Shown: piece by piece, positions 1-64,000 of the stretch | Layout of the letters: each line of letters opens with the position of its first letter | Numbering within the stretch: the stretch's first letter is position 1 | Assembly: GCA_030696695.1 (NCBI GenBank) | Contig: JAUYRP010000034.1 | Span: 434,001 to 498,000 of the forward strand | Direction of reading: 5' to 3' | DNA: 64,000 nucleotides | From: Methylophilus sp. | GTDB lineage: Bacteria > Pseudomonadota > Gammaproteobacteria > Burkholderiales > Methylophilaceae | The notes under the pieces: generated by a model | Databases searched by the model: none | Told to the model about the DNA's origin: nothing | The model's input: only the letters and a program-made list of their open reading frames with translations | Translations under genes and position numbers: made by a program

Positions 1-477
1 AGCAGCTATACACATCTATCAACCCTCGGCAGCGTTGTTATGCTGCCTTGCTATGCGTTGATGTTGGGATTCGAGCAAGCACTTAACCTGACATGGGATG
101 CTGCGCATGTCACAAATTCTACATTGAGCTGGATATCTGTTAATTCGTCTAAGCCAGGGCGTAACATGCATAGTAGCTTGGTCGCCATGAGCCGCAACCA
201 GTGGGCAGCAGACAATTTTCATCAATCCGAAAGTTGGGTGATTGAGTCTATGATGCAAACGTTGGCTGGTATTGCGGGTGACCAAGTGATGCAGTCAAAA
301 GTTTTGCAACTAAAAAAGTGGCATTATGCAAACGCACAAAAAAGTGCGCTGGGCCATGTGCTGATTGATTCGGGGCAACAGCTCGCCAGTTGTGGTGATT
401 GGTGTATCAGTGGTCGCGTAGAAAGCGCTTTTGTATCGGCTATTCAGTTGAGTCAAGCAATACGATCAGCCCTATAG
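1..477 (+). CDS. FAD/NAD(P)-dependent oxidoreductase, C-terminal part
   Basis: The open frame enters from the left edge, so the start and the N-terminal Rossmann fold lie outside the window. About 158 C-terminal residues are visible. The end carries a GDWCISGRVESAF stretch followed by a helix, which is the typical last FAD-contacting segment (GD...GRVEGA-like) of renalase-like amine oxidoreductases. The assignment to that group rests on this motif only, and the substrate is unknown. It converges on the next gene with a 17-nt gap. Confidence 0.6.
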   Translation, partial: SSYTHLSTLGSVVMLPCYALMLGFEQALNLTWDAAHVTNSTLSWISVNSSKPGRNMHSSLVAMSRNQWAADNFHQSESWVIESMMQTLAGIAGDQVMQSKVLQLKKWHYANAQKSALGHVLIDSGQQLASCGDWCISGRVESAFVSAIQLSQAIRSAL

Positions 478-494
478 TAGGGTGCAGTTGTTTC

Positions 495-1079
495 CTAACG
501 CTCTGCTGAAGCTTCAGAAGCAATAATGCCAGCGCCAACACCGCCCATGGCTGCGCCACCAGCACCTCCACCGCCACCTCCTGCAGCTTGTCCAGCACCA
601 GCTCTTGCATCTGCTCCTTTGCCGCCTTCGCCTTCTCCTCTACCGTTTTTAGTATTACGGCTGGGGCCAGATGGAGGCAAAAGTAAATATGCTGGAATCG
701 CTTCTAAACCAAGTTGCAGACGTAAATCACGGCGCAGTGAGTGAATAAGTGGTTGGTAATCAACATGCTCATTGGCTTTTAAATGGTTTACACATTTGGC
801 CGCAAGGGTGACTTGTTCAATAGAGCCAAACAAGACGATATCTGCAAGTGTTTCTTCAATGAGAGAGTTGTGTTCTTCAACCGCGGGTGAGAATGAGCCC
901 GCCAATGCCCGATAAGCAGCCACCAGTGACTTGAGTCTTTCAGTTTCTTGCCTATTTTCGCGCTGTCGCTTTTGTTGCACACGCTGCATTACAAATACGC
1001 GTATCCCCAATAGCACCACTGCAATCACTAGCGACGCAATCAGCGTTATCCAGAGCGGCCCAATTTCTGTTAACTTCAT
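495..1079 (-). CDS. Membrane-anchored protein with Gly/Ala-rich tail
   Basis: The 194-aa protein is not recognised. An N-terminal membrane segment (about residues 9-30) is followed by a basic, charged coiled-coil-like stretch (residues 32-60) and a soluble helical region. The tail from about residue 135 is low complexity: Gly, Ala, Arg and Ser with long glycine runs. An AGGAACC ribosome site sits 3 nt before the ATG. The C-terminal composition resembles disordered tails but gives no function. Transcribed towards the oxidoreductase tail, it has no evident operon partner. Confidence 0.6.
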   Translation of the reverse strand: MKLTEIGPLWITLIASLVIAVVLLGIRVFVMQRVQQKRQRENRQETERLKSLVAAYRALAGSFSPAVEEHNSLIEETLADIVLFGSIEQVTLAAKCVNHLKANEHVDYQPLIHSLRRDLRLQLGLEAIPAYLLLPPSGPSRNTKNGRGEGEGGKGADARAGAGQAAGGGGGGAGGAAMGGVGAGIIASEASAER

Positions 1080-1328
1080 ATAGGTTCCTATCTAGGTGCT
1101 ACTGAAAGCATAGTTGAATTCGTGCCTGTTTCATAGGGAGAGGCAATAGTCTCAACATAGTGACATAATATCTATAAGACATGAATATTGTGTACATGAT
1201 AACTTTAGTGTGATAACTTAAGTTCGTTGGCTCAACTTAAATCATACTTAAGACAACTGGAAATATAAGCGCAAAATTTTTGCTTAAACCATTTCAAATT
1301 CGAAATTTTATATAAAGGAACACTTATC
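1080..1328. other. Divergent intergenic region
   Basis: This stretch of 249 bases lies between the divergent Gly-rich protein gene and the PA2779-like gene. It is AT-rich and holds short repeats: GATAACTT occurs twice about 14 nt apart near 1178-1200, and CTTAAG occurs twice near 1216-1254. No convincing -35/-10 pair was found. It probably holds both promoters. Confidence 0.35.
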
Positions 1329-1724
1329 ATGATCATAGTTAAACGTTTTTTAAGCGCATTACTAGCCACCTCCATTTTATTCACTGGCTCTATCCAAGCC
1401 GTGCAAGCTGCGATGATTAGCACCGAGCAAGTTGCAGAATCTGCAATTACTGCAAAAGGTGAGCAAGACCGTGCAAAAATTGTCAGCATGCTTTCTCGCG
1501 ATGAAGTGCAATCTGAGTTAGTGGCCCGTGGGATTGACCCAATGGAAGCGAAATCACGTGTTGCAGCATTGACCGATGATGAAGCGAGTTCACTGGCATC
1601 ACAATTAGATAATGCACCAGCTGGCGGTATTATCGGTGCGATTGTGCTGATCTTTTTAGTACTGCTATTGACTGATATTCTTGGTTTTACCAAAATATTT
1701 CCGTTCACACGCTCAATTCGTTAA
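1329..1724 (+). CDS. PA2779-like small membrane protein
   Basis: The 131-aa protein has an N-terminal signal or membrane segment (residues 8-27, ending near VQAAM) and a second hydrophobic segment near the C-terminus (about 100-120, rich in I, L and V after PAGG). The central part is acidic and helical. This architecture, and its place directly upstream of a C39-like peptidase lipoprotein, match the proteobacterial PA2779/PA2778 pair, whose function is not established. A GGAAC ribosome site lies upstream of ATG 1329. Confidence 0.7.
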   Translation: MIIVKRFLSALLATSILFTGSIQAVQAAMISTEQVAESAITAKGEQDRAKIVSMLSRDEVQSELVARGIDPMEAKSRVAALTDDEASSLASQLDNAPAGGIIGAIVLIFLVLLLTDILGFTKIFPFTRSIR

Positions 1725-1777
1725 TCTGTATAGGTTAGCAACTTAAGCAATCCGCTTCAGTTTCGAGCAGTCATATC

Positions 1778-2734
1778 ATGAAAGCCAGTGTGTATCGTAT
1801 TTGCATACTGGCTTTTTTGTGTCTGCTCAATGCGTGCGCAGCCAACGGTGTGCGCGAAGTCACGCAGAGTAAGCAACTTCCTAGACAAGCAGAACTGACC
1901 AATACCCCATTTTTCCCGCAAGAGCTATATCAATGTGGTCCCGCTGCATTGGCCACTGCCCTTAATGCGGTAGATATTCAAGTTACCCCTGAACAACTCA
2001 CACCAGAAGTATATATACCGAGCCGACAAGGCAGCTTACAAATTGAAATGCTGGCTGCGGCTCGTCGCCATGGAGCGATCGCTGTGATGATTCCTCCCAA
2101 GTTAGAGTCTGTGCTGCAGGAAGTTGTAGCAGGCAACGTGGTGGTGGTGATGCAAAATTTAGGGTTCTCTTGGGCGCCATCTTGGCATTATGCTGTTGTG
2201 GTTGGGTTTGATTTAAACCGAGAATTATTATGGTTGCGCTCTGGCACATTTAAGCGTTTTGAAATGAGCTTAAGTGCTTTTCAAAGGACTTGGGCACGCA
2301 GTGAATCATGGGCTTTTGTGGCGTTGCCTCCTGGTAAACTGCCTGCCACTGCAATGGCCGATGATGTTGCCAAAGCATTGGTCGCTTTTGAAAAACATGC
2401 CACAACTAGCGCCAGAACAATAGCATATCAAAGTGCGGTTGAGCGATGGCCAACTCATCTAGTGTTGTTGATGGGCTTAGGCAACAGTGCATATAAAGCT
2501 GGTGATATGCCTGCAGCAGCACGTGCTTTTCAACAAGCAATCGCTGCCCATCCTGATGCTGCACCTGCTTACAACAACTTAGCCAATGTGTTGCTAGTGC
2601 AAAAGCAAGCACAGCAGGCAAATAACATTGCAGAAAAAGGCTTGGCAGTGGTGGGTAATGACGAAAAAGTGCGGCAGCAATTATTGCAAACATTAGCTGA
2701 AATAAACGATTACCAAAATCAGCATTCCCAATGA
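1778..2734 (+). CDS. PA2778-like C39 cysteine peptidase lipoprotein with TPR
   Basis: The 318-aa product begins with a lipoprotein signal (lipobox LNAC, lipidated Cys20). A papain-like/C39 peptidase fold follows, with likely nucleophile Cys53 in YQCGPAALA and a likely catalytic His near residue 138 in WHYAVVVGFD. The C-terminal third (from about 205) has TPR-like helices (AGDMPAAARAFQQAI...AYNNLANVLL). It is probably co-transcribed with the preceding gene (53 nt gap). Anchoring in the outer membrane is inferred from the lipobox. The family role, possibly peptide processing, is unproven. Confidence 0.75.
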   Translation: MKASVYRICILAFLCLLNACAANGVREVTQSKQLPRQAELTNTPFFPQELYQCGPAALATALNAVDIQVTPEQLTPEVYIPSRQGSLQIEMLAAARRHGAIAVMIPPKLESVLQEVVAGNVVVVMQNLGFSWAPSWHYAVVVGFDLNRELLWLRSGTFKRFEMSLSAFQRTWARSESWAFVALPPGKLPATAMADDVAKALVAFEKHATTSARTIAYQSAVERWPTHLVLLMGLGNSAYKAGDMPAAARAFQQAIAAHPDAAPAYNNLANVLLVQKQAQQANNIAEKGLAVVGNDEKVRQQLLQTLAEINDYQNQHSQ

Positions 2735-2988
2735 TGGGTAAATGTTGACGGGGTCAATATTGCTGGCTGACGACAGGCTTAATCTGACTGATCATTGCCT
2801 GAGTAAACATGATGTCATTCGATAAATGCCATGAATAACATTACAAAAAATAGGGGTATAATTTAACTCAATATTACGCGTCTATTTTTGACAGAAAATG
2901 CGTTTATTCATACTTAATATACTGGGCTAATTCTCATTAAAGTGATGTTATGTACCCAATTGTCCTCTGCCTTTAACCCATTCAGGTT
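2735..2988. other. Intergenic region upstream of the GGDEF gene
   Basis: The region is AT-rich and non-coding. A TTGACA at 2888-2893 is followed after 17 nt by TACTTA and slightly further by TATACT (2918-2923), a possible sigma-70 promoter with imperfect spacing. A second isolated TATAAT lies at 2857-2862. No ribosome site of note was seen before ATG 2989. Confidence 0.3.
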
Positions 2989-4371
2989 ATGAAGCTCAAC
3001 ACTGAATTCAAGCAAAATACTGCCATTATTTCGTTTACGGGCATAGTGTTGGTACTTTTTTTGCTGATTTTTGAAATACTCATCAGTGCAGAGTCTCACA
3101 AGGCAGATGCTAAGCTGAATATTGAGGCGGCCAACTACACGGCTGCACTCAAATCAAAAGTAGACCGTGAGTTAAATGCGCTACTTTTCGTCTCAAATGG
3201 TTTATCAAGTTACCTCACTATTTATCATCGCAACCTTGAACAACAAAAGGTGCAAAATCTGCTGGCAGATTTATATGCTAGAACCAAAAACGTGCGTAAT
3301 TTGGCGGTCGCTGTTGGCTACAAAATCACTTATATGCATCCGATTAAGTCGAATGAAAAAGCCATTGGTATAGATTATCGCCAGTTGCCACAACAGTGGC
3401 CACAAGTGAAGGCCGCTATCGATAGCCATCAAGGCGTACTGGTAGGTCCAATGGATTTGGTACAAGGTGGTAAAGGGTTGATATATCGTTACCCTGTCTA
3501 TATTAATCAAGCCTATTGGGGATTGTTGTCTACCGTGATTAACTCTGACGCCTTTTTTAAATCGGCATTTAAAGAGTTGGTCAACGATGAGTATGCCTTC
3601 GCCATCCGCAATAAAAATACGCAAGAAGTTTTTTATGGGGATCCGCAATTGTTCAACCAGGCCAAAGTGTATCTCTCAACAAGTGACAATACAGATGTGG
3701 CGTGGGAATGGGCAGTCATGCAAAAAACTGAAAAGGCATCCCACCTTATTTTGATTACGCGATTGATGGGCATCGCGATTGCTGTATTGATTGCGGCTCT
3801 GGTTTACTTTTTCTTAAGAGAGCGAAAAATGCTCACTGCATTAGCCATGCACGACAGTTTAACTGGGGTAGCAAACCGACGTCTGCTCGACATACGCTTA
3901 GAGCAAGCGCTCGCACATGCAAAACGCTTTAATCGTAATTTAGCGTTGTTGTTTCTGGATATAGATCACTTTAAACAACTCAACGACACACATGGACATG
4001 ACGTGGGTGATGCGCTACTCAAGACGATTGCATTACGGTTGAAGTCTTCTATTCGTGATATAGATACGCTCAGCCGCATCAGTGGCGATGAGTTTGTGAT
4101 TGTGCTGGCAGAGCTTAATGATATCAATGCTGCCAATAGTATTGCTAGTAAGATTGTTCATGCATTCAAGGATGGTGTGCAGGTGCTAGGCAAGCGGATA
4201 GATGTGAGTTTAAGCATCGGCGTGGCCGCATATGGGCGAGGTAGTGAAGAGTCTCCGCAGAGCCTCATGAAAAAAGCAGATATTGCTTTATACCAAGCCA
4301 AGGTCGCCGGTAGAAATCAATTTAAGGTCTATACAGAGGTGGAACAAAAAAGCTTATTTGATATTACCTAG
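2989..4371 (+). CDS. Membrane diguanylate cyclase (sensor-GGDEF)
   Basis: The 460-aa protein should make cyclic di-GMP from GTP. A first membrane segment (about 12-33) is followed by a periplasmic sensing region of roughly 215 residues with CHASE-like features (YPVYINQAYWGLLSTVI), a second membrane segment (about 253-277) and a cytoplasmic GGDEF domain. The signature is SGDEF at residues 365-369, a functional variant of GGDEF. An inhibitory I-site RDID sits at 356-359, five residues before it, so product feedback is expected. No EAL domain is present. The start is not backed by a strong ribosome site. Confidence 0.88.
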   Translation: MKLNTEFKQNTAIISFTGIVLVLFLLIFEILISAESHKADAKLNIEAANYTAALKSKVDRELNALLFVSNGLSSYLTIYHRNLEQQKVQNLLADLYARTKNVRNLAVAVGYKITYMHPIKSNEKAIGIDYRQLPQQWPQVKAAIDSHQGVLVGPMDLVQGGKGLIYRYPVYINQAYWGLLSTVINSDAFFKSAFKELVNDEYAFAIRNKNTQEVFYGDPQLFNQAKVYLSTSDNTDVAWEWAVMQKTEKASHLILITRLMGIAIAVLIAALVYFFLRERKMLTALAMHDSLTGVANRRLLDIRLEQALAHAKRFNRNLALLFLDIDHFKQLNDTHGHDVGDALLKTIALRLKSSIRDIDTLSRISGDEFVIVLAELNDINAANSIASKIVHAFKDGVQVLGKRIDVSLSIGVAAYGRGSEESPQSLMKKADIALYQAKVAGRNQFKVYTEVEQKSLFDIT

Positions 4372-4375
4372 ACAT

Positions 4376-4403
4376 AAAAAAACGCGCTTTCGCGCGTTTT
4401 TTT
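4376..4403. terminator. Bidirectional Rho-independent terminator
   Basis: A perfect 12-bp stem (AAAAAAACGCGC with GCGCGTTTTTTT) has a TTTC loop. The A and T runs make it work on both strands, as expected between the convergent GGDEF and FadL-type genes. Confidence 0.9.
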
Positions 4404-4419
4404 ATGTTGGAAGATAATC

Positions 4420-5646
4420 CTAGAAGTTATGAGTGACTTGCGTGCTAATCATGTCTACGCTGGCGTCGTAATCGCCAGCAACTCTACCTCTTGTTGGAAA
4501 AACGCCTCTTTGATCATCATTAATATCGGGGTTGCTGACAAATAGGTGAGCGTAAGCGACATCAAGTTTAGTGTTAGGAGTGGCTTGCCAAGCTGCACCA
4601 AAAGCTAACCATTTTCTATCGTTGCCAGGAATGCGTACGGTACGAAACTCATCACTCATGGCTTCCTCATCATAAGCCACGCCCGCGCGTAATTTTAAGG
4701 TGTCGCTGTACTTGTAATTGAGGCCGATAGAGTAGCGCATGGTGTTATCCCAATTTTGCGGGGTCGCGGACAGCGTGCTCCCATTTTCTCTAAGCACTCG
4801 CAGCTCTCTAAAGCGGCTCCAGCGTGTCCATGTAACATCAGCCAACAAATCCCATCGATCGTTCAAATGAGTAAAGCTACTGAATGATAGGGTCTCAGGC
4901 AGGGTAGTTTCTGCGGTTACATCTCCATTGGGAGTGGGGCCACCAGAAATGGAAAATCTAACATCGCCTGTTAAGTTTTGATCGACTTTAGAACGATAAG
5001 CCAAGCCTAGACGTGTATCAGGTGTGATTTGATAGATAGCGCCCAAATTGTAACCAAAGCCCCAGTCGTCCCCTTTTACTTTTGAAATACGTTCTGATGT
5101 AACTAGATTAACAGCACTGGTGAGCTCCGCTTGAATCCACATCGCATTAATACCAAAACCCAGGGAGAGTTGGTCATTCACTTTAAATGCCAGTGAAGGG
5201 TTGATATTGACGGTTTTTATTTCAGACTTGATGCCTTGAAAGCGACCTAACCAATCATCATCGTATTCTGTTTTTTGACCAAAAGGCGCGCCAACACCTA
5301 AACCAAACTTAACGGTGTCGGAAACATCACGTTTGTAGTAGAAGTTAGGTATCAAGGAAAGGCTACCAGTATCTCCACCTTCACCACCAGTGACACCTGC
5401 TGGTAATGCTTGATTAAACTCACTGCGAGGTCGAATTAAATGCAACGCTCCCACCACTTGCGTACCTTCAATGTAGGTCATCCCAGCTGGGTTAAAGTAG
5501 ATGGTGCTGGCATCTTCAGCCACTGCTGCGGCGCCTGCGTAGGCGTTGCCCATGCCACTCCCGCTTTGTAATATCAGCGCAAACCCTGCAGCGTTACTTA
5601 TCATCGGTGTGATTAAAAGCACTACAGACAATATGGATTTCTTCAT
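4420..5646 (-). CDS. OmpP1/FadL/TodX family outer membrane channel
   Basis: The 408-aa outer membrane beta-barrel is predicted to take up hydrophobic compounds such as fatty acids or aromatic hydrocarbons. It has a signal peptide (residues 1-20, ending NAAG), the family N-terminal plug motif (SGSGMGNAYAGAAAVAEDAS, then FNPAGMTY) and a C-terminal aromatic end (VTHNF) that serves as the barrel assembly signal. Its length is normal for the family. A GGGGAGC ribosome site precedes the ATG. It is expressed alone, with the bidirectional terminator downstream. The substrate cannot be read from sequence. Confidence 0.88.
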   Translation of the reverse strand: MKKSILSVVLLITPMISNAAGFALILQSGSGMGNAYAGAAAVAEDASTIYFNPAGMTYIEGTQVVGALHLIRPRSEFNQALPAGVTGGEGGDTGSLSLIPNFYYKRDVSDTVKFGLGVGAPFGQKTEYDDDWLGRFQGIKSEIKTVNINPSLAFKVNDQLSLGFGINAMWIQAELTSAVNLVTSERISKVKGDDWGFGYNLGAIYQITPDTRLGLAYRSKVDQNLTGDVRFSISGGPTPNGDVTAETTLPETLSFSSFTHLNDRWDLLADVTWTRWSRFRELRVLRENGSTLSATPQNWDNTMRYSIGLNYKYSDTLKLRAGVAYDEEAMSDEFRTVRIPGNDRKWLAFGAAWQATPNTKLDVAYAHLFVSNPDINDDQRGVFPTRGRVAGDYDASVDMISTQVTHNF

Positions 5647-5736
5647 AAAGCTCCCCAGTGAGGCGTAATTAATTATTTGAGTTGTGTAATGAATGGATTA
5701 TAAACATAGCCATGGTTTTGCGTCATCGCTTAATCA

Positions 5737-6798
5737 TTAGTTTGCGTATTCCGCGTGAATTTTCTCTAACCGAGGTCGGATTTTTATCAAAGTTTTCACT
5801 AAATCAGGGTCAAAATGTTTACCTGATTCGCTTTCAATAAACTGAATTGCAGCGTCCACTGACCATGCTTCCTTATATGGCCGTTTGCTGGTGAGCGCAT
5901 CAAAAACATCAGCTATGGCAACAATGCGTGCAGACACAGGGATTTTTTTGCCAGCTAATCCCTTTGGGTAGCCAGTGCCGTCATATCGTTCATGGTGAGC
6001 CAATGCAATCTCTGCACCTTTTTGTAGATATTTAGAGGGGCTGTCTTGCAGTACTTGAAAGCCTATGAGCGGGTGTTTGCGCATAATAACCGTTTCTTCT
6101 TCGTTCAGCGGGCCCGCTTTGAGCAGTACATGATCTGGAATACCCACTTTGCCTATGTCGTGCAAAGGCGCTGCGAGTTCAATAGTTTCTGCCTCATCCT
6201 CTGAAAAGCCAGCAGCCTCGGCAAGTATTCTGGCATAAAGCGCCATGCGCACTAAATGGCGGGAGGTTTCGTAATCTTTGTATTCACCAACACGCGCAAG
6301 ACGCATGAGCGTTTCTTTTTCGCGCGCACGAATTTCTGCGGTGGCTGCTTGCACCAAGCTCTCTAATAAATGACTCTTGGTTTCTAATGTCATTTGTTGT
6401 TGACGCATGGTGAGCAAGTTTTTGCAGCGTGCCGTACATTCTTGCACATCAATCGGCTTGGTAAGGAAGTCGGTGACGCCTACATCTAATGCAGCGTTAC
6501 GTATCTCTGCATCTTTCTTGATGGTAATCATGATGATAGGCACAAAATAATAGGCTGGAATGGTTTTCACCATTTTGACAAAATCTATGCCATTCATTTC
6601 TGGCATAACATAGTCGATTAAAATTAAATCTGCGGTATTTTGTGTGGCCCATTCCAACGCGCGTTCGGGATTGGTTTTTTCAATGACATGCATTTTGGGG
6701 TGAATACTTTTCACCACCTGCGATAAGATTGTTCGACTGGTGGTCTGATCATCAATGATCAACACTGTAGAGTCATCGAACATATTGAGCGATTTCAT
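5737..6798 (-). CDS. Response regulator with HD-GYP phosphodiesterase domain
   Basis: The 353-aa protein is of RpfG type and should hydrolyse cyclic di-GMP when its receiver is phosphorylated. The receiver domain spans residues 1-120, with phospho-acceptor Asp62 in LILIDYVMPEMNG and the Lys of TKPID. A linker helix leads to the HD-GYP domain: HD at 213-214 (HDIGKVGIPDH), a further His pair, and GYP at 276-278 (DGTGYPKGL). I chose the ATG preceded by AGGA with 5-nt spacing; upstream in-frame starts (TTG 6825, ATG 6810) lack this. No sensor kinase is adjacent. The nearby diguanylate cyclase has the opposite activity. Confidence 0.88.
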   Translation of the reverse strand: MKSLNMFDDSTVLIIDDQTTSRTILSQVVKSIHPKMHVIEKTNPERALEWATQNTADLILIDYVMPEMNGIDFVKMVKTIPAYYFVPIIMITIKKDAEIRNAALDVGVTDFLTKPIDVQECTARCKNLLTMRQQQMTLETKSHLLESLVQAATAEIRAREKETLMRLARVGEYKDYETSRHLVRMALYARILAEAAGFSEDEAETIELAAPLHDIGKVGIPDHVLLKAGPLNEEETVIMRKHPLIGFQVLQDSPSKYLQKGAEIALAHHERYDGTGYPKGLAGKKIPVSARIVAIADVFDALTSKRPYKEAWSVDAAIQFIESESGKHFDPDLVKTLIKIRPRLEKIHAEYAN

Positions 6799-7047
6799 CA
6801 GGTTCCTCATGGTTTGCTGGAGCAACGCGCGAGTAATAAAAGTACACAGTCTAGCAAAAAACAGACAACATTAGTGTATGCGGGAATATTTTTATTTTTT
6901 TGATTAGAATCAGTCGCTTAATTCAGCTTTGTCACAAAAATCTAATATTGCGTTTGCAACTATAATAGTAGATAAAACAATGCATTAGCGTGATTTCTTG
7001 AATCATACCACACAAACTATTATCGAGTTAAATGAATTGCTACATGG

Positions 7048-8550
7048 TTAATAACTAGTGCGTAGCTTCAAGTAGTCGCCTTGCGGTTTTAAATCAAAAG
7101 CAATACAAATGCGCTCTTGCTGTGCATTAAACGGAATAGTGCGATGAAATAGAGAAGACGGAAAAAGCACAATATCTCCAACTTTAGGTTTGACATAGGC
7201 GGTTGGAAAATCGGTATGCAACTGCGGGTATTCGTCGCCATGTGTGCCATATTCAAACGCACCCTCTCGCGGATCGGTACTTTCGGGCATCGCCAAATAG
7301 ACAGCACCGCTAATCCAGCCTATTTCATGAATATGCGCATTCAAGTGACCGCCTTGCTGCATTTTGACATACCAAGAGCTGGTGAATTCTAGTGTTTCTG
7401 GAAAGTGAGTGATCAGTGCGCAATCCTTGTTGGCATAGTGATTGCGGTAATCGACGAAGGCCCGTTTAATCAGTTCTGACAAGGCTTTAAACGATGCCTC
7501 TGGACGCTTGAACAAATTACCTGCAGATTGTTTGCCATTGGTGAGTCGCGCTTGCTTGCGTTCAGCAATGTCGGCGTGGTGAATATCGTGCAATAAGCTG
7601 TGTAATAAAGCGCTGTTTTCTGCCAGTTCAGGGATAGCCCGATGATAGACAAAATCCAAGCCGTGTTTACAAAAATTATACGGGTCATCCTCTTTAAAGT
7701 TTAGGCTGTAATGAGTAGAAAGCGTTGCTAAAAAAGGAGAAGTATGTGGTGATTGTTCAATCATTGCATCACGCTTTTGTTTAAAAGCATCAAATTGCGC
7801 ATCTTTATACAAGCAATACAGCACACGTTCTTGCCAGTCATCCAGCTGAGATTGCTCGAAGTAGGGAATAGCATCAGCATAGCGCTTGGCCAAATATAAA
7901 AACTCCGCCATATTGTAATTGGCGCTAGCATGCTGCGGATTACGTGCAAGGGCCTCTAGATATTGTTGCACGGCTTCTGGCATGTTGCCTTGATCGCGAT
8001 AGGTTTCGCCTAGATTGTTATAAGCATCCGTATAGTTAGGGAATAAAGCAATGGCTTGTTGGTAATGGGTGACGGCCTCGCTCAATAAACCCTTATCACG
8101 CAATACGGTACCTAAATTGAAAAAGGCGCGAGCATCCTGTGGATTAATGCGTAAACCAGTTTGGTAGCTTTGAATGGCTTCATCTAATCTACCTTGCCGT
8201 TGTAATAGTGTGCCCAAATGGCCATGTGCTTCAAAAAAATTGGGCTGCAGCTGTATGGCTTTACGGCAAGCAGTTTCTGCATGCACTAATTGATTCAAGT
8301 GGCCCAATACAATGGCTAGATTAAAATGTAAATCTGGCATATTGGGCTGTAATTGAATAGCCGCTTGATAGCTAATCGCCGCCTCCGCATATTTCTGTTG
8401 CTGGTCTAGCGCAAGGCTGAGCACATGGTGCAAAATAAACTCGCGCGGGTTATGCGCAATCAAGGCTTTGGCTTGCTGCTCTGCCATTGCTAAATGGCCT
8501 TGGTTCAGAAGTTGGATTAACTTTTGTATCGCTTGTGGGGTTGCTTGCAT
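7048..8550 (-). CDS. TPR protein with 2-oxoglutarate/Fe(II) oxygenase-like domain
   Basis: The 500-aa cytoplasmic protein has six or more consecutive TPR repeats in residues 1-240 (34-residue helices such as AISYQAAIQLQPNMPDLHFN). These are followed by a C-terminal putative 2OG-Fe(II) oxygenase domain (about 300-500). HIHEIGWISGAVYLAMP supplies the H-x-H/E-type metal ligands, and LFPSSLFHRTIPF supplies the distal His, with an Arg further on (QERICIAF) for 2-oxoglutarate. Such TPR-oxygenase fusions are common in proteobacteria, and their substrates are mostly unknown. It is monocistronic by spacing. Confidence 0.8.
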   Translation of the reverse strand: MQATPQAIQKLIQLLNQGHLAMAEQQAKALIAHNPREFILHHVLSLALDQQQKYAEAAISYQAAIQLQPNMPDLHFNLAIVLGHLNQLVHAETACRKAIQLQPNFFEAHGHLGTLLQRQGRLDEAIQSYQTGLRINPQDARAFFNLGTVLRDKGLLSEAVTHYQQAIALFPNYTDAYNNLGETYRDQGNMPEAVQQYLEALARNPQHASANYNMAEFLYLAKRYADAIPYFEQSQLDDWQERVLYCLYKDAQFDAFKQKRDAMIEQSPHTSPFLATLSTHYSLNFKEDDPYNFCKHGLDFVYHRAIPELAENSALLHSLLHDIHHADIAERKQARLTNGKQSAGNLFKRPEASFKALSELIKRAFVDYRNHYANKDCALITHFPETLEFTSSWYVKMQQGGHLNAHIHEIGWISGAVYLAMPESTDPREGAFEYGTHGDEYPQLHTDFPTAYVKPKVGDIVLFPSSLFHRTIPFNAQQERICIAFDLKPQGDYLKLRTSY

Positions 8551-8599
8551 GATATTAGTTTAAAGATGAGAGTTGTATTTGCTATGTCTAGGTATAGGT

Positions 8600-9775
8600 T
8601 TAATTACTTTGCAATCTGGTCGCTAAATGTCTTAAAAGTTGCATCGCCACTTTAGGGTCTTCAGCTAGCATGGTATCAATGTTTTCAGCGTAAATCACGA
8701 TGATCTTAGCAAGCTCAGATGCAACCACTGCATCTGCATTGGCAGGTTGGTCTGCCAGTAAAGCGATTTCACCAAAATAGTCACCCGCATTTAAAGTGTG
8801 CTTAACTACCCCGTTTTGCGAGATGTGCACAGAGCCCTCCGCAATAAAGTAAAGGTTTCGTTCAATATTACCTTGTTCTATGATTTTTTCGCCTTGCTGC
8901 CAGCTTTTGCCATAGCGCTGCATCAGTGTGTCAATATAATTTGCCTTATTGGGCACGTTGTCGAACAGCCTCTTTAATAGCAGTACATCCTGCTTCCGCA
9001 ATGTCGCAATCAGCTCTGTACCCAGTAAAAAAACAGCAAAGTTTAAATAGAGCCAGGTAATCGAAACAAACAGCGCCTTCATACTGCCAAAAATTGCGCC
9101 ATAGTTTTCGTTAATCGATAAAAACAAACCAAACGCTGGGCGCATGGCTAACCATAACAATGCGGTGACAAATGAGCCAATAAACAAATGCGAGAAAGCA
9201 ACACGCATGGGAAAGAATGCGCGGTAAAACCCTGTGATAAATAACGCCGTCAACAATAAAGTCAAGATTGAGCCTAGCGCATTGATTTGGAAAGTAGAAA
9301 AGTGATTCGCCAAAAACCGTACTACGTGTTCTAACAAAAAACCTGCGGATGTGAATAAGAAAAATAACAATAAAATGCCGAGTACCGATAATACGTCCCT
9401 CACTTGGCGCACCAAAAAAGAAGGCATTTCTACTTTAGCTGATATGGTGTAAAAAGAAGTGCGCAAAGCGCTAGCTAATGGCGTAATGCTCCATAACAAT
9501 ACAATTAAACCAAGCGCACCCCAAGCAGCTTTGGTTTGTGTCGCGTTGTATACCTCAACCATGATTTTATCGCTTAAATCCGGTATCAGATTGCCAGTGA
9601 GAATGGCCAGCTTGACAATGGCATAATCAGATGAAAATACTAGGTGACTTAATAAAAAGAAGATCAGCAAGACCAAGGGAATCAGCGAGAATAATGCGTA
9701 GAACGATAACGAGGCCGATAGGCTCATGATGTTATGGCGGCCGAAACCAGCCAATGTCTCGCGTAACACAAACAA
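8600..9775 (-). CDS. YihY/BrkB membrane protein fused to a cyclic-nucleotide-binding-like domain
   Basis: The first 260 or so residues form a YihY (formerly RNase BN) type integral membrane domain with about six hydrophobic segments and the family start LSASLSFYALFSLIPL. From about residue 285 a CAP/CNB beta-roll follows (GEKIIEQGNIERNLYFIAEG...GDYFGEIALLADQP). The phosphate-binding cassette ends PANADAVV where cAMP binders have P-R-x-A, so the phosphate-contacting Arg is missing and nucleotide binding is doubtful. The start is uncertain: TTG 9775 is given, but the frame stays open upstream with coding-like residues and only an ATT behind an AGGA. Confidence 0.78.
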   Translation of the reverse strand: MFVLRETLAGFGRHNIMSLSASLSFYALFSLIPLVLLIFFLLSHLVFSSDYAIVKLAILTGNLIPDLSDKIMVEVYNATQTKAAWGALGLIVLLWSITPLASALRTSFYTISAKVEMPSFLVRQVRDVLSVLGILLLFFLFTSAGFLLEHVVRFLANHFSTFQINALGSILTLLLTALFITGFYRAFFPMRVAFSHLFIGSFVTALLWLAMRPAFGLFLSINENYGAIFGSMKALFVSITWLYLNFAVFLLGTELIATLRKQDVLLLKRLFDNVPNKANYIDTLMQRYGKSWQQGEKIIEQGNIERNLYFIAEGSVHISQNGVVKHTLNAGDYFGEIALLADQPANADAVVASELAKIIVIYAENIDTMLAEDPKVAMQLLRHLATRLQSN

Positions 9776-9914
9776 AGGCGTTGCATACTCTTGCTTAGCA
9801 TAAGAATTAAGTGAGTTTGAAACAGCGGGGTGGTCCGCGAGTTTTTTAAAGTCAGGTAACTTGTTAATTTCAGTATTTCCTAATTATTCACAGGAGTAGA
9901 TAAAGCTGCCAACG

Positions 9915-10874
9915 CTAAAGTAAATGCTTATAACGCTCAGTGGCTGCAACCAGCGCATTGCATGTGCCCGGTTCCATCGCCGAGTGCCCTGCATCTGGCA
10001 CCATCACAAACATTGCATGTGACATGGCTAGTGATAATTGCCAAGCTGTTTGTGGTGGGCATACCATATCGTAACGCCCTTGCACTATCGTGGTAGGGAT
10101 ATGTGCAAGCTTTTCTTTCGCTTCTTGTAACAAATCACGATCACCTATAAAGCAATGATTCAATATATAGTGAATTTGAACCCGTGCTCGTGCCAGCTCA
10201 ACCTTGCCATTGATTGTGGTGTTTTTGCCCGGCTGATTCACTAAGCTCATGATACTGCTTTCGTAGGCATTCCAATGAATAGCCGCAGGGATAGCAATCT
10301 CAGTGTCATCCGAAAATACTAGTTGCTGGAACGCCTGTAATGGATTGTTACGTTTGGACTCAGGAAGATAGTCACAAAGCGTTTGCCATTGTTCTGGAAA
10401 AAATAGCGCAATTTGACCTAAAAACCAATTCAGCTCAAAAGGACGGCTTAAAAATATCCCGCGTAACACTAAACTAATGACGGGTGCGGGATGGCTACAT
10501 GCATACGCTAAGGCAAGCGTGCTTCCCCATGACCCACCAAACACATGCCAGCGCTCAATATTCAAATGCGCACGAAGTTGCTCGATATCGGCAATTAAAT
10601 CTGCTGTTGTGTTATTGCGGGTCTCACCTTCAGGAGTGCTGCGACCGCAGCCACGTTGATCCATCAAGATGATGCGGTAATGGGCGGGATCAAAAAAACG
10701 ACGTTGAGTTGGATTGCACCCACTACCTGGACCACCATGCAAAAAAATCACGGCTGGACCAGTCGCATTGCCACATTCTTCAAAATAAATACGATGAGTA
10801 GTATCAACTTGTAACCAGTTTGAGTGAAAAGGTTGAATTTCTGGGAATAAATTAATTTGAACTTCGGAGGACAT
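9915..10874 (-). CDS. pip: Proline iminopeptidase
   Basis: The 319-aa alpha/beta hydrolase of peptidase family S33 removes N-terminal proline from peptides. The oxyanion-hole motif HGGPGSGCNP lies near residue 47, followed by DQRGCGRSTP, the nucleophile elbow GGSWGS (Ser about 115) and the C-terminal triad residues in GRYDMVCPP (Asp) and DAGHSA (His). Its length matches the E. coli/Xanthomonas type enzymes. It is transcribed away from xoxF. The spacing to the next minus-strand gene (about 140 nt) leaves co-transcription open. Confidence 0.92.
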   Translation of the reverse strand: MSSEVQINLFPEIQPFHSNWLQVDTTHRIYFEECGNATGPAVIFLHGGPGSGCNPTQRRFFDPAHYRIILMDQRGCGRSTPEGETRNNTTADLIADIEQLRAHLNIERWHVFGGSWGSTLALAYACSHPAPVISLVLRGIFLSRPFELNWFLGQIALFFPEQWQTLCDYLPESKRNNPLQAFQQLVFSDDTEIAIPAAIHWNAYESSIMSLVNQPGKNTTINGKVELARARVQIHYILNHCFIGDRDLLQEAKEKLAHIPTTIVQGRYDMVCPPQTAWQLSLAMSHAMFVMVPDAGHSAMEPGTCNALVAATERYKHLL

Positions 10875-10983
10875 TAAAATTCTTTCTCATTGATTTTATT
10901 GAACAAATTATAAATAAAGTAACTGGTTGCAAAAAATATTTTTAATATATTGGAACATTTGTTAATAAATTGTAACTAAACTG

Positions 10984-11012
10984 TTGCAATTAGAAACAAG
11001 TTGTTTTATATT
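10984..11012 (+). promoter_or_regulatory. Likely xoxF promoter
   Basis: TTGCAA (10984-10989) and TATATT (11007-11012) are separated by exactly 17 nt, a good sigma-70 match in the 266-nt gap before xoxF. It predicts a leader of about 120 nt. No further operator was identified. Confidence 0.55.
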
Positions 11013-11140
11013 GCATTCCTCACATGTAAATGTGATGAAAAGTATGACGTAAGATTAGGGTAATCGCTAGACCTAGTTAGTACCTAAAAAAGAAATCATA
11101 CTTTCAATTAACCCTTAGTAATATAACTTTGGAGATCAAC

Positions 11141-13015
11141 ATGCAAGTTAACAAAATCAAATTAGCTTTAGGTTTAGTTGCAGCATCAATGGCTATGCCA
11201 ATGGTTGCCTCAGCAGCTGCAGACCAAGAAGCAGCAATGGCAAATGCAAACAACTGGGCTCACCCACGTGGTCAGCACAACAACCAAGCTTACAGCACAT
11301 TAGCGCAAATCAACAAAGGCAACGTTAAGAATCTTAAAGCTGCTTGGACATTCGCTACAGGTGTAAACCGTGGTCACGAAGGTTCACCAGTAGTTGTTGG
11401 TAACATGATGTATGTACATACAGCATTCCCAAACAACGTATACGCGCTTGATTTAAACGACAATCAAAAAATCGTTTGGTCCTATTTCCCGAAACAAGAT
11501 CCATCAGTACAAGCTGTTTTGTGCTGCGATAACGTTTCACGTGGTTTAGGCTACGGCGACGGCAAAATCTACCTTCAACAAAATGATGGTAACTTAGTTG
11601 CTTTAGATGCTAAAACTGGTGCTAAACAATGGTCAGTATTAGTGAATGATCCAAAAGTTGGCGCTACTAACACTAACGCTCCACACGTGATCAAAGACAA
11701 AGTATTGACAGGTTGTTCAGGTGCTGAGTTCGGCGTACGTTGCTTCATCGCAGCATACAACTTAAAAGACGGTTCATTGGCTTGGAAAGCATACTCAACA
11801 GGCCCAGATGCTGAAGTATTAATCGGTGCTGATTTCAACTCAGCTAACCCACAATACAGCGCATTGTCAGTTTACCAAGACGTAAACGGTGGTAACAAAC
11901 AAGGCGGTTCTTTCAAAGCTTTACCTTTAGACCAAATCAAAACTGGCGAAAAAGAATTAGGCACACGTACATGGTTGAAACCACAAGCTGTTAAAGATGG
12001 TTGGCAACATGGTGGTGGCTCTGTATGGGGCTGGTGGCCATATGATGCACGTACAAACTTAGTGTACTACGGTACAGGTAACCCATCAGTTTGGAACCCA
12101 GATGTACGTCCAGGCGACAACAAATGGTCAATGACTATTTTCGCTCGTGACTTAGACACTGGTGTTGCAAAATGGGGCTACCAAATGACTCCACACGATG
12201 AGTGGGATTATGATGGTATTAACGAAGTAATCTTGTTCGACAAAGGTGGCAAAACATACGCATGGCACCATGACCGTAACGGTTTTGCGTACACATTCCA
12301 AGCTGGTAACGGTACATTAGTTGCTGCTGAGAAAGTACACCCATTCGTAAACTGGGCTACACACGTTGACATGAAAACTGGTGTACCACATAAAGATCCA
12401 AAAGCTTCAACACACCAAGACTACAATGCTAAAGGCATCTGCCCAGCTGCATTGGGTACTAAAGACCAACAACCAGCTGCTTACTCACCAAAAACTGGTT
12501 TAGTATATTCTCCATTGAACCACGTATGTATGACATACGAGCCAGTTGAGTCTAAATACGTTGCTGGTCAACCATGGGTTGGTGCTACATTAACGATGTT
12601 TGCTGGTCCTGACGGCGTAATGGGTGGCTTTGCTGCTTATGATCCAATGACCAACAAAAAAGTATGGTACAACAAAGAGAAATTCTCAGCTTGGGGTGGT
12701 GCTTTAACAACTGCTTCAAACTTAGTGTTCTACGGTACTTTAGATCGTTGGTTCAAAGCTGTTGATGCATCATCAGGCAAAGAACTTTGGAAATTCCAAG
12801 TAGGTTCTGGCGTGATTGGTAATGCATTCACATACGGTCACAAAGGTAAACAACACGTAGGCGTGCTATCAGGTATCGGTGGCTGGGCTGGTGTTGCGAT
12901 GAACCTTGGTATGACTAACGACACAGACGCACTTGGTGCTGCTGGTGGTTACAAAGAGTTAACAAAATACAATGCTGCTCCTGGCGGCGGTGCATTATCA
13001 GTATTCTCACTATAA
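11141..13015 (+). CDS. xoxF: Lanthanide-dependent methanol dehydrogenase XoxF (PQQ)
   Basis: The 624-aa periplasmic quinoprotein oxidises methanol, passing electrons from PQQ to a c-type cytochrome. It has a signal peptide (cleavage near VASAAAD), PQQ beta-propeller W-motifs and the vicinal disulfide Cys128-Cys129 (VLCCDN). The decisive motif is DEWDYDG: the catalytic Asp356 is followed two residues later by Asp358. That Asp is Ala in calcium MxaF enzymes and is the lanthanide ligand in XoxF. ATG 11141 is chosen because GGAG lies 6 nt upstream; the in-frame TTG 11129 precedes that site. Codon use is extremely restricted (GGT, GCT, AAA, CCA), pointing to very high expression. No mxaF or mxaI is in the window. 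Assignment to clade XoxF4 is only a guess. Confidence 0.96.
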   Translation: MQVNKIKLALGLVAASMAMPMVASAAADQEAAMANANNWAHPRGQHNNQAYSTLAQINKGNVKNLKAAWTFATGVNRGHEGSPVVVGNMMYVHTAFPNNVYALDLNDNQKIVWSYFPKQDPSVQAVLCCDNVSRGLGYGDGKIYLQQNDGNLVALDAKTGAKQWSVLVNDPKVGATNTNAPHVIKDKVLTGCSGAEFGVRCFIAAYNLKDGSLAWKAYSTGPDAEVLIGADFNSANPQYSALSVYQDVNGGNKQGGSFKALPLDQIKTGEKELGTRTWLKPQAVKDGWQHGGGSVWGWWPYDARTNLVYYGTGNPSVWNPDVRPGDNKWSMTIFARDLDTGVAKWGYQMTPHDEWDYDGINEVILFDKGGKTYAWHHDRNGFAYTFQAGNGTLVAAEKVHPFVNWATHVDMKTGVPHKDPKASTHQDYNAKGICPAALGTKDQQPAAYSPKTGLVYSPLNHVCMTYEPVESKYVAGQPWVGATLTMFAGPDGVMGGFAAYDPMTNKKVWYNKEKFSAWGGALTTASNLVFYGTLDRWFKAVDASSGKELWKFQVGSGVIGNAFTYGHKGKQHVGVLSGIGGWAGVAMNLGMTNDTDALGAAGGYKELTKYNAAPGGGALSVFSL

Positions 13016-13072
13016 TTTAAGTTCACTTAAGTTATAACGTTAATACGTTAACTCAGCTTTAAAAAGCTAAAT

Positions 13073-13103
13073 AAAACACCCCACTTCCGTGGGGTGTTTT
13101 TTT
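13073..13103 (+). terminator. xoxF terminator
   Basis: A perfect 12-bp stem (AAAACACCCCAC with GTGGGGTGTTTT) has a TTCC loop and a continuing T run. Strong and 58 nt past the xoxF stop, it should separate the abundant xoxF mRNA from xoxJ. Confidence 0.92.
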
Positions 13104-13305
13104 ATATCTAACGCATTTAAACGTTAAAGTAATGGCGTACTTAGTTGGAAAATCGGCGATGTATACAGATTAGTATGCCAAAGCAAGCTGAATTGGTTAC
13201 AATGTTCAATTGCGGTTAATTCCAAAAAGAACTTTTGCAGTTGGTCGTACTCTGAACAACGTATTACAAAAAAATGTGTCATTAAATAATATGGGGATTG
13301 AGATA
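13104..13305 (+). other. xoxJ leader region
   Basis: This is non-coding, AT-rich sequence between the xoxF terminator and xoxJ. GTTACAATGTT at 13196-13206 loosely resembles the repeat found before the two cytochrome genes. No clear -35/-10 pair was found, although the strong upstream terminator implies a promoter here. Confidence 0.35.
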
Positions 13306-14208
13306 ATGTTAAAAGAATTTAAAGGGTTATTGGTGTGTTTGGTGGTCGCGACAAATCAGGCATGGGCTGCAGAGCCTTTAGAGCAAATAGTAGATGATAA
13401 AGACTTGCCTGCACTTAGCGCGGATGAGGGTCGTATCGGCGAGATTCGCCGTGTGGCCGATGATTCTGAGTTTAAAGTGTGCGCAGATCCAGACAACATG
13501 CCTTACTCAAACCTGAAACAAGAAGGCTTTGAAGACAAAATTGCTGAAGTATTAGCTAAAGATTTAGGTAAAAAGCTGACATTTGCCTACGCGTATAATC
13601 GCCAAGGATTTTTAAGAAACACCATTAATGCAATGCGTTGCGATGTCATCATCGGCACAACGTCTGACTATGACGCATTAAGAACATCTAAACCTTATTA
13701 CCGTTCAGGCCATGTGTTTGTATGGCGTAAAGAAAGCGGTTTTAATATCACTAACTGGGATTCACCAGATTTGAAAAAAGGTGTGATTGGTGTCATTGGT
13801 CAAAGCCCAGCGACTATTCCGCTTAGGGATCATGATTTAATCGCTTATTCAAAACCTTACCGTATGCAACGCGATTTAAATCTACCAACTAGTTTCATGA
13901 TTGATGACCTTGCTTCCAAAGAGATTGATGTCGCTGTAATGTGGGGCCCAATTGCAGGCTACTACGCTAAAAAATCACCAACACCTATGGAGTTAGTGTT
14001 TATTCCTGAATACAACAGCGTTGATTTAAAGGGTAAAGAGTACTGGAACATTTCAGTAGGTGTGCGTAAAAAAGACAAAGAGCGCATGGCGGTAATCGAT
14101 GCTGCATTAGAGCGGAATAAAGATAAAATTGCCAAAATTCTAGCTGACTATGGCATTCCAACAGTGCCTGTAGTTGAAGGCGATAGCGTGTTCAAAAAAA
14201 GCAATTAA
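13306..14208 (+). CDS. xoxJ: XoxJ/MxaJ-like periplasmic protein
   Basis: The 300-aa product resembles a periplasmic solute-binding protein and belongs to the quinoprotein-associated XoxJ family, thought to help activate or assemble XoxF. The signal peptide spans residues 1-22 (ending QAWAAEP). The binding-protein core has FKVCADPDNMPYSN near its start and the later VAVMWGPIAGYYAKK, which are family hallmarks. I chose ATG 13306, because the in-frame TTG/ATG upstream would bury the signal peptide and GGGGATTGAG serves as the ribosome site. Its place between xoxF and xoxG supports the call. Confidence 0.9.
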   Translation: MLKEFKGLLVCLVVATNQAWAAEPLEQIVDDKDLPALSADEGRIGEIRRVADDSEFKVCADPDNMPYSNLKQEGFEDKIAEVLAKDLGKKLTFAYAYNRQGFLRNTINAMRCDVIIGTTSDYDALRTSKPYYRSGHVFVWRKESGFNITNWDSPDLKKGVIGVIGQSPATIPLRDHDLIAYSKPYRMQRDLNLPTSFMIDDLASKEIDVAVMWGPIAGYYAKKSPTPMELVFIPEYNSVDLKGKEYWNISVGVRKKDKERMAVIDAALERNKDKIAKILADYGIPTVPVVEGDSVFKKSN

Positions 14209-14222
14209 TTTAAGCATTTAAT

Positions 14223-14263
14223 TAAGTTACAAGGGTGACACAGTTTTAAAAAACAAGTAGAAT
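14223..14263 (+). promoter_or_regulatory. Promoter with repeat motif, upstream of the XoxG-like gene
   Basis: GTGACA (14235-14240) and TAGAAT (14258-14263) with a 17-nt spacer form a good promoter. The -35 lies inside TTAAGTTACAAGGGTGACAC (from 14223), a motif that recurs before the second cytochrome gene at 14958. The shared motif may be an operator or activator site. The leader would be about 135 nt. Confidence 0.5.
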
Positions 14264-14406
14264 CTCGCGATTGTTTGTTAGCAGATTTTTGTGAATAAAT
14301 TGTGTCAACCAAACAAATGACAGTTCGTTAAATGACTATACGTTGTGCAGTGCGCTTAGCATGAACAAAACGTAACTCATTTTTGGTTTATAAATTAGGA
14401 GATAAC

Positions 14407-14937
14407 ATGTTAGGCAACAAAGCATTCAAGTCAACTTTATTTGTTGGTATGTTGACATTAGCAGGTCTTACACTTTCATTTCAAGCAAATGCTGCGTGTG
14501 ATTTTGTTTCTACAAAAGATGGTAGTCCATTGGTAATCAAAGCAGTTGACACAGATACTCCACAAGCTAAAGAGTTTTTGGCAACATGTGTGAATCCGTA
14601 TACAAAAGCTTATGCTAAAGATGCTGAAGCTGCTAAAGCGGGTAAGAAAAAATTTGGCTACTATTCATGCACACAATGTCATGGTCCAAACGGTGGTGGT
14701 CAAGTAGGTCCAAGCATTACTGATAGCACATGGCAATATTCAAAACACGTAACAGATAAAGGTATTTTTGAAACAATCGCTGGTGGTAGTAATGGCGGTA
14801 TGTTTGCATGGCACAACCAATTGGGTAATCCAGAAAACTTAGCAACAGATGATATCCTTAAAATTGTTGCTTGGTTACGTACACAATACAATGGTGGTTC
14901 TGAAAAACCTTGGTTAAATGAAACGCCTAAGAAATAA
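14407..14937 (+). CDS. xoxG: Periplasmic cytochrome c, XoxG-like electron acceptor
   Basis: The 176-aa secreted protein has a signal peptide (residues 1-24 or so, cleaved after QANA) and a single haem site, Cys88-Thr-Gln-Cys91-His92. A Met that could be the axial ligand lies in GGSNGGMFAWH. Its position after xoxF-xoxJ suggests the cytochrome cL that accepts electrons from XoxF. ATG 14407 has AGGAG just upstream. Residues 25-80 contain a Q-A-K-E-F-L-A-T block shared with the next gene, so the two are paralogues. The symbol rests on context. Confidence 0.8.
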   Translation: MLGNKAFKSTLFVGMLTLAGLTLSFQANAACDFVSTKDGSPLVIKAVDTDTPQAKEFLATCVNPYTKAYAKDAEAAKAGKKKFGYYSCTQCHGPNGGGQVGPSITDSTWQYSKHVTDKGIFETIAGGSNGGMFAWHNQLGNPENLATDDILKIVAWLRTQYNGGSEKPWLNETPKK

Positions 14938-14957
14938 CATAACACACATGTAACTGT

Positions 14958-15000
14958 TAAGTTACAGGGGTGTAACAAAATGAAAAGGTTGCTGTATAAT
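14958..15000 (+). promoter_or_regulatory. Promoter with repeat motif, upstream of the lipoprotein cytochrome gene
   Basis: TTAAGTTACAGGGGTGTAAC (14957-14976) is a near copy of the motif at 14223 and here forms a palindrome, GTTACA-GGGG-TGTAAC. GTAACA (14972-14977) and TATAAT (14995-15000) are 17 nt apart. The -10 lies inside the terminator hairpin that follows, so promoter and terminator overlap. Confidence 0.45.
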
Positions 15001-15016
15001 TACAGCAACCTTTTTT
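14983..15016 (+). terminator. Terminator after the XoxG-like gene
   Basis: A perfect 14-bp stem (AAAAGGTTGCTGTA with TACAGCAACCTTTT) has loop TAAT and a T run to 15016. It ends the transcript of the periplasmic cytochrome gene, so the next cytochrome gene needs its own promoter. Confidence 0.9.
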
Positions 15017-15047
15017 ATTTTGATAGACTTATACACAGGGGCAGATA

Positions 15048-15596
15048 ATGAAAAGTTTGAAACTTAGCATCTTAATGACTATGCTAATTGCAGTGTTAAC
15101 TGCTTGTAGTTCAGAGGATAGTACAAGTGCTGCTAGTGATGAATCTGCGGCTTCTGCAAGTGCTTCTTCAGTCAAGGCGATTGAATTTGTGGATACGCAA
15201 GAAAGTAAGCCTTTGGTCATTGATGCGGCGCTGTTCGATACCCCGCAAGCAAAAGAGTTTTTGGCAACAGGCAATAACCCATATCTTGGCAATGAGGAAG
15301 CAATTGCCAAAGGAAAAAAAGTATATCAACTGTACTCTTGCACACAATGCCATGGTCCAGAAGCAAAAGGACAAGTTGGCCCAGGCTTAACTGGTCCAAA
15401 TTACAAATATCCTAAAAACTCTACCGACAAAGGTATGTTTGAAACGGTATGGCACGGAACCAATGGTGGTATGGGTGCAAAAGGCGTTGGTTTAATGGAT
15501 CCTACAGATCCTAAAAATGGTATTACACCAGATGAGTTATTGAAAATAATTGCATGGGTACGCAGTATGGGTAATCCAGATCCAGCAGCAAGCTAA
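15048..15596 (+). CDS. Lipoprotein cytochrome c, paralogue of the preceding gene
   Basis: The 182-aa product starts with a lipoprotein signal (LTAC, lipidated Cys20) and a Ser/Ala-rich linker (21-45) that would tether the haem domain to a membrane. The haem site is Cys98-Thr-Gln-Cys101-His102, with a candidate axial Met in TNGGMGAKG. It shares DTPQAKEFLAT, YSCTQCHGP, GQVGP and TDKGMFET-type blocks with the upstream XoxG-like protein. That indicates tandem duplication followed by a change from soluble to lipid-anchored. It may pass electrons to a terminal oxidase or be an alternative XoxF partner; neither is shown. Confidence 0.82.
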   Translation: MKSLKLSILMTMLIAVLTACSSEDSTSAASDESAASASASSVKAIEFVDTQESKPLVIDAALFDTPQAKEFLATGNNPYLGNEEAIAKGKKVYQLYSCTQCHGPEAKGQVGPGLTGPNYKYPKNSTDKGMFETVWHGTNGGMGAKGVGLMDPTDPKNGITPDELLKIIAWVRSMGNPDPAAS

Positions 15597-15614
15597 TAAG
15601 ATATTCTGTATTTT

Positions 15615-15647
15615 AACGCGCTTGCATGTAATGGCAGGCGCGTTTTT
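15615..15647 (+). terminator. Terminator after the lipoprotein cytochrome gene
   Basis: An 11-bp stem (AACGCGCTTGC with GCAGGCGCGTT, one G-U pair) has an 8-nt loop and a T run. It lies only 21 nt before the TTG start of ndh. Confidence 0.8.
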
Positions 15648-15668
15648 GTTTATAAAAGAGGATACATT

Positions 15669-16994
15669 TTGAGTTCAGATACCGATTTACATCATGTCAT
15701 TATCGTTGGTGGGGGTGCTGGTGGTTTAGAGTTGGCCACACGTCTTGGAGATTCTCTAGGCAAAAAGAAAAAAGCACTCATCACCCTTATTGATTGCACA
15801 CGCACCCATGTCTGGAAACCTCTGTTGCATGAAATTGCAGCTGGCAGTATGGACCCTGATCGTCATGAGCTTGAGTATTTAGCACAAGCACACTGGCATA
15901 ACTTTCGTTTTAGATTAGGTCGTATGGATGGCTTAAATCGTCAGAGCCGCGAAGTCACCATCACGCCGTATATTGATGAAGATGGCAATGAAGTGATTCC
16001 TAGACGTACTTTTAAGTATGATACTTTGGTGATTGCGGTAGGGAGTACGACCAATGATTTTGGTATTAAGGGTGCGCGTGAGTATTCACTTGCATTAGAT
16101 ACACAAGCGCAAGCGCAAAAATTCCATCGCTATTTACATAACGCATTGTTGCGTGCCCAAACGCAATCAACACCTCTAAAACCCGGTCAATTAGAAGTTG
16201 CAATTGTGGGTGCTGGTGCAACAGGTGTTGAGTTGGCCGCAGAGCTGCACAATACAACACGCGAATTAGCCGCTTATGGTTTAGATAAAATTGACGCTGA
16301 TCGCGATGTAAAAATATCATTGATTGAAGCTGGTGAGAGAATTTTGCCCGCTTTGCCAACAAAAATGTCTTTGGCGGTGGATGTCGAGTTACGTAAGTTG
16401 AGAGTGAATGTGTTTACGGGGGAGCGCGTAACTGAAGTGTCAGAAAAAGGCGTAACCACGCACAGCGGACGCTTTATTCCTGCCGAGTTGGTGGTTTGGG
16501 CGGCAGGTATTAAAGCGCCAGATTTCTTAAAAGACATTGATGGCTTGGAAACAAACCGCATTAATCAGTTGGTGGTAAGGCAAACGCTGCAAACTACATT
16601 AGATGACAATATTTTTGCGTTAGGCGACTGCGCAGCATGCCCTTGGCTTGGTCATGATGGTAACGTGCCGCCACGTGCTCAAGCGGCACACCAGCAGGCA
16701 TCTTTACTCGTCAAATCTATCAAGGCGCGTGTAGCTAATAAAACTGAAATGCCTGAATACCACTATACGGATTATGGTTCTTTAGTCAATCTTGGTAGGT
16801 ATTCAACCGTAGGCAGTTTGATGGGTGCTGTCTCTGGTGGCAGTATGTACATTCAAGGTCTGTTTGCCCGCTTGATGTATCGATCCTTATACAAAATGCA
16901 CTTAATGGCATTGCATGGTGTGGGGTCCGTTATCATGCATTCAATTGGGCGATTGATATCACGCAGAACAGAGCCACACGTAAAACTGCACTAG
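15669..16994 (+). CDS. ndh: Type II NADH dehydrogenase (NDH-2)
   Basis: The 441-aa flavoprotein oxidises NADH and reduces quinone without pumping protons. The FAD-binding motif VGGGAGGLELA lies near residue 12, the NADH-binding Rossmann motif VGAGATGVELAAEL near 179, and the second FAD contact FALGDCAACP near 315. The C-terminal region is amphipathic with YRSLYKMHLMAL, as in membrane-attached NDH-2. The start is TTG 15669, decided by AGAGGA 6 nt upstream; no ATG fits. In context it could dispose of NADH produced by the NAD-linked formate dehydrogenase encoded nearby. Confidence 0.9.
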   Translation: MSSDTDLHHVIIVGGGAGGLELATRLGDSLGKKKKALITLIDCTRTHVWKPLLHEIAAGSMDPDRHELEYLAQAHWHNFRFRLGRMDGLNRQSREVTITPYIDEDGNEVIPRRTFKYDTLVIAVGSTTNDFGIKGAREYSLALDTQAQAQKFHRYLHNALLRAQTQSTPLKPGQLEVAIVGAGATGVELAAELHNTTRELAAYGLDKIDADRDVKISLIEAGERILPALPTKMSLAVDVELRKLRVNVFTGERVTEVSEKGVTTHSGRFIPAELVVWAAGIKAPDFLKDIDGLETNRINQLVVRQTLQTTLDDNIFALGDCAACPWLGHDGNVPPRAQAAHQQASLLVKSIKARVANKTEMPEYHYTDYGSLVNLGRYSTVGSLMGAVSGGSMYIQGLFARLMYRSLYKMHLMALHGVGSVIMHSIGRLISRRTEPHVKLH

Positions 16995-17039
16995 TCTAGT
17001 TAAGTCTCGTTGAAGTTGTCAACTGCGTAACCTACACGT

Positions 17040-18212
17040 TTATTTAAGCGTGTGGGTTCTGTTGTGAAACATCTTATTGATAATGGACATCGTGATAATA
17101 ATGAACGCGCCAAATGCTGTGATGATGAAGTTCATGGACATGTGGCTTTTCACCATCAGTAAATAAAATCCAAGCATAATCAAAATACCAATGTGCTCAT
17201 TGAAGTTTTGCACAGCAATGGAGTGACCCGCGCCAATGAGGTGATGGCCACGATGCTGAAGTAAGGCGTTTAATGGGACTACAAAGTACCCACTCAAGAC
17301 GCCAATCAAGAATAATAAAATTGCTGCGCCTATCCAGTGCGTGACAAACACCATCGCTATCACTAGCACGCCCATTAAAATACCTGCGGGTAAGACTTTG
17401 GTTGACTCTTCAAGCTTAATATATTTAGACGCAATCACAGAGCCAAAGGCGATACCTACCGCAACAGTCGCAACTAACTGAGTTGACGCTTCAATGTTAA
17501 AGTTGAGCGCCAATGCGGCCCATGCAAGTACTACAAGCCTAAGTGTTGCACCGGCTCCCCAGAATAAGGTAGTGACTGCAAGAGAAACTTGGCCAAGAGG
17601 GTCTTTCCATAATTCTTTAAAAGCATGCCAAAAGTCTTTGATCATATAGAATACGCTCTTACTTTCTAAACGATGTTCAATTGGCATCTTTGGAATAAAG
17701 TAATTGAAAAATGCAGCAGCGACATAAAGTCCTGAGATGATGTACAAAGCAATCATTAGATTATCGCTCGCTAGTTTTCCACCAATGATGGCACCTGCAA
17801 TAATTGCGGTGACAGTAGAACCTTCCATCCAGCCATTGGCTTTCACCAATAAATTGCTAGGTAGCAATTCTGTGAGAATACCGTATTTGGCAGGTGAATA
17901 AGCGGCTGCGCCAATACCCACTATGCCATATGCATACAGGGGAGGTAGACCAAAAATCATAGACATACAACCAACCACTTTGATGGAGTTGGATGCGAAC
18001 ATGACGCTGCCTTTGGGGAATGCATCTGCAATGGAACCAACAAAAGGGGCGAGTAAGATATAGGAGATGACAAAGAACTGCTGCAATAAAGGCGTGTGCC
18101 AATTGGGAGCCTGCATTTCTGCCAATAAAGCAATTGCAGCAAACAGCAAAGCGTTGTCAGCAAGTGCCGACAAGAATTGGGCCACTAAGATAATGTAAAA
18201 ACCAGAGTGCAT
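17040..18212 (-). CDS. lplT: Lysophospholipid transporter LplT (MFS)
   Basis: The 390-aa major facilitator protein has about 12 membrane segments and begins directly with FYIILVAQFLSALADNALLFAAI, typical of LplT. It would flip lysophosphatidylethanolamine inward for reacylation. The family motif YSPAKYGILTELLP is present near residue 105. The aas acyltransferase that often accompanies it is not adjacent. It converges on ndh with a 45-nt gap. A hairpin with one U-G pair (17029-17058) overlaps its end but has no T run. Confidence 0.87.
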   Translation of the reverse strand: MHSGFYIILVAQFLSALADNALLFAAIALLAEMQAPNWHTPLLQQFFVISYILLAPFVGSIADAFPKGSVMFASNSIKVVGCMSMIFGLPPLYAYGIVGIGAAAYSPAKYGILTELLPSNLLVKANGWMEGSTVTAIIAGAIIGGKLASDNLMIALYIISGLYVAAAFFNYFIPKMPIEHRLESKSVFYMIKDFWHAFKELWKDPLGQVSLAVTTLFWGAGATLRLVVLAWAALALNFNIEASTQLVATVAVGIAFGSVIASKYIKLEESTKVLPAGILMGVLVIAMVFVTHWIGAAILLFLIGVLSGYFVVPLNALLQHRGHHLIGAGHSIAVQNFNEHIGILIMLGFYLLMVKSHMSMNFIITAFGAFIIITMSIINKMFHNRTHTLK

Positions 18213-18306
18213 TATTTTTATAGAATAGCTTTGGATGCTATTTCAGAGTTGATCCTTTAAAACTTAAGCACAAAGAGCATAGCATACATAAAGACTGTGG
18301 TCGTGC

Positions 18307-19704
18307 TTATAACGATTCGGCAGCAAAATCTGCTAATCTTGAACGTTCACCACGGACTAAGGTGACATGTCCATTGTGCTGCCATCCTTTGAATCTATCT
18401 ACAACATAGGTTAGACCAGAGCTTCCCTCTGTGAGGTATGGTGTGTCAATTTGGGCAATATTACCTAGACAGACGACCTTCGTACCAGGACCTGCACGCG
18501 TAATCAGCGTTTTCATTTGCTTGGGTGTGAGATTTTGCGCTTCATCAATGATGAGAAATTTATGCAAGAAAGTACGACCACGCATGAAGTTTAATGATTT
18601 GACTTTAATACGCGTGCGAATTAAATCTTGCGTAGCCGCACGGCCCCATTCTCCAGCATCTTCATCTGTTTTGTTGAGGACGTCTAAATTGTCTTCCAAA
18701 GCACCCATCCATGGCGCCATCTTTTCTTCTTCAGTACCCGGCAAAAAGCCGATGTCCTCACCCACTGGTACTGTTACACGTGTCATGATGATTTCGGAAT
18801 AGATTTTCTTGTCTAATGTTTGTGTCAGTGCAGCAGCCAAGGTAAGTAGTGTTTTGCCTGTGCCCGCTTGGCCCAGAAGGGAGACAAAATCAATTTCGGG
18901 GTCCATCAATAAGTTGAGCGCATAATTTTGCTCGCGATTTCTTGCAGTGATGCCCCAAACACTGTGTTTAGGATTGGTATGGTCTTGCACCACCTCAAGC
19001 ACAGCAGTGTTGTCTTCAATTTTACGGACAATCGCATTGAATGGTTTGTCGAATTCGTAAAAAATAAATTCATTAATCAAAAATGATTTCACTAGTGGGC
19101 CAGTGATGCGGTAAAACAATCTGCCCGCCTCTTGCCATGATTCCATGGCTTTACTGTGTTTATCCCAGAAGTCTTGGGGCAGTTCGCGAATGCCAGTGTA
19201 AAGCAGGTCGCTGTCTTCCAACACTTTGTCATTAAAGTAATCCTCTGCCGCCACGCCCATAGCACGCGCTTTAATGCGGATATTGATATCTTTACTAACA
19301 AGTATCACCTGACGTTGTGGATGCCTCTGCTGCAAATCCAAGACCACACCAATAATTTGATTGTCGGCCTTGCTACCAGCTAAACCAGGTAGTTCTTTAA
19401 TGACTTGTTGCGTTTGTAAGAACAATCGACCAGTGAGATGGCGATTGCCATTGACGGCCAGAGGGCAGCCTAGCTCTAAATTGGTTAAATCAGTGCCAAC
19501 AATTTCCTCCAGATGGCGGCTTGCTTGGCGTGCGTTACGGGCAACTTCTGTTAACCCTTTTTTATTGTTGTCCAGCTCTTCTAAAGTCACCATGGGTAGG
19601 TAGATATCATGTTCCTCAAAGCGGAACAATGAAGAAGGGTCGTGCATTAATACATTGGTATCTAATACAAAAAGTTTGGTTCCCGCAGCAGTTTTATTGA
19701 CCAT
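18307..19704 (-). CDS. PIN domain-PhoH family ATPase
   Basis: The 465-aa protein joins an N-terminal PIN nuclease-like domain (FVLDTNVLMHDPSS, then LEELDNNKKG; about residues 10-150) to a C-terminal PhoH ATPase domain. The ATPase has a Walker A in GQAGTGKTLLTLAAA (about 283) and a DEAQN Walker B near residue 387. Members act on RNA as helicase/nucleases. E. coli PhoH lacks the PIN part, so this is the longer PhoH2-related form. It lies 11 nt from bcp and is likely co-transcribed with it. Confidence 0.88.
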   Translation of the reverse strand: MVNKTAAGTKLFVLDTNVLMHDPSSLFRFEEHDIYLPMVTLEELDNNKKGLTEVARNARQASRHLEEIVGTDLTNLELGCPLAVNGNRHLTGRLFLQTQQVIKELPGLAGSKADNQIIGVVLDLQQRHPQRQVILVSKDINIRIKARAMGVAAEDYFNDKVLEDSDLLYTGIRELPQDFWDKHSKAMESWQEAGRLFYRITGPLVKSFLINEFIFYEFDKPFNAIVRKIEDNTAVLEVVQDHTNPKHSVWGITARNREQNYALNLLMDPEIDFVSLLGQAGTGKTLLTLAAALTQTLDKKIYSEIIMTRVTVPVGEDIGFLPGTEEEKMAPWMGALEDNLDVLNKTDEDAGEWGRAATQDLIRTRIKVKSLNFMRGRTFLHKFLIIDEAQNLTPKQMKTLITRAGPGTKVVCLGNIAQIDTPYLTEGSSGLTYVVDRFKGWQHNGHVTLVRGERSRLADFAAESL

Positions 19705-19715
19705 GATTTAACTTA

Positions 19716-20189
19716 TTATGTTGATAAAGATTGAATAAAAGACAGTACCTCATGTGCGTGTCCATCAACCTTCACCCCACGCCACTCTCGGATGAGCTCG
19801 CCCTGTGGGTTGATGATAAACGTACTACGTTCAATGCCACGCACTTGTTTGCCATACATATTTTTCATTTTGATCACCCCAAAAATACCACAAGCCACTT
19901 CTTCGGTATCGGCTAACAATTCAAATGGAAAGCTGAACTTGGCCTTAAAGTTCTCATGCGACTTGACTGTGTCACGTGAGATGCCGACTATTTCAGTGTT
20001 GGCTTGTTGAAAATCCCCATATGCATCTCTGAACTGAATGCCTTGAGTGGTACAGCCTGGTGTGGAATCTTTGGGGTAAAAATAGACCACTACATAGTGA
20101 CCTAAAAAATCAGAAAGCTTGATGGTTTTACCTGAAGTAGCAGAAAGTACAAAGTCCGGAACGGGGTGATTTAGCATAGTGTTTGTCAT
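19716..20189 (-). CDS. bcp: Thioredoxin-dependent peroxiredoxin (BCP/PrxQ)
   Basis: The 157-aa thiol peroxidase reduces hydroperoxides. The peroxidatic Cys46 lies in STPGCTTQ. The resolving Cys that E. coli BCP carries five residues later (TPGC...C) is replaced by Ile here (GCTTQGIQFRD). The other Cys, near 99 (EEVACGIF), aligns with a non-essential position. It may therefore work as a 1-Cys enzyme. ATG 20189 is followed by a second Met at codon 5, and either could be used. It lies directly upstream of the PIN-PhoH gene. Confidence 0.9.
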   Translation of the reverse strand: MTNTMLNHPVPDFVLSATSGKTIKLSDFLGHYVVVYFYPKDSTPGCTTQGIQFRDAYGDFQQANTEIVGISRDTVKSHENFKAKFSFPFELLADTEEVACGIFGVIKMKNMYGKQVRGIERSTFIINPQGELIREWRGVKVDGHAHEVLSFIQSLST

Positions 20190-20300
20190 ATCTCAATGTA
20201 TCCATTGTTCTAAAAAAAAGGGAATAAGGCAAGTTTAATTGTAAATAAATTTGCACTGAGGCTATGACAGTACAACCTAGATGAGGTTGCTGGTAAACAA

Positions 20301-21755
20301 TTATTGTGGGAGTGAGATTCTGATCAGCGTCCCTTGCGGTTGTACCGCCATAAACTCAACGTGGCCGTTCAACACTTCGCATACTTTAAAGGCAAATGGG
20401 ATGCCTAAGCCAGTGCCAAACCGTTTGGTCGTGGGGCCAGGACTCACTGCATGCGGGTTGGGTACAAAAGGCATGCCAGAACCTTCGTCGCGAATGGAGA
20501 TTTCCAATTGCTGGCGGGTGAGTGTTGCAGTCAAGTAGATCGATGCTTGCTTGGGTGAAGCTTCAATTGCATTAAGTATCAGGTTATATAGAACTTGCTC
20601 TAGCAAATGTTCATCAGTCAATATTTCTCCTTTGGCTTTGCTTAGATCCGTGACGAGATTAATCTTTTTTTCCGCTAATTTATGTGAGAGTGGGCCAGTA
20701 CTGCCTTGTACGATATTACTTAATTTAGCAGGGCTTAGCTGTGGTTTAATTGGGTTGAGATAAGCTAACAACGCACCTGTCCAGCGTTCTAGTCTATCTA
20801 CGGTGCTTATGATCCCCTGCAAGGACTCGCGGGTGTCTCTATCGTGTTCTGGACTATCAGCAATTTGAGCAGTCGCACGTATACTCGCCAAAGGGTTGCG
20901 AATATTGTGGGCAAGCATAGGCACCAGCAATCCTAGCGCAGCTTGTTTTTCTGTGCGCACTAAGGCGTCACGGCTGAGCAGTAAGTCTTCAGCCATTTTG
21001 TTGATTTCTTGAGAAAGTGTTGCCAATTCCTTTGCCCCAGTTTCTGGCACTTTATGACTGAGGTTGCCCGCACTGATTTCCTGAGTGGCGTGCATCATCG
21101 CGTTGATGGGATTGACGATGGCTTTTTTGAGGAAGAAACGCGAAAAAAACAAAAGAATTCCTGCCAATAAAACAGGGATGCTTAAGATAGCGATAGAGCT
21201 TGTTTTTGCTTCCGCTAACCGTGTTTTGAGTTCATGTTGCTTTTGGCCCAGTAACAACTCAGCGCGCTTTGACACATCTTCATAGCGTGAAAAAATGCCC
21301 GTTTCAATGTCTTTATATAATGTTTTTTGCGTAGCTCTATCTGGGCGCGCCTGATATCGATAGAACAAAGCGGGCGCTTCATTCACAAAAATCCGGTAGT
21401 TTTGCTCAATTTCGGTAATGGCCCTTTTTTCTTCTTCGCCATCCGCAATGTTTTTTAATTCACCAAAATGCTTGAGTACCGATTGCGTGTAGGCATTGTA
21501 TTCATCAAGGGCTTCGGCATCTTGTAAAAAGAATGCATCAAACAGCTCCTTCATTTGGCGATATAAATCGCCCCGCACTTGATAAATTTCCTGCACCAGC
21601 AGGTTGATGCGTTGAGATTCTTTGGACGTTTTATCCCAAATATGAATGCCGTAAGCCCCGCTAATCACGGCCAACAAAATGAGTGCGATAAAGATTAATT
21701 CATGGGTGAGCAGCAGGTCCCGAAGTGATTTGGCATTGCGTGCTCTGTGTGGCAT
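20301..21755 (-). CDS. Membrane sensor histidine kinase
   Basis: The 484-aa kinase has a first membrane segment (about 17-37), a periplasmic helical sensor of about 150 residues (4-helix-bundle-like) and a second segment (about 188-210). A HAMP linker, a His-box (LAHNIRNPLASIRATAQ, phospho-His about 279) and a HATPase domain follow, with the N-box NLILNAIEAS and G-boxes DEGSGMPF and GTGLGIPFA. Its start overlaps the stop of the tonB-like gene (TGATG), so the two are translationally coupled. No response regulator is adjacent, and the partner and signal are unknown. Confidence 0.87.
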   Translation of the reverse strand: MPHRARNAKSLRDLLLTHELIFIALILLAVISGAYGIHIWDKTSKESQRINLLVQEIYQVRGDLYRQMKELFDAFFLQDAEALDEYNAYTQSVLKHFGELKNIADGEEEKRAITEIEQNYRIFVNEAPALFYRYQARPDRATQKTLYKDIETGIFSRYEDVSKRAELLLGQKQHELKTRLAEAKTSSIAILSIPVLLAGILLFFSRFFLKKAIVNPINAMMHATQEISAGNLSHKVPETGAKELATLSQEINKMAEDLLLSRDALVRTEKQAALGLLVPMLAHNIRNPLASIRATAQIADSPEHDRDTRESLQGIISTVDRLERWTGALLAYLNPIKPQLSPAKLSNIVQGSTGPLSHKLAEKKINLVTDLSKAKGEILTDEHLLEQVLYNLILNAIEASPKQASIYLTATLTRQQLEISIRDEGSGMPFVPNPHAVSPGPTTKRFGTGLGIPFAFKVCEVLNGHVEFMAVQPQGTLIRISLPQ

Positions 21756-22498
21756 CAGGCGAGTTTAAACCCTACAGTAACTGTGATGGTATCGATATAG
21801 CCTCGCAGGATCTCTTGCATATACTGTTTGAGGTTGGAACGTTTAACTGCCAAGATTGCAGCATCATCCAGTGAGGTATTGCCACTGGACTCTGCAATCG
21901 AGACATTGGTGACATTACCCTCGTTATCAATACTAATTTCCAGCTTCACATCACCTTCAATCCCACGTGTTTCAGCAATTTTAGGATAGCGTTGATTACG
22001 TCTGAGTTCGCGTTGCACTTGGTTGCGATATGCCGACTTTGCTGCATCAATGTCGCTGTCTGATGGACCTGTTGCTTTGACAGGCTCTGGCGGGGGTGTT
22101 GGCGGTGCAACCATTGTGGGTTTGACTTCGGCCTTTGGGGCAACTGCGATGACCGCTGGGGGCGGCGGTGCAGGTTCGACCTCTGTGCTGGTTTCGGGAA
22201 TGGGTTCTGCTATGGGTGCGCGCTCGATAGACTTTTCAATTTTTTTGATTGGCTTTGGAATTTCATTGACGGGTTCGGGTTCGGCAGGGGTTGGTGTTTC
22301 GGGTGCTACCACAGGCACAGCTTCTGGTTGCTTGGGTTGTACCAGCTCAATAGTGAGCTCTTGTATAGGTGGTTGCTCAGCAGTAAAGTTGAAACTAGGC
22401 ACTACTATAGCAATAAGCGCATGCAATAGTATGGAGCAAACCAATGTCCATACAAGCATATGCTCGTTACTTTTTGCGTGTGTTATGAAGGCTTCCAA
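21755..22498 (-). CDS. TonB-like energy transducer
   Basis: The roughly 247-aa protein has one N-terminal membrane segment containing the S-x-x-x-H motif (SILLH) used by TonB to couple to ExbB/ExbD. A Pro/Glu/Lys-rich periplasmic spacer (about 45-150, with PKPIKK) and a C-terminal TonB domain (RNQRYPKIAETRGIEGDVKL) follow. It would power outer membrane receptors, and exbBD are not nearby. The TTG at 22498 lacks a ribosome site; ATG 22459 directly before the membrane helix is an alternative. A Fur-box-like site overlaps its promoter. Confidence 0.82.
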   Translation of the reverse strand: MEAFITHAKSNEHMLVWTLVCSILLHALIAIVVPSFNFTAEQPPIQELTIELVQPKQPEAVPVVAPETPTPAEPEPVNEIPKPIKKIEKSIERAPIAEPIPETSTEVEPAPPPPAVIAVAPKAEVKPTMVAPPTPPPEPVKATGPSDSDIDAAKSAYRNQVQRELRRNQRYPKIAETRGIEGDVKLEISIDNEGNVTNVSIAESSGNTSLDDAAILAVKRSNLKQYMQEILRGYIDTITVTVGFKLA

Positions 22499-22533
22499 AA
22501 TCGTGCTTTACAGTTAATTTTTCGTAACTTTTG

Positions 22534-22575
22534 ATTATACTATAGGTAAAATGTAAATGAGAATGGCTACCATTA
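22534..22575 (-). promoter_or_regulatory. tonB promoter with Fur-box-like operator
   Basis: On the minus strand a perfect TATAAT -10 lies at 22539-22534, 36 nt before the tonB-like frame. A 21-bp imperfect palindrome (AAATGAGAATGGCTACCATTA, + strand 22555-22575) covers the -35 region. It resembles Fur boxes built on the ATGAGAAT/ATTCTCAT half-site. Iron-repressed expression is inferred. Confidence 0.45.
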
Positions 22576-22596
22576 TTGGTTGATATGAACCAATAA
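22573..22596. repeat. Inverted repeat between moeA and tonB
   Basis: Perfect 9-bp arms TTATTGGTT and AACCAATAA are separated by 6 nt. It follows the moeA stop by about 12 nt but has no T run on the minus strand, so it is either a weak processing or terminator hairpin or an operator next to the Fur-like site. Confidence 0.4.
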
Positions 22597-22607
22597 ATGT
22601 TGTTATG

Positions 22608-23882
22608 TTAAATAATTCCTTCGAATAGCTGTACGTCAACCAACGTGTCAGCCTCTAAATTACCCACTTCTTCTCCAAGCACAATAAAACAGTTAGCCAA
22701 ACTCATGCTACTTAATACGCCAGAGCTTTGGTTGGGTAGCGGTTTTACTTTCCAACGCCCATCCGCTTGATAGAGCAAGCCACGCTGAAATTCGGTGCGG
22801 CCTTGTGCTTTTTTAATGGCCTGCGTACAGATGACTTGAAAGGTGGGGAATGGTTTAGGTGTGGCGCCCATCATGCGCAATAAAGCGTCTCGTACAAATT
22901 GATAAAAAGTCACCATGGTGGCGACTGGATTGCCTGGTAGACCAAAGTAATGCGCGCTATGGCCTTCTGTATGTACGATGCCGTAAGCCAATGGTCTGCC
23001 AGGTTTCATGTTCATTTTCCAAAATAACACTTCACCATGTTTGGCCAACAAGGCTTTCATGTAGTCAGCTTCACCAACGGAGACGCCGCCACTGGTGATG
23101 ATGACATCATGCGATGCAGCGGCAGAAAGTAGCGTTTTTTCTAATAAGACAGGATTGTCTGGGATAGCGCCTAAATCAGAAATCTCTGCGCCTAGCCTTA
23201 CCAACATGCCATATAGGGTGTAGCGGTTGCTGTCATAAATTTGACCTTCCGCTAGTGGATTACCCACGCCGATTAATTCATCGCCGGTGCTAAAAAACGC
23301 TACTTTTAAACGCCTGTAGACACGCACGTTAGTAATACCAAGAGATGCAAGCAATCCTAAATCTGCGGGCTGGACTAAATGTCCAGCAGACAACACCGTT
23401 TGTCCAAGCGCCAAATCTTCACCAGCAAGCCTTACGTTGGCGCCCATTTTGGGAATGTCAGTGATGGTTAATAATTCACCATTCACTGTTGTACGTTCTT
23501 GCATGACGACTGTATCAGCACCAACTGGAATCACGCCGCCCGTCATAATACGTACGCACTTGCCTGGAGCAATGCTACCTTGAAATGGTTTACCGGCGAA
23601 AGCCGTGCCAATTATCTGGAGCTGCTGTATGCCATCAGCATGCTGGTATGCAAAGCCATCCATGGCCGAGTTGTGATGATTAGGCACGTTGCAGGGCGAT
23701 ATCACATTATCTGCAAGTACACGCCCCAAACTATGATGTATGGGCAATAGCTCTTTGTCTGAGACGACTTGTAAATATTGTTGAATGTAGCTTTTGGCTT
23801 GCGTTACCGACATGGCATTGGGGTCGTAATCTTCCATACAGCTCGGGTTGCTGATAAGTTCGTTAAGGCTCGGTGTCGTCAT
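22608..23882 (-). CDS. moeA: Molybdopterin molybdenumtransferase
   Basis: The 424-aa enzyme inserts molybdate into adenylylated molybdopterin. Family features are the N-terminal HHSLGRVLADNV, the NHHNSAMDGFA region, the GDELIG motif and the catalytic TSGGVSVGEADY near residue 265. GLPGNPVATMVTFYQF lies near 322. It is the last gene of moaA-mobA-mobB-moeA and overlaps mobB by 4 nt (ATGA). It supplies the cofactor for the formate dehydrogenase encoded on the other side of moaA. Confidence 0.94.
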   Translation of the reverse strand: MTTPSLNELISNPSCMEDYDPNAMSVTQAKSYIQQYLQVVSDKELLPIHHSLGRVLADNVISPCNVPNHHNSAMDGFAYQHADGIQQLQIIGTAFAGKPFQGSIAPGKCVRIMTGGVIPVGADTVVMQERTTVNGELLTITDIPKMGANVRLAGEDLALGQTVLSAGHLVQPADLGLLASLGITNVRVYRRLKVAFFSTGDELIGVGNPLAEGQIYDSNRYTLYGMLVRLGAEISDLGAIPDNPVLLEKTLLSAAASHDVIITSGGVSVGEADYMKALLAKHGEVLFWKMNMKPGRPLAYGIVHTEGHSAHYFGLPGNPVATMVTFYQFVRDALLRMMGATPKPFPTFQVICTQAIKKAQGRTEFQRGLLYQADGRWKVKPLPNQSSGVLSSMSLANCFIVLGEEVGNLEADTLVDVQLFEGII

Positions 23883-24436
23883 GTTTTGTTTGGATGATTA
23901 GATAAAAAAGTGTGTTGCACAAAATCCGCAATGGTATTGGTCGCATTCAAATCCAAAATAGGGATAGACGCTACCACAGGACCATCGCTGGCAATCGCAA
24001 TAATGTGACTATCTTCTGTGGCGAGAAGTGGTAATGCAAGGCTGGGGCGAAACACCTCAATCTTGGGTATGGCGGCTTGCTTAAAACCTTCCACTAAAAT
24101 TAAATCTGCATAATGTGGGTTGAGCTCTGCAATTAAACTCTGCAAATCCGCCTCATCGCTAGTATCGGGGGTGCGATGCATCTCTGTCATCAACGCCCAG
24201 CGTTTACTAGAGGCAATTAAGGTTTGCACTGCACCTGCCTCACGTATATTAAAACTATCTTTGCCAGGGTAATCAATATCAAATTGGTGATGCGCATGTT
24301 TGATCACAGACACGCGTATGTTACGTTCGGCTAACACTGGAATCAGCCGCGTCACTAGTGTGGTTTTGCCAACATTGCTGGCTGTAGCGCAAATGCCTAA
24401 TACGGGTATGCCCAGTGCAGAAAAATTTGCTGTCAT
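23879..24436 (-). CDS. mobB: Molybdopterin-guanine dinucleotide adapter MobB
   Basis: The 185-aa P-loop GTPase assists MobA. The Walker A region is CATASNVGKTTLVTRLIP near residue 20, followed by VSVIKHAHHQFDID, the family's His-rich switch, and LILVEGFKQA near 112. Its size is normal. It overlaps both neighbours by 4 nt. The presence of mobA and mobB shows the cofactor is made in the guanine dinucleotide form required by the Fds enzyme. Confidence 0.93.
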   Translation of the reverse strand: MTANFSALGIPVLGICATASNVGKTTLVTRLIPVLAERNIRVSVIKHAHHQFDIDYPGKDSFNIREAGAVQTLIASSKRWALMTEMHRTPDTSDEADLQSLIAELNPHYADLILVEGFKQAAIPKIEVFRPSLALPLLATEDSHIIAIASDGPVVASIPILDLNATNTIADFVQHTFLSNHPNKT

Positions 24437-25011
24437 ACGTGGTTTTCTAATTGCGAGATATCAGCGAGTGTATTGAGATTGATAAAGGCCTCGCCACAGT
24501 CATCAAAATTGACTTCAATATAGTTAAGCGACTTTTGCCATGCGCTTACTTTACGCTCGCCTTGTTGGATTGCCGTGATTAGCGAGCTTAGTACTGAGGT
24601 TCGGCACAAACTGATGACTGGGTGAGTATGGGCGTTGCTCTTGGCAACTGCAATGTCTGCGTGAACATCGTTTAATGATTGGTAAAGACGGTTGGCTGTA
24701 TCGCCAGGCAGATGTGGTACATCACAGGGCACTGTCAGTAAATAGGGGTGCTTTGCTTGTGTCAGTCCAATATAAAACCCTGCCAGTGGACCAATAAAAT
24801 CAGCATGTTTGTCGGTAAAGACAGGCAAACCTAAAGAGTGATAGGCAGGAAGTTCACGGTTGGCATTGATGAAAATTTCACTGACTTGCGGTTGCACGCG
24901 TTCGATGACATGTTGTACTAAAGGCTTGCCATGGAACGAAACCAACCCTTTGTCTATGCCACCCATGCGCGTGGCACGGCCACCAGACAGAATCACGGCT
25001 GAAATAGTCAT
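24433..25011 (-). CDS. mobA: Molybdenum cofactor guanylyltransferase
   Basis: The 192-aa nucleotidyltransferase joins GTP to molybdopterin. The N-terminal LSGGRATRMGGIDKGL motif binds the nucleotide and VPCDVPHLP near residue 98 carries the metal-binding Asp. It overlaps moaA by 1 nt and mobB by 4 nt, within a compact cofactor operon. Confidence 0.94.
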   Translation of the reverse strand: MTISAVILSGGRATRMGGIDKGLVSFHGKPLVQHVIERVQPQVSEIFINANRELPAYHSLGLPVFTDKHADFIGPLAGFYIGLTQAKHPYLLTVPCDVPHLPGDTANRLYQSLNDVHADIAVAKSNAHTHPVISLCRTSVLSSLITAIQQGERKVSAWQKSLNYIEVNFDDCGEAFINLNTLADISQLENHV

Positions 25012-26021
25012 TATCCACCCGTGTGAGACATAAACCTGACTACCGCAGGGGCGGCACGTTTTAAATCAAAATCGTGACCTTTAGGCTTAATTTGCATGCT
25101 ATTTAAAATCGCAGCAATAATTGGCGTGTCATCATTTGGATGCGCACGCAATAAAGGCATTAACTCAACTTTATCTTCTTGCCCTAAACATAAGAACAGT
25201 TCACCTTTGCAACTAATGCGTACACGGTTACAGCTTTCGCAAAAGTTGTGAGAGTGTGGTGATATAAAGCCAATCTTTGTGGCTGAGTTGGCAACCTGCC
25301 AATAGCGTGCTGGGCCACCACTGTTATGCGTGCTTGGTATGAGTGAGTACTTGCTTTGTAGCTTTTTTAGGGTATCAATATTGCTGATAAATGTATTATC
25401 GCGAGAATGATTTACTTCGCCTAAGGGCATCTCTTCAATAAAGCTGATGTCAATACGATTTGTAATCGCAAAATTGACTAAATCTTCCGCTTCATCATCA
25501 TTCGTGCCGCGCATTAATACCGTATTCAATTTAATGCCTTCAAATCCAGCAGCTAGCGCAGCTTGTACCCCAGCTAACACCTGCTCTAAATTTCCAGTGC
25601 GTGTGATTTGTTTAAAGCGATCCGCTTGCAAGCTATCCACAGAAATATTGATGCGTTTCACACCAGATTTTTTTAAAGCATCTGCATGTTTAGCTAATTG
25701 GCTACCATTGGTAGTAAGCACCAACTCATCTAACCCTGAGAGTTTTCCAACTTCTTCAAATAGCCAGAGGGCGTTTTTCCGTACTAAAGGCTCGCCACCT
25801 GTGATGCGTACTTTGTTTACACCAAGTTGCACAAATATACGTACGATGCGAGCGCACTCTTCTAAACTGAGCACTTCATTCCGCGACAAAAACGTCATGT
25901 CCTCGCTCATGCAATACACGCAACGGAAATCACAGCGGTCAGTAATCGATAACCGAATGTAATCGACTTGGCGACCAAATTGATCAATCAATTTGCGAGA
26001 GGTGTTTGCGTGAATAGACAT
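25011..26021 (-). CDS. moaA: GTP 3',8-cyclase
   Basis: The 336-aa radical SAM enzyme carries out the first step of molybdopterin synthesis from GTP. The N-terminal [4Fe-4S] motif is CDFRCVYC (about 29-36), and the C-terminal second cluster motif is CESCNRVRISCKGELFLC (about 262-279). The protein ends with RFMSHTGG, and the terminal Gly-Gly needed for activity is present. It is first in the operon and divergent from fdsG. moaC, moaD and moaE are not here. Confidence 0.95.
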   Translation of the reverse strand: MSIHANTSRKLIDQFGRQVDYIRLSITDRCDFRCVYCMSEDMTFLSRNEVLSLEECARIVRIFVQLGVNKVRITGGEPLVRKNALWLFEEVGKLSGLDELVLTTNGSQLAKHADALKKSGVKRINISVDSLQADRFKQITRTGNLEQVLAGVQAALAAGFEGIKLNTVLMRGTNDDEAEDLVNFAITNRIDISFIEEMPLGEVNHSRDNTFISNIDTLKKLQSKYSLIPSTHNSGGPARYWQVANSATKIGFISPHSHNFCESCNRVRISCKGELFLCLGQEDKVELMPLLRAHPNDDTPIIAAILNSMQIKPKGHDFDLKRAAPAVVRFMSHTGG

Positions 26022-26090
26022 TGCGTTAATGGTTTTAATGAAAATACATCAAAAAAGGAACAAGCCTATATTCTATGCGCTTTTTTGCCT

Positions 26091-26118
26091 TTAACAAGCC
26101 TTTGATTAGGTATATGAT
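26091..26118 (+). promoter_or_regulatory. Possible promoter of the fds operon
   Basis: TTAACA (26091-26096) and TATGAT (26113-26118) with a 16-nt spacer sit about 40 nt before the fdsG start, in the 137-nt divergent gap shared with moaA. No operator was seen. Confidence 0.4.
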
Positions 26119-26158
26119 TATGTGGTTATTTTAGATTATTCAGAGCTTGGGGAATGTT

Positions 26159-26641
26159 TTGACAACTGTATTAACTTCACAGGAAAACGCTAGAATTGAT
26201 GCGTGTATCGAAGCGCATCGCAAAATGCCTGGCGCTTTGTTGCCTGTTTTGCATGCCATACAAAACGATTTAGGTTACGTGCCAGAAGAAGCTTACCCGC
26301 AAATTGCACACGCATTGGCTTTGTCGGTTGCTGAAGTGCATGGCGTGGTCACCTTTTATCATCACTTTAGAAGGCACCCAGTGGGCAAACATGTGTTGCA
26401 AATTTGCCGTGCGGAATCTTGCCAAGCCATGGGTGCAGAAAAGTTAGAAGCGCATGTGAAATCCGCCTTGGGGATTGATTACCACCAAACGACAGCAGAT
26501 GGTGCGATTACGCTAGAACCAGTCTACTGTTTGGGCAACTGCGCATGCTCACCAGCGGTACTGATGGATGAGGAACTGTATGGCCGAGTCGATAGTCAAA
26601 AAATTGAGGCGATTATTCACGAAGCGAGGGTGAGCGCATGA
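26159..26641 (+). CDS. fdsG: NAD-dependent formate dehydrogenase, gamma subunit
   Basis: The 160-aa NuoE-like thioredoxin-fold subunit binds a [2Fe-2S] cluster through C-x4-C (CRAESC, about 86-91) and C-x3-C (CLGNC, about 127-131). It relays electrons between FdsA and FdsB. I start at TTG 26159 because TTGGGGAA lies 5-6 nt before it; TTG 26147 would include that site, and the ATG at 26154 is out of frame. The gene overlaps fdsB by 4 nt. Confidence 0.92.
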
Positions 26642-28203
26642 TCAAAGTCTATGTTCCTCGTGACTCTACTGCCCTATCATTGGGCGCAGATAAAACGGCT
26701 GCTGCCATTGTGGCAGAAGCACAAAAACGCAATATTCAAATCGAGCTGATACGCAACGGTTCACGTGGTTTATTCTGGCTAGAACCATTTGTAGAAGTGG
26801 CTACGGAGAAAGGCCGCGTTGCTTTTGCGCCAGTGCAGCCCAAAGATGTACCTGGATTATTTGACGCGGATTTCTTGCATTCTGGAGCACACCCGCTTTA
26901 TTTAGGTTTAACTGAGGAATTAAGCTGGCTAAAAAAACAACAGCGCTTAACCTTTGCGCGCGTGGGCATCACAGACCCAGTGTCATTACAAGATTACATT
27001 GCGCATGATGGCTACAAAGGTTTAGCCAATGCACTCAACATGTCTGGTGCAGACATTGTAAAAGTGGTGACAGATTCTGGCTTACGTGGTCGTGGTGGTG
27101 CAGCGTTTCCAACCGGTATCAAATGGAATACGGTACTTAACGCGCCAGCGGAACAAAAATATATCGTATGCAATGCCGACGAAGGTGACTCAGGCACGTA
27201 TTCTGACCGCATGGTGATGGAAGACGACCCCTATGTGTTGATTGAAGGCATGACCATTGCGGGTGTTGCGGTGGGTGCTACTCAAGGCTATATCTATTTA
27301 CGCAGCGAATATCCGCATGCGCTGAAAGTGCTGAATGAGGCGATTGAAAAAGCAACCCAAGCTGGATACTTAGGCGACAATATTTGTGGTTCAGGCAAGG
27401 CATTTCATCTAGAAGTGCGCCGTGCCGCTGGTGCTTATGTGTGTGGCGAAGAGACTTCATTGCTTGAAAGCTTGGAAGGTAAGCGTGGTCTAGTGCGTTT
27501 TAAACCGCCGCTCCCCGCTATTGAAGGTTTATTCGGTAAACCAACAGTTGTGAACAATGTTATTTCGCTTGCGACTATCCCTATTATTTTGGACAAAGGG
27601 GCGCAATTTTATGCAGATTACGGCATGGGTCGTTCACGTGGTACTTTGCCAATTCAACTCGCGGGTAATCTCAAACAAGGCGGTTTAGTCGAACTTGCCT
27701 TTGGCGCTACCTTGCGTGAGTTGCTATATGACTTTGGCGGTGGCTCTGCTACTGGTAAGCCAATTCGTGCAGTGCAAGTAGGTGGACCATTGGGTGCCTA
27801 CCTGCCAGAAAGTCAATTTGATACGCCATTGGATTACGAAGAGTTTTCTAAAATTTGGGCGGTGTTAGGTCATGGCGGCATCGTAGCATTTGATGAAACC
27901 GTGGATATGGCCAAAATGGCACGCTATGCTTTTGAATTTTGTGCGATTGAAAGTTGCGGTAAGTGCACTCCCTGTCGCATAGGCTCCACACGTGGCGTTG
28001 AAGTGATGGACAAAATTGCTGCCAGTAAGCAAGAAAACCCGTCATCGCATGCAAAACATATTCAATTAGTGCGAGATTTGTCCGATACTATGTTAAATGG
28101 CTCTTTGTGCGCATTAGGCGGTATGACCCCATACCCTGTGCTGAGCGCATTGAATCATTTCCCTGAAGATTTTGGTTTAAATAAGAAGGAAGTTGCTGCT
28201 TAA
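26638..28203 (+). CDS. fdsB: NAD-dependent formate dehydrogenase, beta subunit
   Basis: The 521-aa NuoF-like subunit binds FMN, NAD and a [4Fe-4S] cluster. A short N-terminal thioredoxin-like part is followed by the NADH/FMN site [16 protein letters not shown] (about 145-160), [14 protein letters not shown], and the cluster motif [10 protein letters not shown] (about 440-449) with a distal Cys in GSLCALGGM. It transfers electrons from formate to NAD+. It overlaps fdsG and is followed by fdsA after 25 nt. Confidence 0.95.
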
Positions 28204-28228
28204 TTAAAGCGGCAAAGGATACGACACC

Positions 28229-31096
28229 ATGGATGACATTAAATACGACGCCAACAAAGATTACGGCACCCCAAAAATCGTGAGTGATAAATTAGTCACG
28301 CTCAATATTGATGGTGTGTCAGTCACTGTGCCCGAAGGCACTTCGATAATGCACGCCGCACAGTTGGGCGGTGTTACTGTGCCTAAACTATGTGCGACAG
28401 ACTCACTCGAGCCATTTGGTTCTTGTCGTCTGTGTCTAGTTGAAATTGAAGGCCGCCGTGGTTATCCAGCTTCCTGCACCACGCCAGTAGCGGAAGGCAT
28501 TAAAGTCAAAACGCAGACATCTAAACTAGCCGATGTACGTCGTGGTGTGATGGAGCTTTATATTTCAGATCATCCGCTCGATTGTCTCACCTGCGCTGCT
28601 AACGGTGATTGCGAATTACAAGATATGGCAGGTGCGGTCGGCCTGCGCGAAGTACGTTATGGATATGAGGGTGAAAACCATCTAGATTCAGTAAAAGATG
28701 AGTCCAATCCTTACTTTACCTTTGATCCAAGCAAGTGCATTGTGTGTAGCCGCTGTGTACGCGCATGTGAAGAAACACAAGGGACGTTTGCTTTAACCAT
28801 CGAAGGGCGCGGTTTTGGCAGCAAAGTCTCGGCGGGTAATAAAGATTTCATGGATTCTGAGTGTGTGTCTTGTGGCGCTTGTGTGCAAGCCTGCCCAACT
28901 GCCACGCTGATGGAAAAAACCGTCATCGAAGCGGGTACGCCTGAGCATAAAATCACGACCACTTGTGCCTATTGTGGTGTGGGCTGTAGTTTTGATGCGG
29001 AAATGAAAGGCGAAGAAGTCGTCCGGATGACGCCGAATAAAGACGGTGGTGCAAACCATGGACACTCTTGCGTGAAAGGTCGTTTTGCTTGGGGTTATGC
29101 CACACATCAAGACCGTATCACGACACCGATGATTCGTAAAAGCATACATGACCCATGGCAAACAGTGGGTTGGGATGAAGCCATTAATTATGCAGCCAGC
29201 GAAATCACGCGTATTCAAGCCAAATATGGCAAGGATTCAGTAGGCGGTATTACTTCCTCACGTTGCACTAATGAAGAAGTGTACGTCACACAGAAACTGG
29301 TACGTGCTGTATTTGGTAGCAATAACGTAGATACTTGCGCACGTGTTTGTCACAGCCCTACAGGCTATGGTTTAAAACAAACCTTGGGCGAATCTGCTGG
29401 TACACAAACCTTTGATTCTGTCATGAAATCGGATGTGATTTTGATTATTGGTGCGAACCCAACCGATGGTCACCCAGTGTTTGCTTCTATTATGAAACGC
29501 CGTTTACGTGAAGGCGCAAAACTGATTATTGCAGACCCCCGTGCCATTGATTTGGTGGAAAACTCCCCACATGTGCGCGCTGATTACCATTTGAATTTAC
29601 GTCCAGGTACCAATGTGGCCTTAGTGTCAGCCTTGGCACATGTGATTGTGACAGAAGGTTTGGTGAAAGAAGACTTTGTGCGAGAGCGTTGTGAGTGGGA
29701 CTCATACGTGGCATGGCGCGACTTTGTGGCAAAACCAGAGAATTCACCAGAAAGCTTATCCAAAGATATCGGCGTGGATCCACAAAAAGTACGTGAAGCA
29801 GCAAGGTTATTTGCTACAGGCGGCAATGCCGCTATTTACTATGGCTTAGGCGTGACTGAGCACAGCCAAGGCTCGACTACAGTGATGGGTATTGCTAACT
29901 TAGCGATGGCTACAGGCAATGTGGGCCGTGAAGGTGTTGGTGTCAACCCATTGCGAGGTCAAAACAATGTGCAAGGCTCATGCGATATGGGCTCTATGCC
30001 ACATGAGTTCCCAGGCTATCGCCATGTGGCGGATGATGAAACACGTGCCGAATTTGAAGCGGCTTGGGGCAGACCGCTGAGTGCAGATCCAGGCTTACGC
30101 ATCCCCAATATGTTGGATTTAGCGACCGAAGGTAGCTTTAAAGCCTTGTATTGCGTGGGTGAAGACATTGCGCAGTCAGATCCTGATACACAGCACGTCA
30201 CACATGCATTGGAATCGATGGAGTGCGTGATTGTGCAAGATTTATTCTTGAATGAAACGGCCATGTTTGCTCACGTATTTTTCCCCGGCGCATCATTCCT
30301 AGAGAAAAACGGTACATTTACCAATGCAGAGCGTCGTATCTCGCCTGTGCGTCGCGTCATGACGCCGAAGAACGGTATGGAAGATTGGGAAATTACTGCA
30401 AAATTCTCTGCAGCGTTGGGTTACGAAATGAAATACAACCATGCCAGTGAAATCATGGATGAAATTGCAGCACTCACGCCCACATTCAAAGGCGTCAGCT
30501 TTAAGAAACTGGATGAGTTGGGTAGTATTCAATGGCCATGTAATGATGAGGCCCCAGAAGGTACGCCGACCATGCACGTAGACGAATTTGTACGCGGCAA
30601 AGGCAAGTTCTTTGTGACGCAATATGTGCCGACGACTGAGAAGGTGAATGCGAAATACCCACTCATACTGACGACAGGTCGTATTTTGTCGCAATATAAC
30701 GTGGGAGCGCAAACGCGCCGTACTCAAAACGTCGCTTGGCACAAAGAGGATTTAATTGAAATTCATCCACATGACGCAGAAGATCGTGGAATCCATGAGG
30801 GTGACTGGGTGGGCATTACCAGTCGTGCTGGTGAGACAGTGCTGCGCGCTACTATTACTGAGCGCGTGCAGCCAGGTGTGGTGTATACCACGTTCCACCA
30901 TCCTGAATCTGGCGCTAACGTCATTACCACGGATAACTCAGACTGGGCGACCAATTGTCCTGAATACAAAGTGACGGCCGTACAAGTGTCACGGGTGAAT
31001 CAGCTTTCTAACTGGCAGCAGGAATACCAAGAGTTTAGTGAATCGCAAATTCACCTAACGGGCATATTGCCAGCCAAGCCGGCAGTCGTCGAATAA
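28229..31096 (+). CDS. fdsA: NAD-dependent formate dehydrogenase, catalytic alpha subunit
   Basis: The 955-aa molybdoenzyme oxidises formate to CO2. It begins with a [2Fe-2S] ferredoxin-like domain (Cys in EPFGSCRLCLVE). A NuoG-like region with two [4Fe-4S] motifs (CIVCSRCVRACEE and CVSCGACVQACP) follows, then the molybdopterin domain with its own cluster motif (CAYCGVGC). The metal ligand is cysteine, in CARVCHSPTGYG near residue 378, so no selenocysteine readthrough is needed. An AAGGAT ribosome site precedes ATG. It is the soluble cytoplasmic Fds type, not the membrane-bound Fdn type. Confidence 0.96.
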   Translation: MDDIKYDANKDYGTPKIVSDKLVTLNIDGVSVTVPEGTSIMHAAQLGGVTVPKLCATDSLEPFGSCRLCLVEIEGRRGYPASCTTPVAEGIKVKTQTSKLADVRRGVMELYISDHPLDCLTCAANGDCELQDMAGAVGLREVRYGYEGENHLDSVKDESNPYFTFDPSKCIVCSRCVRACEETQGTFALTIEGRGFGSKVSAGNKDFMDSECVSCGACVQACPTATLMEKTVIEAGTPEHKITTTCAYCGVGCSFDAEMKGEEVVRMTPNKDGGANHGHSCVKGRFAWGYATHQDRITTPMIRKSIHDPWQTVGWDEAINYAASEITRIQAKYGKDSVGGITSSRCTNEEVYVTQKLVRAVFGSNNVDTCARVCHSPTGYGLKQTLGESAGTQTFDSVMKSDVILIIGANPTDGHPVFASIMKRRLREGAKLIIADPRAIDLVENSPHVRADYHLNLRPGTNVALVSALAHVIVTEGLVKEDFVRERCEWDSYVAWRDFVAKPENSPESLSKDIGVDPQKVREAARLFATGGNAAIYYGLGVTEHSQGSTTVMGIANLAMATGNVGREGVGVNPLRGQNNVQGSCDMGSMPHEFPGYRHVADDETRAEFEAAWGRPLSADPGLRIPNMLDLATEGSFKALYCVGEDIAQSDPDTQHVTHALESMECVIVQDLFLNETAMFAHVFFPGASFLEKNGTFTNAERRISPVRRVMTPKNGMEDWEITAKFSAALGYEMKYNHASEIMDEIAALTPTFKGVSFKKLDELGSIQWPCNDEAPEGTPTMHVDEFVRGKGKFFVTQYVPTTEKVNAKYPLILTTGRILSQYNVGAQTRRTQNVAWHKEDLIEIHPHDAEDRGIHEGDWVGITSRAGETVLRATITERVQPGVVYTTFHHPESGANVITTDNSDWATNCPEYKVTAVQVSRVNQLSNWQQEYQEFSESQIHLTGILPAKPAVVE

Positions 31097-31109
31097 CTGG
31101 TGTAAACAT

Positions 31110-31964
31110 GTGGCACCGACTATCAACACCGTGACTGATTGGTTTGCACAAGACGCGCTCGAACAGCAATTAAGTGCGCAATCGTATTCGGTGAAGCAGT
31201 GGCGAGATGGTCGGTTTAAGCAAGTCACCGATCAGTTGGCCGAAGAAGTCCCCATCGCGTTGGTGTATAACGGTGTGTCGCATGCTGTGATGTTGGCTAG
31301 CCCGCAGGATTTAGAGGATTTTGCACTTGGGTTTTCACTGACTGAGGGTATTTTGCAGAAAAAAAGTGATTTGTATGCCGTTGAGATTCAAACACACCAC
31401 AACGGCATAGAACTGCATTTAGAGATTGCAACTGAACAGTTTGTCAATTTAAAAGCGCGTAGACGTAGTTTGGTGGGGCGCACGGGCTGCGGCTTATGTG
31501 GCGCTGAAAGTTTAAGCCAAGTATTTCGCTTACCTGAAACGGACGCTACGGCAGATACACCACACACTACTATTGCTATGCACAGTGTGTTTAAGGCGCA
31601 CCAAGCAATGCAATCGTTGCAGCAGTTACAACGTGTGACAGGCGCGACACATGCTTGTGCTTGGGCACAAACGAATGGCGACATCGGCTTGTTGAGAGAA
31701 GATGTAGGGCGGCACAATGCGTTGGATAAACTGATAGGCGCACTGGCTAAACAGGAACAGCAGGGCGGTTTTATTTTGACTACCAGCCGTGCTAGCTACG
31801 AGATGGTACAAAAGGTGGCGATGGCAGGGTTTGACTTGCTGGCAGCGATTTCTGCGCCCACTGGTTTAGCCGTGCGGATTGCAGAAGCTTCGCGCATTAC
31901 ATTATTGGGCTTCGTGCGTAATCAACAATTAGTGGCCTATAGTCATGCCGACAGAATGATTTAG
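31110..31964 (+). CDS. fdhD: Formate dehydrogenase sulfurtransferase FdhD
   Basis: The 284-aa chaperone (FdsC in fds operons) transfers sulfur to the molybdenum cofactor before insertion into FdsA. The conserved GRTGCGLCGAESL, with the sulfur-carrying C-x2-C, lies near residue 125. REDVGRHNALDKLIG, near 195, is the family signature. The start given is GTG 31110 with only a weak ribosome site. An overlapping ATG at 31108 is out of frame. It sits 13 nt after fdsA. Confidence 0.93.
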   Translation: MAPTINTVTDWFAQDALEQQLSAQSYSVKQWRDGRFKQVTDQLAEEVPIALVYNGVSHAVMLASPQDLEDFALGFSLTEGILQKKSDLYAVEIQTHHNGIELHLEIATEQFVNLKARRRSLVGRTGCGLCGAESLSQVFRLPETDATADTPHTTIAMHSVFKAHQAMQSLQQLQRVTGATHACAWAQTNGDIGLLREDVGRHNALDKLIGALAKQEQQGGFILTTSRASYEMVQKVAMAGFDLLAAISAPTGLAVRIAEASRITLLGFVRNQQLVAYSHADRMI

Positions 31965-32002
31965 CACTATATTTTAAATAGAAACAGTTAAAGCAGATTA
32001 AG

Positions 32003-32218
32003 ATGGAAATAGAAAAACTAATTAAGATGGCGAACCAGATAGGTGATTTTTTTGAAGCTTATCCTGATGCAGAACTCGCCAAAAAAGACATAGCCAATCA
32101 TTTACAGCGCTTTTGGAATTCGGTCATGATTAAATCCATTGTTGCGCACGTCAAGCAACAGCAAGGAACAGGTCTTCATCCGAGAGTAATCGACGCAATA
32201 CAACAACATATTGCATAA
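32003..32218 (+). CDS. fdsD: Formate dehydrogenase delta subunit
   Basis: The 71-aa small subunit of Fds complexes has the characteristic MANQIGDFFEAYP start and LQRFWNSVMIKSIV centre. The family binds near the cofactor and helps assembly or stability. It is last in fdsGBA-fdhD-fdsD, 38 nt after fdhD. Length is normal. Confidence 0.92.
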   Translation: MEIEKLIKMANQIGDFFEAYPDAELAKKDIANHLQRFWNSVMIKSIVAHVKQQQGTGLHPRVIDAIQQHIA

Positions 32219-32236
32219 GGCTTGAATGTTGTGTTG

Positions 32237-32248
32237 CTCGTATACGAG
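32237..32248. repeat. Palindrome between convergent fdsD and glycosyltransferase genes
   Basis: CTCGTATACGAG is a perfect 12-bp palindrome in the 52-nt gap. It lacks a T run, so it is at most a weak transcript end. Confidence 0.3.
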
Positions 32249-32270
32249 TTCTATGAAAATTATTTGATGA

Positions 32271-33923
32271 CTATTGCGCTCTTAGGAATAATCTAAAGCC
32301 TTCACGACGCTCACTTATGTGACGGCCTTGCCAAACTAATTGCCAATCGCTTCCTGGTGTTTCTCTTCCTTTGCTACTGTTATCCTGAATAAGATATAAG
32401 TCACAATTGAGTTGCTGCTCTGTTTCAAGTGGATGGGTTTTAATGTCCGCAAAATAATGCAGCAAGTCTTGTTGAGGTTCACCTAGGTGCAGACTGTTTA
32501 CACAAGCAAAGCCAGTCGGTAATGCTGCTTTAAGATCCGAAAATACCGTTTGATAACCACGCGCAGATTCAATCATGGGTAGCCATAATGTCATCAGCAA
32601 AGTCCAGACGCATGTCATGCCAATCGCCCAGTTGGTAGCAGCGGAACGGTTAGAATGCTGAGATCTGAAAATCGCAAATAACCAAATTAGTGTGACTGCA
32701 GATGCAACGATAAACGCGAACATACCAAACTCAAGATGCGTTAACCCGGATAAATACGTTAACCGCTCTTTGATTTTGCTGGGACTGCCAGTCATCATTG
32801 CTGTCCAGCCCAGCCATGTTAAACCACTCAATATGCCAAATAAAATAAGGCCAAACCAATTTAGTGCCCCTGCGGCACCCCGCTTTAAGGTTTCAATGCT
32901 ACCGCCGGCCATGGCCGTTAGCGGGATAAGTAAGGGTAAAGCAAAGACTTCTTTGCGTTCGGCACCAAATCCAATCAATACTAATGCCACCACAAAAAAC
33001 ACCAACATCAACTGAAAGCGTGGCTTGAGCAATAGTTGAGACCGAAAGCGCCATAGACCCCATAGTGCAAGTGGAAGGGCTGGCCATGCGTACCACAGCA
33101 ATGTTCTTAAGAAATATAGATGCAGGCTTTGATTGAATTCAGAGAGGCTGTTGATCCACCAACCTGACAAAAGCTCAGGTGCGTATAACCAGCTTGAAAT
33201 TGCCCAAATGAGTATCAAAGGGCTTGCGACTAACGCTGCAAGCATGGATACCACCAAAAAATGTCTGCTGCGCCAATGCTCAAATAAGAGCGGTAATGCA
33301 ATACAAGTGCACAAGATGATCAATGCTGGTAATAATCCCGTCGATAAGAAACTAACAGCAAGACCTAAGCCCAATAAAATGGATGCACGGTAAGGGCGGC
33401 GCTTAGACAGTGCAAGTGCATAAAATGCGGTGGTTAAACCAGTCAGTGCAGAGACTGCAGGCATCATCGTGTGCGCGCTAATAACCAATCCTAAGCAGCC
33501 GATAAAGACAAAAGTGGTTTGGCGACCGATACCTTTATCCCATAACTCACGTCCTGTCATGCCTATCATGAGTAATGTCATCAGCATCCAGACCCCAGAG
33601 CTTAATCTAGCGGCATCATGGATTGAGACTATTGGATTTAAAACAGACGAAAATGCTGCGGCTACGAGGTAGTAGAGTGGTGGGTTCTCAAGGTGTACGT
33701 GACTCACCGCAATCGGCGTCAGCCAGCTACCGCCTTCTATAATCTGTTTGATAATGCTAATCGATTGTGATTCAAATGGTTTCCATGGAGAATGTCCCAC
33801 CAATCCAAACAACAACCAAATAGCACATAGCACGATCAAGAGATGTGTTTTTGCACGCTCACCAACGCGCGCCCGTGGCGTCGCCATGTTGCCTTGCCAG
33901 TCATGATCTAAATCAAATCGCAT
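32271..33923 (-). CDS. ArnT/PMT-like membrane glycosyltransferase
   Basis: The 550-aa polytopic protein has 10-12 hydrophobic segments. The first periplasmic loop carries GHSPWKPFESQS and HVHLENPPLYYLVAA, the charged E/D-containing pattern of GT-C enzymes such as ArnT that use polyprenyl-phosphate sugars. A soluble C-terminal periplasmic domain (from about 455) follows. The substrate may be lipid A or a protein and cannot be told. An alternative Met lies 12 residues downstream. It is single, convergent with fdsD. Confidence 0.75.
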   Translation of the reverse strand: MRFDLDHDWQGNMATPRARVGERAKTHLLIVLCAIWLLFGLVGHSPWKPFESQSISIIKQIIEGGSWLTPIAVSHVHLENPPLYYLVAAAFSSVLNPIVSIHDAARLSSGVWMLMTLLMIGMTGRELWDKGIGRQTTFVFIGCLGLVISAHTMMPAVSALTGLTTAFYALALSKRRPYRASILLGLGLAVSFLSTGLLPALIILCTCIALPLLFEHWRSRHFLVVSMLAALVASPLILIWAISSWLYAPELLSGWWINSLSEFNQSLHLYFLRTLLWYAWPALPLALWGLWRFRSQLLLKPRFQLMLVFFVVALVLIGFGAERKEVFALPLLIPLTAMAGGSIETLKRGAAGALNWFGLILFGILSGLTWLGWTAMMTGSPSKIKERLTYLSGLTHLEFGMFAFIVASAVTLIWLFAIFRSQHSNRSAATNWAIGMTCVWTLLMTLWLPMIESARGYQTVFSDLKAALPTGFACVNSLHLGEPQQDLLHYFADIKTHPLETEQQLNCDLYLIQDNSSKGRETPGSDWQLVWQGRHISERREGFRLFLRAQ

Positions 33924-33971
33924 GATATGAGTGAGGTGCTAAAAATAACTAAATAGTATAGAAAAAAAACA

Positions 33972-34000
33972 AAAAAGGCAGCTAGGCTGCCTTTTTAAAC
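33972..34000 (-). terminator. rpmE terminator
   Basis: On the minus strand a perfect 11-bp stem (AAAAAGGCAGC with GCTGCCTTTTT) has a 3-nt loop and is followed by further T. It lies 17 nt past the rpmE stop. Confidence 0.9.
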
Positions 34001-34012
34001 CAACAATCGACA

Positions 34013-34213
34013 TTACATACCGTATTTTTGGCGGAATTTCTCAACACGACCAGCCGTATCTACAATTTTTTGCTTACCTGTATAGAACGGGTGGCATTGT
34101 GAGCAAACTTCAATGTTAAGGTCACGGCCATTTGTGGAGCGTGTTTTAAATTTGTTGCCGCAGCTACAAGTAATATTAATTTCTGGGTAATTTGGGTGAA
34201 TTTCAGCTTTCAT
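34013..34213 (-). CDS. rpmE: 50S ribosomal protein L31
   Basis: The 66-aa zinc-containing (C+) form has the zinc ligands in CSCGNKF and [18 protein letters not shown], the diagnostic L31 sequence. A strong promoter (34253-34281) and its own terminator make it monocistronic. Because the C+ form needs zinc, a zinc-free paralogue might exist elsewhere. Confidence 0.97.
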
Positions 34214-34252
34214 GCTTTTCTCTCTATATTAAGCAGTTGCAGTAAACCGTGC

Positions 34253-34281
34253 ATTATGTATTACTTTTTTTGTTTTTGCAA
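34253..34281 (-). promoter_or_regulatory. rpmE promoter
   Basis: Minus strand: TTGCAA (34281-34276), a 17-nt spacer and CATAAT (34258-34253). This gives a leader of about 33 nt. Confidence 0.65.
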
Positions 34282-34365
34282 ACTAAACTAGCCATAAAAG
34301 CTTGTTTATAAGTAACTAGTAGTGCAGTTTCAAATGCGTCGCATTTCGCAATCAGGTGATAATTC

Positions 34366-34384
34366 GCAGCTAAGGAATAGCTGC
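34366..34384. repeat. Hairpin between rho and rpmE
   Basis: Perfect 7-bp arms GCAGCTA and TAGCTGC enclose a 5-nt loop, downstream of rho on the minus strand without a T run. A nearby AAATGCG-T-CGCATTT palindrome (34332-34346) is also present. These may stabilise the rho mRNA end; no intrinsic terminator was seen. Confidence 0.35.
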
Positions 34385-34429
34385 AATTATAATAACACTA
34401 TAAATAATTAAGAATTTTCGAGATAAAAA

Positions 34430-35689
34430 TTAACCGCGGCGCATGCTATCAAAGAAATCCGCATTATTTTTTGTGGCTTTGATTTTATCAAGCAAGAATT
34501 CCATTGCTTCCAAGTCGTCCATTGGATAGAGTAATTTGCGTAATACCCATATTTTTTGTAATACATCTTTTTCAATGAGCAACTCTTCACGACGTGTGCC
34601 AGACTTATTGACATTGATAGCAGGGTAAATCCGTTTTTCGGCCATACGACGGTCAAGATGGATTTCCATGTTGCCAGTGCCTTTGAATTCTTCGTAAATT
34701 ACGTCGTCCATACGCGAACCGGTATCAACTAGTGCTGTAGCGATAATTGTCAGTGAGCCACCTTCTTCAACATTTCGGGCTGCGCCAAAAAAACGTTTTG
34801 GTTTTTGTAACGCATTGGCGTCTACACCGCCCGTTAACACTTTGCCTGATGAAGGAATAACCGTGTTGTATGCACGTGCTAATCGCGTAATAGAGTCTAA
34901 TAGAATTACCACATCTTTTTTATGCTCAACGAGACGCTTAGCTTTTTCCAGTACCATTTCCGCTACTTGCACGTGGCGCGTCGCGGGCTCATCAAATGTA
35001 GATGCGACAACTTCACCACGCACTGAGCGCGTCATTTCTGTGACCTCTTCAGGACGCTCATCTATCAGTAGCACAATCAGAATAACATCAGGATGGTTGG
35101 CGGTAATGGCATGCGCAATATTTTGCATCATGACGGTTTTACCGCTTTTAGGGCTTGCGACTAGCAAACCACGCTGACCACGACCTATTGGGGCAATCAT
35201 ATCAATGACGCGGCTGGTGACATTTTCTTCGCCACGGATGTCGCGCTCCAATATCATGGGGCGCGTAGGGAATAATGGTGTTAGATTCTCGAATAAAATT
35301 TTATGTTTGGTGTTTTCTGGCGCTTCGCCATTCACCATATCAACTTTTACCAGCGCAAAGTAACGTTCACCGTCTTTGGGTGTGCGAATCTCGCCCTGAA
35401 TGCTATCGCCAGTGTGTAAATTAAAACGACGAATTTGCGAAGGCGAAACATAGATATCATCAGGGCCCGCTAAGTATGACGTATCAGGTGAGCGCAGAAA
35501 TCCAAATCCATCCTGTAACACTTCCAACGTGCCATCGCCAAATATGCTGTCACCTTTCTTTGCTTTATTTTTCAAGATAGCAAAGATGACATCCTGTTTC
35601 CGCATTCGACTTGCGTTTTCAATTTCATTGGCGATTGCCATGTCGACAAGTTCGGTCACTGGGAGATGTTTTAAATCGGATAAATGCAT
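34430..35689 (-). CDS. rho: Transcription termination factor Rho
   Basis: The 419-aa RNA helicase forms hexamers that end transcription. The N-terminal domain has the RNA-binding motif DGFGFLRSP (about 60-68). The ATPase has P-loop [12 protein letters not shown] (about 178), Walker [17 protein letters not shown], and the Q/R-loop region further on. Length equals E. coli Rho. trxA lies directly upstream, the same trxA-rho order as in enterobacteria. Confidence 0.98.
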
Positions 35690-35741
35690 GAGGTTGCTCG
35701 CTAGAGATGAGTCTTACAAGAGAATGATTGAATTTTGAGGA

Positions 35742-35771
35742 ATCTGGTTTCTAGCGTTTAAGAAACCAGAT
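35742..35771 (-). repeat. Stem-loop in the trxA-rho gap
   Basis: Perfect 11-bp arms ATCTGGTTTCT and AGAAACCAGAT enclose an 8-nt loop, in the 99-nt gap between trxA and rho. It is followed by TCCTC rather than a T run, so it is not a standard terminator. It could be an mRNA processing or rho-leader control element. Confidence 0.45.
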
Positions 35772-35788
35772 AGTGATATTAGTGCTAA

Positions 35789-36115
35789 TTAAATGTTGCT
35801 GTCAATAAACGCCGTGAGTTGAGATTTTGATAATGCGCCCACTTTGGTGGCTTCCACATTGCCATTTTTAAACAGCATGAGCGTTGGAATGCCACGAATA
35901 CCGTATTTTGGTGGTGTTTGTTGATTGTCATCAATATTGAGTTTTGCAATCTTTAAACGACCAGCATATTCTTTGCTGATGTCATCAAGAATAGGGGCAA
36001 TCATTTTACACGGCCCGCACCACTCTGCCCAGTAGTCAACTAATACAGGGATGGGTGATTGCAGAACTTCTTGTTCAAACCCCTCATCACTTAAATGAAT
36101 AATATGTTCGCTCAT
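35789..36115 (-). CDS. trxA: Thioredoxin 1
   Basis: The 108-aa classical thioredoxin reduces disulfides in cytoplasmic proteins. The active site is WCGPCK with Cys33 and Cys36, the buried Asp lies in VLVDYW, and the cis-Pro in GIPTLM. It lies upstream of rho. It could also reduce the peroxiredoxin Bcp encoded elsewhere in the window. Confidence 0.97.
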
Positions 36116-36206
36116 TGTTGCCTCGTAAGAAATTACTTAAACCGTAAAGGTAAGAATAGAAAATATAAATGTGTTTGGACGAATGCCAGATGTTATCCAT
36201 AGTATA

Positions 36207-37736
36207 TCAAGATAAATCCTCTTGAATCAAGCTGTATTCAAAACGATCTAGGCAGGCACTGCGTTCCACTAACTGTTTGATTTTTAGCTTAGATTTTTTA
36301 TTGCCGTCTTTTATCTCAGCAATGCTATTTTCTTCAAGGTATCCATATTCAGTGATGAGGGTAATAGGCATGCTCAATGCTTTGATGCTAGGCAATAGTA
36401 ATGCATTGTAGGTAATGTTGTTCGATGGGGATTTGACCGTGACTGATGTTGCGCTAGGTGCTAATAATTTGATTCCCGCCTCGATGTGTTGGGATTTGGT
36501 GATGAGCCAAACTATATATCCCAATACCCAAGGGCTGTGTTCGCTCTCTTTGACGCTGACTAACTCACCTACAGATATTCTGAGATCATGTAAGTTGGTT
36601 GTGCGTAAGGCGTAACCATCTGGGCTGGTATTCATGATTTCCCAGTAAGAGCGCACTTCTTCTTTCGCGCGTTTGGTAGATCTGAATAAAATAGATGCGG
36701 CTTCTAAGCCAATGGCCAATTCGGCGGCTTGTTTTTTTTCTACCCTTGCAAATGCCCTTGATGTAGTGACGCCAAAGTATTTGATCAGGTGCTTGAGTAA
36801 CTCTTCATCTACAATTTCTAATGCGGATGCAGGTAATGGCTCGCTGGTTTGTGTTTTGGCTTCCTGAATATATTTAAGTTGTTGGTGGATATGGCGTGCA
36901 ACTTCTACTGTGACAAGTAAAATATCAGTTTCTATACTGGGTGTGTTTCTGTTTTTTAAGTAGGGAACAGGCGGCTTTTTGGAGTCTAACTCGATTAAAA
37001 ATACGCCCATTGGTTTTTCAATGATGCCCATGCCACGCAGTTCAGCAAATTTTGCAAGACTGCCGACATAATGGGACATTTTTCGAATATTGGATTTACT
37101 GAGACGTTGTGGATTGGCGAGATTCATGAGCAAGGTTTGGATGTAAACCAAGTGGATGGTTTTGCCAAAGGGGCTAAGTGCATGGTCAAGTACTTCTATA
37201 TCCTCAATTCCGAGTTGCAAGGCGTGGAAATAGACTTTATGTAAATCTGACCACAGTGTGTCTGACGGTGGTGTGTAACATAAGTAGTTCACTAGCGCCT
37301 CATTTTTGAGTGACTCAATGATGCGTAAAATAACAAGTGAATGCTGCTTGTTCTCTTGAAAATTAATGAGCTTTTGCTTTAAGTCTAGTAATGCACGTTT
37401 GTAACCATAGCCTGTTTCTAACCATATCGCCTCTGCTAATGCCGCATAATTGTTAGCTTCTTCTGGCATCGGGACTTGCGCGTTGCCGTAAACTTCTTCT
37501 AAATCATGCCCAAGCTCATGAGTAATCTTTCGATACAGTTCTAATGTTTCAATCCGCGTGTCTGTATCTATCTTCTGGCGATTTAATGCTTTTAGCTCGG
37601 CTAATAAGCGAGAGGCGGCCTGGAAAGTATCCAAATGGCTGATATGTTTTGTGAATTCGATTACCTTTTGGGGGCGTGTTTCAGCAGTCGCAACAGATTC
37701 TGTTTCTAGCGGTGCAAGGTTAATACTTAACGACAT
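36207..37736 (-). CDS. Conserved protein with possible C-terminal PilZ-like domain
   Basis: The roughly 509-aa soluble protein was not recognised with certainty. The bulk (residues 20-380) is alpha-helical. The C-terminal 110 residues contain LRISVGELVSVKE...WVLGYIVWL...IEAGIKLL, which resembles the PilZ-like end of a betaproteobacterial hypothetical family. The usual RxxxR and D/NxSxxG cyclic-di-GMP motifs are not clear. I start at ATG 37736 (MSLSINL) because GGGAGT is 8 nt upstream; the frame is open to 37790. Confidence 0.5.
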   Translation of the reverse strand: MSLSINLAPLETESVATAETRPQKVIEFTKHISHLDTFQAASRLLAELKALNRQKIDTDTRIETLELYRKITHELGHDLEEVYGNAQVPMPEEANNYAALAEAIWLETGYGYKRALLDLKQKLINFQENKQHSLVILRIIESLKNEALVNYLCYTPPSDTLWSDLHKVYFHALQLGIEDIEVLDHALSPFGKTIHLVYIQTLLMNLANPQRLSKSNIRKMSHYVGSLAKFAELRGMGIIEKPMGVFLIELDSKKPPVPYLKNRNTPSIETDILLVTVEVARHIHQQLKYIQEAKTQTSEPLPASALEIVDEELLKHLIKYFGVTTSRAFARVEKKQAAELAIGLEAASILFRSTKRAKEEVRSYWEIMNTSPDGYALRTTNLHDLRISVGELVSVKESEHSPWVLGYIVWLITKSQHIEAGIKLLAPSATSVTVKSPSNNITYNALLLPSIKALSMPITLITEYGYLEENSIAEIKDGNKKSKLKIKQLVERSACLDRFEYSLIQEDLS

Positions 37737-37819
37737 ACTTTCACTCCCAAGGACTGTTAGGATATTAATTAAAAGAATAGAATTTGTCACTCATCTGCAA
37801 AACGTTTCTGAGGTTTCCA

Positions 37820-38299
37820 TTGAAATTGCTAAAAATAGCGGTACTGGTCATAGGTTTGATCGTTGGTAACACGCCAGTATGGGCTAAAGATAAGTTCCCG
37901 CAAGCGTTTAAAGAGTTTGTGTTACGGGACACCACTGGTAAGCAACATCTACTTTCCCAATATAAAGGCAAATGGGTGTTCGTCAATTATTGGGCGACGT
38001 GGTGCCCACCCTGCTTGGAGGAGGTGCCAGACTTGGTTGCACTCTATGACAGTAGAAAAAAAACAGACGTGGTGGTGATTGGTGTCGTGTTTGATTTTGA
38101 TTCTGAGAAGGAAGTGTTTGAGTACGTAGACGATATGTTGATGTCTTACCCGATTGTGTTGGGTGATGATCAAGTGAAGTCTCAAATTGGCAGTGCAGAT
38201 GCACTGCCAACGACTTTTGTGTATAACCCACGCGGTGAGTTGGTCAAGATAAAGCGTGGATTAGTGACCAAACAGTATTTAGAAGGGTTAATGAAATAA
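37820..38299 (+). CDS. TlpA/ResA-like periplasmic thiol-disulfide protein
   Basis: The 159-aa thioredoxin-fold protein has an N-terminal signal segment (residues 1-22, ending VWAKD) and active site WCPPC (Cys62, Cys65), as in TlpA/ResA proteins that reduce disulfides for cytochrome c maturation. The cis-Pro region is ADALPTTF. The start chosen is TTG 37820, with CTGAGG 6 nt upstream and a clean signal peptide; a TTG at 37784 would prefix it with 12 unlikely residues. A role in maturing cytochromes is inferred. Confidence 0.82.
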   Translation: MKLLKIAVLVIGLIVGNTPVWAKDKFPQAFKEFVLRDTTGKQHLLSQYKGKWVFVNYWATWCPPCLEEVPDLVALYDSRKKTDVVVIGVVFDFDSEKEVFEYVDDMLMSYPIVLGDDQVKSQIGSADALPTTFVYNPRGELVKIKRGLVTKQYLEGLMK

Positions 38300-38305
38300 A
38301 CTGCT

Positions 38306-38599
38306 TTAAGCCGAGATCGTGATTTGCTCACCAGCCTCATTCAAAATGCCCAGCTGGTTTTCATTAGCAAACTGAATCAGCTGCTCGAAGCCTTCTGGAT
38401 TCACGTCTTTTAATTTCATGTCTACTGCCAAGCAGCGCACGTTGTCGACTAGTTTAGGTTTTAAATAAGGCGAGTAACGTAATTTTTTATCATCACCAAA
38501 GCTGGCATATGAGCTACACATACGGTCCACCCAATCACTCGGGCGAAAAGGTTTTCCAGCTAGGGTGAGACCCTGAATAATGATTTCTTGTGTTGCCAT
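38306..38599 (-). CDS. DUF3579-type small protein
   Basis: The 97-aa conserved betaproteobacterial protein, start MATQEIIIQGLT, has GKPFRPSDWVDRM and YLKPKLVDNVRCLAVD blocks seen in DUF3579. Function is unknown. ATG 38599 has GGAAG 5 nt upstream, and the frame extends to 38641 without a better site. It is probably co-transcribed with the BON lipoprotein gene upstream (25 nt). Confidence 0.75.
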   Translation of the reverse strand: MATQEIIIQGLTLAGKPFRPSDWVDRMCSSYASFGDDKKLRYSPYLKPKLVDNVRCLAVDMKLKDVNPEGFEQLIQFANENQLGILNEAGEQITISA

Positions 38600-38624
38600 A
38601 GTTCTTCCAGTGCTTAGGTAGTAA

Positions 38625-39194
38625 TTAGTTGATATATTCAAATACTTTGACGACTTTTGTCACACCGCTGGTGTTTCTAGCGATGTCGACGGCAGCTTCC
38701 GCTTCTTCCTTGGTTACAAGGCCCATGAGATAGACCACGCTATTTTCTGTGACGATTTTGACAAGGTTTGCCGGGAAGCGGTTTTCTGTCACAAACATGG
38801 TTTTAATTTTAGAGGTGATGTAAGTGTCATTGCTACGGGTAGACAGTGATGTTTTTGGTTCGACTGTGATTTCATTGGTGACTTGACGAATATTTGGAAT
38901 CTCGCCTAACAGGCTCTCAGCCAAGGCTTTTTTTGCATCATCAGGCACTTCGCCTGTTAATAGGACATTGCGGTTATAGCTGGTGACGTTGACATGAGAG
39001 TATTCTCCCAAGTTGGTTTCCATTTTTTTCACAGCTTTCAATTCAATATTCTCATCTTCCAAAAAAATACCAGAAGTTCTTCTATCAGAGGCCATAGCGC
39101 CCCCTGCTGCAGCTCCGCCAATCACGGCTGGAACGCATGCAACAAGCTGGGTAGCGAGTGCGGAAGATAAAATAAGCTTGGTCAATAAATGCAT
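38625..39194 (-). CDS. Dual BON-domain outer membrane lipoprotein (DolP/OsmY-like)
   Basis: The 189-aa lipoprotein has lipobox LVAC (Cys20) and two BON domains (about 45-112 and 118-188), each with a GEV or GLV turn (LLTGEVPDDAKK; VYLMGLVTKEEAEAA). Such proteins bind phospholipid and support outer membrane integrity. A TGAGGAG ribosome site precedes ATG. Upstream is yraN; the yraN/dolP/rsmI neighbourhood is also found in E. coli (yraN-diaA-dolP), which supports a DolP-like role. Confidence 0.85.
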   Translation of the reverse strand: MHLLTKLILSSALATQLVACVPAVIGGAAAGGAMASDRRTSGIFLEDENIELKAVKKMETNLGEYSHVNVTSYNRNVLLTGEVPDDAKKALAESLLGEIPNIRQVTNEITVEPKTSLSTRSNDTYITSKIKTMFVTENRFPANLVKIVTENSVVYLMGLVTKEEAEAAVDIARNTSGVTKVVKVFEYIN

Positions 39195-39288
39195 TGTGTA
39201 CTCCTCAAAAGTTAGTGTTTTATTGTGATCATGGTGGTGACTGCTACGTACTCATGCCCCTTAACACTTAGGTGAAATGATACGCTTT

Positions 39289-39645
39289 TTATGTTTCGAT
39301 TGCATTACGCAGCCATTCGATCTGCGTGTAATCCGCTTTGTGCATCAGTACAGCGTCGAAGCGGCAAGGTGATTGAATGGCGTGCTGTTGTAAGTAAAAT
39401 TGTGCTGTATGGATAAGCTTTTGCTGTTTGTGAGGTGTGATGCTGACTGCTGCAGAGCCGAATCTGGCGTTGGTTCTTAATCGTACTTCTACAAACACCA
39501 AAGTTTTACCTTCTTGCATAATTAAATCTATTTCACCATAACGGCAATGAAAATTGGTTGTGATTAACTTAAGTCCTTGTTGCGCTAAAAAAGTTGCAGC
39601 TATTTTTTCTGCGGCTAGTCCTGGATTATCTATGTTCAGCTTCAT
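39289..39645 (-). CDS. yraN: YraN family (UPF0102) nuclease-fold protein
   Basis: The 118-aa protein has the restriction-endonuclease-like core: NFHCRYGEIDLIMQEGKTLVFVEVR with the D...E-x-R pattern (about 33-58), and the family start AAEKIAATFLAQQGL. Its function is uncertain, and a Holliday junction or other DNA role has been suggested from the fold. It is divergent from rsmI by 50 nt, a neighbourhood common in proteobacteria. Confidence 0.9.
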   Translation of the reverse strand: MKLNIDNPGLAAEKIAATFLAQQGLKLITTNFHCRYGEIDLIMQEGKTLVFVEVRLRTNARFGSAAVSITPHKQQKLIHTAQFYLQQHAIQSPCRFDAVLMHKADYTQIEWLRNAIET

Positions 39646-39695
39646 AGGCGATGATTTTCATAGGTTTTGTAGGGGCTTTCGCTTAAAATGCACGG

Positions 39696-40547
39696 ATGAA
39701 AGAACAAGGCATATTATATGTGGTTGCCACACCGATAGGGAACTTAGGTGACATGACTTTGCGTGCAATTGACACATTAAAGCAAGTGGATGTCATTGCC
39801 GCAGAAGATACGCGACACAGTACAGGATTGCTCTCACATTTTGGTATTTCTAAAAAGCTGATGGCTGTACATGAACATAACGAACAGCAATCTGCACAGT
39901 TATTACTGCAGCGCATCCAGCAAGGTGAGCATGTTGCATTGATTACGGATGCCGGCACCCCTGGTATCAGTGATCCTGGGGCGGTCGTCGTGGATGTGTT
40001 GATGTCGCAAGGGGTGAAAGTGGTGCCTATCCCTGGTGTAAGTGCGGTGATTGCTGCACTGTCTGCGTCAGGTATCACCGATAATGGATTTATGTTTGTA
40101 GGGTTCTTGCCTGCCAGTGGTGCACAACGGCGAAAAAAGCTGGAAAGTTTGCAGGCTTTGGATATTACCTTGGTGTTTTATGAGGCGCCACATCGTATTG
40201 TGGAGTGTGTGCAAGACTTGGCAAAAATACTGGGTACCGAACGCAGAATTACTATCGCACGTGAGTTGACAAAAACGTTTGAAACCATTCATCGTTGTGC
40301 GCTGAGTGAAGCTGGTGCTTGGTTGGCGCATGATACCAACCAACAACGTGGGGAGTTTGTGCTGTTGGTAGAAGCAGCGCCACCACAATTAGCTGTAGAA
40401 GTAGATCAAGCAGCAGAGCGCGTCTTGCGATTATTGTTAGAGGCTTTGCCCTTAAAGCAGGCAGCAAAATTGGCCTCAGAAATTACTGGTGCCAAAAAAA
40501 ATGCTTTGTATGAATTGGCGCTTAAGATGAAAGAGGCAAGTGATTAG
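39696..40547 (+). CDS. rsmI: 16S rRNA (cytidine-1402-2'-O)-methyltransferase
   Basis: The 283-aa tetrapyrrole-methylase fold enzyme has the N-terminal LYVVATPIGNLGDMTLRAI, AEDTRHSTGLL, the SAM-binding region ITDAGTPGISDPG (about 88-100) and VFYEAPHRIVE. It modifies C1402 of 16S rRNA together with RsmH, whose gene lies 4 kb downstream. Length is normal. Confidence 0.95.
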   Translation: MKEQGILYVVATPIGNLGDMTLRAIDTLKQVDVIAAEDTRHSTGLLSHFGISKKLMAVHEHNEQQSAQLLLQRIQQGEHVALITDAGTPGISDPGAVVVDVLMSQGVKVVPIPGVSAVIAALSASGITDNGFMFVGFLPASGAQRRKKLESLQALDITLVFYEAPHRIVECVQDLAKILGTERRITIARELTKTFETIHRCALSEAGAWLAHDTNQQRGEFVLLVEAAPPQLAVEVDQAAERVLRLLLEALPLKQAAKLASEITGAKKNALYELALKMKEASD

Positions 40548-40606
40548 CATGACTGCTTAATCTGCCATAAGCATATACATATTTTTAATTGAGTTAAGAT
40601 CAGAAA

Positions 40607-41638
40607 ATGACAACGATTTCCATTAGACGGCCAGATGACTGGCACTTACATTTGCGCGATGGTGCTGCTTTAAAAGCAGTATTGCCTGATACGGCGGCGC
40701 GTTTCGCGCGCGCCATCGTCATGCCTAACTTGCGCCCTCCCGTCACGACCACGGCTTTGGCTCTAGCGTATCGTCAACGCATTTTGCAAGCCATACCAGC
40801 AGGAATGCAGTTTGAGCCATTGATGACATTGTACCTAACCGATAACACCTCTGCGGATGAAATTGTCAGAGCAAAAGAGAGTGGCATGATTCATGGGGTA
40901 AAGTTGTATCCAGCGGGCGCCACCACTAATTCAGACTCTGGTGTCAGCAACTTAGGGCATTGTGTGAAAGCGTTAGAGGTGATGGAAAAAGTAGGGTTGC
41001 CGTTGCTGGTGCATGCAGAAGTGACCGATGCCCACGTCGATGTATTTGATCGAGAAAAAGTATTCATTGATAAAATCATGCGACCATTGTTGCAAAAATT
41101 CCAGGGTTTGAAGGTGGTGTTTGAGCATATCACCACCAAAGATGCCGCTGACTTTGTGATTGCGGCAGAGGATCATATCGCAGCTACGATTACCGCACAT
41201 CATTTACTGATGAACCGTAATGCAATGTTCACCGGCGGCATTCGCCCGCATCATTATTGTTTGCCAGTATTGAAACGTGAAGAACACCGCCAAGCGCTAG
41301 TCAATGCGGCGATCTCTGCAAATCCCAAATTTTTCTTGGGTACCGACAGTGCACCACATGCGCGATCAGCTAAAGAAAGTAGCTGTGGTTGCGCTGGCAT
41401 GTATACCGCACATGCGGCCATTGAGTTGTATGCAGAAGCTTTTGATGCGGCGAATGCATTAGATAAGCTGGAAGGGTTTGCCAGCATATATGGCGCAAAT
41501 TTCTACGGTTTGCCAGTCAACGAGACTAACATTACCTTGCAAAAGACCGCATGGACTGTACCCGAGAGCATCCCTTATGACGGGGATGTCCTAGTGCCGT
41601 TAAGAGCTGGCCAGTCTATTGCTTGGAAGCTGGCTTAA
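40607..41638 (+). CDS. pyrC: Dihydroorotase
   Basis: The 343-aa zinc enzyme of the E. coli-type class closes N-carbamoyl-aspartate to dihydroorotate in pyrimidine synthesis. The metal motif HLHLRDG is near residue 13, the Lys to be carboxylated is in [14 protein letters not shown] (about 98), and later zinc ligands are in [14 protein letters not shown] and GTDSAPHAR. No other pyr genes are adjacent. Confidence 0.95.
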
Positions 41639-41655
41639 CCTGTTTCTGTTGGTCG

Positions 41656-42389
41656 TTAGACTTGAACGTTGGCTGGTGTCTGCGTGTCACGACCCAGCCA
41701 CCATAACCACGCAAAGCCTAATAGGCCAGCAAGTAATGAGCCGGCTAGTACGCCCGTTTTGCCATAAGTAGATATTCAGGATGGCCAGGGAAACCTAGCT
41801 CAGCAATAAATATAGACATCGTAAAGCCTATGCCGCCCAATACAGATACGGCTGCAATTTGGCTAAAGCGTCTTGCGGTTGGCAATTGCGCAACCCCAAA
41901 ACGATTGGCTAGCCAGCATGCACCAGTAATCCCAATGAATTTTCCAAACAACAGCTCTAGCATGACGCCAAGCATCACCGGGTCAGTCATCGTGTCACCT
42001 AATGTGCCTAATTGAATTGGTATGCCAGCATTGACTACAGCAAAAATTGGTAGCGCCGCTTGTCTGATGTCTGATAACTCACCCACCATGATCTCGCGTT
42101 TCAGCTCTAAACCAACCACAAACAAGAACAAGGCCATCAGCCCATCATTCACCCAGTGATGAAGGCTCATGTTGATACCCCAGCTACCAATGCCTACAAA
42201 AGCTGGGGTGTGAATGGTATGCAAATAGGTTTCTGCAAACTCACTGTTTGCCAAGAACAATGCAAGGATGGCCGCGGCCATCAACAGCAATCCACTGGTG
42301 CTTTGTTGATGGATGAATTCTTCAAAAGGGGATAGCGCTCTGCGAAAAGCGCGTTCCCATGGTGCAAATATAATGCCTTGAACTGTATG
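41656..42389 (-). pseudogene. nhaA: Decayed Na+/H+ antiporter gene nhaA
   Basis: The remnant encodes parts of NhaA, normally about 390 aa. There are three lesions. First, coding sequence continues above Met 42290 (PWERAFRRALSPFEEF, then TSGLLL) to a TAA at 42390-42392 without any start codon. Second, after LKREIMVGELSDIRQAALPIFA the sequence jumps directly to VNAGIPIQLG, so about 190 residues with the catalytic Asp pair are deleted in frame. Third, a run of four instead of five A (minus strand, about 41757-41760) shifts the frame after LLMAK; restoring one base recovers TGVLAGSLLAGLLGFAW to the stop at 41656. The antiporter cannot be functional. Confidence 0.88.
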
Positions 42390-42830
42390 TTATGTAGGTT
42401 GTTACTGTGACATATCGATTTGTTCCGTGATTGATGTGTACCTGAAGACCTCAAACGCAGGCGTTTTTTTAACGTTATTTGTGAGTATATCTATGTTGAT
42501 TTAGCATCGCCTAAATGCGCGTATGTTGTATTTTCAATGCCTGTATGGACAGTAGGCAAAGTAGTCATTCAGCCATGCAAGAGGTGCAATTTTAACAATT
42601 CCACCCAATGTTGCGCGCATTTTTTGTTCATTTGGCAATGAGGTATTGGCGGATTGCGCGCGCTCACTTAATCACGTTATACAACACTTCAAACTATTCA
42701 ACAATATTGCTGAAAGTGTTGCTTCGCACTTTATATGCGATATCTTTGCCCATCTATATCGGATGCGGCCAATTACACATTGAATTATTGTGATCAAGGA
42801 TTAGGTGATGTTGCGTGTTAAAATAGCCAA
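42390..42830. other. Non-coding region between nhaA remnant and rnpB
   Basis: About 440 bases hold no credible gene; the longest open frames are short and basic with no domain. A weak terminator-like hairpin (AAACG-CAGG-CGTTT plus T run, 42453-42470, + strand) has no gene before it. The region probably represents decayed nhaA upstream sequence plus the rnpB promoter; a TAAAAT -10 (42819-42824) sits 6 nt before the rnpB 5' end, with no clear -35. Confidence 0.5.
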
Positions 42831-43148
42831 AAGCTAGCTAGACAGTCGCCGCTTGCGCAAGCGAGGGGAGGAAAGTCCGGGCTGCATAGAGCAAGATGAC
42901 GGCTAACGGCCGTACGCCGTGAGGCGAGGAATAGGGCCACAGAGACGAGCATATTAAGTTATGGTGAAACGCGGTAACCTCCATCTGCAGCAAGACCAAA
43001 TAGGCTGGTGTATTCACTTTGGTGAATGAGGCGTGGCTCGCGCTACCAGCGGGTAGGTTGCTTGAGCGCACGAGCAATCGTGTGCCTAGATGAATGACTG
43101 TTACGCACAGTAATGTGCGACAGAACCCGGCTTATCGGCTAGCTTTTT
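42831..43148 (+). ncRNA. rnpB: RNase P RNA (bacterial type A)
   Basis: The catalytic RNA processes tRNA 5' ends. Conserved segments are GAGGGGAGGAAAGTCCGGGC (about 42862), GGTGAAACGCGGTAACCTCC (about 42963) and ACAGAACCCGGCTTATCGGC (about 43120) near the 3' end. The ends pair (AAGCTAGC at 42831 with GCTAGCTTTT at 43138), and the T run at 43143 acts as terminator. Ends are accurate to a few bases. Its place before mraZ, close to rsmI, matches the order in several proteobacteria. Confidence 0.96.
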
Positions 43149-43199
43149 TACTTTTTCAAATCGTCCAACTTAAAGTTGGCATGTCTATTTGCTACGCGC

Positions 43200-43231
43200 A
43201 AAAAAATCCGCACCCCATTTGTGAGGTGCGG
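43200..43231 (-). terminator. Minus-strand terminator without an obvious gene
   Basis: On the minus strand CCGCACC and GGTGCGG form a 7-bp GC-rich stem with a 10-nt loop, followed by A and seven T. No minus-strand gene precedes it, so it may end a small RNA transcribed from about 43.3-43.5 kb. Confidence 0.6.
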
Positions 43232-43316
43232 CGGAGGGATGAGTTATGAATACCGTTAAATAACTCATCATTAAATACTATCAATCTGCGACCATTTCAC
43301 AATCCCCAAAATTGGA

Positions 43317-43347
43317 GGGCAGGCTACTCAGGTGCCCAGTTTTTTTG
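43317..43347 (+). terminator. Plus-strand terminator-like hairpin
   Basis: GGGCA and TGCCC (5 bp, 11-nt loop) are followed two bases later by eight T. It is weak, but could end a short plus-strand transcript from the rnpB side. Confidence 0.35.
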
Positions 43348-43505
43348 ACCAAAACCCCCACTCTCATGCAATTCAATCACATGCTGATGTAACGTGATAT
43401 TGCACATGCAATTCTCATCGTATCTTATTGATTTTAATCACCATTAACTTATTTGAAAAAATGCGATAAGTCATTGTCTTATAAAGAGAAATCTACATAT
43501 ACCGC

Positions 43506-43534
43506 TTGCAAAGGCATATTTTTTTAACTATAGT
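43506..43534 (+). promoter_or_regulatory. Promoter of the mraZ/dcw operon
   Basis: TTGCAA (43506-43511), a 17-nt spacer and TATAGT (43529-43534) lie about 100 nt before mraZ. Just downstream, TGTG occurs at 43552 and 43562 with a 10-nt period, weakly reminiscent of MraZ-binding repeats (TGGGN spaced by 5). Confidence 0.55.
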
Positions 43535-43634
43535 GTTTAAAAGAGGATTTTTGTGTTGAATTGTGGAGAATTTTCGTCAATAATGCGCATCAGTTCTTCA
43601 GTGGCATGTTGTAAAAATATAAGGGTTAAGTTTG

Positions 43635-44081
43635 ATGTTTCGTGGGGCGACACAATTAAGTATGGATGCGAAAGGTAGGCTTGCAGTGCCAGCTAAGCAT
43701 CGTGACGCCCTGACGGCAGGTGGCGTGGGTGAGGTGGTACTTACGGCACACCCACATCGTTGCCTGATCCTTTATCCAAAAGAAGCTTGGACGCCGATTG
43801 AATCAAAGCTCACCAGTTTGTCCAGCTTTAATCCACAAATCAGTGCAATTCAGCGCATGATTGTTGGTCAGGCCGATGTGCTGACTTTGGATAATGCTGG
43901 CCGTTTATTGGTGTCTTCAGTGTTGCGCAAGTTTGCTCGGTTAGATAAAGAAGTGATGTTAGTTGGACAAGGCAGTCACTTTGAATTGTGGGATGTTGTC
44001 GCTTGGGATCAGCAGCTTGAAAGGCTGATGGATGCTGAGCAGCTTGTCATCCCGCAAGAACTAGAAGGTTTTTCACTATGA
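43635..44081 (+). CDS. mraZ: Transcriptional regulator MraZ
   Basis: The 148-aa protein has two AbrB-like SpoVT domains (start [18 protein letters not shown]; second copy [15 protein letters not shown]). It represses its own dcw operon in E. coli. The start is ATG 43635, matching the family N-terminus; a TTG three bases earlier is also possible behind AAGGG. It overlaps rsmH by 4 nt. Confidence 0.95.
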
Positions 44082-45070
44082 TGAAGGGCGCTCTCTCGGC
44101 GCCCAACTCAGCCTCAGTGTCGGCGCCACTCTCGGAACAGTCTGCGTCTCATATTACGGTGTTGTTGCAAGAAGCGGTGGATGCGCTGGAGATTAAATCG
44201 GATGGCATTTATGTGGACGGCACCTTTGGCCGTGGCGGACATAGCCGTCTTATTTTGTCTGGGTTGGGTGAAAAAGGTCAGTTGATTGGCATGGATAGAG
44301 ATATGGCTGCTTTCGCTGTGGGTCAGGCTGTTCAAGATGCACGCTTTCATATTAAGCATCGCCATTTTTCTGAGATAGAAGAAGTATTGGGTGAGTTAGG
44401 TGTGCAGCAGGTAGACGGCATTTTGTTGGATTTGGGCATTTCATCGCCACAAATTGACGAGGCGGATCGCGGTTTTAGTTTTAGGTTTGACGGCCCATTG
44501 GATATGCGTATGGACCAAACAAAGGGGAAAACAGCGGCTGAGTGGTTGGCGACTGTTTCTGAAAAACAATTGGGAGAGGTGATTAAACATTATGGTGAAG
44601 AACGGTTTGCTAAGCAGGTTGCAAGGGCGATTATTAAAGAGCGCGAAGATGGGCATGCCATCACCACTACAGGACAGCTTGCCAAGATCGTGGCAAGTGC
44701 AATCCCAAAGATTGAACCGGGGCAGAACCCAGCCACGCGCACCTTTCAAGCTTTACGGATTTTCATCAATCAAGAGCTTGAGGAATTATCGCTAATTTTA
44801 CCTAAGTGCATGGGGCTCTTGCGAGCCGGTGGACGCTTAGTGGTGATTAGTTTTCATTCGCTTGAAGACCGCATTGTGAAGCGTTTTATTCAAGGTGAAG
44901 CGTTGCGTGACGATTTGCCAAGCCGCTTTCCGATTAAGGCTAAAGATTTGCCCCAGCCAAGGTTAACTGCTGTTGGGCGCGCTATTAAGCCGAGTGAAGA
45001 GGAAGTAAAACGTAACCCACGTGCTCGAAGTGCGGTGATGCGTGTGGCGCAAAGAACGGCAGTGCTATGA
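44078..45070 (+). CDS. rsmH: 16S rRNA (cytosine-1402-N4)-methyltransferase
   Basis: The 330-aa SAM-dependent enzyme (MraW) has the SAM motif [16 protein letters not shown] (about 47) and [23 protein letters not shown], with [15 protein letters not shown] near 255. The first 20 residues are a Ser/Ala-rich extension absent from E. coli RsmH. It modifies the same nucleotide as RsmI. It overlaps both neighbours by 4 nt. Confidence 0.96.
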
Positions 45071-45339
45071 CCAAAATCAACTTGATTTTATTTGGTGTCT
45101 TGATATTGGTGGCATTGGGTGTGGTGACTGCACAGCATAAAGCTCGCAAGCTCTATATAGAGCTAGAAAATCAAGAGGCATTGGCTACTGGTTATCAAAC
45201 CGAGCTTGGTCAATTGCAATTAGAGCAAAGTACTTGGGCGATGCATTCTCGCCTAGAAGAATATGCGCAGCAAAAGTTGCGCATGCAAGTGCCAGATGTG
45301 AAACGTATTCAGGTGATTCAGTTAGAGAGTGAACGTTAG
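45067..45339 (+). CDS. ftsL: Cell division protein FtsL
   Basis: The 90-aa bitopic protein has a short cytoplasmic start, one membrane segment (about 4-22) and a periplasmic coiled coil (about 25-70). It is assigned by position between rsmH and ftsI and by architecture, since sequence conservation in FtsL is low. It acts in the FtsQLB complex that activates FtsWI. Confidence 0.9.
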
Positions 45340-45345
45340 GTTGTT

Positions 45346-47073
45346 ATGTTATTAAAACAAAGTCAGCATCGAATGGTTAAGCTGCCTGCGTGGAGACGCA
45401 GGCTGTTGCTTATTGCCGTATTGCTTGGCTTTTCAGGTTTGTTTGCACGCGGTGTGTACTTGCAAAGTCTACACAAGGATTTTTTGCAGAAAAAAGGCGA
45501 TGCGCGCTACAGCCGTACCATGACGCTACCAGCTTATCGCGGAAAAATCGTAGACCGCAACGACGAGCTGTTGGCGATCAGTAGTCCTGTGGAGTCCATT
45601 TGGGCGAGTCCACCAGACATGGAAATCAATGCCAAGCAAAAGCAGGCTTTGGTGAAATTATTGGGATTGAAAACAAAAGAATTTGATAAGAAGGTGGCGA
45701 ACACACAGCGCGAGTTCGTGTATATCAAACGCCGCATATCACCCGATTTGGCAGCACAAGTCATGAGCTTGGAAATCCCAGGTATTTTCATGCAACGAGA
45801 ATATAAGCGTTTTTATCCAGCAGGCGATGTGGCTGCGCACGTGGTGGGCTTCACCGGGATTGATGACAATGGGCAAGAGGGATTTGAATTAGCCAAGAAT
45901 GCACATTTGTCTGGAAAATCAGGCAGTCGACGTGTGATTAAGGATAGAAAGGGTCGTATCGTAGAAGATCTGGAGGCGGTGAAGGTGCCACAAGACGGAC
46001 ACGATTTGGTGTTAAGTATCGACCGCAGAATTCAGTACTTGGCTTTTAGAGAGCTTACAAAGGCCATAGAAAAGCACAAAGCGAAGGCAGGTGCCGCGGT
46101 CGTGCTGGACGCTAAAACAGGCGAGGTGCTAGCGATGGTCAACTTGCCTACGTATAACCCCAACAATCCAGTGAATATCAAAGGTAAGACACGTAACCGC
46201 GTAATTACCGATATGTTTGAGCCGGGCTCTACATTGAAACCCATGACTGCAGCGGCTGCGATGGAGTTTGGTGATTACAAGCCAGAAACCCAAATTCAAA
46301 CTGCGCCTGGCTATATGGCGATTGGTCCAGCGGTGATTCACGATGCGCATCCGCATGGCATTTTGACTGTGACAGAAGTGATACAGAAATCCTCTAACGT
46401 GGGTTCGGCCAAAATGGCGTTAAGTTTAAGAAAAGAAGCGCTTTGGAGCACCTTTCATCAATTGGGATTTGGTACGCCTACGCATGTTGGTTTTCCAGGG
46501 GAGGCGTCAGGTCGATTGAGGAATTACAAGTCTTGGCGTCCGATAGAGCAGGCCACCATGTCTTATGGGCATGGCATAAGCCTCACATTGTTGCAGTTAG
46601 CACGTGCCTATACCGTGTTTGCCAATGAAGGTGAGTTAAAACCAGTGACCTTGCTTAAATCAAACGAAACACCTGTGGGACAACAGGTGTTTTCTGCCAA
46701 GGTGGCAAACGATATGAAAGATATGTTGGAGTTGGTCGTGCAACCTGGAGGCACTGCTTTGCGCGCGCAAGTAGCAGGCTATCGGGTAGCAGGTAAAACG
46801 GGTACTGCGCACAAATTGGGGCCAACTGGCTATGAAAAAGACAAATATGTGGGTTCTTTCGTAGGCATGGCGCCCGCTTCTAATCCAAAACTCATCATGG
46901 CGGTGATGATTGATGAGCCAACATCCGGTGAATATTACGGTGGCACCGTGGCTGCGCCTGTATTTAGTGCGGTGATGGCAGATGCCTTACGCATGCTTTC
47001 AGTCCCACAAGATGCACCTAATAATAATGTCGTGATTCCAGCTGATGTGGTCGATGTGAAGGAGGTGGTATGA
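45346..47073 (+). CDS. ftsI: Peptidoglycan transpeptidase FtsI (PBP3)
   Basis: The 575-aa septal class B penicillin-binding protein has a membrane anchor (about 19-38), a pedestal domain and a transpeptidase domain with the nucleophile motif EPGSTLKP (STLK, about 289), the SSN motif (KSSNVGS) and the KTG motif (AGKTGTAHK, about 484). It crosslinks septal peptidoglycan with FtsW. It overlaps murE by 4 nt. Confidence 0.96.
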   Translation: MLLKQSQHRMVKLPAWRRRLLLIAVLLGFSGLFARGVYLQSLHKDFLQKKGDARYSRTMTLPAYRGKIVDRNDELLAISSPVESIWASPPDMEINAKQKQALVKLLGLKTKEFDKKVANTQREFVYIKRRISPDLAAQVMSLEIPGIFMQREYKRFYPAGDVAAHVVGFTGIDDNGQEGFELAKNAHLSGKSGSRRVIKDRKGRIVEDLEAVKVPQDGHDLVLSIDRRIQYLAFRELTKAIEKHKAKAGAAVVLDAKTGEVLAMVNLPTYNPNNPVNIKGKTRNRVITDMFEPGSTLKPMTAAAAMEFGDYKPETQIQTAPGYMAIGPAVIHDAHPHGILTVTEVIQKSSNVGSAKMALSLRKEALWSTFHQLGFGTPTHVGFPGEASGRLRNYKSWRPIEQATMSYGHGISLTLLQLARAYTVFANEGELKPVTLLKSNETPVGQQVFSAKVANDMKDMLELVVQPGGTALRAQVAGYRVAGKTGTAHKLGPTGYEKDKYVGSFVGMAPASNPKLIMAVMIDEPTSGEYYGGTVAAPVFSAVMADALRMLSVPQDAPNNNVVIPADVVDVKEVV

Positions 47074-48503
47074 CACGTTATGTGATCAAAGCGCCTATTG
47101 CCAGCATCACCTCTGATAGCCGTTTGGTGGAGAAAAATAGCTTATTCATTGCTTACCCTGGCCAGTATTCGGATGGGCGAGAATACATTGCAGATGCCAT
47201 CAAAAAAGGTGCTGTTGCTGTGGTGTGGGACGAAGATGGCTTTACATGGAATGCAGACTGGGATGTGAAAAACATTGCGATTCCACAGCTGAAACTGCAA
47301 GCAGGACATATTGCTAGCCAATTCTACAAGAAGCCGTCTGCCTCGCTCTGGACCATCGGTGTGACTGGTACCAACGGTAAAACTTCAGTCACGCATTGGT
47401 TAGCACAAGCGTTTGATTATTTACAACGACGCGCAGCGGTAGTAGGTACGTTGGGCAATGGTTTTCTAAGTGCCTTAGATCCTACGACGAATACCACACC
47501 TGGTCCGATTGAATTACAGAAAACCTTGGCGCGATACCTCAACGCTAAGGCTAGCGTGGTGGCGATGGAAGTGTCGTCTCATGGTTTAGATCAAGGGCGT
47601 TTGAATGGTGTGGAATTTGATGTGGCGGTGTTTACCAATCTGACGCAAGACCATTTGGATTATCACAAGACCATGGAGGCTTACCAAGCGGCCAAAGAAA
47701 AGCTGTTTGCATGGCCAAGCCTAAAAGCGAGTGTGGTGAATTACGATGATTCGTTTGGTCAGCAAATTGCAGACAAGTTGAATGCAGATCATCAGCATGT
47801 GATTACCTATGGCATTCACTCGGGCGAAGTGCGTGCAACAAAAGTTGAACTGCATGATACGTTCTTTGAGATGCAGGTGACGACGCCATATGGCGATGCC
47901 GATGTGGTGGTGAATCTGATCGGTGAATTTAATGTGTATAACAGCTTGGCTGTGTTAGCCACTTTATTGGTATCGGATGTGGCATTTAAAGATGCGATTG
48001 AAGCAATTGGCCACCTGAAACCGGTGAATGGGCGCATGCAAATGCTGGGTGGCGGTAATAAGCCGCTGGTCGTTGTGGATTATGCACATACCCCGGATGC
48101 GCTGGATAAAGTGCTGAAAACATTGAAAGCCCAAACCAAGTCTAAATTGGTGTGTGTATTTGGCTGCGGTGGAGACCGTGATCAAAGTAAACGCGCCAAA
48201 ATGGGCAAAATCGTTAGCAAACATGCGCATGCGATTGTAGTGACGACGGATAACCCACGTAATGAAAATCCGCAGGACATTGTTAACGATATCGTCAAAG
48301 GGATGGATGGTCACTATGTGGTGGAGCTAGACCGTGCCAACGCGATTGCGATTGGCATATTGTCAGCAAAAGTGGGCGATGTTGTACTGATTGCTGGCAA
48401 AGGCCATGAAGACTATCAAGAAGTTGCGGGTGTGCGGCACTATTTTAGTGACGCGAAACAAGCCGAGCTTGCTTTGGAAACCTACCAAGAGATAGCCCTA
48501 TGA
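47070..48503 (+). CDS. murE: UDP-MurNAc-tripeptide ligase (meso-DAP adding)
   Basis: The 477-aa Mur ligase has the ATP motif GVTGTNGKTSVTHW (about 95). The substrate motif TTDNPRNENP (about 391) contains DNPR, which specifies meso-diaminopimelate rather than lysine. It adds the third amino acid to the cytoplasmic precursor. Coupled overlaps of 4 nt occur on both sides. Confidence 0.96.
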   Translation: MTRYVIKAPIASITSDSRLVEKNSLFIAYPGQYSDGREYIADAIKKGAVAVVWDEDGFTWNADWDVKNIAIPQLKLQAGHIASQFYKKPSASLWTIGVTGTNGKTSVTHWLAQAFDYLQRRAAVVGTLGNGFLSALDPTTNTTPGPIELQKTLARYLNAKASVVAMEVSSHGLDQGRLNGVEFDVAVFTNLTQDHLDYHKTMEAYQAAKEKLFAWPSLKASVVNYDDSFGQQIADKLNADHQHVITYGIHSGEVRATKVELHDTFFEMQVTTPYGDADVVVNLIGEFNVYNSLAVLATLLVSDVAFKDAIEAIGHLKPVNGRMQMLGGGNKPLVVVDYAHTPDALDKVLKTLKAQTKSKLVCVFGCGGDRDQSKRAKMGKIVSKHAHAIVVTTDNPRNENPQDIVNDIVKGMDGHYVVELDRANAIAIGILSAKVGDVVLIAGKGHEDYQEVAGVRHYFSDAKQAELALETYQEIAL

Positions 48504-49900
48504 TGATGCTCTCTGAAATTGCAAAAGCAGTAGGCGGCACCTTACTAAGTGATGATGTGCGTATACAGTCTGTGGATACGGACAGTCGTCGTATTCAAGC
48601 TGGGCAATTGTTTGTGGGCATTCAAGGCGAGCGCTTTGATGGCAATACATTTGCAGCGGAGGCGCTGAAGCTTGGTGTCGCAGCTGTGATGATTTCAGAT
48701 GCAACGCAAGCTGTCAGTCCTGCTGTGTTGGTGACGGATACGCGGTTAGCCCTAGGGAAATTAGCCAATCATTGGCGCCAGCAATTACATGCGCCCATTA
48801 CAGCCATCACCGGCAGTAATGGTAAGACCACGACCAAAGAAATGCTAAATGCGATATTAACAGCGGCCTTAGGTGATAGCGCTGCTGTGCATGCTACGCA
48901 GGGTAATCTTAATAACGATATAGGCATGCCACTCACCTTGCTAAAAGCACGTGCACAGCATCAGCAGATTGTGCTGGAAATGGGCATGAATCACTTAGGT
49001 GAAATTGCCTATTTAAGCAATATTGCACAACCCAATGTGGCGGTAATCAACAATGCAGGAACCGCTCACATCGGTGAGCTCGGCTCGCGCGAGAATATTG
49101 CTAAAGCAAAAGGTGAAATCTTTGAAGGCCTGACTGACAAAGGTATAGCTGTCATCAATGCCGATGATACGTTTGCGGACTATTGGCGCTCACTCAACAC
49201 CACGCGCAAAGTAATCACCTTTGCGTTGCAGAATACAGCGGATGTAACTGCGACATTTAGCGAAGAAGAAAAATCTAGCCAAATAAAGCTGACTACCCCC
49301 AGTGGTAGTGTCTCGTTTCAGTTGCCTATTTTGGGTATGCATAATGTTTACAACGCGCTTGCGGCCAGTGCCACTGCTGTTGCATTGGGGATTGAGAATC
49401 CATTTATCGCGCAAGGATTAGCCAACTTTGGCGGCGTACAAGGTCGGCTAGAGTACAAGCAAGGCCTCAACGACGCAATGCTCATTGATGATACCTACAA
49501 CGCCAATCCTGATTCGATGAAAGCCGCCATTGACGTGCTTGCACATTTGAATACAACCCGCATTTTTGTCATGGGTGATATGGGTGAATTGGGTGAAGAT
49601 GCAGTGGCCATGCATGCAGCTGTGGGCGCTTATGCACGCGAGCACCATGTGCATCACTTTATTACCTTGGGTGAAAACAGCCAGCATGCAAGTAAAGCCT
49701 TTGGTGGCGATGCGCATCATTTTACAGAGGTGGAGTTGCTGGCAAAGCACGTGAAAACGTTGATGAAGCATGGCGTTACCGTGCTAGTAAAAGGTTCACG
49801 CTTTATGAAAATGGAGCGCGTGGTAAAGCTACTAGAAGTTTCAGATGCGCAAAAACAAGCAACACAAGAACAAACTTTGGGGAGAGCAACATGTTGTTAG
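48500..49900 (+). CDS. murF: UDP-MurNAc-pentapeptide synthetase
   Basis: The 466-aa Mur ligase attaches D-Ala-D-Ala. The ATP motif is [14 protein letters not shown] (about 106), with [14 protein letters not shown] near 157 and [14 protein letters not shown] near 329. It overlaps mraY by 10 nt, the mraY start lying inside its last codons. Confidence 0.96.
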
Positions 49901-50994
49901 AATTAGCACGTTGGCTAGCGCAAGACATCCGCGCGTTTCATGTGTTTGATTACATTACATTGCGAGCTGTACTGGCTACGCTCACGGCATTAGCTATCTC
50001 GTTTATTGTGGGTCCTGGCATGATACGCAAGCTCACAGAGTATAAAGTAGGCCAATCGGTGCGTGATGACGGCCCGCAAACGCATTTGGTCAAGGCAGGC
50101 ACGCCGACCATGGGCGGTGCCTTGATATTAGTGGCCATTGCCATTTCAACCCTGCTTTGGGCGGATTTGCATAATCGCTTTGTGTGGGTGGTGCTCATTA
50201 CAACGCTTGGTTTTGGCGCGATTGGCTGGGTAGATGATTACCGTAAAGTGGTCTACAAAAATCCCAAAGGATTGTCTGCTGGTGCCAAATATTTTTGGCA
50301 AAGCGTGATTGGATTGGGTGTTGCTATCTTTATCTACAAAACCGCCGCAAGCCCTGTGGAAACCACGTTAATCGTGCCCTTCATTAAAGCATGGACCCTC
50401 CCATTAGGTGCAATCGGCTTTATTTTGCTTTCCTATTTGGTGATTGTAGGTAGCAGTAATGCTGTCAATCTCACAGATGGTTTAGATGGCCTTGCTATCT
50501 TGCCAACTGTCATGGTGGGCAGTGCCCTTGCTATTTTTGCCTACGTAGCTGGCCATCTTTACTTCTCTAAATATCTGGGTATTCCATATGTAGCAGGTGC
50601 AGGTGAGTTGATGGTGTTTTGTGCCGCCATGGCGGGTGCAGGCTTAGGCTTTTTATGGTTCAACGCTTACCCCGCTGAGGTATTTATGGGGGATGTGGGC
50701 GCATTAGCGTTGGGGGCTGCATTGGGTGTGGTGGCAGTCATTGTGCGTCAGGAAATCGTGCTGTTCATTATGGGAGGCGTGTTTGTGATGGAGACGTTCT
50801 CTGTAGCAATACAGGTGCTCTACTTTAAATACACTAAAAAGCGAACAGGTACGGGTAAGCGCATCTTTTTAATGGCGCCATTACATCACCACTACGAACA
50901 AAAAGGTTGGAAAGAAACGCAAGTGGTCGTGCGTTTTTGGATTATCACCATGATGTTGGTATTAGTTGGTTTATCAACTTTGAAACTGAGATAA
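49891..50994 (+). CDS. mraY: Phospho-MurNAc-pentapeptide transferase
   Basis: The 367-aa polytopic enzyme makes lipid I from UDP-MurNAc-pentapeptide and undecaprenyl phosphate. About 10 membrane segments are present, with the motifs KAGTPTMGG, the catalytic [15 protein letters not shown] and APLHHHYE. The last 22 codons ([21 protein letters not shown] plus stop) occur a second time 156 nt downstream, just before murD, with only synonymous changes. The present copy ends in TAA, and the downstream copy in a TGA that overlaps the murD ATG. Confidence 0.96.
50928..50994 (+). repeat. mraY tail, copy A of a direct repeat
   Basis: This 67-nt segment, the functional end of mraY, matches 51084-51150 at 61 of 67 positions. 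The first 33 nt are identical. All six differences are third codon positions or the stop (TAA here, TGA there). Confidence 0.95.
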
Positions 50995-50997
50995 CAG

Positions 50998-51150
50998 ATG
51001 TTTATGAACACAAATAGCACGAGATTAGCGTTGGGGGAGGCTCATCAACACAAAGTGTTGGTTATGACGACACCAAACGCACACGTGCGTTTTTGGATTA
51101 TCACCATGATGTTGGTGTTAGTTGGTTTGTCTACGTTGAAGCTGAGATGA
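50998..51150 (+). CDS. Short open frame bridging mraY and murD
   Basis: The 50-codon frame starts at an ATG 3 nt after the mraY stop. It runs through the inserted segment and ends in frame with the duplicated mraY tail, its TGA overlapping the murD ATG. The last 21 residues equal the MraY C-terminal membrane helix. It is more likely a translational bridge that keeps murD coupled than a functional peptide, and translation is unproven. Confidence 0.3.
   Translation: MFMNTNSTRLALGEAHQHKVLVMTTPNAHVRFWIITMMLVLVGLSTLKLR
51017..51079 (+). repeat. Stem-loop element, copy 1 (mraY-murD)
   Basis: This segment starts GCACGAG, contains the hairpin CAACAC-AAA-GTGTTG (51046-51060) and ends GGTTATGACGACACCAAACG. 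It shares this order and much sequence with the elements at 53712 and, inverted, at 60147: pairwise 13-15 of 20 positions in the terminal block. It lies between the two copies of the mraY tail. Confidence 0.55.
51084..51150 (+). repeat. mraY tail, copy B
   Basis: The second copy encodes the identical 21 residues with five wobble changes and a different stop. Its TGA overlaps the murD start (GAGATGA), the usual compact junction of a dcw cluster, so this copy looks like the original junction. Confidence 0.9.
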
Positions 51151-52517
51151 AACCTAACTATACCAATCAACATGTACTAGTACTCGGTCTAGGAGAGACG
51201 GGACTCTCTGTCATGCGCTGGCTGCGCAAGCAAGGTGCCATCGTGTCGATGGCGGACTCTCGTTTGAATCCACCAGGCGTGGAAGCCTTGTTACAGAGCT
51301 TTCCTGATCTCAAAGTCCATACAGGGCCCTTTGTGCTAGACGTGTTGATGGATTGTGATTTGATTGTGAGTAGTCCTGGTGTGCCACTCAATGAACCTGA
51401 ACTACAAATGGCAATTGCACAGGGTAAACAAGTGATTGGTGATATCGAGTTATTCGCACTGCATCGTCCAGCCGCATCCAAGATAATCGCTATCACTGGC
51501 TCAAATGGAAAAACCACGGTGACTACATTGGTGGGGGAGATTTGCAAGCGTGCAGGGTTGAATACAGTCGTTGCTGGCAATATTGGTTTGCCGGTATTGG
51601 ATACATTAGATGGCAAAGCACCAGATGTGTATGTGTTGGAGCTATCCAGTTTTCAGTTAGAAACTACTTACAGCTTAAAAGTAGATGTGGCGACAGTGCT
51701 GAATATCTCGGAAGATCATATGGATCGCTACCCGACCATTGAAGCGTATGCCAGGGCAAAAGCACGCATTTATGATAATGCAACTTTGGCAGTAGTGAAT
51801 CGAGATGACGCGGCAAGCTTAGGCTTAACCACAACAGAGGCTGTTTCATTTGGTCTGAATGAAGCGCAAAACTATTCGGATTTTGGGGTGGTGGAAGCCG
51901 CCAATGGTACTTGGCTAACGAGTGGTAAACGCAAATTGATGCCAGTGTCAGACTTGCTGATTCATGGACAACACAATGTGGCGAATGCGCTGGCTGCAGT
52001 TGCGTTGTGCAGCAATATTGGCGTTGATAAAAGCGCAATCATCCAAGCATTGCGCCAATTCACAGGCTTACCCCACCGCGTGGAGTGGGTGGCAAATATC
52101 AATGACATTGACTTTATTGATGATTCCAAAGGCACCAATGTTGGTGCAACTTGTGCTGCCATCAAGGGCATGATGAAAGATGGCAAACCACAAAAAGTGG
52201 TATTGCTGGCAGGCGGCGATGGTAAAGGTCAAGACTTTACGCCGCTACTAGAAGCGGTGCAGGCCAATGCGCGTGCTGTGGTGTTGTTTGGGCGCGATGC
52301 ACCCTTGATAGAAGCGGTATTGTTGGCATCTGAGCTACCCATCTATGACGCCATTGATTTAAAAGAAGCGGTTGCGATTGGCCATAAAGTGGCCTCAAAA
52401 GGCGATGCAGTATTGCTGTCCCCCGCTTGTGCAAGCTTTGATATGTTTAAAAATTATGTGCACCGGGCAGAAGTATTTATTGATGCCGTCAAAGCATTGG
52501 AGGTGGCGACATGCTAA
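51147..52517 (+). CDS. murD: UDP-MurNAc-L-alanine:D-glutamate ligase
   Basis: The 456-aa Mur ligase has the N-terminal [17 protein letters not shown], the ATP motif [16 protein letters not shown] (about 116) and [11 protein letters not shown] (about 330). It adds D-glutamate as the second residue of the precursor. The start is ATG 51147; the frame is open to 51093, but that part is the out-of-frame reading of the duplicated mraY tail. It overlaps ftsW by 7 nt. Confidence 0.96.
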
Positions 52518-53677
52518 GCCCTGTGATGCTGCCGCGTGAGCGCATGACCTCTCCTAACTATGACCAAATGTTAGTGTGGGTGACATTGATTTTGTTGGGC
52601 TTGGGTTTAGTCATGGTGTATTCCGCTTCTATCGCGATTGCAGAAGCCGATAAAGCCACTGGACATCAAACCACTTATTACCTAATTCGCCAAAGCTTCT
52701 TTATTGCGATTGGCTTATGTGGAGGATTTGTCGCGTTTCAAATCCCCGTGGTTTGGTGGCAAAAAATGGCACCGTATCTGTTTTTATTCGGCTTGGCATT
52801 GTTGGTGCTGGTATTGGTGCCTGGTGTTGGGCGCAACGTCAACGGCAGCCAGCGTTGGTTACCATTGTTTGTCATTAACGTGCAGCCTTCGGAGTTTGTG
52901 AAATTGTTTGCAGCCATGTACGTCGCTGATTACGCAGTCAGAAAAGCCGAACAGATGGATAGCATTACCAAAGGCTTTTTACCCATGGTGGCTGTAATGG
53001 TGCTAGTGGGTTTCTTATTGTTAAGAGAACCAGACTTTGGTGCATTTGCCGTGATCGCAGCAATTTCAATCTCCATTTTGTGGTTAGGTGGCATTAATGG
53101 AAAAATTTTTGCCGGACTTATTCTACTGTTGCCAATCGCCATTGTGGTGTTGATTAAAAGCTCACCCTATCGGATGCAGCGCGTGATTGGATTTATGGAT
53201 CCTTGGGCCGACCCATATGGTAAGGGTTATCAGCTGTCACATGCACTGATTGCTTTTGGTCGTGGTGAATGGTTTGGGGTGGGTTTGGGCGCCAGCGTTG
53301 AAAAGTTGCTGTACTTACCCGAAGCACACACTGACTTTTTATTGGCAGTGATTGCAGAAGAGCTGGGATTTGTGGGTGTGCTTACTGTATTGGCTTTGTT
53401 TGTGTGGATTGTGATTCGCGCATTTGGCATTGGCAAAGAAGCGGTAGCTAATGAGCGCTATTTTGCGGCCCTATTGGCACAAGGCATAGGTGTATGGATG
53501 GGCGTGCAAGGCATTATCAATATTGGTGTGAACATGGGTGTGCTCCCAACGAAAGGCTTAACACTGCCTTTACTTTCATTTGGGGGTAGCGGCATTTTGG
53601 CAAATTGTATTGCCATGGCCATTTTGATTCGCATTGATTATGAAAACCGCCGGCTTCAGAAGGGCTTGCCAACATGA
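52511..53677 (+). CDS. ftsW: Septal peptidoglycan glycosyltransferase FtsW
   Basis: The 388-aa SEDS protein has 10 membrane segments and polymerises lipid II with FtsI. Family blocks are [47 protein letters not shown] and the C-terminal [14 protein letters not shown]. Its last codons ([10 protein letters not shown] and stop) are repeated 122 nt downstream next to murG. Confidence 0.95.
53657..53677 (+). repeat. ftsW tail, copy A
   Basis: These 21 nt are identical to 53779-53799. The similarity extends 12 nt further left at the protein level (Asn-Arg-Arg-Leu, all four codons different but synonymous). Confidence 0.9.
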
Positions 53678-53799
53678 GTGTAATCACTATGCATTTAAGG
53701 GCTCAATGGATGCACGAGGCGGTTTCGGTACAGGCTAACTTGCAGGGCAAGTTATGCCGTAGCCAAAATCGTAGATTGCAGAAGGGCTTGCCAACATGA
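53674..53799 (+). CDS. Short open frame bridging ftsW and murG
   Basis: The 41-codon frame's ATG overlaps the ftsW stop (ATGA). It runs in frame through the insert into the duplicated ftsW tail, and its TGA overlaps the murG ATG. It mirrors the mraY-murD arrangement. No domain was recognised; a translational bridge is the likeliest role. Confidence 0.3.
53712..53768 (+). repeat. Stem-loop element, copy 2 (ftsW-murG)
   Basis: It starts GCACGAG and contains a perfect hairpin TAACTTGC-AGG-GCAAGTTA (53736-53754) preceded by GGC, then ends AGTTATGCCGTAGCCAAAA. It has the same block order as copy 1, and its right end directly touches the second ftsW tail. Confidence 0.55.
53779..53799 (+). repeat. 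ftsW tail, copy B
   Basis: Second copy of the last seven ftsW codons, preceded by AAT CGT AGA TTG (Asn-Arg-Arg-Leu, synonymous with the true gene end). Its TGA overlaps the murG start. Confidence 0.9.
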
Positions 53800-54899
53800 T
53801 GTTAGATAACGTAATTACGCGCTTTGATAAGCACACCATCATGGTGATGGCAGGTGGTACGGGTGGGCATGTGTACCCAGCTATGGCCGTGGCTGATTAT
53901 TTAAAAGCGCATGGCTGGCAAGTCGTGTGGTTAGCAACTGAAGGTGGCATGGAAAATAGATTGATAGAAGGAAAAGGATATGCCAAGGCCATGATGACGA
54001 TGCAAGGTGTGCGCGGCAAAGGCATCAAAGGCTGGCTGTTATTACCCATCAAATTAACCAAGGCGTTGCTTCAGGCCAAACGTGCGATTCAGGATCATCA
54101 GCCTAATGTAGTGCTCGGGATGGGAGGCTTTGCGGCTTTTCCAGGTGGATTGATGGCAAAGCTAATGGGTAAGCCGCTAGTGGTGCATGAGCAAAACTCC
54201 GTAGCTGGGTTGACCAATAAAGTATTGAGTTTGATTGCAAATCGCGTGTTAGTAGCGTTTCCAAATGTATTGGGAGATACCTCGATTTTGGTCGGTAATC
54301 CTGTGCGTCAAGATTTGACCGAATTGATGGCACCGGAGAAGCGTTATGCCAAGCAACAAGGCAAATTAAAGCTGTTGGTAGTGGGTGGTAGTTTGGGTGC
54401 TGCTGCGCTCAATGATGTATTGCCAAAAGCCTTGGCGCAATTAAGTCCAGATGAACGGCCTGTGGTAATTCATCAAGCGGGTGAAAAACATATTGAAGCG
54501 CTGAAACACAACTATCAAGCGGCTGGCGTGCAGGCGGATACCAAAGCATTCATTCACAACATGGCAGAGGTTTATGCTTGGGCTGATGTAGTGATTTGCC
54601 GTGCAGGTGCACTAACAGTGGCTGAATTGGCATGTGTGGGTGTCGCCAGTGTTTTAGTGCCGTTTCCGTTTGCTGTGGATGACCACCAAACGACTAATGG
54701 CCGATATTTGGCGGATAACGGTGCAGCGATACTGGTTCAGCAGTCCGCGTTTGATGTGGCTAAAGCGACAGTAATATTGCGCAGTTTTACACGAGAGAAA
54801 TGCTTAAGCATGGCGATCAATGCAAAGAAGCTAGCACAACCAGACGCCACCACTACAGTTGCAAAAATTTGTATGGAGTGCGCCTTTACAGGGGCATGA
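53796..54899 (+). CDS. murG: UDP-GlcNAc:undecaprenyl-PP-MurNAc-pentapeptide transferase
   Basis: The 367-aa peripheral membrane GT28 enzyme makes lipid II. The N-terminal MVMAGGTGGHVYPAMAVA and GMGGFAAFPGG form the acceptor side, and ICRAGALTVAEL (about 268) the UDP-GlcNAc site. The first 15 residues (to HTIMV) are a slight extension; ATG 53796 or the adjacent ATG 53799 are both possible. Confidence 0.95.
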   Translation: MMLDNVITRFDKHTIMVMAGGTGGHVYPAMAVADYLKAHGWQVVWLATEGGMENRLIEGKGYAKAMMTMQGVRGKGIKGWLLLPIKLTKALLQAKRAIQDHQPNVVLGMGGFAAFPGGLMAKLMGKPLVVHEQNSVAGLTNKVLSLIANRVLVAFPNVLGDTSILVGNPVRQDLTELMAPEKRYAKQQGKLKLLVVGGSLGAAALNDVLPKALAQLSPDERPVVIHQAGEKHIEALKHNYQAAGVQADTKAFIHNMAEVYAWADVVICRAGALTVAELACVGVASVLVPFPFAVDDHQTTNGRYLADNGAAILVQQSAFDVAKATVILRSFTREKCLSMAINAKKLAQPDATTTVAKICMECAFTGA

Positions 54900-54917
54900 C
54901 CATCACAAGGCATAAAT

Positions 54918-56312
54918 ATGAAACATAAAGTCAAAAATATACATTTTATCGGCATCGGCGGCTCAGGCATGAGTGGCATCGCCGAGGTGTTGGTGAACTT
55001 GGATTTTGAAGTGAGCGGCTCTGATTTGGCAAGCAACGCCACAACCAAGCGCTTGGCATCGTTTGGTGCCACTGTGTATCAGGGGCATGCTAAAGAACAT
55101 TTAAATGACGCTGATGTGGTGGTGGTATCAAGTGCTGTGAACGAGCAAAACCCAGAAATCATTGCAGCGCGTGAAAAGAATATTCCAGTGATTCCACGTG
55201 CTTTGATGTTGGCAGAGCTGATGCGCTTTAAGCAAGGCATTGCAGTGGCTGGTACACATGGCAAGACCACGACAACCAGCCTGATTGCCAGTATTTTGGC
55301 AGAGGCTGGGATGGACCCTACGTTTGTGATTGGTGGCAAATTGGAATCAGCCAGTACCAATGCGCGTTTAGGTAGTGGTGATTATATTGTGGTAGAGGCA
55401 GATGAGTCTGATGCGTCATTCCTGCATTTGAGCCCAATTCTGGCGGTAGTAACCAATATTGACCATGACCACATGGGCACCTATGAACACAGTTTTGAAA
55501 AACTCAAAAGTGCATTCGTGGAGTTTTTACAGCAAATTCCGTTTTGGGGGATGGCGGTGTTGTGTACTGATGATGCCAATATCCGCGAGATTTTGCCAAG
55601 GGTGACGCGCCCTGTGATGACCTATGGCACCACTGACGATGCCAGAATTCGTGCAAAAAATATTCGTGCAGACAACGGCAAAATGCACTTTACCGTAGAC
55701 CGTATCAATGGCGTGACGACGACATTTGATGTCACCTTGAATTTACCAGGTAATCACTACGTGCTGAATGCGTTGGCTGCCATAGCTGTAGCCAGTGAGC
55801 TCAATGTGCCGGATGAAGCCATCGTGAAAGCCTTGAGAGAATTTAAAGGTGTGGGTCGCCGCTTTGAGCGTTATGGCGAGATTCCAGCACGCACAGGGGG
55901 AGCTTTTACCTTGATTGATGACTATGGACATCACCCGGTGGAGATGCAAGCGGTCATTGCGGCAGCACGTGGGGCCTTTCCAAATCGCCGTTTAGTCATG
56001 GCCTTTCAGCCACACCGTTACACACGGACTAGAGATTGTTTTGAGGATTTTGTCAGCGTGTTATCGACCACAGATGTAGCTTTATTGACCGAAGTGTACT
56101 CAGCCGGTGAAACACCGATTGTAGCTGCAGATACACGTAGTTTGATTCACGCAATACGTGTAATCGGCAAAAATCAACCAATGTTTGTTGAGACAACTGA
56201 TGCGCTGCCAGAAGCCATATTGAATGTCGCACAGGCCAATGATGTGGTGATTGTGATGGGCGCAGGCAGTATTGGCCAAGTGGCAGCCAAAACCAAGGAG
56301 CTTGCTCAGTGA
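54918..56312 (+). CDS. murC: UDP-MurNAc:L-alanine ligase
   Basis: The 464-aa Mur ligase that begins peptide assembly has the N-terminal [18 protein letters not shown], the ATP motif [14 protein letters not shown] (about 110) and [10 protein letters not shown] near 336. It overlaps murB by 4 nt and follows murG by 18 nt. Confidence 0.96.
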
Positions 56313-57199
56313 TGGCACAAACCAAATCAGGATCTGTGCTGTTAAAACAGGAACCGTTAGCGCGCTACACCAGCTGGCGCGTGGGTGGCAAAGCAGATCA
56401 ATTGTTTATTGCAGACAGCGTGGAAGATTTGCAGGCGTTTTTACACGGATTACCCGCAGCTGAACCTGTCCATTTTATTGGGTTGGGTAGCAATTTACTA
56501 GTGCGTGATGGTGGTGTGCGTGGCACGGTGATTGTCATGCATCAAGCGTTAAGTGAATTGCAGATGGACGGTGAGCGGTTATATGCAGATGCTGGCGTGA
56601 CTTGCGCCAAATTGGCACGCTTTAGCGCAACACAAGCCAAGCAAGGTGCCGAGTTTATGGCGGGTATACCAGGCACAGTGGGTGGCGCATTGGCAATGAA
56701 TGCAGGTTGCTACGGTGCTGAAACATGGGACATTGTAGATCAAGTGAAAACCATCGATTTGGCAGGCGAAATGCACATCCGTGATAAAGCAGAGTATGTG
56801 GCGACATACCGCCATGTGCAGTTTCCTAAAGCAGATGAGTGGTTTTTAGGGGCATGGTTTACGTTAAAAGCAGGTGATGTAAAAGAGTCAACCCTGAAAA
56901 TTAAGCAACTATTGGCCACACGTTTGGCAAGCCAGCCACTCAATATGCCAAGTGCAGGCTCTACCTTTAGAAATCCAGAAGGTACCTACGCTGCCAAGTT
57001 AATTGAAGAGTGCGGACTCAAAGGTTACATCATCGGTGGCGCACAGGTTTCAGAAAAGCACGCCAACTTTATTGTGAATGTGGGTAATGCCACAGCGCTA
57101 GATATTGAATTATTGATTAAACATATTAAGGAAAAAGTGCTGGCGCAACATGGGATTGCACTGCACCAAGAAGTGAGAGTGATTGGCGAGTATGCGTAA
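56309..57199 (+). CDS. murB: UDP-N-acetylenolpyruvoylglucosamine reductase
   Basis: The 296-aa FAD enzyme reduces enolpyruvyl-UDP-GlcNAc to UDP-MurNAc. The FAD motif [15 protein letters not shown] is near residue 56, [15 protein letters not shown] near 119, and the catalytic Ser is in [12 protein letters not shown] (about 217). It is of the shorter MurB type. It overlaps ddlB by 8 nt. Confidence 0.95.
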
Positions 57200-58145
57200 C
57201 GAAGTCGACGTAAAAAAATTTGGCAAAGTGGCTGTGTTGTTAGGTGGTAAATCTGGCGAGCGCGAAGTGTCGCTTAAAAGTGGCAATGCCGTATTGGCCG
57301 CATTGTTGAGACAAGGCGTGGATGCGTACGCATTTGATCCAGCGGAAAGACCTTTGAATGAGCTGGGTGGATTTGACAGAGTGTTTATCTCTTTGCATGG
57401 CCGCTTTGGTGAAGACGGCACCATACAAGGTGTGCTCGATTTAATGGGTATCCCATATACCGGTAGTGGTGTCATGGCCTCAGCCGTAGGTATGGATAAG
57501 TGGAGAACCAAATTGCTTTGGCGTGCAACCGATGTGGCGACGCCTGAATTTGAAATGCTGAATGCCAATACGAATTTTGACCAAGTGGTAGAACATTTAG
57601 GTTTGCCGCTATTTGTAAAACCAGCCAACGAAGGATCAAGTATCGGTATTAGCAAAGTGAAATCGGCGAGCGAATTACCTGAAGCATATGCGTTAGCAGC
57701 AAAAGCAGATCCACTAGTGATTGCGGAGAGGTTTGTAGGCGGTGGTGAATATACCGTAGGTATGCTTGATGGCATTGCACTGCCAATAATTCGTATTGTG
57801 CCTAAAAATGAATATTACGATTTTGAAGCAAAGTACTTGCGTAACGATACTGAGTATCACTGCCCATCAGGGTTAGACCCTGCCAAAGAAGCGCAGATTC
57901 AGCAAGAGGCTGTGCATGCTTTTGATGTATTGGGATGTAAAGGTTGGGGGCGCGTCGATTTCTTAATGGATGGGGCACCAGAGAATCCAGAAAGTCGCCA
58001 TTACTTTTTAGAAGTAAATACTAGCCCAGGCATGACCGACCATAGTTTGGTGCCCATGGCGGCAAAAGTTGCTGGGATGGAGTTTGACACATTGGTGCTA
58101 CGTATTTTGGCAATGACGTTACAGGACGCTAGCCGTGTGGAATAA
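57192..58145 (+). CDS. ddlB: D-alanine-D-alanine ligase B
   Basis: The 317-aa ATP-grasp enzyme has the start [33 protein letters not shown] near 60, [14 protein letters not shown] near 145 and the metal site [15 protein letters not shown] near 280. It makes the dipeptide used by MurF. ATG 57192 is preferred over the in-frame TTG 57183. It overlaps ftsQ by 11 nt. Confidence 0.96.
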
Positions 58146-58863
58146 ACCACAACTGTTAAATTGGATCGCCAATTTTTTATACGCAACCTCCATTGTAATG
58201 CTGCTGTACGGATTGCTGTTTGTGGTTGTGCATCTGCCCATATTTCCACTGCGGGAGGTGCGTGTGGAAGGTGACTTATCCCATGTGAATCGGGAGCAGA
58301 TTAAGCTGATTGTAGCGAAGCATTTGAAAGGTAACTTTTTTACACTGAATTTAGAGCGCACGCGGGACGCGTTTGAAAAGTTACCTTGGGCACGCAGTGT
58401 AAGTGTAAGAAGACGCTGGCCAGATCAGATTGTAGTAGGGATTGAGGAGCATCAAGCTTTAGCGCGCTGGGGAAATTTGGCACTGGTGAATACACATGGT
58501 GAATTGTTTCATGCTGCTTCTGATGCGTTATTGCCCGTGTTTTATGGGCCTGGTGACGGGGTGCTGGAAGTGACAAAAGGGTATGCCACATTTGAAAAAA
58601 TATTGCAGCAAGCCAACATGAAGATAGCACAAGTTAAATTATCACCAAGACGGGCTTGGGAAATCAAAACCAAAGATGGGATGCAAATTGCGGTTGGTCG
58701 TGTAGATATGACCAAGCGTTTAGAAAAGTTTACAAAAGGCTACGTGACTACGTTGAGTCACCTCAATGTAAAAGTGACTTATGCAGACTTGCGTTACCCA
58801 AATGGATTTGCAGTGAGAAAGCCAGCACATATGAAACAACTAGAGCGTAAGCCGTCAGCATGA
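58135..58863 (+). CDS. ftsQ: Cell division protein FtsQ
   Basis: The 242-aa bitopic protein has one membrane segment (about 10-33), a POTRA domain starting [20 protein letters not shown] and the beta domain with [22 protein letters not shown]. The start is GTG 58135 inside the end of ddlB. It organises the divisome with FtsL and FtsB. Confidence 0.94.
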
Positions 58864-58894
58864 GTGACAAGGGAATAATTGGTGGGGAAAACAC

Positions 58895-60133
58895 ATGAGT
58901 AAAGTGCGGGAAGATAAAAATTTAATTGTGGGGCTGGATATCGGCACCTCAAAAATCGTGGCGATAGTCGCTGAGCTATTGCCAGAAGGATCAATCAAGG
59001 TGATTGGTTTAGGGCAGCATATTTCACGCGGGTTGAAAAAAGGCGTAGTGATCAATATTGATTCCACCATGCAGGCGATTCAGCGCGCGATTGAAGAAGC
59101 TGAGCTGATGGCGGATTGCAAAATCAACACCGTGTTCACAGGTATTGCTGGTAGCCATGTCAAAAGCCTGAATTCGCATGGCATGGTGAAAATTAAAGAC
59201 GCAGAAGTATCGCAAATGGATGTAGACCGTGTGGTGGAGACAGCGCGCGCAATCGCACTACCAGCAGACCAGCAGATTCTACATATTTTGACGCAAGAAT
59301 TTATTATCGATGGCCAAGAAGATGTGCGTGAGCCACTCGGCATGAGCGGCATGAAGCTAGAAGTGAAAGTGCATATCGTCACAGGTGCAGTTGCGGCTGC
59401 ACAGAATATTGTGAAGTGCATCAAGCGCTGTGGCTTAGAAGTCAGCGATTTGATTCTGCAACCTTTGGCATCAAGCATGGCTGTGCTGACAGAGGATGAA
59501 AAAGAATTAGGAGTGTGCTTGGTGGATATCGGCGGTGGTACCACGGACATTGCAGTGTTTAAAAATGGCGCCATTCGTCATACCGCCGTGATACCGATTG
59601 CAGGCGACCAAATGACCAATGATATTGCTGTGGCTTTCCGCACACCTACGCAGTCGGCTGAGGAAATCAAAGTGAAATATGGATGTGCACTTAGACAGCT
59701 GGCTGATGCACGCGAAGTAGTAGAAGTGCCTGGTGTGGATGGCCGTGAGCCACGTCAGCTTTCCATTCAAACGTTGGCAGAAGTAATTGAGCCGCGCGTA
59801 GTGGAGTTGTACGAGTTTGTGCAGCAAGAGCTGAGACGCAGTGGTATGGAAGAAATGATTGCATCTGGCATTGTCATCACAGGTGGTTCGGCTGCCATGC
59901 GTGGCATGGTGGAATTGGGCGAAGAGATATTCCATACCCCAGTACGTTTGGGGATGCCGCGTTATGTGGCTGGCCTATCAGAAGTGATTAACAACCCAAG
60001 GTATGCCACTGGTGTGGGCTTGGTGTTGATGGGTAAACAGCAGTTAGAGCGTCAGCTCATGGGACAAATGCAGACTGGTTCCATAGTTAGAATTTTTGAA
60101 AGAATGAAGAGTTGGTTTCAAGGCAATTTTTAA
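58895..60133 (+). CDS. ftsA: Cell division protein FtsA
   Basis: The 412-aa actin-like protein tethers FtsZ to the membrane. The start NLIVGLDIGTSKIVAIV and the ATP motif VDIGGGTTDIAVFKNG (about 210) are diagnostic, and an amphipathic C-terminal helix (IVRIFERMKSWFQGNF) acts as membrane anchor. GGTGGGG lies 7 nt before ATG. The final codons (QGNF, stop) recur 95 nt downstream. The gap from ftsQ is itself a 12-codon ATG-TGA frame joined by ATGA overlaps. Confidence 0.96.
   Translation: MSKVREDKNLIVGLDIGTSKIVAIVAELLPEGSIKVIGLGQHISRGLKKGVVINIDSTMQAIQRAIEEAELMADCKINTVFTGIAGSHVKSLNSHGMVKIKDAEVSQMDVDRVVETARAIALPADQQILHILTQEFIIDGQEDVREPLGMSGMKLEVKVHIVTGAVAAAQNIVKCIKRCGLEVSDLILQPLASSMAVLTEDEKELGVCLVDIGGGTTDIAVFKNGAIRHTAVIPIAGDQMTNDIAVAFRTPTQSAEEIKVKYGCALRQLADAREVVEVPGVDGREPRQLSIQTLAEVIEPRVVELYEFVQQELRRSGMEEMIASGIVITGGSAAMRGMVELGEEIFHTPVRLGMPRYVAGLSEVINNPRYATGVGLVLMGKQQLERQLMGQMQTGSIVRIFERMKSWFQGNF
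60118..60132 (+). repeat. ftsA tail, copy A
   Basis: TCAAGGCAATTTTTA is identical to 60213-60227, and AGTTG occurs just before both, with a 3-nt difference in spacing. Confidence 0.75.
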
Positions 60134-60135
60134 TT

Positions 60136-60228
60136 GTGCAGGAGTTGGTTTGGCTGCGACATAACCTAAAGGTGAGTCTACGCCGCAACAGACTGCTGCG
60201 CAGTCTTAGTTGTCAAGGCAATTTTTAG
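60136..60228 (+). CDS. Short open frame after ftsA ending in the duplicated ftsA tail
   Basis: A GTG start 2 nt after the ftsA stop opens a 30-codon frame through the insert, ending Cys-Gln-Gly-Asn-Phe-stop, like the FtsA end Phe-Gln-Gly-Asn-Phe. It parallels the two frames upstream, but ftsZ here has its own strong ribosome site 96 nt later. The peptide is basic (Arg/Leu-rich). Confidence 0.2.
   Translation: MQELVWLRHNLKVSLRRNRLLRSLSCQGNF
60147..60201 (-). repeat. Stem-loop element, copy 3 (ftsA-ftsZ, inverted)
   Basis: Read on the minus strand it ends GGTTATGTCGCAGCCAAACC, matching 15 of 20 positions of the terminal block of copy 1 and of copy 2, preceded by ACTCACCTTTA and GTTGCGGCG blocks. 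A perfect hairpin AGACTGC-TGC-GCAGTCT (60190-60206) marks its other end. Orientation is opposite to copies 1 and 2. Confidence 0.5.
60213..60227 (+). repeat. ftsA tail, copy B
   Basis: The 15-nt repeat of the ftsA end is followed by TAG instead of TAA and lies at the right edge of the insert. From 60229 to 60324 the ftsZ leader follows, with AAGTAGTTGA present twice near 60230-60256 and no obvious promoter. Confidence 0.7.
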
Positions 60229-60324
60229 TAAGTAGTTGAATGTAATGAAGTAGTTGATTTAGGGCTGGGTAAGTTAAGCGCAAATTTAATTTACCTAAAA
60301 ACAAAAGGCAAAAGGAGGTTCAAG

Positions 60325-61491
60325 ATGTTTGAAATTATGGAAAAAGATTCACAAGAGGCGGTAATTAAGGTAATTGGTGTGGGCGGTTGCGGTGGTAATG
60401 CAGTTGAGCACATGATGTCTAAAGCAGTGAGTGGCGTAGAATTTATTTGCGCCAATACGGACATGCAAGCACTGAAGAAAAGTCATGCAAAAACAGTGCT
60501 GCAAATTGGCGAAGATATTACCAAAGGTTTAGGCGCAGGGGCAAAACCAGAGATTGGTCGCGAAGCTGCATTAGAGGACCGCGACCGCATTGCGGAAGTC
60601 ATTGACGGTGCGGATATGTTGTTCATTACAGCAGGTATGGGTGGTGGTACTGGCACTGGTGCAGCACCGATCATTGCCGAAGTGGCCAAAGAAATGGGCA
60701 TTTTGACCGTGGCTGTGGTTACCAAGCCATTTGCATTTGAAGGCAAGCGTACTAAAGTGGCTATTGAAGGGCTTGAAGAGCTTTCACAGCATGTGGACTC
60801 ACTGATTGTGATTCCGAATGAAAAATTGATGGAAGTATTGGGCGAAGATGTGCCGTTCCTAGAAGCCTTCCGTGCTGCGAACGATGTGTTACACAACGCT
60901 GTCTCAGGTATTGCAGAGATTATCAATTGCCCAGGCTTGGTAAACGTTGACTTTGCTGACGTGCGTACCGTGATGTCTGAAATGGGTATGGCAATGATGG
61001 GTTCTGCAGAAGCCAGTGGTCCAGACCGTGCGCGTATTGCAGCAGAGCAAGCGGTAGCAAGCCCATTATTGGAAGATGTTAACTTGGCGAATGCACGTGG
61101 TGTTTTAGTGAATATCAGCGCAAGTAGTAGTTTTAAAATGAAAGAATACTACGATGTGATGAATACCATTAAAGCATTCACAGCAGAGGATGCGACTGTG
61201 ATTGTTGGTAATGTGATGGATGAGACGATGGGCGATAATTTACGCGTGACCATGGTGGCCACAGGTTTGAGTGGCGCAGTTGCACGTCGCCAACCAAAGC
61301 CAGAGCTTAAAGTCATGACCACAGTACGTGATGGCACCACTAACCAACCTATTTTTGTAGGGATGGAAGATGAAGAAGATGCGCCAGCTGTATTTAGTAG
61401 TAATAACCGCCGTGCGCAAGTAGAAGCGATGAAAATGTCAGGGGTGGAAGAGTACGATATTCCTGCATTTTTACGCAAACAAGCGGACTAA
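60325..61491 (+). CDS. ftsZ: Cell division GTPase FtsZ
   Basis: The 388-aa tubulin homologue has the GTP motif GMGGGTGTGAAP (about 106), VGGCGGNAVEHM near the start and the C-terminal conserved peptide EYDIPAFLRKQ that binds FtsA and ZipA. AAAGGAGG lies 8 nt before ATG, an unusually strong ribosome site for this cluster, consistent with the high FtsZ demand. Confidence 0.97.
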   Translation: MFEIMEKDSQEAVIKVIGVGGCGGNAVEHMMSKAVSGVEFICANTDMQALKKSHAKTVLQIGEDITKGLGAGAKPEIGREAALEDRDRIAEVIDGADMLFITAGMGGGTGTGAAPIIAEVAKEMGILTVAVVTKPFAFEGKRTKVAIEGLEELSQHVDSLIVIPNEKLMEVLGEDVPFLEAFRAANDVLHNAVSGIAEIINCPGLVNVDFADVRTVMSEMGMAMMGSAEASGPDRARIAAEQAVASPLLEDVNLANARGVLVNISASSSFKMKEYYDVMNTIKAFTAEDATVIVGNVMDETMGDNLRVTMVATGLSGAVARRQPKPELKVMTTVRDGTTNQPIFVGMEDEEDAPAVFSSNNRRAQVEAMKMSGVEEYDIPAFLRKQAD

Positions 61492-61566
61492 TTGCAACTA
61501 AGTGAACGTGTAGGTTGGTGTTAAACTATTCGCTTACGGTGTGATAGATAACATAGGAAACATTAA

Positions 61567-62508
61567 GTGCTTAAACAAAGAACACTGAAAAAAACAGTGA
61601 GTGCCACTGGCGTCGGCTTACATAATGGTGAGAAGGTCATCATGACGCTAAAGCCTGCGCCTGTCGATTCAGGTATTGTATTTTGCCGTGCCGATTTGCC
61701 CGGTGCGCCAACGATTCAAGCAACGCCTGATGCAGTCAAAGACACGCGCCTGTGCTCTGCCCTAGAGCAAAATGGCGCGCGCGTGGCCACTGTTGAGCAT
61801 TTAATGTCTGCCCTAGCTGGATTGGGGGTAGACAATGTGCGGATTGATGTGACCGCATCTGAAATTCCTATCATGGATGGTAGTTCGGGACCATTCATTT
61901 ATTTGCTGCAGTCTGCTGGCATTGTTGAGCAGAACGCACCAAAGAAATTCATCAAAATCAAAAAAATGGTCGAAATTAAAGAGGCCGATAAATGGGTGAA
62001 ATTTGAACCCTATCACGGTTTTAAAATGGAATTCACCATTGATTTTGCGCATCCAGTGTTTGATCACTCTGGCAAAACAGTGACGATTGATTTTGCAGAC
62101 AACTCTTATATCAAAGAGATTAGCCGTGCCCGTACTTTTGGATTTATGCACGAAGTCGAATACTTGCGTGCCAATGGCTTGGCACGTGGCGGTAGCTTAG
62201 ATAACGCTATCGTGTTAGATGAATACCGTGTGCTCAATTCAGATGGTTTGCGTTATGAAGACGAATTTGCTAAACACAAAGTGTTAGATGCGATTGGCGA
62301 TTTGTATATGTTGGGGCATCCGATTCTAGGCGCGTTTACTGCGTATAAGTCTGGTCATGCTTTGAATAACCAGTTGTTACGCGCATTGTTAGAAGATGCT
62401 GATGCTTGGGAATATGCAGTATTTGAACATCTTGAGGATGCACCTGCGGGGTTTGTTGAACAAAGGCAGTACTTTACCCCTGCTTTAATGCCACACTTTA
62501 GCGGGTAG
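61567..62508 (+). CDS. lpxC: UDP-3-O-acyl-GlcNAc deacetylase
   Basis: The 313-aa zinc enzyme commits UDP-GlcNAc to lipid A synthesis. Zinc and catalytic residues lie in [10 protein letters not shown] (about 77-86) and [16 protein letters not shown] (about 237), and the substrate-tunnel residues in MDGSSGPF. The start is GTG 61567 with AGGAAAC upstream. It closes the dcw cluster as in most proteobacteria. Confidence 0.96.
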
Positions 62509-62544
62509 CAACATGCAATATAGTAAAGCAACTCAGGCGAGCTT

Positions 62545-62727
62545 ATGATTGTGATTCGGCTTGCAGTTGTATTGATGATCATTTCAGCATTTATTTTGCT
62601 GGGATTATACGTATACAGTAAAGACAAAAAGTATTTGCGCTACTTTAAGCAACTAGCGCAACTGGCAGGTTGGTTCTTGCTGTTTGTGTTAGTGTTATTT
62701 TTTGTAAGTCGCGTGCTGCGCATTTGA
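62545..62727 (+). CDS. Small two-helix membrane protein
   Basis: The 60-aa protein has two hydrophobic segments (about 3-24 and 40-58) separated by a Lys/Tyr-rich loop (YSKDKKYLRYFK). No family was recognised. It lies between lpxC and the transglycosylase gene with short gaps (36 and 17 nt), so it is probably co-transcribed with the latter. Confidence 0.55.
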   Translation: MIVIRLAVVLMIISAFILLGLYVYSKDKKYLRYFKQLAQLAGWFLLFVLVLFFVSRVLRI

Positions 62728-62744
62728 GATGAAAGTGAACAAAT

Positions 62745-64000
62745 ATGCGACGCCATCCATTAGTCATTTATCTTAGTTTTACCTTCCTTCTGCTGCAGGC
62801 CAGTTTGGTGTATGCCCTTGCTGGTGATGATGATGTACTCATCGCTAAAGCAGCCTATGACAAAAATAACAGCTTCGCCTTAGCCGATGCTGTTAGTCGA
62901 TTAAAAGAGAAACAACATCCATTAGCACCTTACGCCGATTATTGGTGGATGCTATCCAGTTTGGGAGAAACAAGCCCAGCTGCTGTCAACGCATTTTTAG
63001 TGCAGTATCAATCTTTACCGTTTGCCGACAGGCTGAGGGGTGAGTGGCTAAAAAAACTAGGTAAGCAAAAAAACTGGGCACTATTTTTAGAAGTCTATCC
63101 GCAATATCAGTTACAAGATCCAGCGGTCGCTTGTTATGCTGCAGAAGCCAGCGCAACCTTAGAAGACAGTAAATCTTTAGAGGCGGCTAAGGCGCTGTGG
63201 TTTCAAGCCAAAGAGCAGCCAGGCAACTGCAATGCTTTATTCGATCAATTACAAGCAGCTCAATTATTAACAGATGACGACATCGTGGCGCGTTTTCGTT
63301 TGGCACTATCAGAAAATCGCCTGACATTGGCAAAAGGCATCGCAAAACGCAGTAAAGCGATAGACGCGACATTTTTAAAACAAATAGATGCCGTGAATGC
63401 GAACCCGCAAAAAGCGGTGGCAAAAAAAACCATCAGTACAACTACTGCATTCGGCAAAGAGCTTTATTTATATGCGCTCAATCAAATTGCAAAAACAGGT
63501 TCAGCAGAGGCGCTAAATGCTTTTAAATCTATTCAGTCTATGTTGAATGCAGAGCAGAAAAGTTATTTTTATGGTCGTTTAGCGCTGTTGGCAGCGCAAC
63601 GTCATGAAGTGGAAGCTTACCAATGGTTTAGATTGGCTGAAAATACAGCGCTAGATAATGTGCAAATGGAGTGGTTTGCACGTAGCGCATTACGTCAAAG
63701 CAACTGGCCACAGCTGCTAGAAGTGATTGCAATGATGTCAGCTGAACAAGCAGATGAAGCCACGTGGCGGTATTGGAAAGCACGTGCCCTTAAAGCGCAA
63801 AATCAAATGTTAGAGGCCAATAGTTTATTTGCGATGTTGTCTACGGAGCGCCATTTTTATGGTTGGTTGGCACAAGAAGAGTTGGAGGCTAGCCTACGTG
63901 CTCAACCAATAGAGTATGTGCCCACAGATGAGGACATTGATGCCTTTGCTAAGTCTGAGCCGGTGAAACGTGCAGAAGCTTTGCAACGTTTGGACATGCG
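62745..64000 (+). CDS. Soluble lytic murein transglycosylase (Slt70-like), 5' part
   Basis: The first 418 codons of a frame run off the right edge. A signal peptide (residues 1-22, ending VYALAGD) is followed by the alpha-superhelical U-domain, with the Slt blocks PYADYWWM, FAD-RLRGEWLKKL and TWRYWKARAL, and FYGWLAQEEL near residue 370. The catalytic SLT domain is beyond the window. It cleaves peptidoglycan to give 1,6-anhydro-MurNAc ends. No stop or frameshift was seen in the visible part. Confidence 0.88.
   Translation, partial: MRRHPLVIYLSFTFLLLQASLVYALAGDDDVLIAKAAYDKNNSFALADAVSRLKEKQHPLAPYADYWWMLSSLGETSPAAVNAFLVQYQSLPFADRLRGEWLKKLGKQKNWALFLEVYPQYQLQDPAVACYAAEASATLEDSKSLEAAKALWFQAKEQPGNCNALFDQLQAAQLLTDDDIVARFRLALSENRLTLAKGIAKRSKAIDATFLKQIDAVNANPQKAVAKKTISTTTAFGKELYLYALNQIAKTGSAEALNAFKSIQSMLNAEQKSYFYGRLALLAAQRHEVEAYQWFRLAENTALDNVQMEWFARSALRQSNWPQLLEVIAMMSAEQADEATWRYWKARALKAQNQMLEANSLFAMLSTERHFYGWLAQEELEASLRAQPIEYVPTDEDIDAFAKSEPVKRAEALQRLDM

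Follow-up and report, generated by a model that had tools for sequence, protein, structure and literature searches.

Inserts at the ends of mraY, ftsW, and ftsA in Methylophilus sp. as probable copies of a mobile, enzyme-less cassette family

Phages and genomic islands that integrate at the 3' end of a gene, icd for example, provide it with a new end that differs by synonymous changes, and in integrons the cassette recombination boundary is G|TTRRRY. In fungal mitochondria, the mobile open reading frames (mORFs) described in the part of PMC3630166 drawn on here occur in atp6, atp9, cox2, and nad3, the Allomyces atp6 being cited there; a foreign C-terminal end is fused to the gene, the native end lies downstream, the differences are mostly synonymous, and horizontal spread has been proposed. 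Integron gene cassettes and their attC sites form a further comparison system (PMC2727003, in the part used here).

The window analyzed in this study, the whole 64,000-nt stretch of Methylophilus sp. (GCA_030696695.1), holds three inserts in its dcw cluster, and the host gene 3' end is repeated across each of them. The original prediction saw in these inserts one family of small, non-autonomous, REP- or MITE-like stem-loop elements, sitting at gene ends and associated with a duplicated 3' end of the host gene, a configuration not familiar to it from described families. The location and the duplication were both borne out; for the configuration, fungal mitochondria offer a parallel, which, according to the same part of PMC3630166, comes with an endonuclease gene.

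Three inserts in the dcw cluster

In order, a unit consists of T (13 nt, starting AAA), the host gene end with its stop, a spacer, a guide, and a core, and the native gene end stays downstream of the unit (T2). The parts of the three inserts are as follows.

50915..51074 (+): unit 1, a probable member, in mraY; left edge placed by eye; absent from G006; ends CACC
50915-50994 (+): unit 1, gene-side mraY 3' end with stop TAA, followed by spacer and diverged core
51031..51077 (+): unit 1, diverged core containing GTTATGACGACACCAAA, placed from sequence and pattern
51046-51051/51055-51060 (+): unit 1, hairpin CAACAC-AAA-GTGTTG
51075..51150 (+): downstream mraY 3' end (T2), its TGA overlapping the murD start, as in G006 (ATGA)
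53644..53765 (+): unit 2, in ftsW; absent from G012 and G019, common to G001
53644-53677 (+): unit 2, T and ftsW 3' end with stop, followed by spacer, guide, and core
53718..53725 (+): unit 2, guide GGCGGTTT, 8 nt complementary to AAACCGCC of copy 1 (53644-53651), not to copy 2 (AAATCGTA)
53723..53768 (+): unit 2, core, TTTCGG..AGGCTAACTTGC-AGG-GCAAGTTATGCCGTAGCCAAAA; model R2 E = 5.5e-12, model R1 E = 3.8e-13
53766..53799 (+): downstream ftsW 3' end (T2), overlapping the murG start and encoding the same 11 residues
60152..60213 (-): unit 3, minimal type, antisense at the ftsA end; edges by eye; absent from G012, common to G001
60187-60213 (-): unit 3, T-loop-guide hairpin, adjoined by the core
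60148..60188 (-): unit 3, core; model R2 E = 9.7e-4, model R1 E = 4.5e-6
60109..60151 (+): gene-side ftsA 3' end: GAGTTGGTTT, CAAGGCAATTTTTAA (stop 60131-60133), filler, second GAGTTGGTTT (60142-60151)
60214..60228 (+): downstream ftsA end CAAGGCAATTTTTAG, placed by comparison with relatives

All three are insertions that are missing from close relatives: G012 and G019 lack every one of them, G001 has inserts 2 and 3 and lacks insert 1, and insert 1 is also missing from G006, whose contig stops short of the other two sites. Copies 1 and 2 point with the operon and copy 3 against it, as predicted, and the predicted motif blocks, 17 nt each, were found as exact matches at their positions. A pattern search of the window placed GTTATGNCGNNNCCAAA at 51061-51077 (+), 53751-53767 (+), and 60149-60165 (-), the pattern being derived from these same three inserts. 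There is no fourth exact match anywhere in the 2.98-Mb genome, and with two mismatches allowed the pattern is not commoner genome-wide than its reversed control (57+40 versus 72+69), while in the window it gives 3 matches, a number reached by 36 of 100 shuffles.

Two models were applied to the window, R1, built from 13 copies with insert 2 among them, and R2, for which 25 cores from other genomes were used, all without Methylophilaceae in their titles and all drawn from a pattern scan of named genomes. Both recovered inserts 2 and 3 (E values above; next best match with R2, 0.1), and since a model of outside copies recovers them, these two inserts are firmly members of the cassette family. Insert 1 was not recovered by R1 or R2 with filters off; its motif, its CAACAC-AAA-GTGTTG hairpin, and its mraY site, by eye at the same codon as in L244, L247, and L261, make it a probable member, so that the single family of the original prediction is secure for two inserts and likely for the third. 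The perfect hairpin with a 3-nt loop expected in each insert is indeed present, that of insert 3 (60191-60205) being the T-guide hairpin and not the core hairpin. In ftsW of this genome (G000) and of G001, the two copies appear by eye to share changes, as if by gene conversion; import of the upstream gene end can be told in folE2 of G015, not for the window's own units.

Guide pairing and the structured core

A repeat together with a locatable T was present in 98 of the 210 copies compared, and of these 71 were non-tandem and 68 distinct, counts that depend on the search windows and on the sampling of the strongest copies. The gene-end units measure 76-183 nt (median about 141; n = 68), and the distance from the start of T to the core is 30-127 nt, falling between 79 and 97 in 40 of the 68. 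The boundaries read GA|AAA on the left and CCA|AAA on the right, with GA preceding 57 of the 68 units in a position search that gave GA a slight bonus. The guide is the reverse complement of T over 13 positions, after which the match ceases: agreement in the 68 units is 94-100% at positions 0-2, 54% at position 12, and about 0.2-0.4 from position 13 onward.

Guide-T stem scores of at least 8 were reached by 49 of 86 copies versus 39 of 1690 swapped-guide controls, and direct repeats scoring above 20 by 102 of 210 copies (tandem arrays counted) versus 1 of 210 shuffled. When guides were permuted within families, the observed agreement in ftsW (13 units; 106 of 130 pairs, permutation mean 73.4) and argF (10 units; 84 of 100 pairs, mean 61.4) was reached in 0 of 5000 permutations each. 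The corresponding counts were 79 of 5000 for folE2 (6 units), 176 of 5000 for a dps-like family (5 units), and 200-240 of 5000 for three families of four units; in serS, a family of three, covariation was absent (1642 of 5000). The swapped guides and the within-family permutations show that guide-T pairing is a product of neither composition nor gene-end ancestry, and one guide-T pair in Burkholderiaceae ftsW units, which occurs as A-T, C-G, and T-A, constitutes direct covariation.

A 13-nt T within 260 nt and with at most one mismatch was found for only 54 of 211 copies, those without it including short-hairpin units and decayed guides, and in mraY units, as well as in L221, L225, and L243, the guide matches T2 in part. 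Units form arrays in L102, L094, L098, and L158. A search for autonomous long units reaching up to 5 kb upstream (1.5 kb at many loci) gave one far 13-nt T match among 211, which was taken as chance. Neither the 13-nt guide matching the unit's own left end nor the GA|AAA and CCA|AAA boundaries, nor the element-borne upstream copy of G015 described below, figured in the original prediction.

The structured core, which closes the unit with CCAAAA, has the layout TTTCGG-n-GNA-GGCTAAC-hp1-GTTAAGC-(hp2)-GGCCGNAGCCAAAA. The arm sequences of hp1 are almost free yet paired, with 3.39 consecutive base pairs versus 0.67 after swapping of arms (153 parsed among 195 distinct cores), while hp2 is less certain, as its first two base pairs are perfect in just 41 of 146. 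GNA lies in an internal loop and fits the 5' side in 143 of 195 cores and the 3' side in 151; because the parse and the named-genome pattern both demand GNA, the constancy of this motif does not count as separate evidence. Under these rules variation is open to the middle base only, and it does vary (GCA 56, GTA 41, GAA 29, and GGA 17 among the 143 parsed on the 5' side). One full copy has a predicted fold of -43.4 kcal/mol (z -5.4). Rfam returned nothing in positions 50500-61000 of the window at E <= 1 and, for 10 loci, no match above the gathering score, tRNA excepted.

Distribution, target genes, and evidence for mobility

Further copies exist, as the original prediction had anticipated. 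The own genome has 6 model matches at E <= 1, inserts 2 and 3 included; another lies on C2 at the dksA end, one on C17 inside a frame read as an ABC transporter that stays open for 398 codons across the match, and the remaining two on C32. Copies also occur across the order: R1 matched 60 of 101 genomes (the own and 100 relatives) at E <= 0.01, with a maximum of 47 copies in G056, many nested inside larger repeats, and several other genera have clearly related stem-loops at the ftsW-murG junction. In a sample of 299 genomes from across the phylum, R1 at E <= 1e-5 with strict filters was positive in five, namely the own genome, three more from its order, and one further member of its class, and at least 16 same-order genomes of that sample had no copies at this setting. 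The pattern scan of named genomes, in which the pattern requires GNA and several of the matches listed come from one assembly, gave at least 119 stretches. Among the 80 matches listed, 71 titles are beta-proteobacterial (Methylophilaceae, Rhodocyclales, Gallionellaceae, Burkholderiaceae, Oxalobacteraceae, and others, Hydrogenophilus counted), 7 say just Proteobacteria, 1 bacterium, and 1 Gammaproteobacteria. One 84-nt query found no core match in plasmids (PLSDB) or phages (INPHARED).

The units sit mainly before the stop codons of conserved genes, 50 of 68 being sense in this position and 48 of these 50 lying 11-28 codons ahead of the stop; the others comprise 7 antisense units at a gene start, 9 in other arrangements, and 2 that are too short. 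Target proteins scanned against NCBIfam matched above cut-off as ftsW, mraY, ftsA, folE2, argF, dapD, ccmE, acsA, metK, serS, alanine transaminase, trpE, succinate-CoA ligase alpha, and dksA, with nuoD at the gene start; one Dps-like match fell under the cut-off and three scanned proteins had no NCBIfam match. Genes for tRNA-Leu, -Ser, and -Phe are involved as well, with an intact tRNA-Leu upstream of the units in L233 and an intact tRNA gene downstream in L086, L134, L186, and L249. T2 keeps the reading frame in 32 of 50 cases, which fits recent displacement and occasional excision equally. In the other 18 of 50 it is broken or altered, L232 and L282 among these being in frame but longer; RNA splicing of the unit was rejected as a general account, since it would join T2 to the gene out of frame or changed in those 18. 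No unit was recognized at a non-cognate gene, an incidental and unsystematic observation; units at cognate genes only would need either strong selection or homology-dependent targeting.

Evidence for movement comes from folE2, where G015 has a unit and its sister G021 an empty site. Up to that site, 60-nt windows are 0.90-1.00 identical between the two, and the net insert in G015 is 134 nt, leaving only the A-run as a site repeat; T2 of G015 corresponds to the native end of G021, from which it differs once over the first 70 nt. The stretch from T to the guide is 0.96 identical to that of G008, a genome whose upstream sequence is just 0.77-0.90 identical. By this sequence comparison, the upstream 3' end in G015 is foreign and element-borne and the native end has been pushed downstream. 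As the genomes represent one per species, precise insertion rests on this single clean pair. A T-to-guide identity beyond that of the upstream gene recurs in Pandoraea L251 and Cupriavidus L256 (0.95 versus 0.77) and in several further pairs. Cores are less alike in the two most transfer-like pairs (0.81 in L251/L256 and 0.79 in G008/G015), and most argF pairs have no T-to-guide excess over the upstream gene, so that whole-unit transfer may not be general. In L248 and L251 the repeats extend into native sequence past the gene end, an appearance that fits local duplication or conversion better than import.

Proposed mechanism, rival explanations, and comparison with known systems

Guide covariation and the precise folE2 insertion indicate that the units behave as mobile, enzyme-less cassettes, and the inserts probably belong to a non-autonomous family that spreads horizontally in the following manner. 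A putative trans-acting strand-transfer enzyme would place the unit between the GA and the AAA of a target, with the junction at A|AAA. Excision would yield a circle or single strand in which the core 3' end is joined to T, and because T and guide are complementary, this guide-core-T form would fold as one long hairpin; in the integrated state the hairpin would be split over the two unit ends, following the logic of integron cassettes and attC without being an attC. No excised form was seen. The unit would bring the last codons of the gene, displace the native end downstream, and perhaps spread between species into the same gene, the host gene continuing to work because the unit carries its own copy of the gene end. 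If only insertions that keep the gene intact survive, units would persist at gene ends, each tuned to one gene. A first acquisition of gene end and guide would precede such spread, and long target-site duplication may be the origin of new units; simple duplication of this kind was dropped as the sole account after the G015/G021 comparison.

Candidate enzymes were sought beside the copies and across genomes. The units (76-183 nt) hold no enzyme ORF, in agreement with the predicted non-autonomy, and no recombinase was seen, by eye, in translations of the 45 largest gene clusters from the ORFs of 140 loci. Reverse transcriptase was rejected as the mover for want of association with copies. The integron integrase IntI, above cut-off in 51 of 101 genomes, is a lead only: 39 of 51 IntI-positive and 21 of 50 IntI-negative genomes have copies (p = 5.5e-4, kinship ignored). 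A tentative and rather doubtful reading is that of a guide-programmed cassette native to beta-proteobacteria, in which the 13-nt guide beside the conserved interrupted core would draw the target to the unit's own end. A host recombinase, possibly IntI outside integrons, would then move the folded single strand, repeatedly swapping C-termini of essential genes between species.

It is unlikely, on the other hand, that IntI simply recognizes in the core an aberrant attC, inserting it at secondary sites. The association just given, the cassette-like logic, and the arrays speak for this, but the boundary is A|AAA and not G|TT, the GTTA of the core sits within hp1, a simple scan found ordinary GCCTAAC..GTTAGGC-type sites in only 3 of 6 integrase or integrase-fragment regions and none in the other three, some carriers lack IntI above cut-off (e.g., G070 and G077, while G056 has just a short fragment), and IntI does not separate carriers from non-carriers within the home genus. 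Comparably improbable is a REP-like element moved as a single strand by a Y1/HUH transposase (RAYT or IS200/IS605 kin), with TTT and guide picking the cleavage site. The interrupted stem-loop with an adjacent 5' guide fits such an element, guide-selected cleavage being known for IS200/IS605 and REP from the part of PMC8266576 used here; however, PF01797 was found in 47 of 101 genomes without relation to copies (29 of 47 versus 31 of 54, p = 0.69) and is missing from the own genome and many carriers, which led us to reject RAYT/Y1 as the mover, GTAG is not fixed (GTA in 41 of 143 parsed), and the boundary is A|AAA instead of CT/CA. The MITE of a DDE transposon was likewise set aside, as the units lack terminal inverted repeats accompanied by a short target duplication of constant length and the inverted part is unit-specific; the REP- or MITE-like label of the original prediction is not supported.

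A homing-type element with a trans-acting endonuclease, which would cut an empty site for repair with a carrier as template and leave the recoded 3' end untouched as immune, would account for the occupation of identical sites in many genera and has the same genetic outcome as the mobile ORFs of fungal mitochondria (PMC3630166, same part). We hold it to be improbable too, since units of 76-183 nt are too small for an enzyme ORF, the sequence upstream of the G015 insert resembles the empty sister and not G008, and the covariation of the 13-nt guide is left unexplained. The least probable reading dispenses with transposition and combines hairpin-templated replication errors and local duplication with horizontal transfer of ordinary alleles, the fold being kept as a 3' UTR or terminator-like element; the repeats of L248 and L251 that continue into native sequence and the changes common to both ftsW copies agree with it, but the presence of one core at many unrelated genes and tRNAs and the exact gain of 134 nt in folE2 of G015 do not.

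If the cassette mechanism is correct, it describes a new kind of mobile element of about 140 nt, enzyme-less and self-repairing, within genes thought to be intolerant of insertion. The doubled gene ends at the overlapping mraY-murD and ftsW-murG junctions would then have an explanation, horizontal exchange of C-terminal codons among housekeeping genes would come to light, and a small guide-core substrate would be at hand for seeking a new recombination activity, an enzyme hunt made feasible by the near-restriction of the family to one order. Titles and abstract openings, a scope with preprints and most subscription journals outside it, gave no description of the family, a silence that is weak evidence of novelty.

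REP/RAYT, MITE, attC, and homing ORFs each fail at least one defining test, and the cassettes were therefore filed under none of them. Unlike phages and islands of the icd type, which span kilobases and encode an integrase, the cassettes carry nothing beyond the gene end. With REP/RAYT and IS200/IS605 (PMC8266576, in the part cited) they share an interrupted palindrome with a guide-like segment adjacent on the 5' side, the core being, as in REP, an imperfect palindrome predicted to fold as a single strand; they differ in lacking co-occurrence with Y1, in a GTAG that is not fixed, in a 13-nt unit-specific guide, and in their gene-end cargo. As in fungal mORFs, a foreign gene end is fused and the native end displaced, which holds for folE2 of G015 and is consistent elsewhere, whereas the mORFs contain an ORF for an endonuclease of the LAGLIDADG or GIY-YIG type and span several hundred nucleotides to about 1 kb (PMC3630166, in the part cited), as opposed to enzyme-less bacterial cassettes of about 140 nt with a guide-core structure. 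Like integron cassettes, they are small, form arrays, and have a terminal structured site and a start complementary to the 5' flank of their own hairpin; unlike them, they have A|AAA in place of G|TTRRRY, a 13-nt pairing, a piece of the target gene as cargo, and no recognized platform or attI. Taken together, these likenesses and differences suggest that the cassettes are a new kind of element, which would work most nearly in the manner of an integron cassette.

Minimal copy within an open frame

In the window's own genome (G000), one minimal copy lies at G000:C17:474540-474589 (L084/L115) within an open frame, which remains unbroken across the copy and reads like an ABC transporter; no sign of a duplication was seen at this site.

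Gene ends and enzyme genes

Units at L086, L134, L186, L249 and L233 lie within tRNA genes (tRNA-Ser, tRNA-Leu and tRNA-Phe), in the part that encodes the anticodon loop, and partial tRNA repeats adjoin an intact tRNA gene at these loci, as judged partly by eye. At ftsW of Paraburkholderia (L232, L248, L250 and L282), the initial 10-20 nt of the downstream end, the gene 3' end beyond the unit, are strongly divergent across species and, by eye, still in frame; the remainder of the repeat is near-identical inside each genome.

G000 encodes a full-length integron integrase (C17:328156-329100; 500 bits to TIGR02249) and, separate from it, a reverse transcriptase (C30:1950-2570).

Copies within larger repeats

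Minimal copies at L136 (G004), L139 (G021) and L203 (G007), all in genomes of relatives, are arranged as close inverted pairs, ~96 nt from start to start, and these pairs are contained in longer dispersed repeats. In another relative (G056), larger dispersed repeats of ~230 nt each (L123-L132), some bounded by GGAAACGCTGAAG...TTCAGCGTTTCC, enclose the cassette core and look MITE-like.
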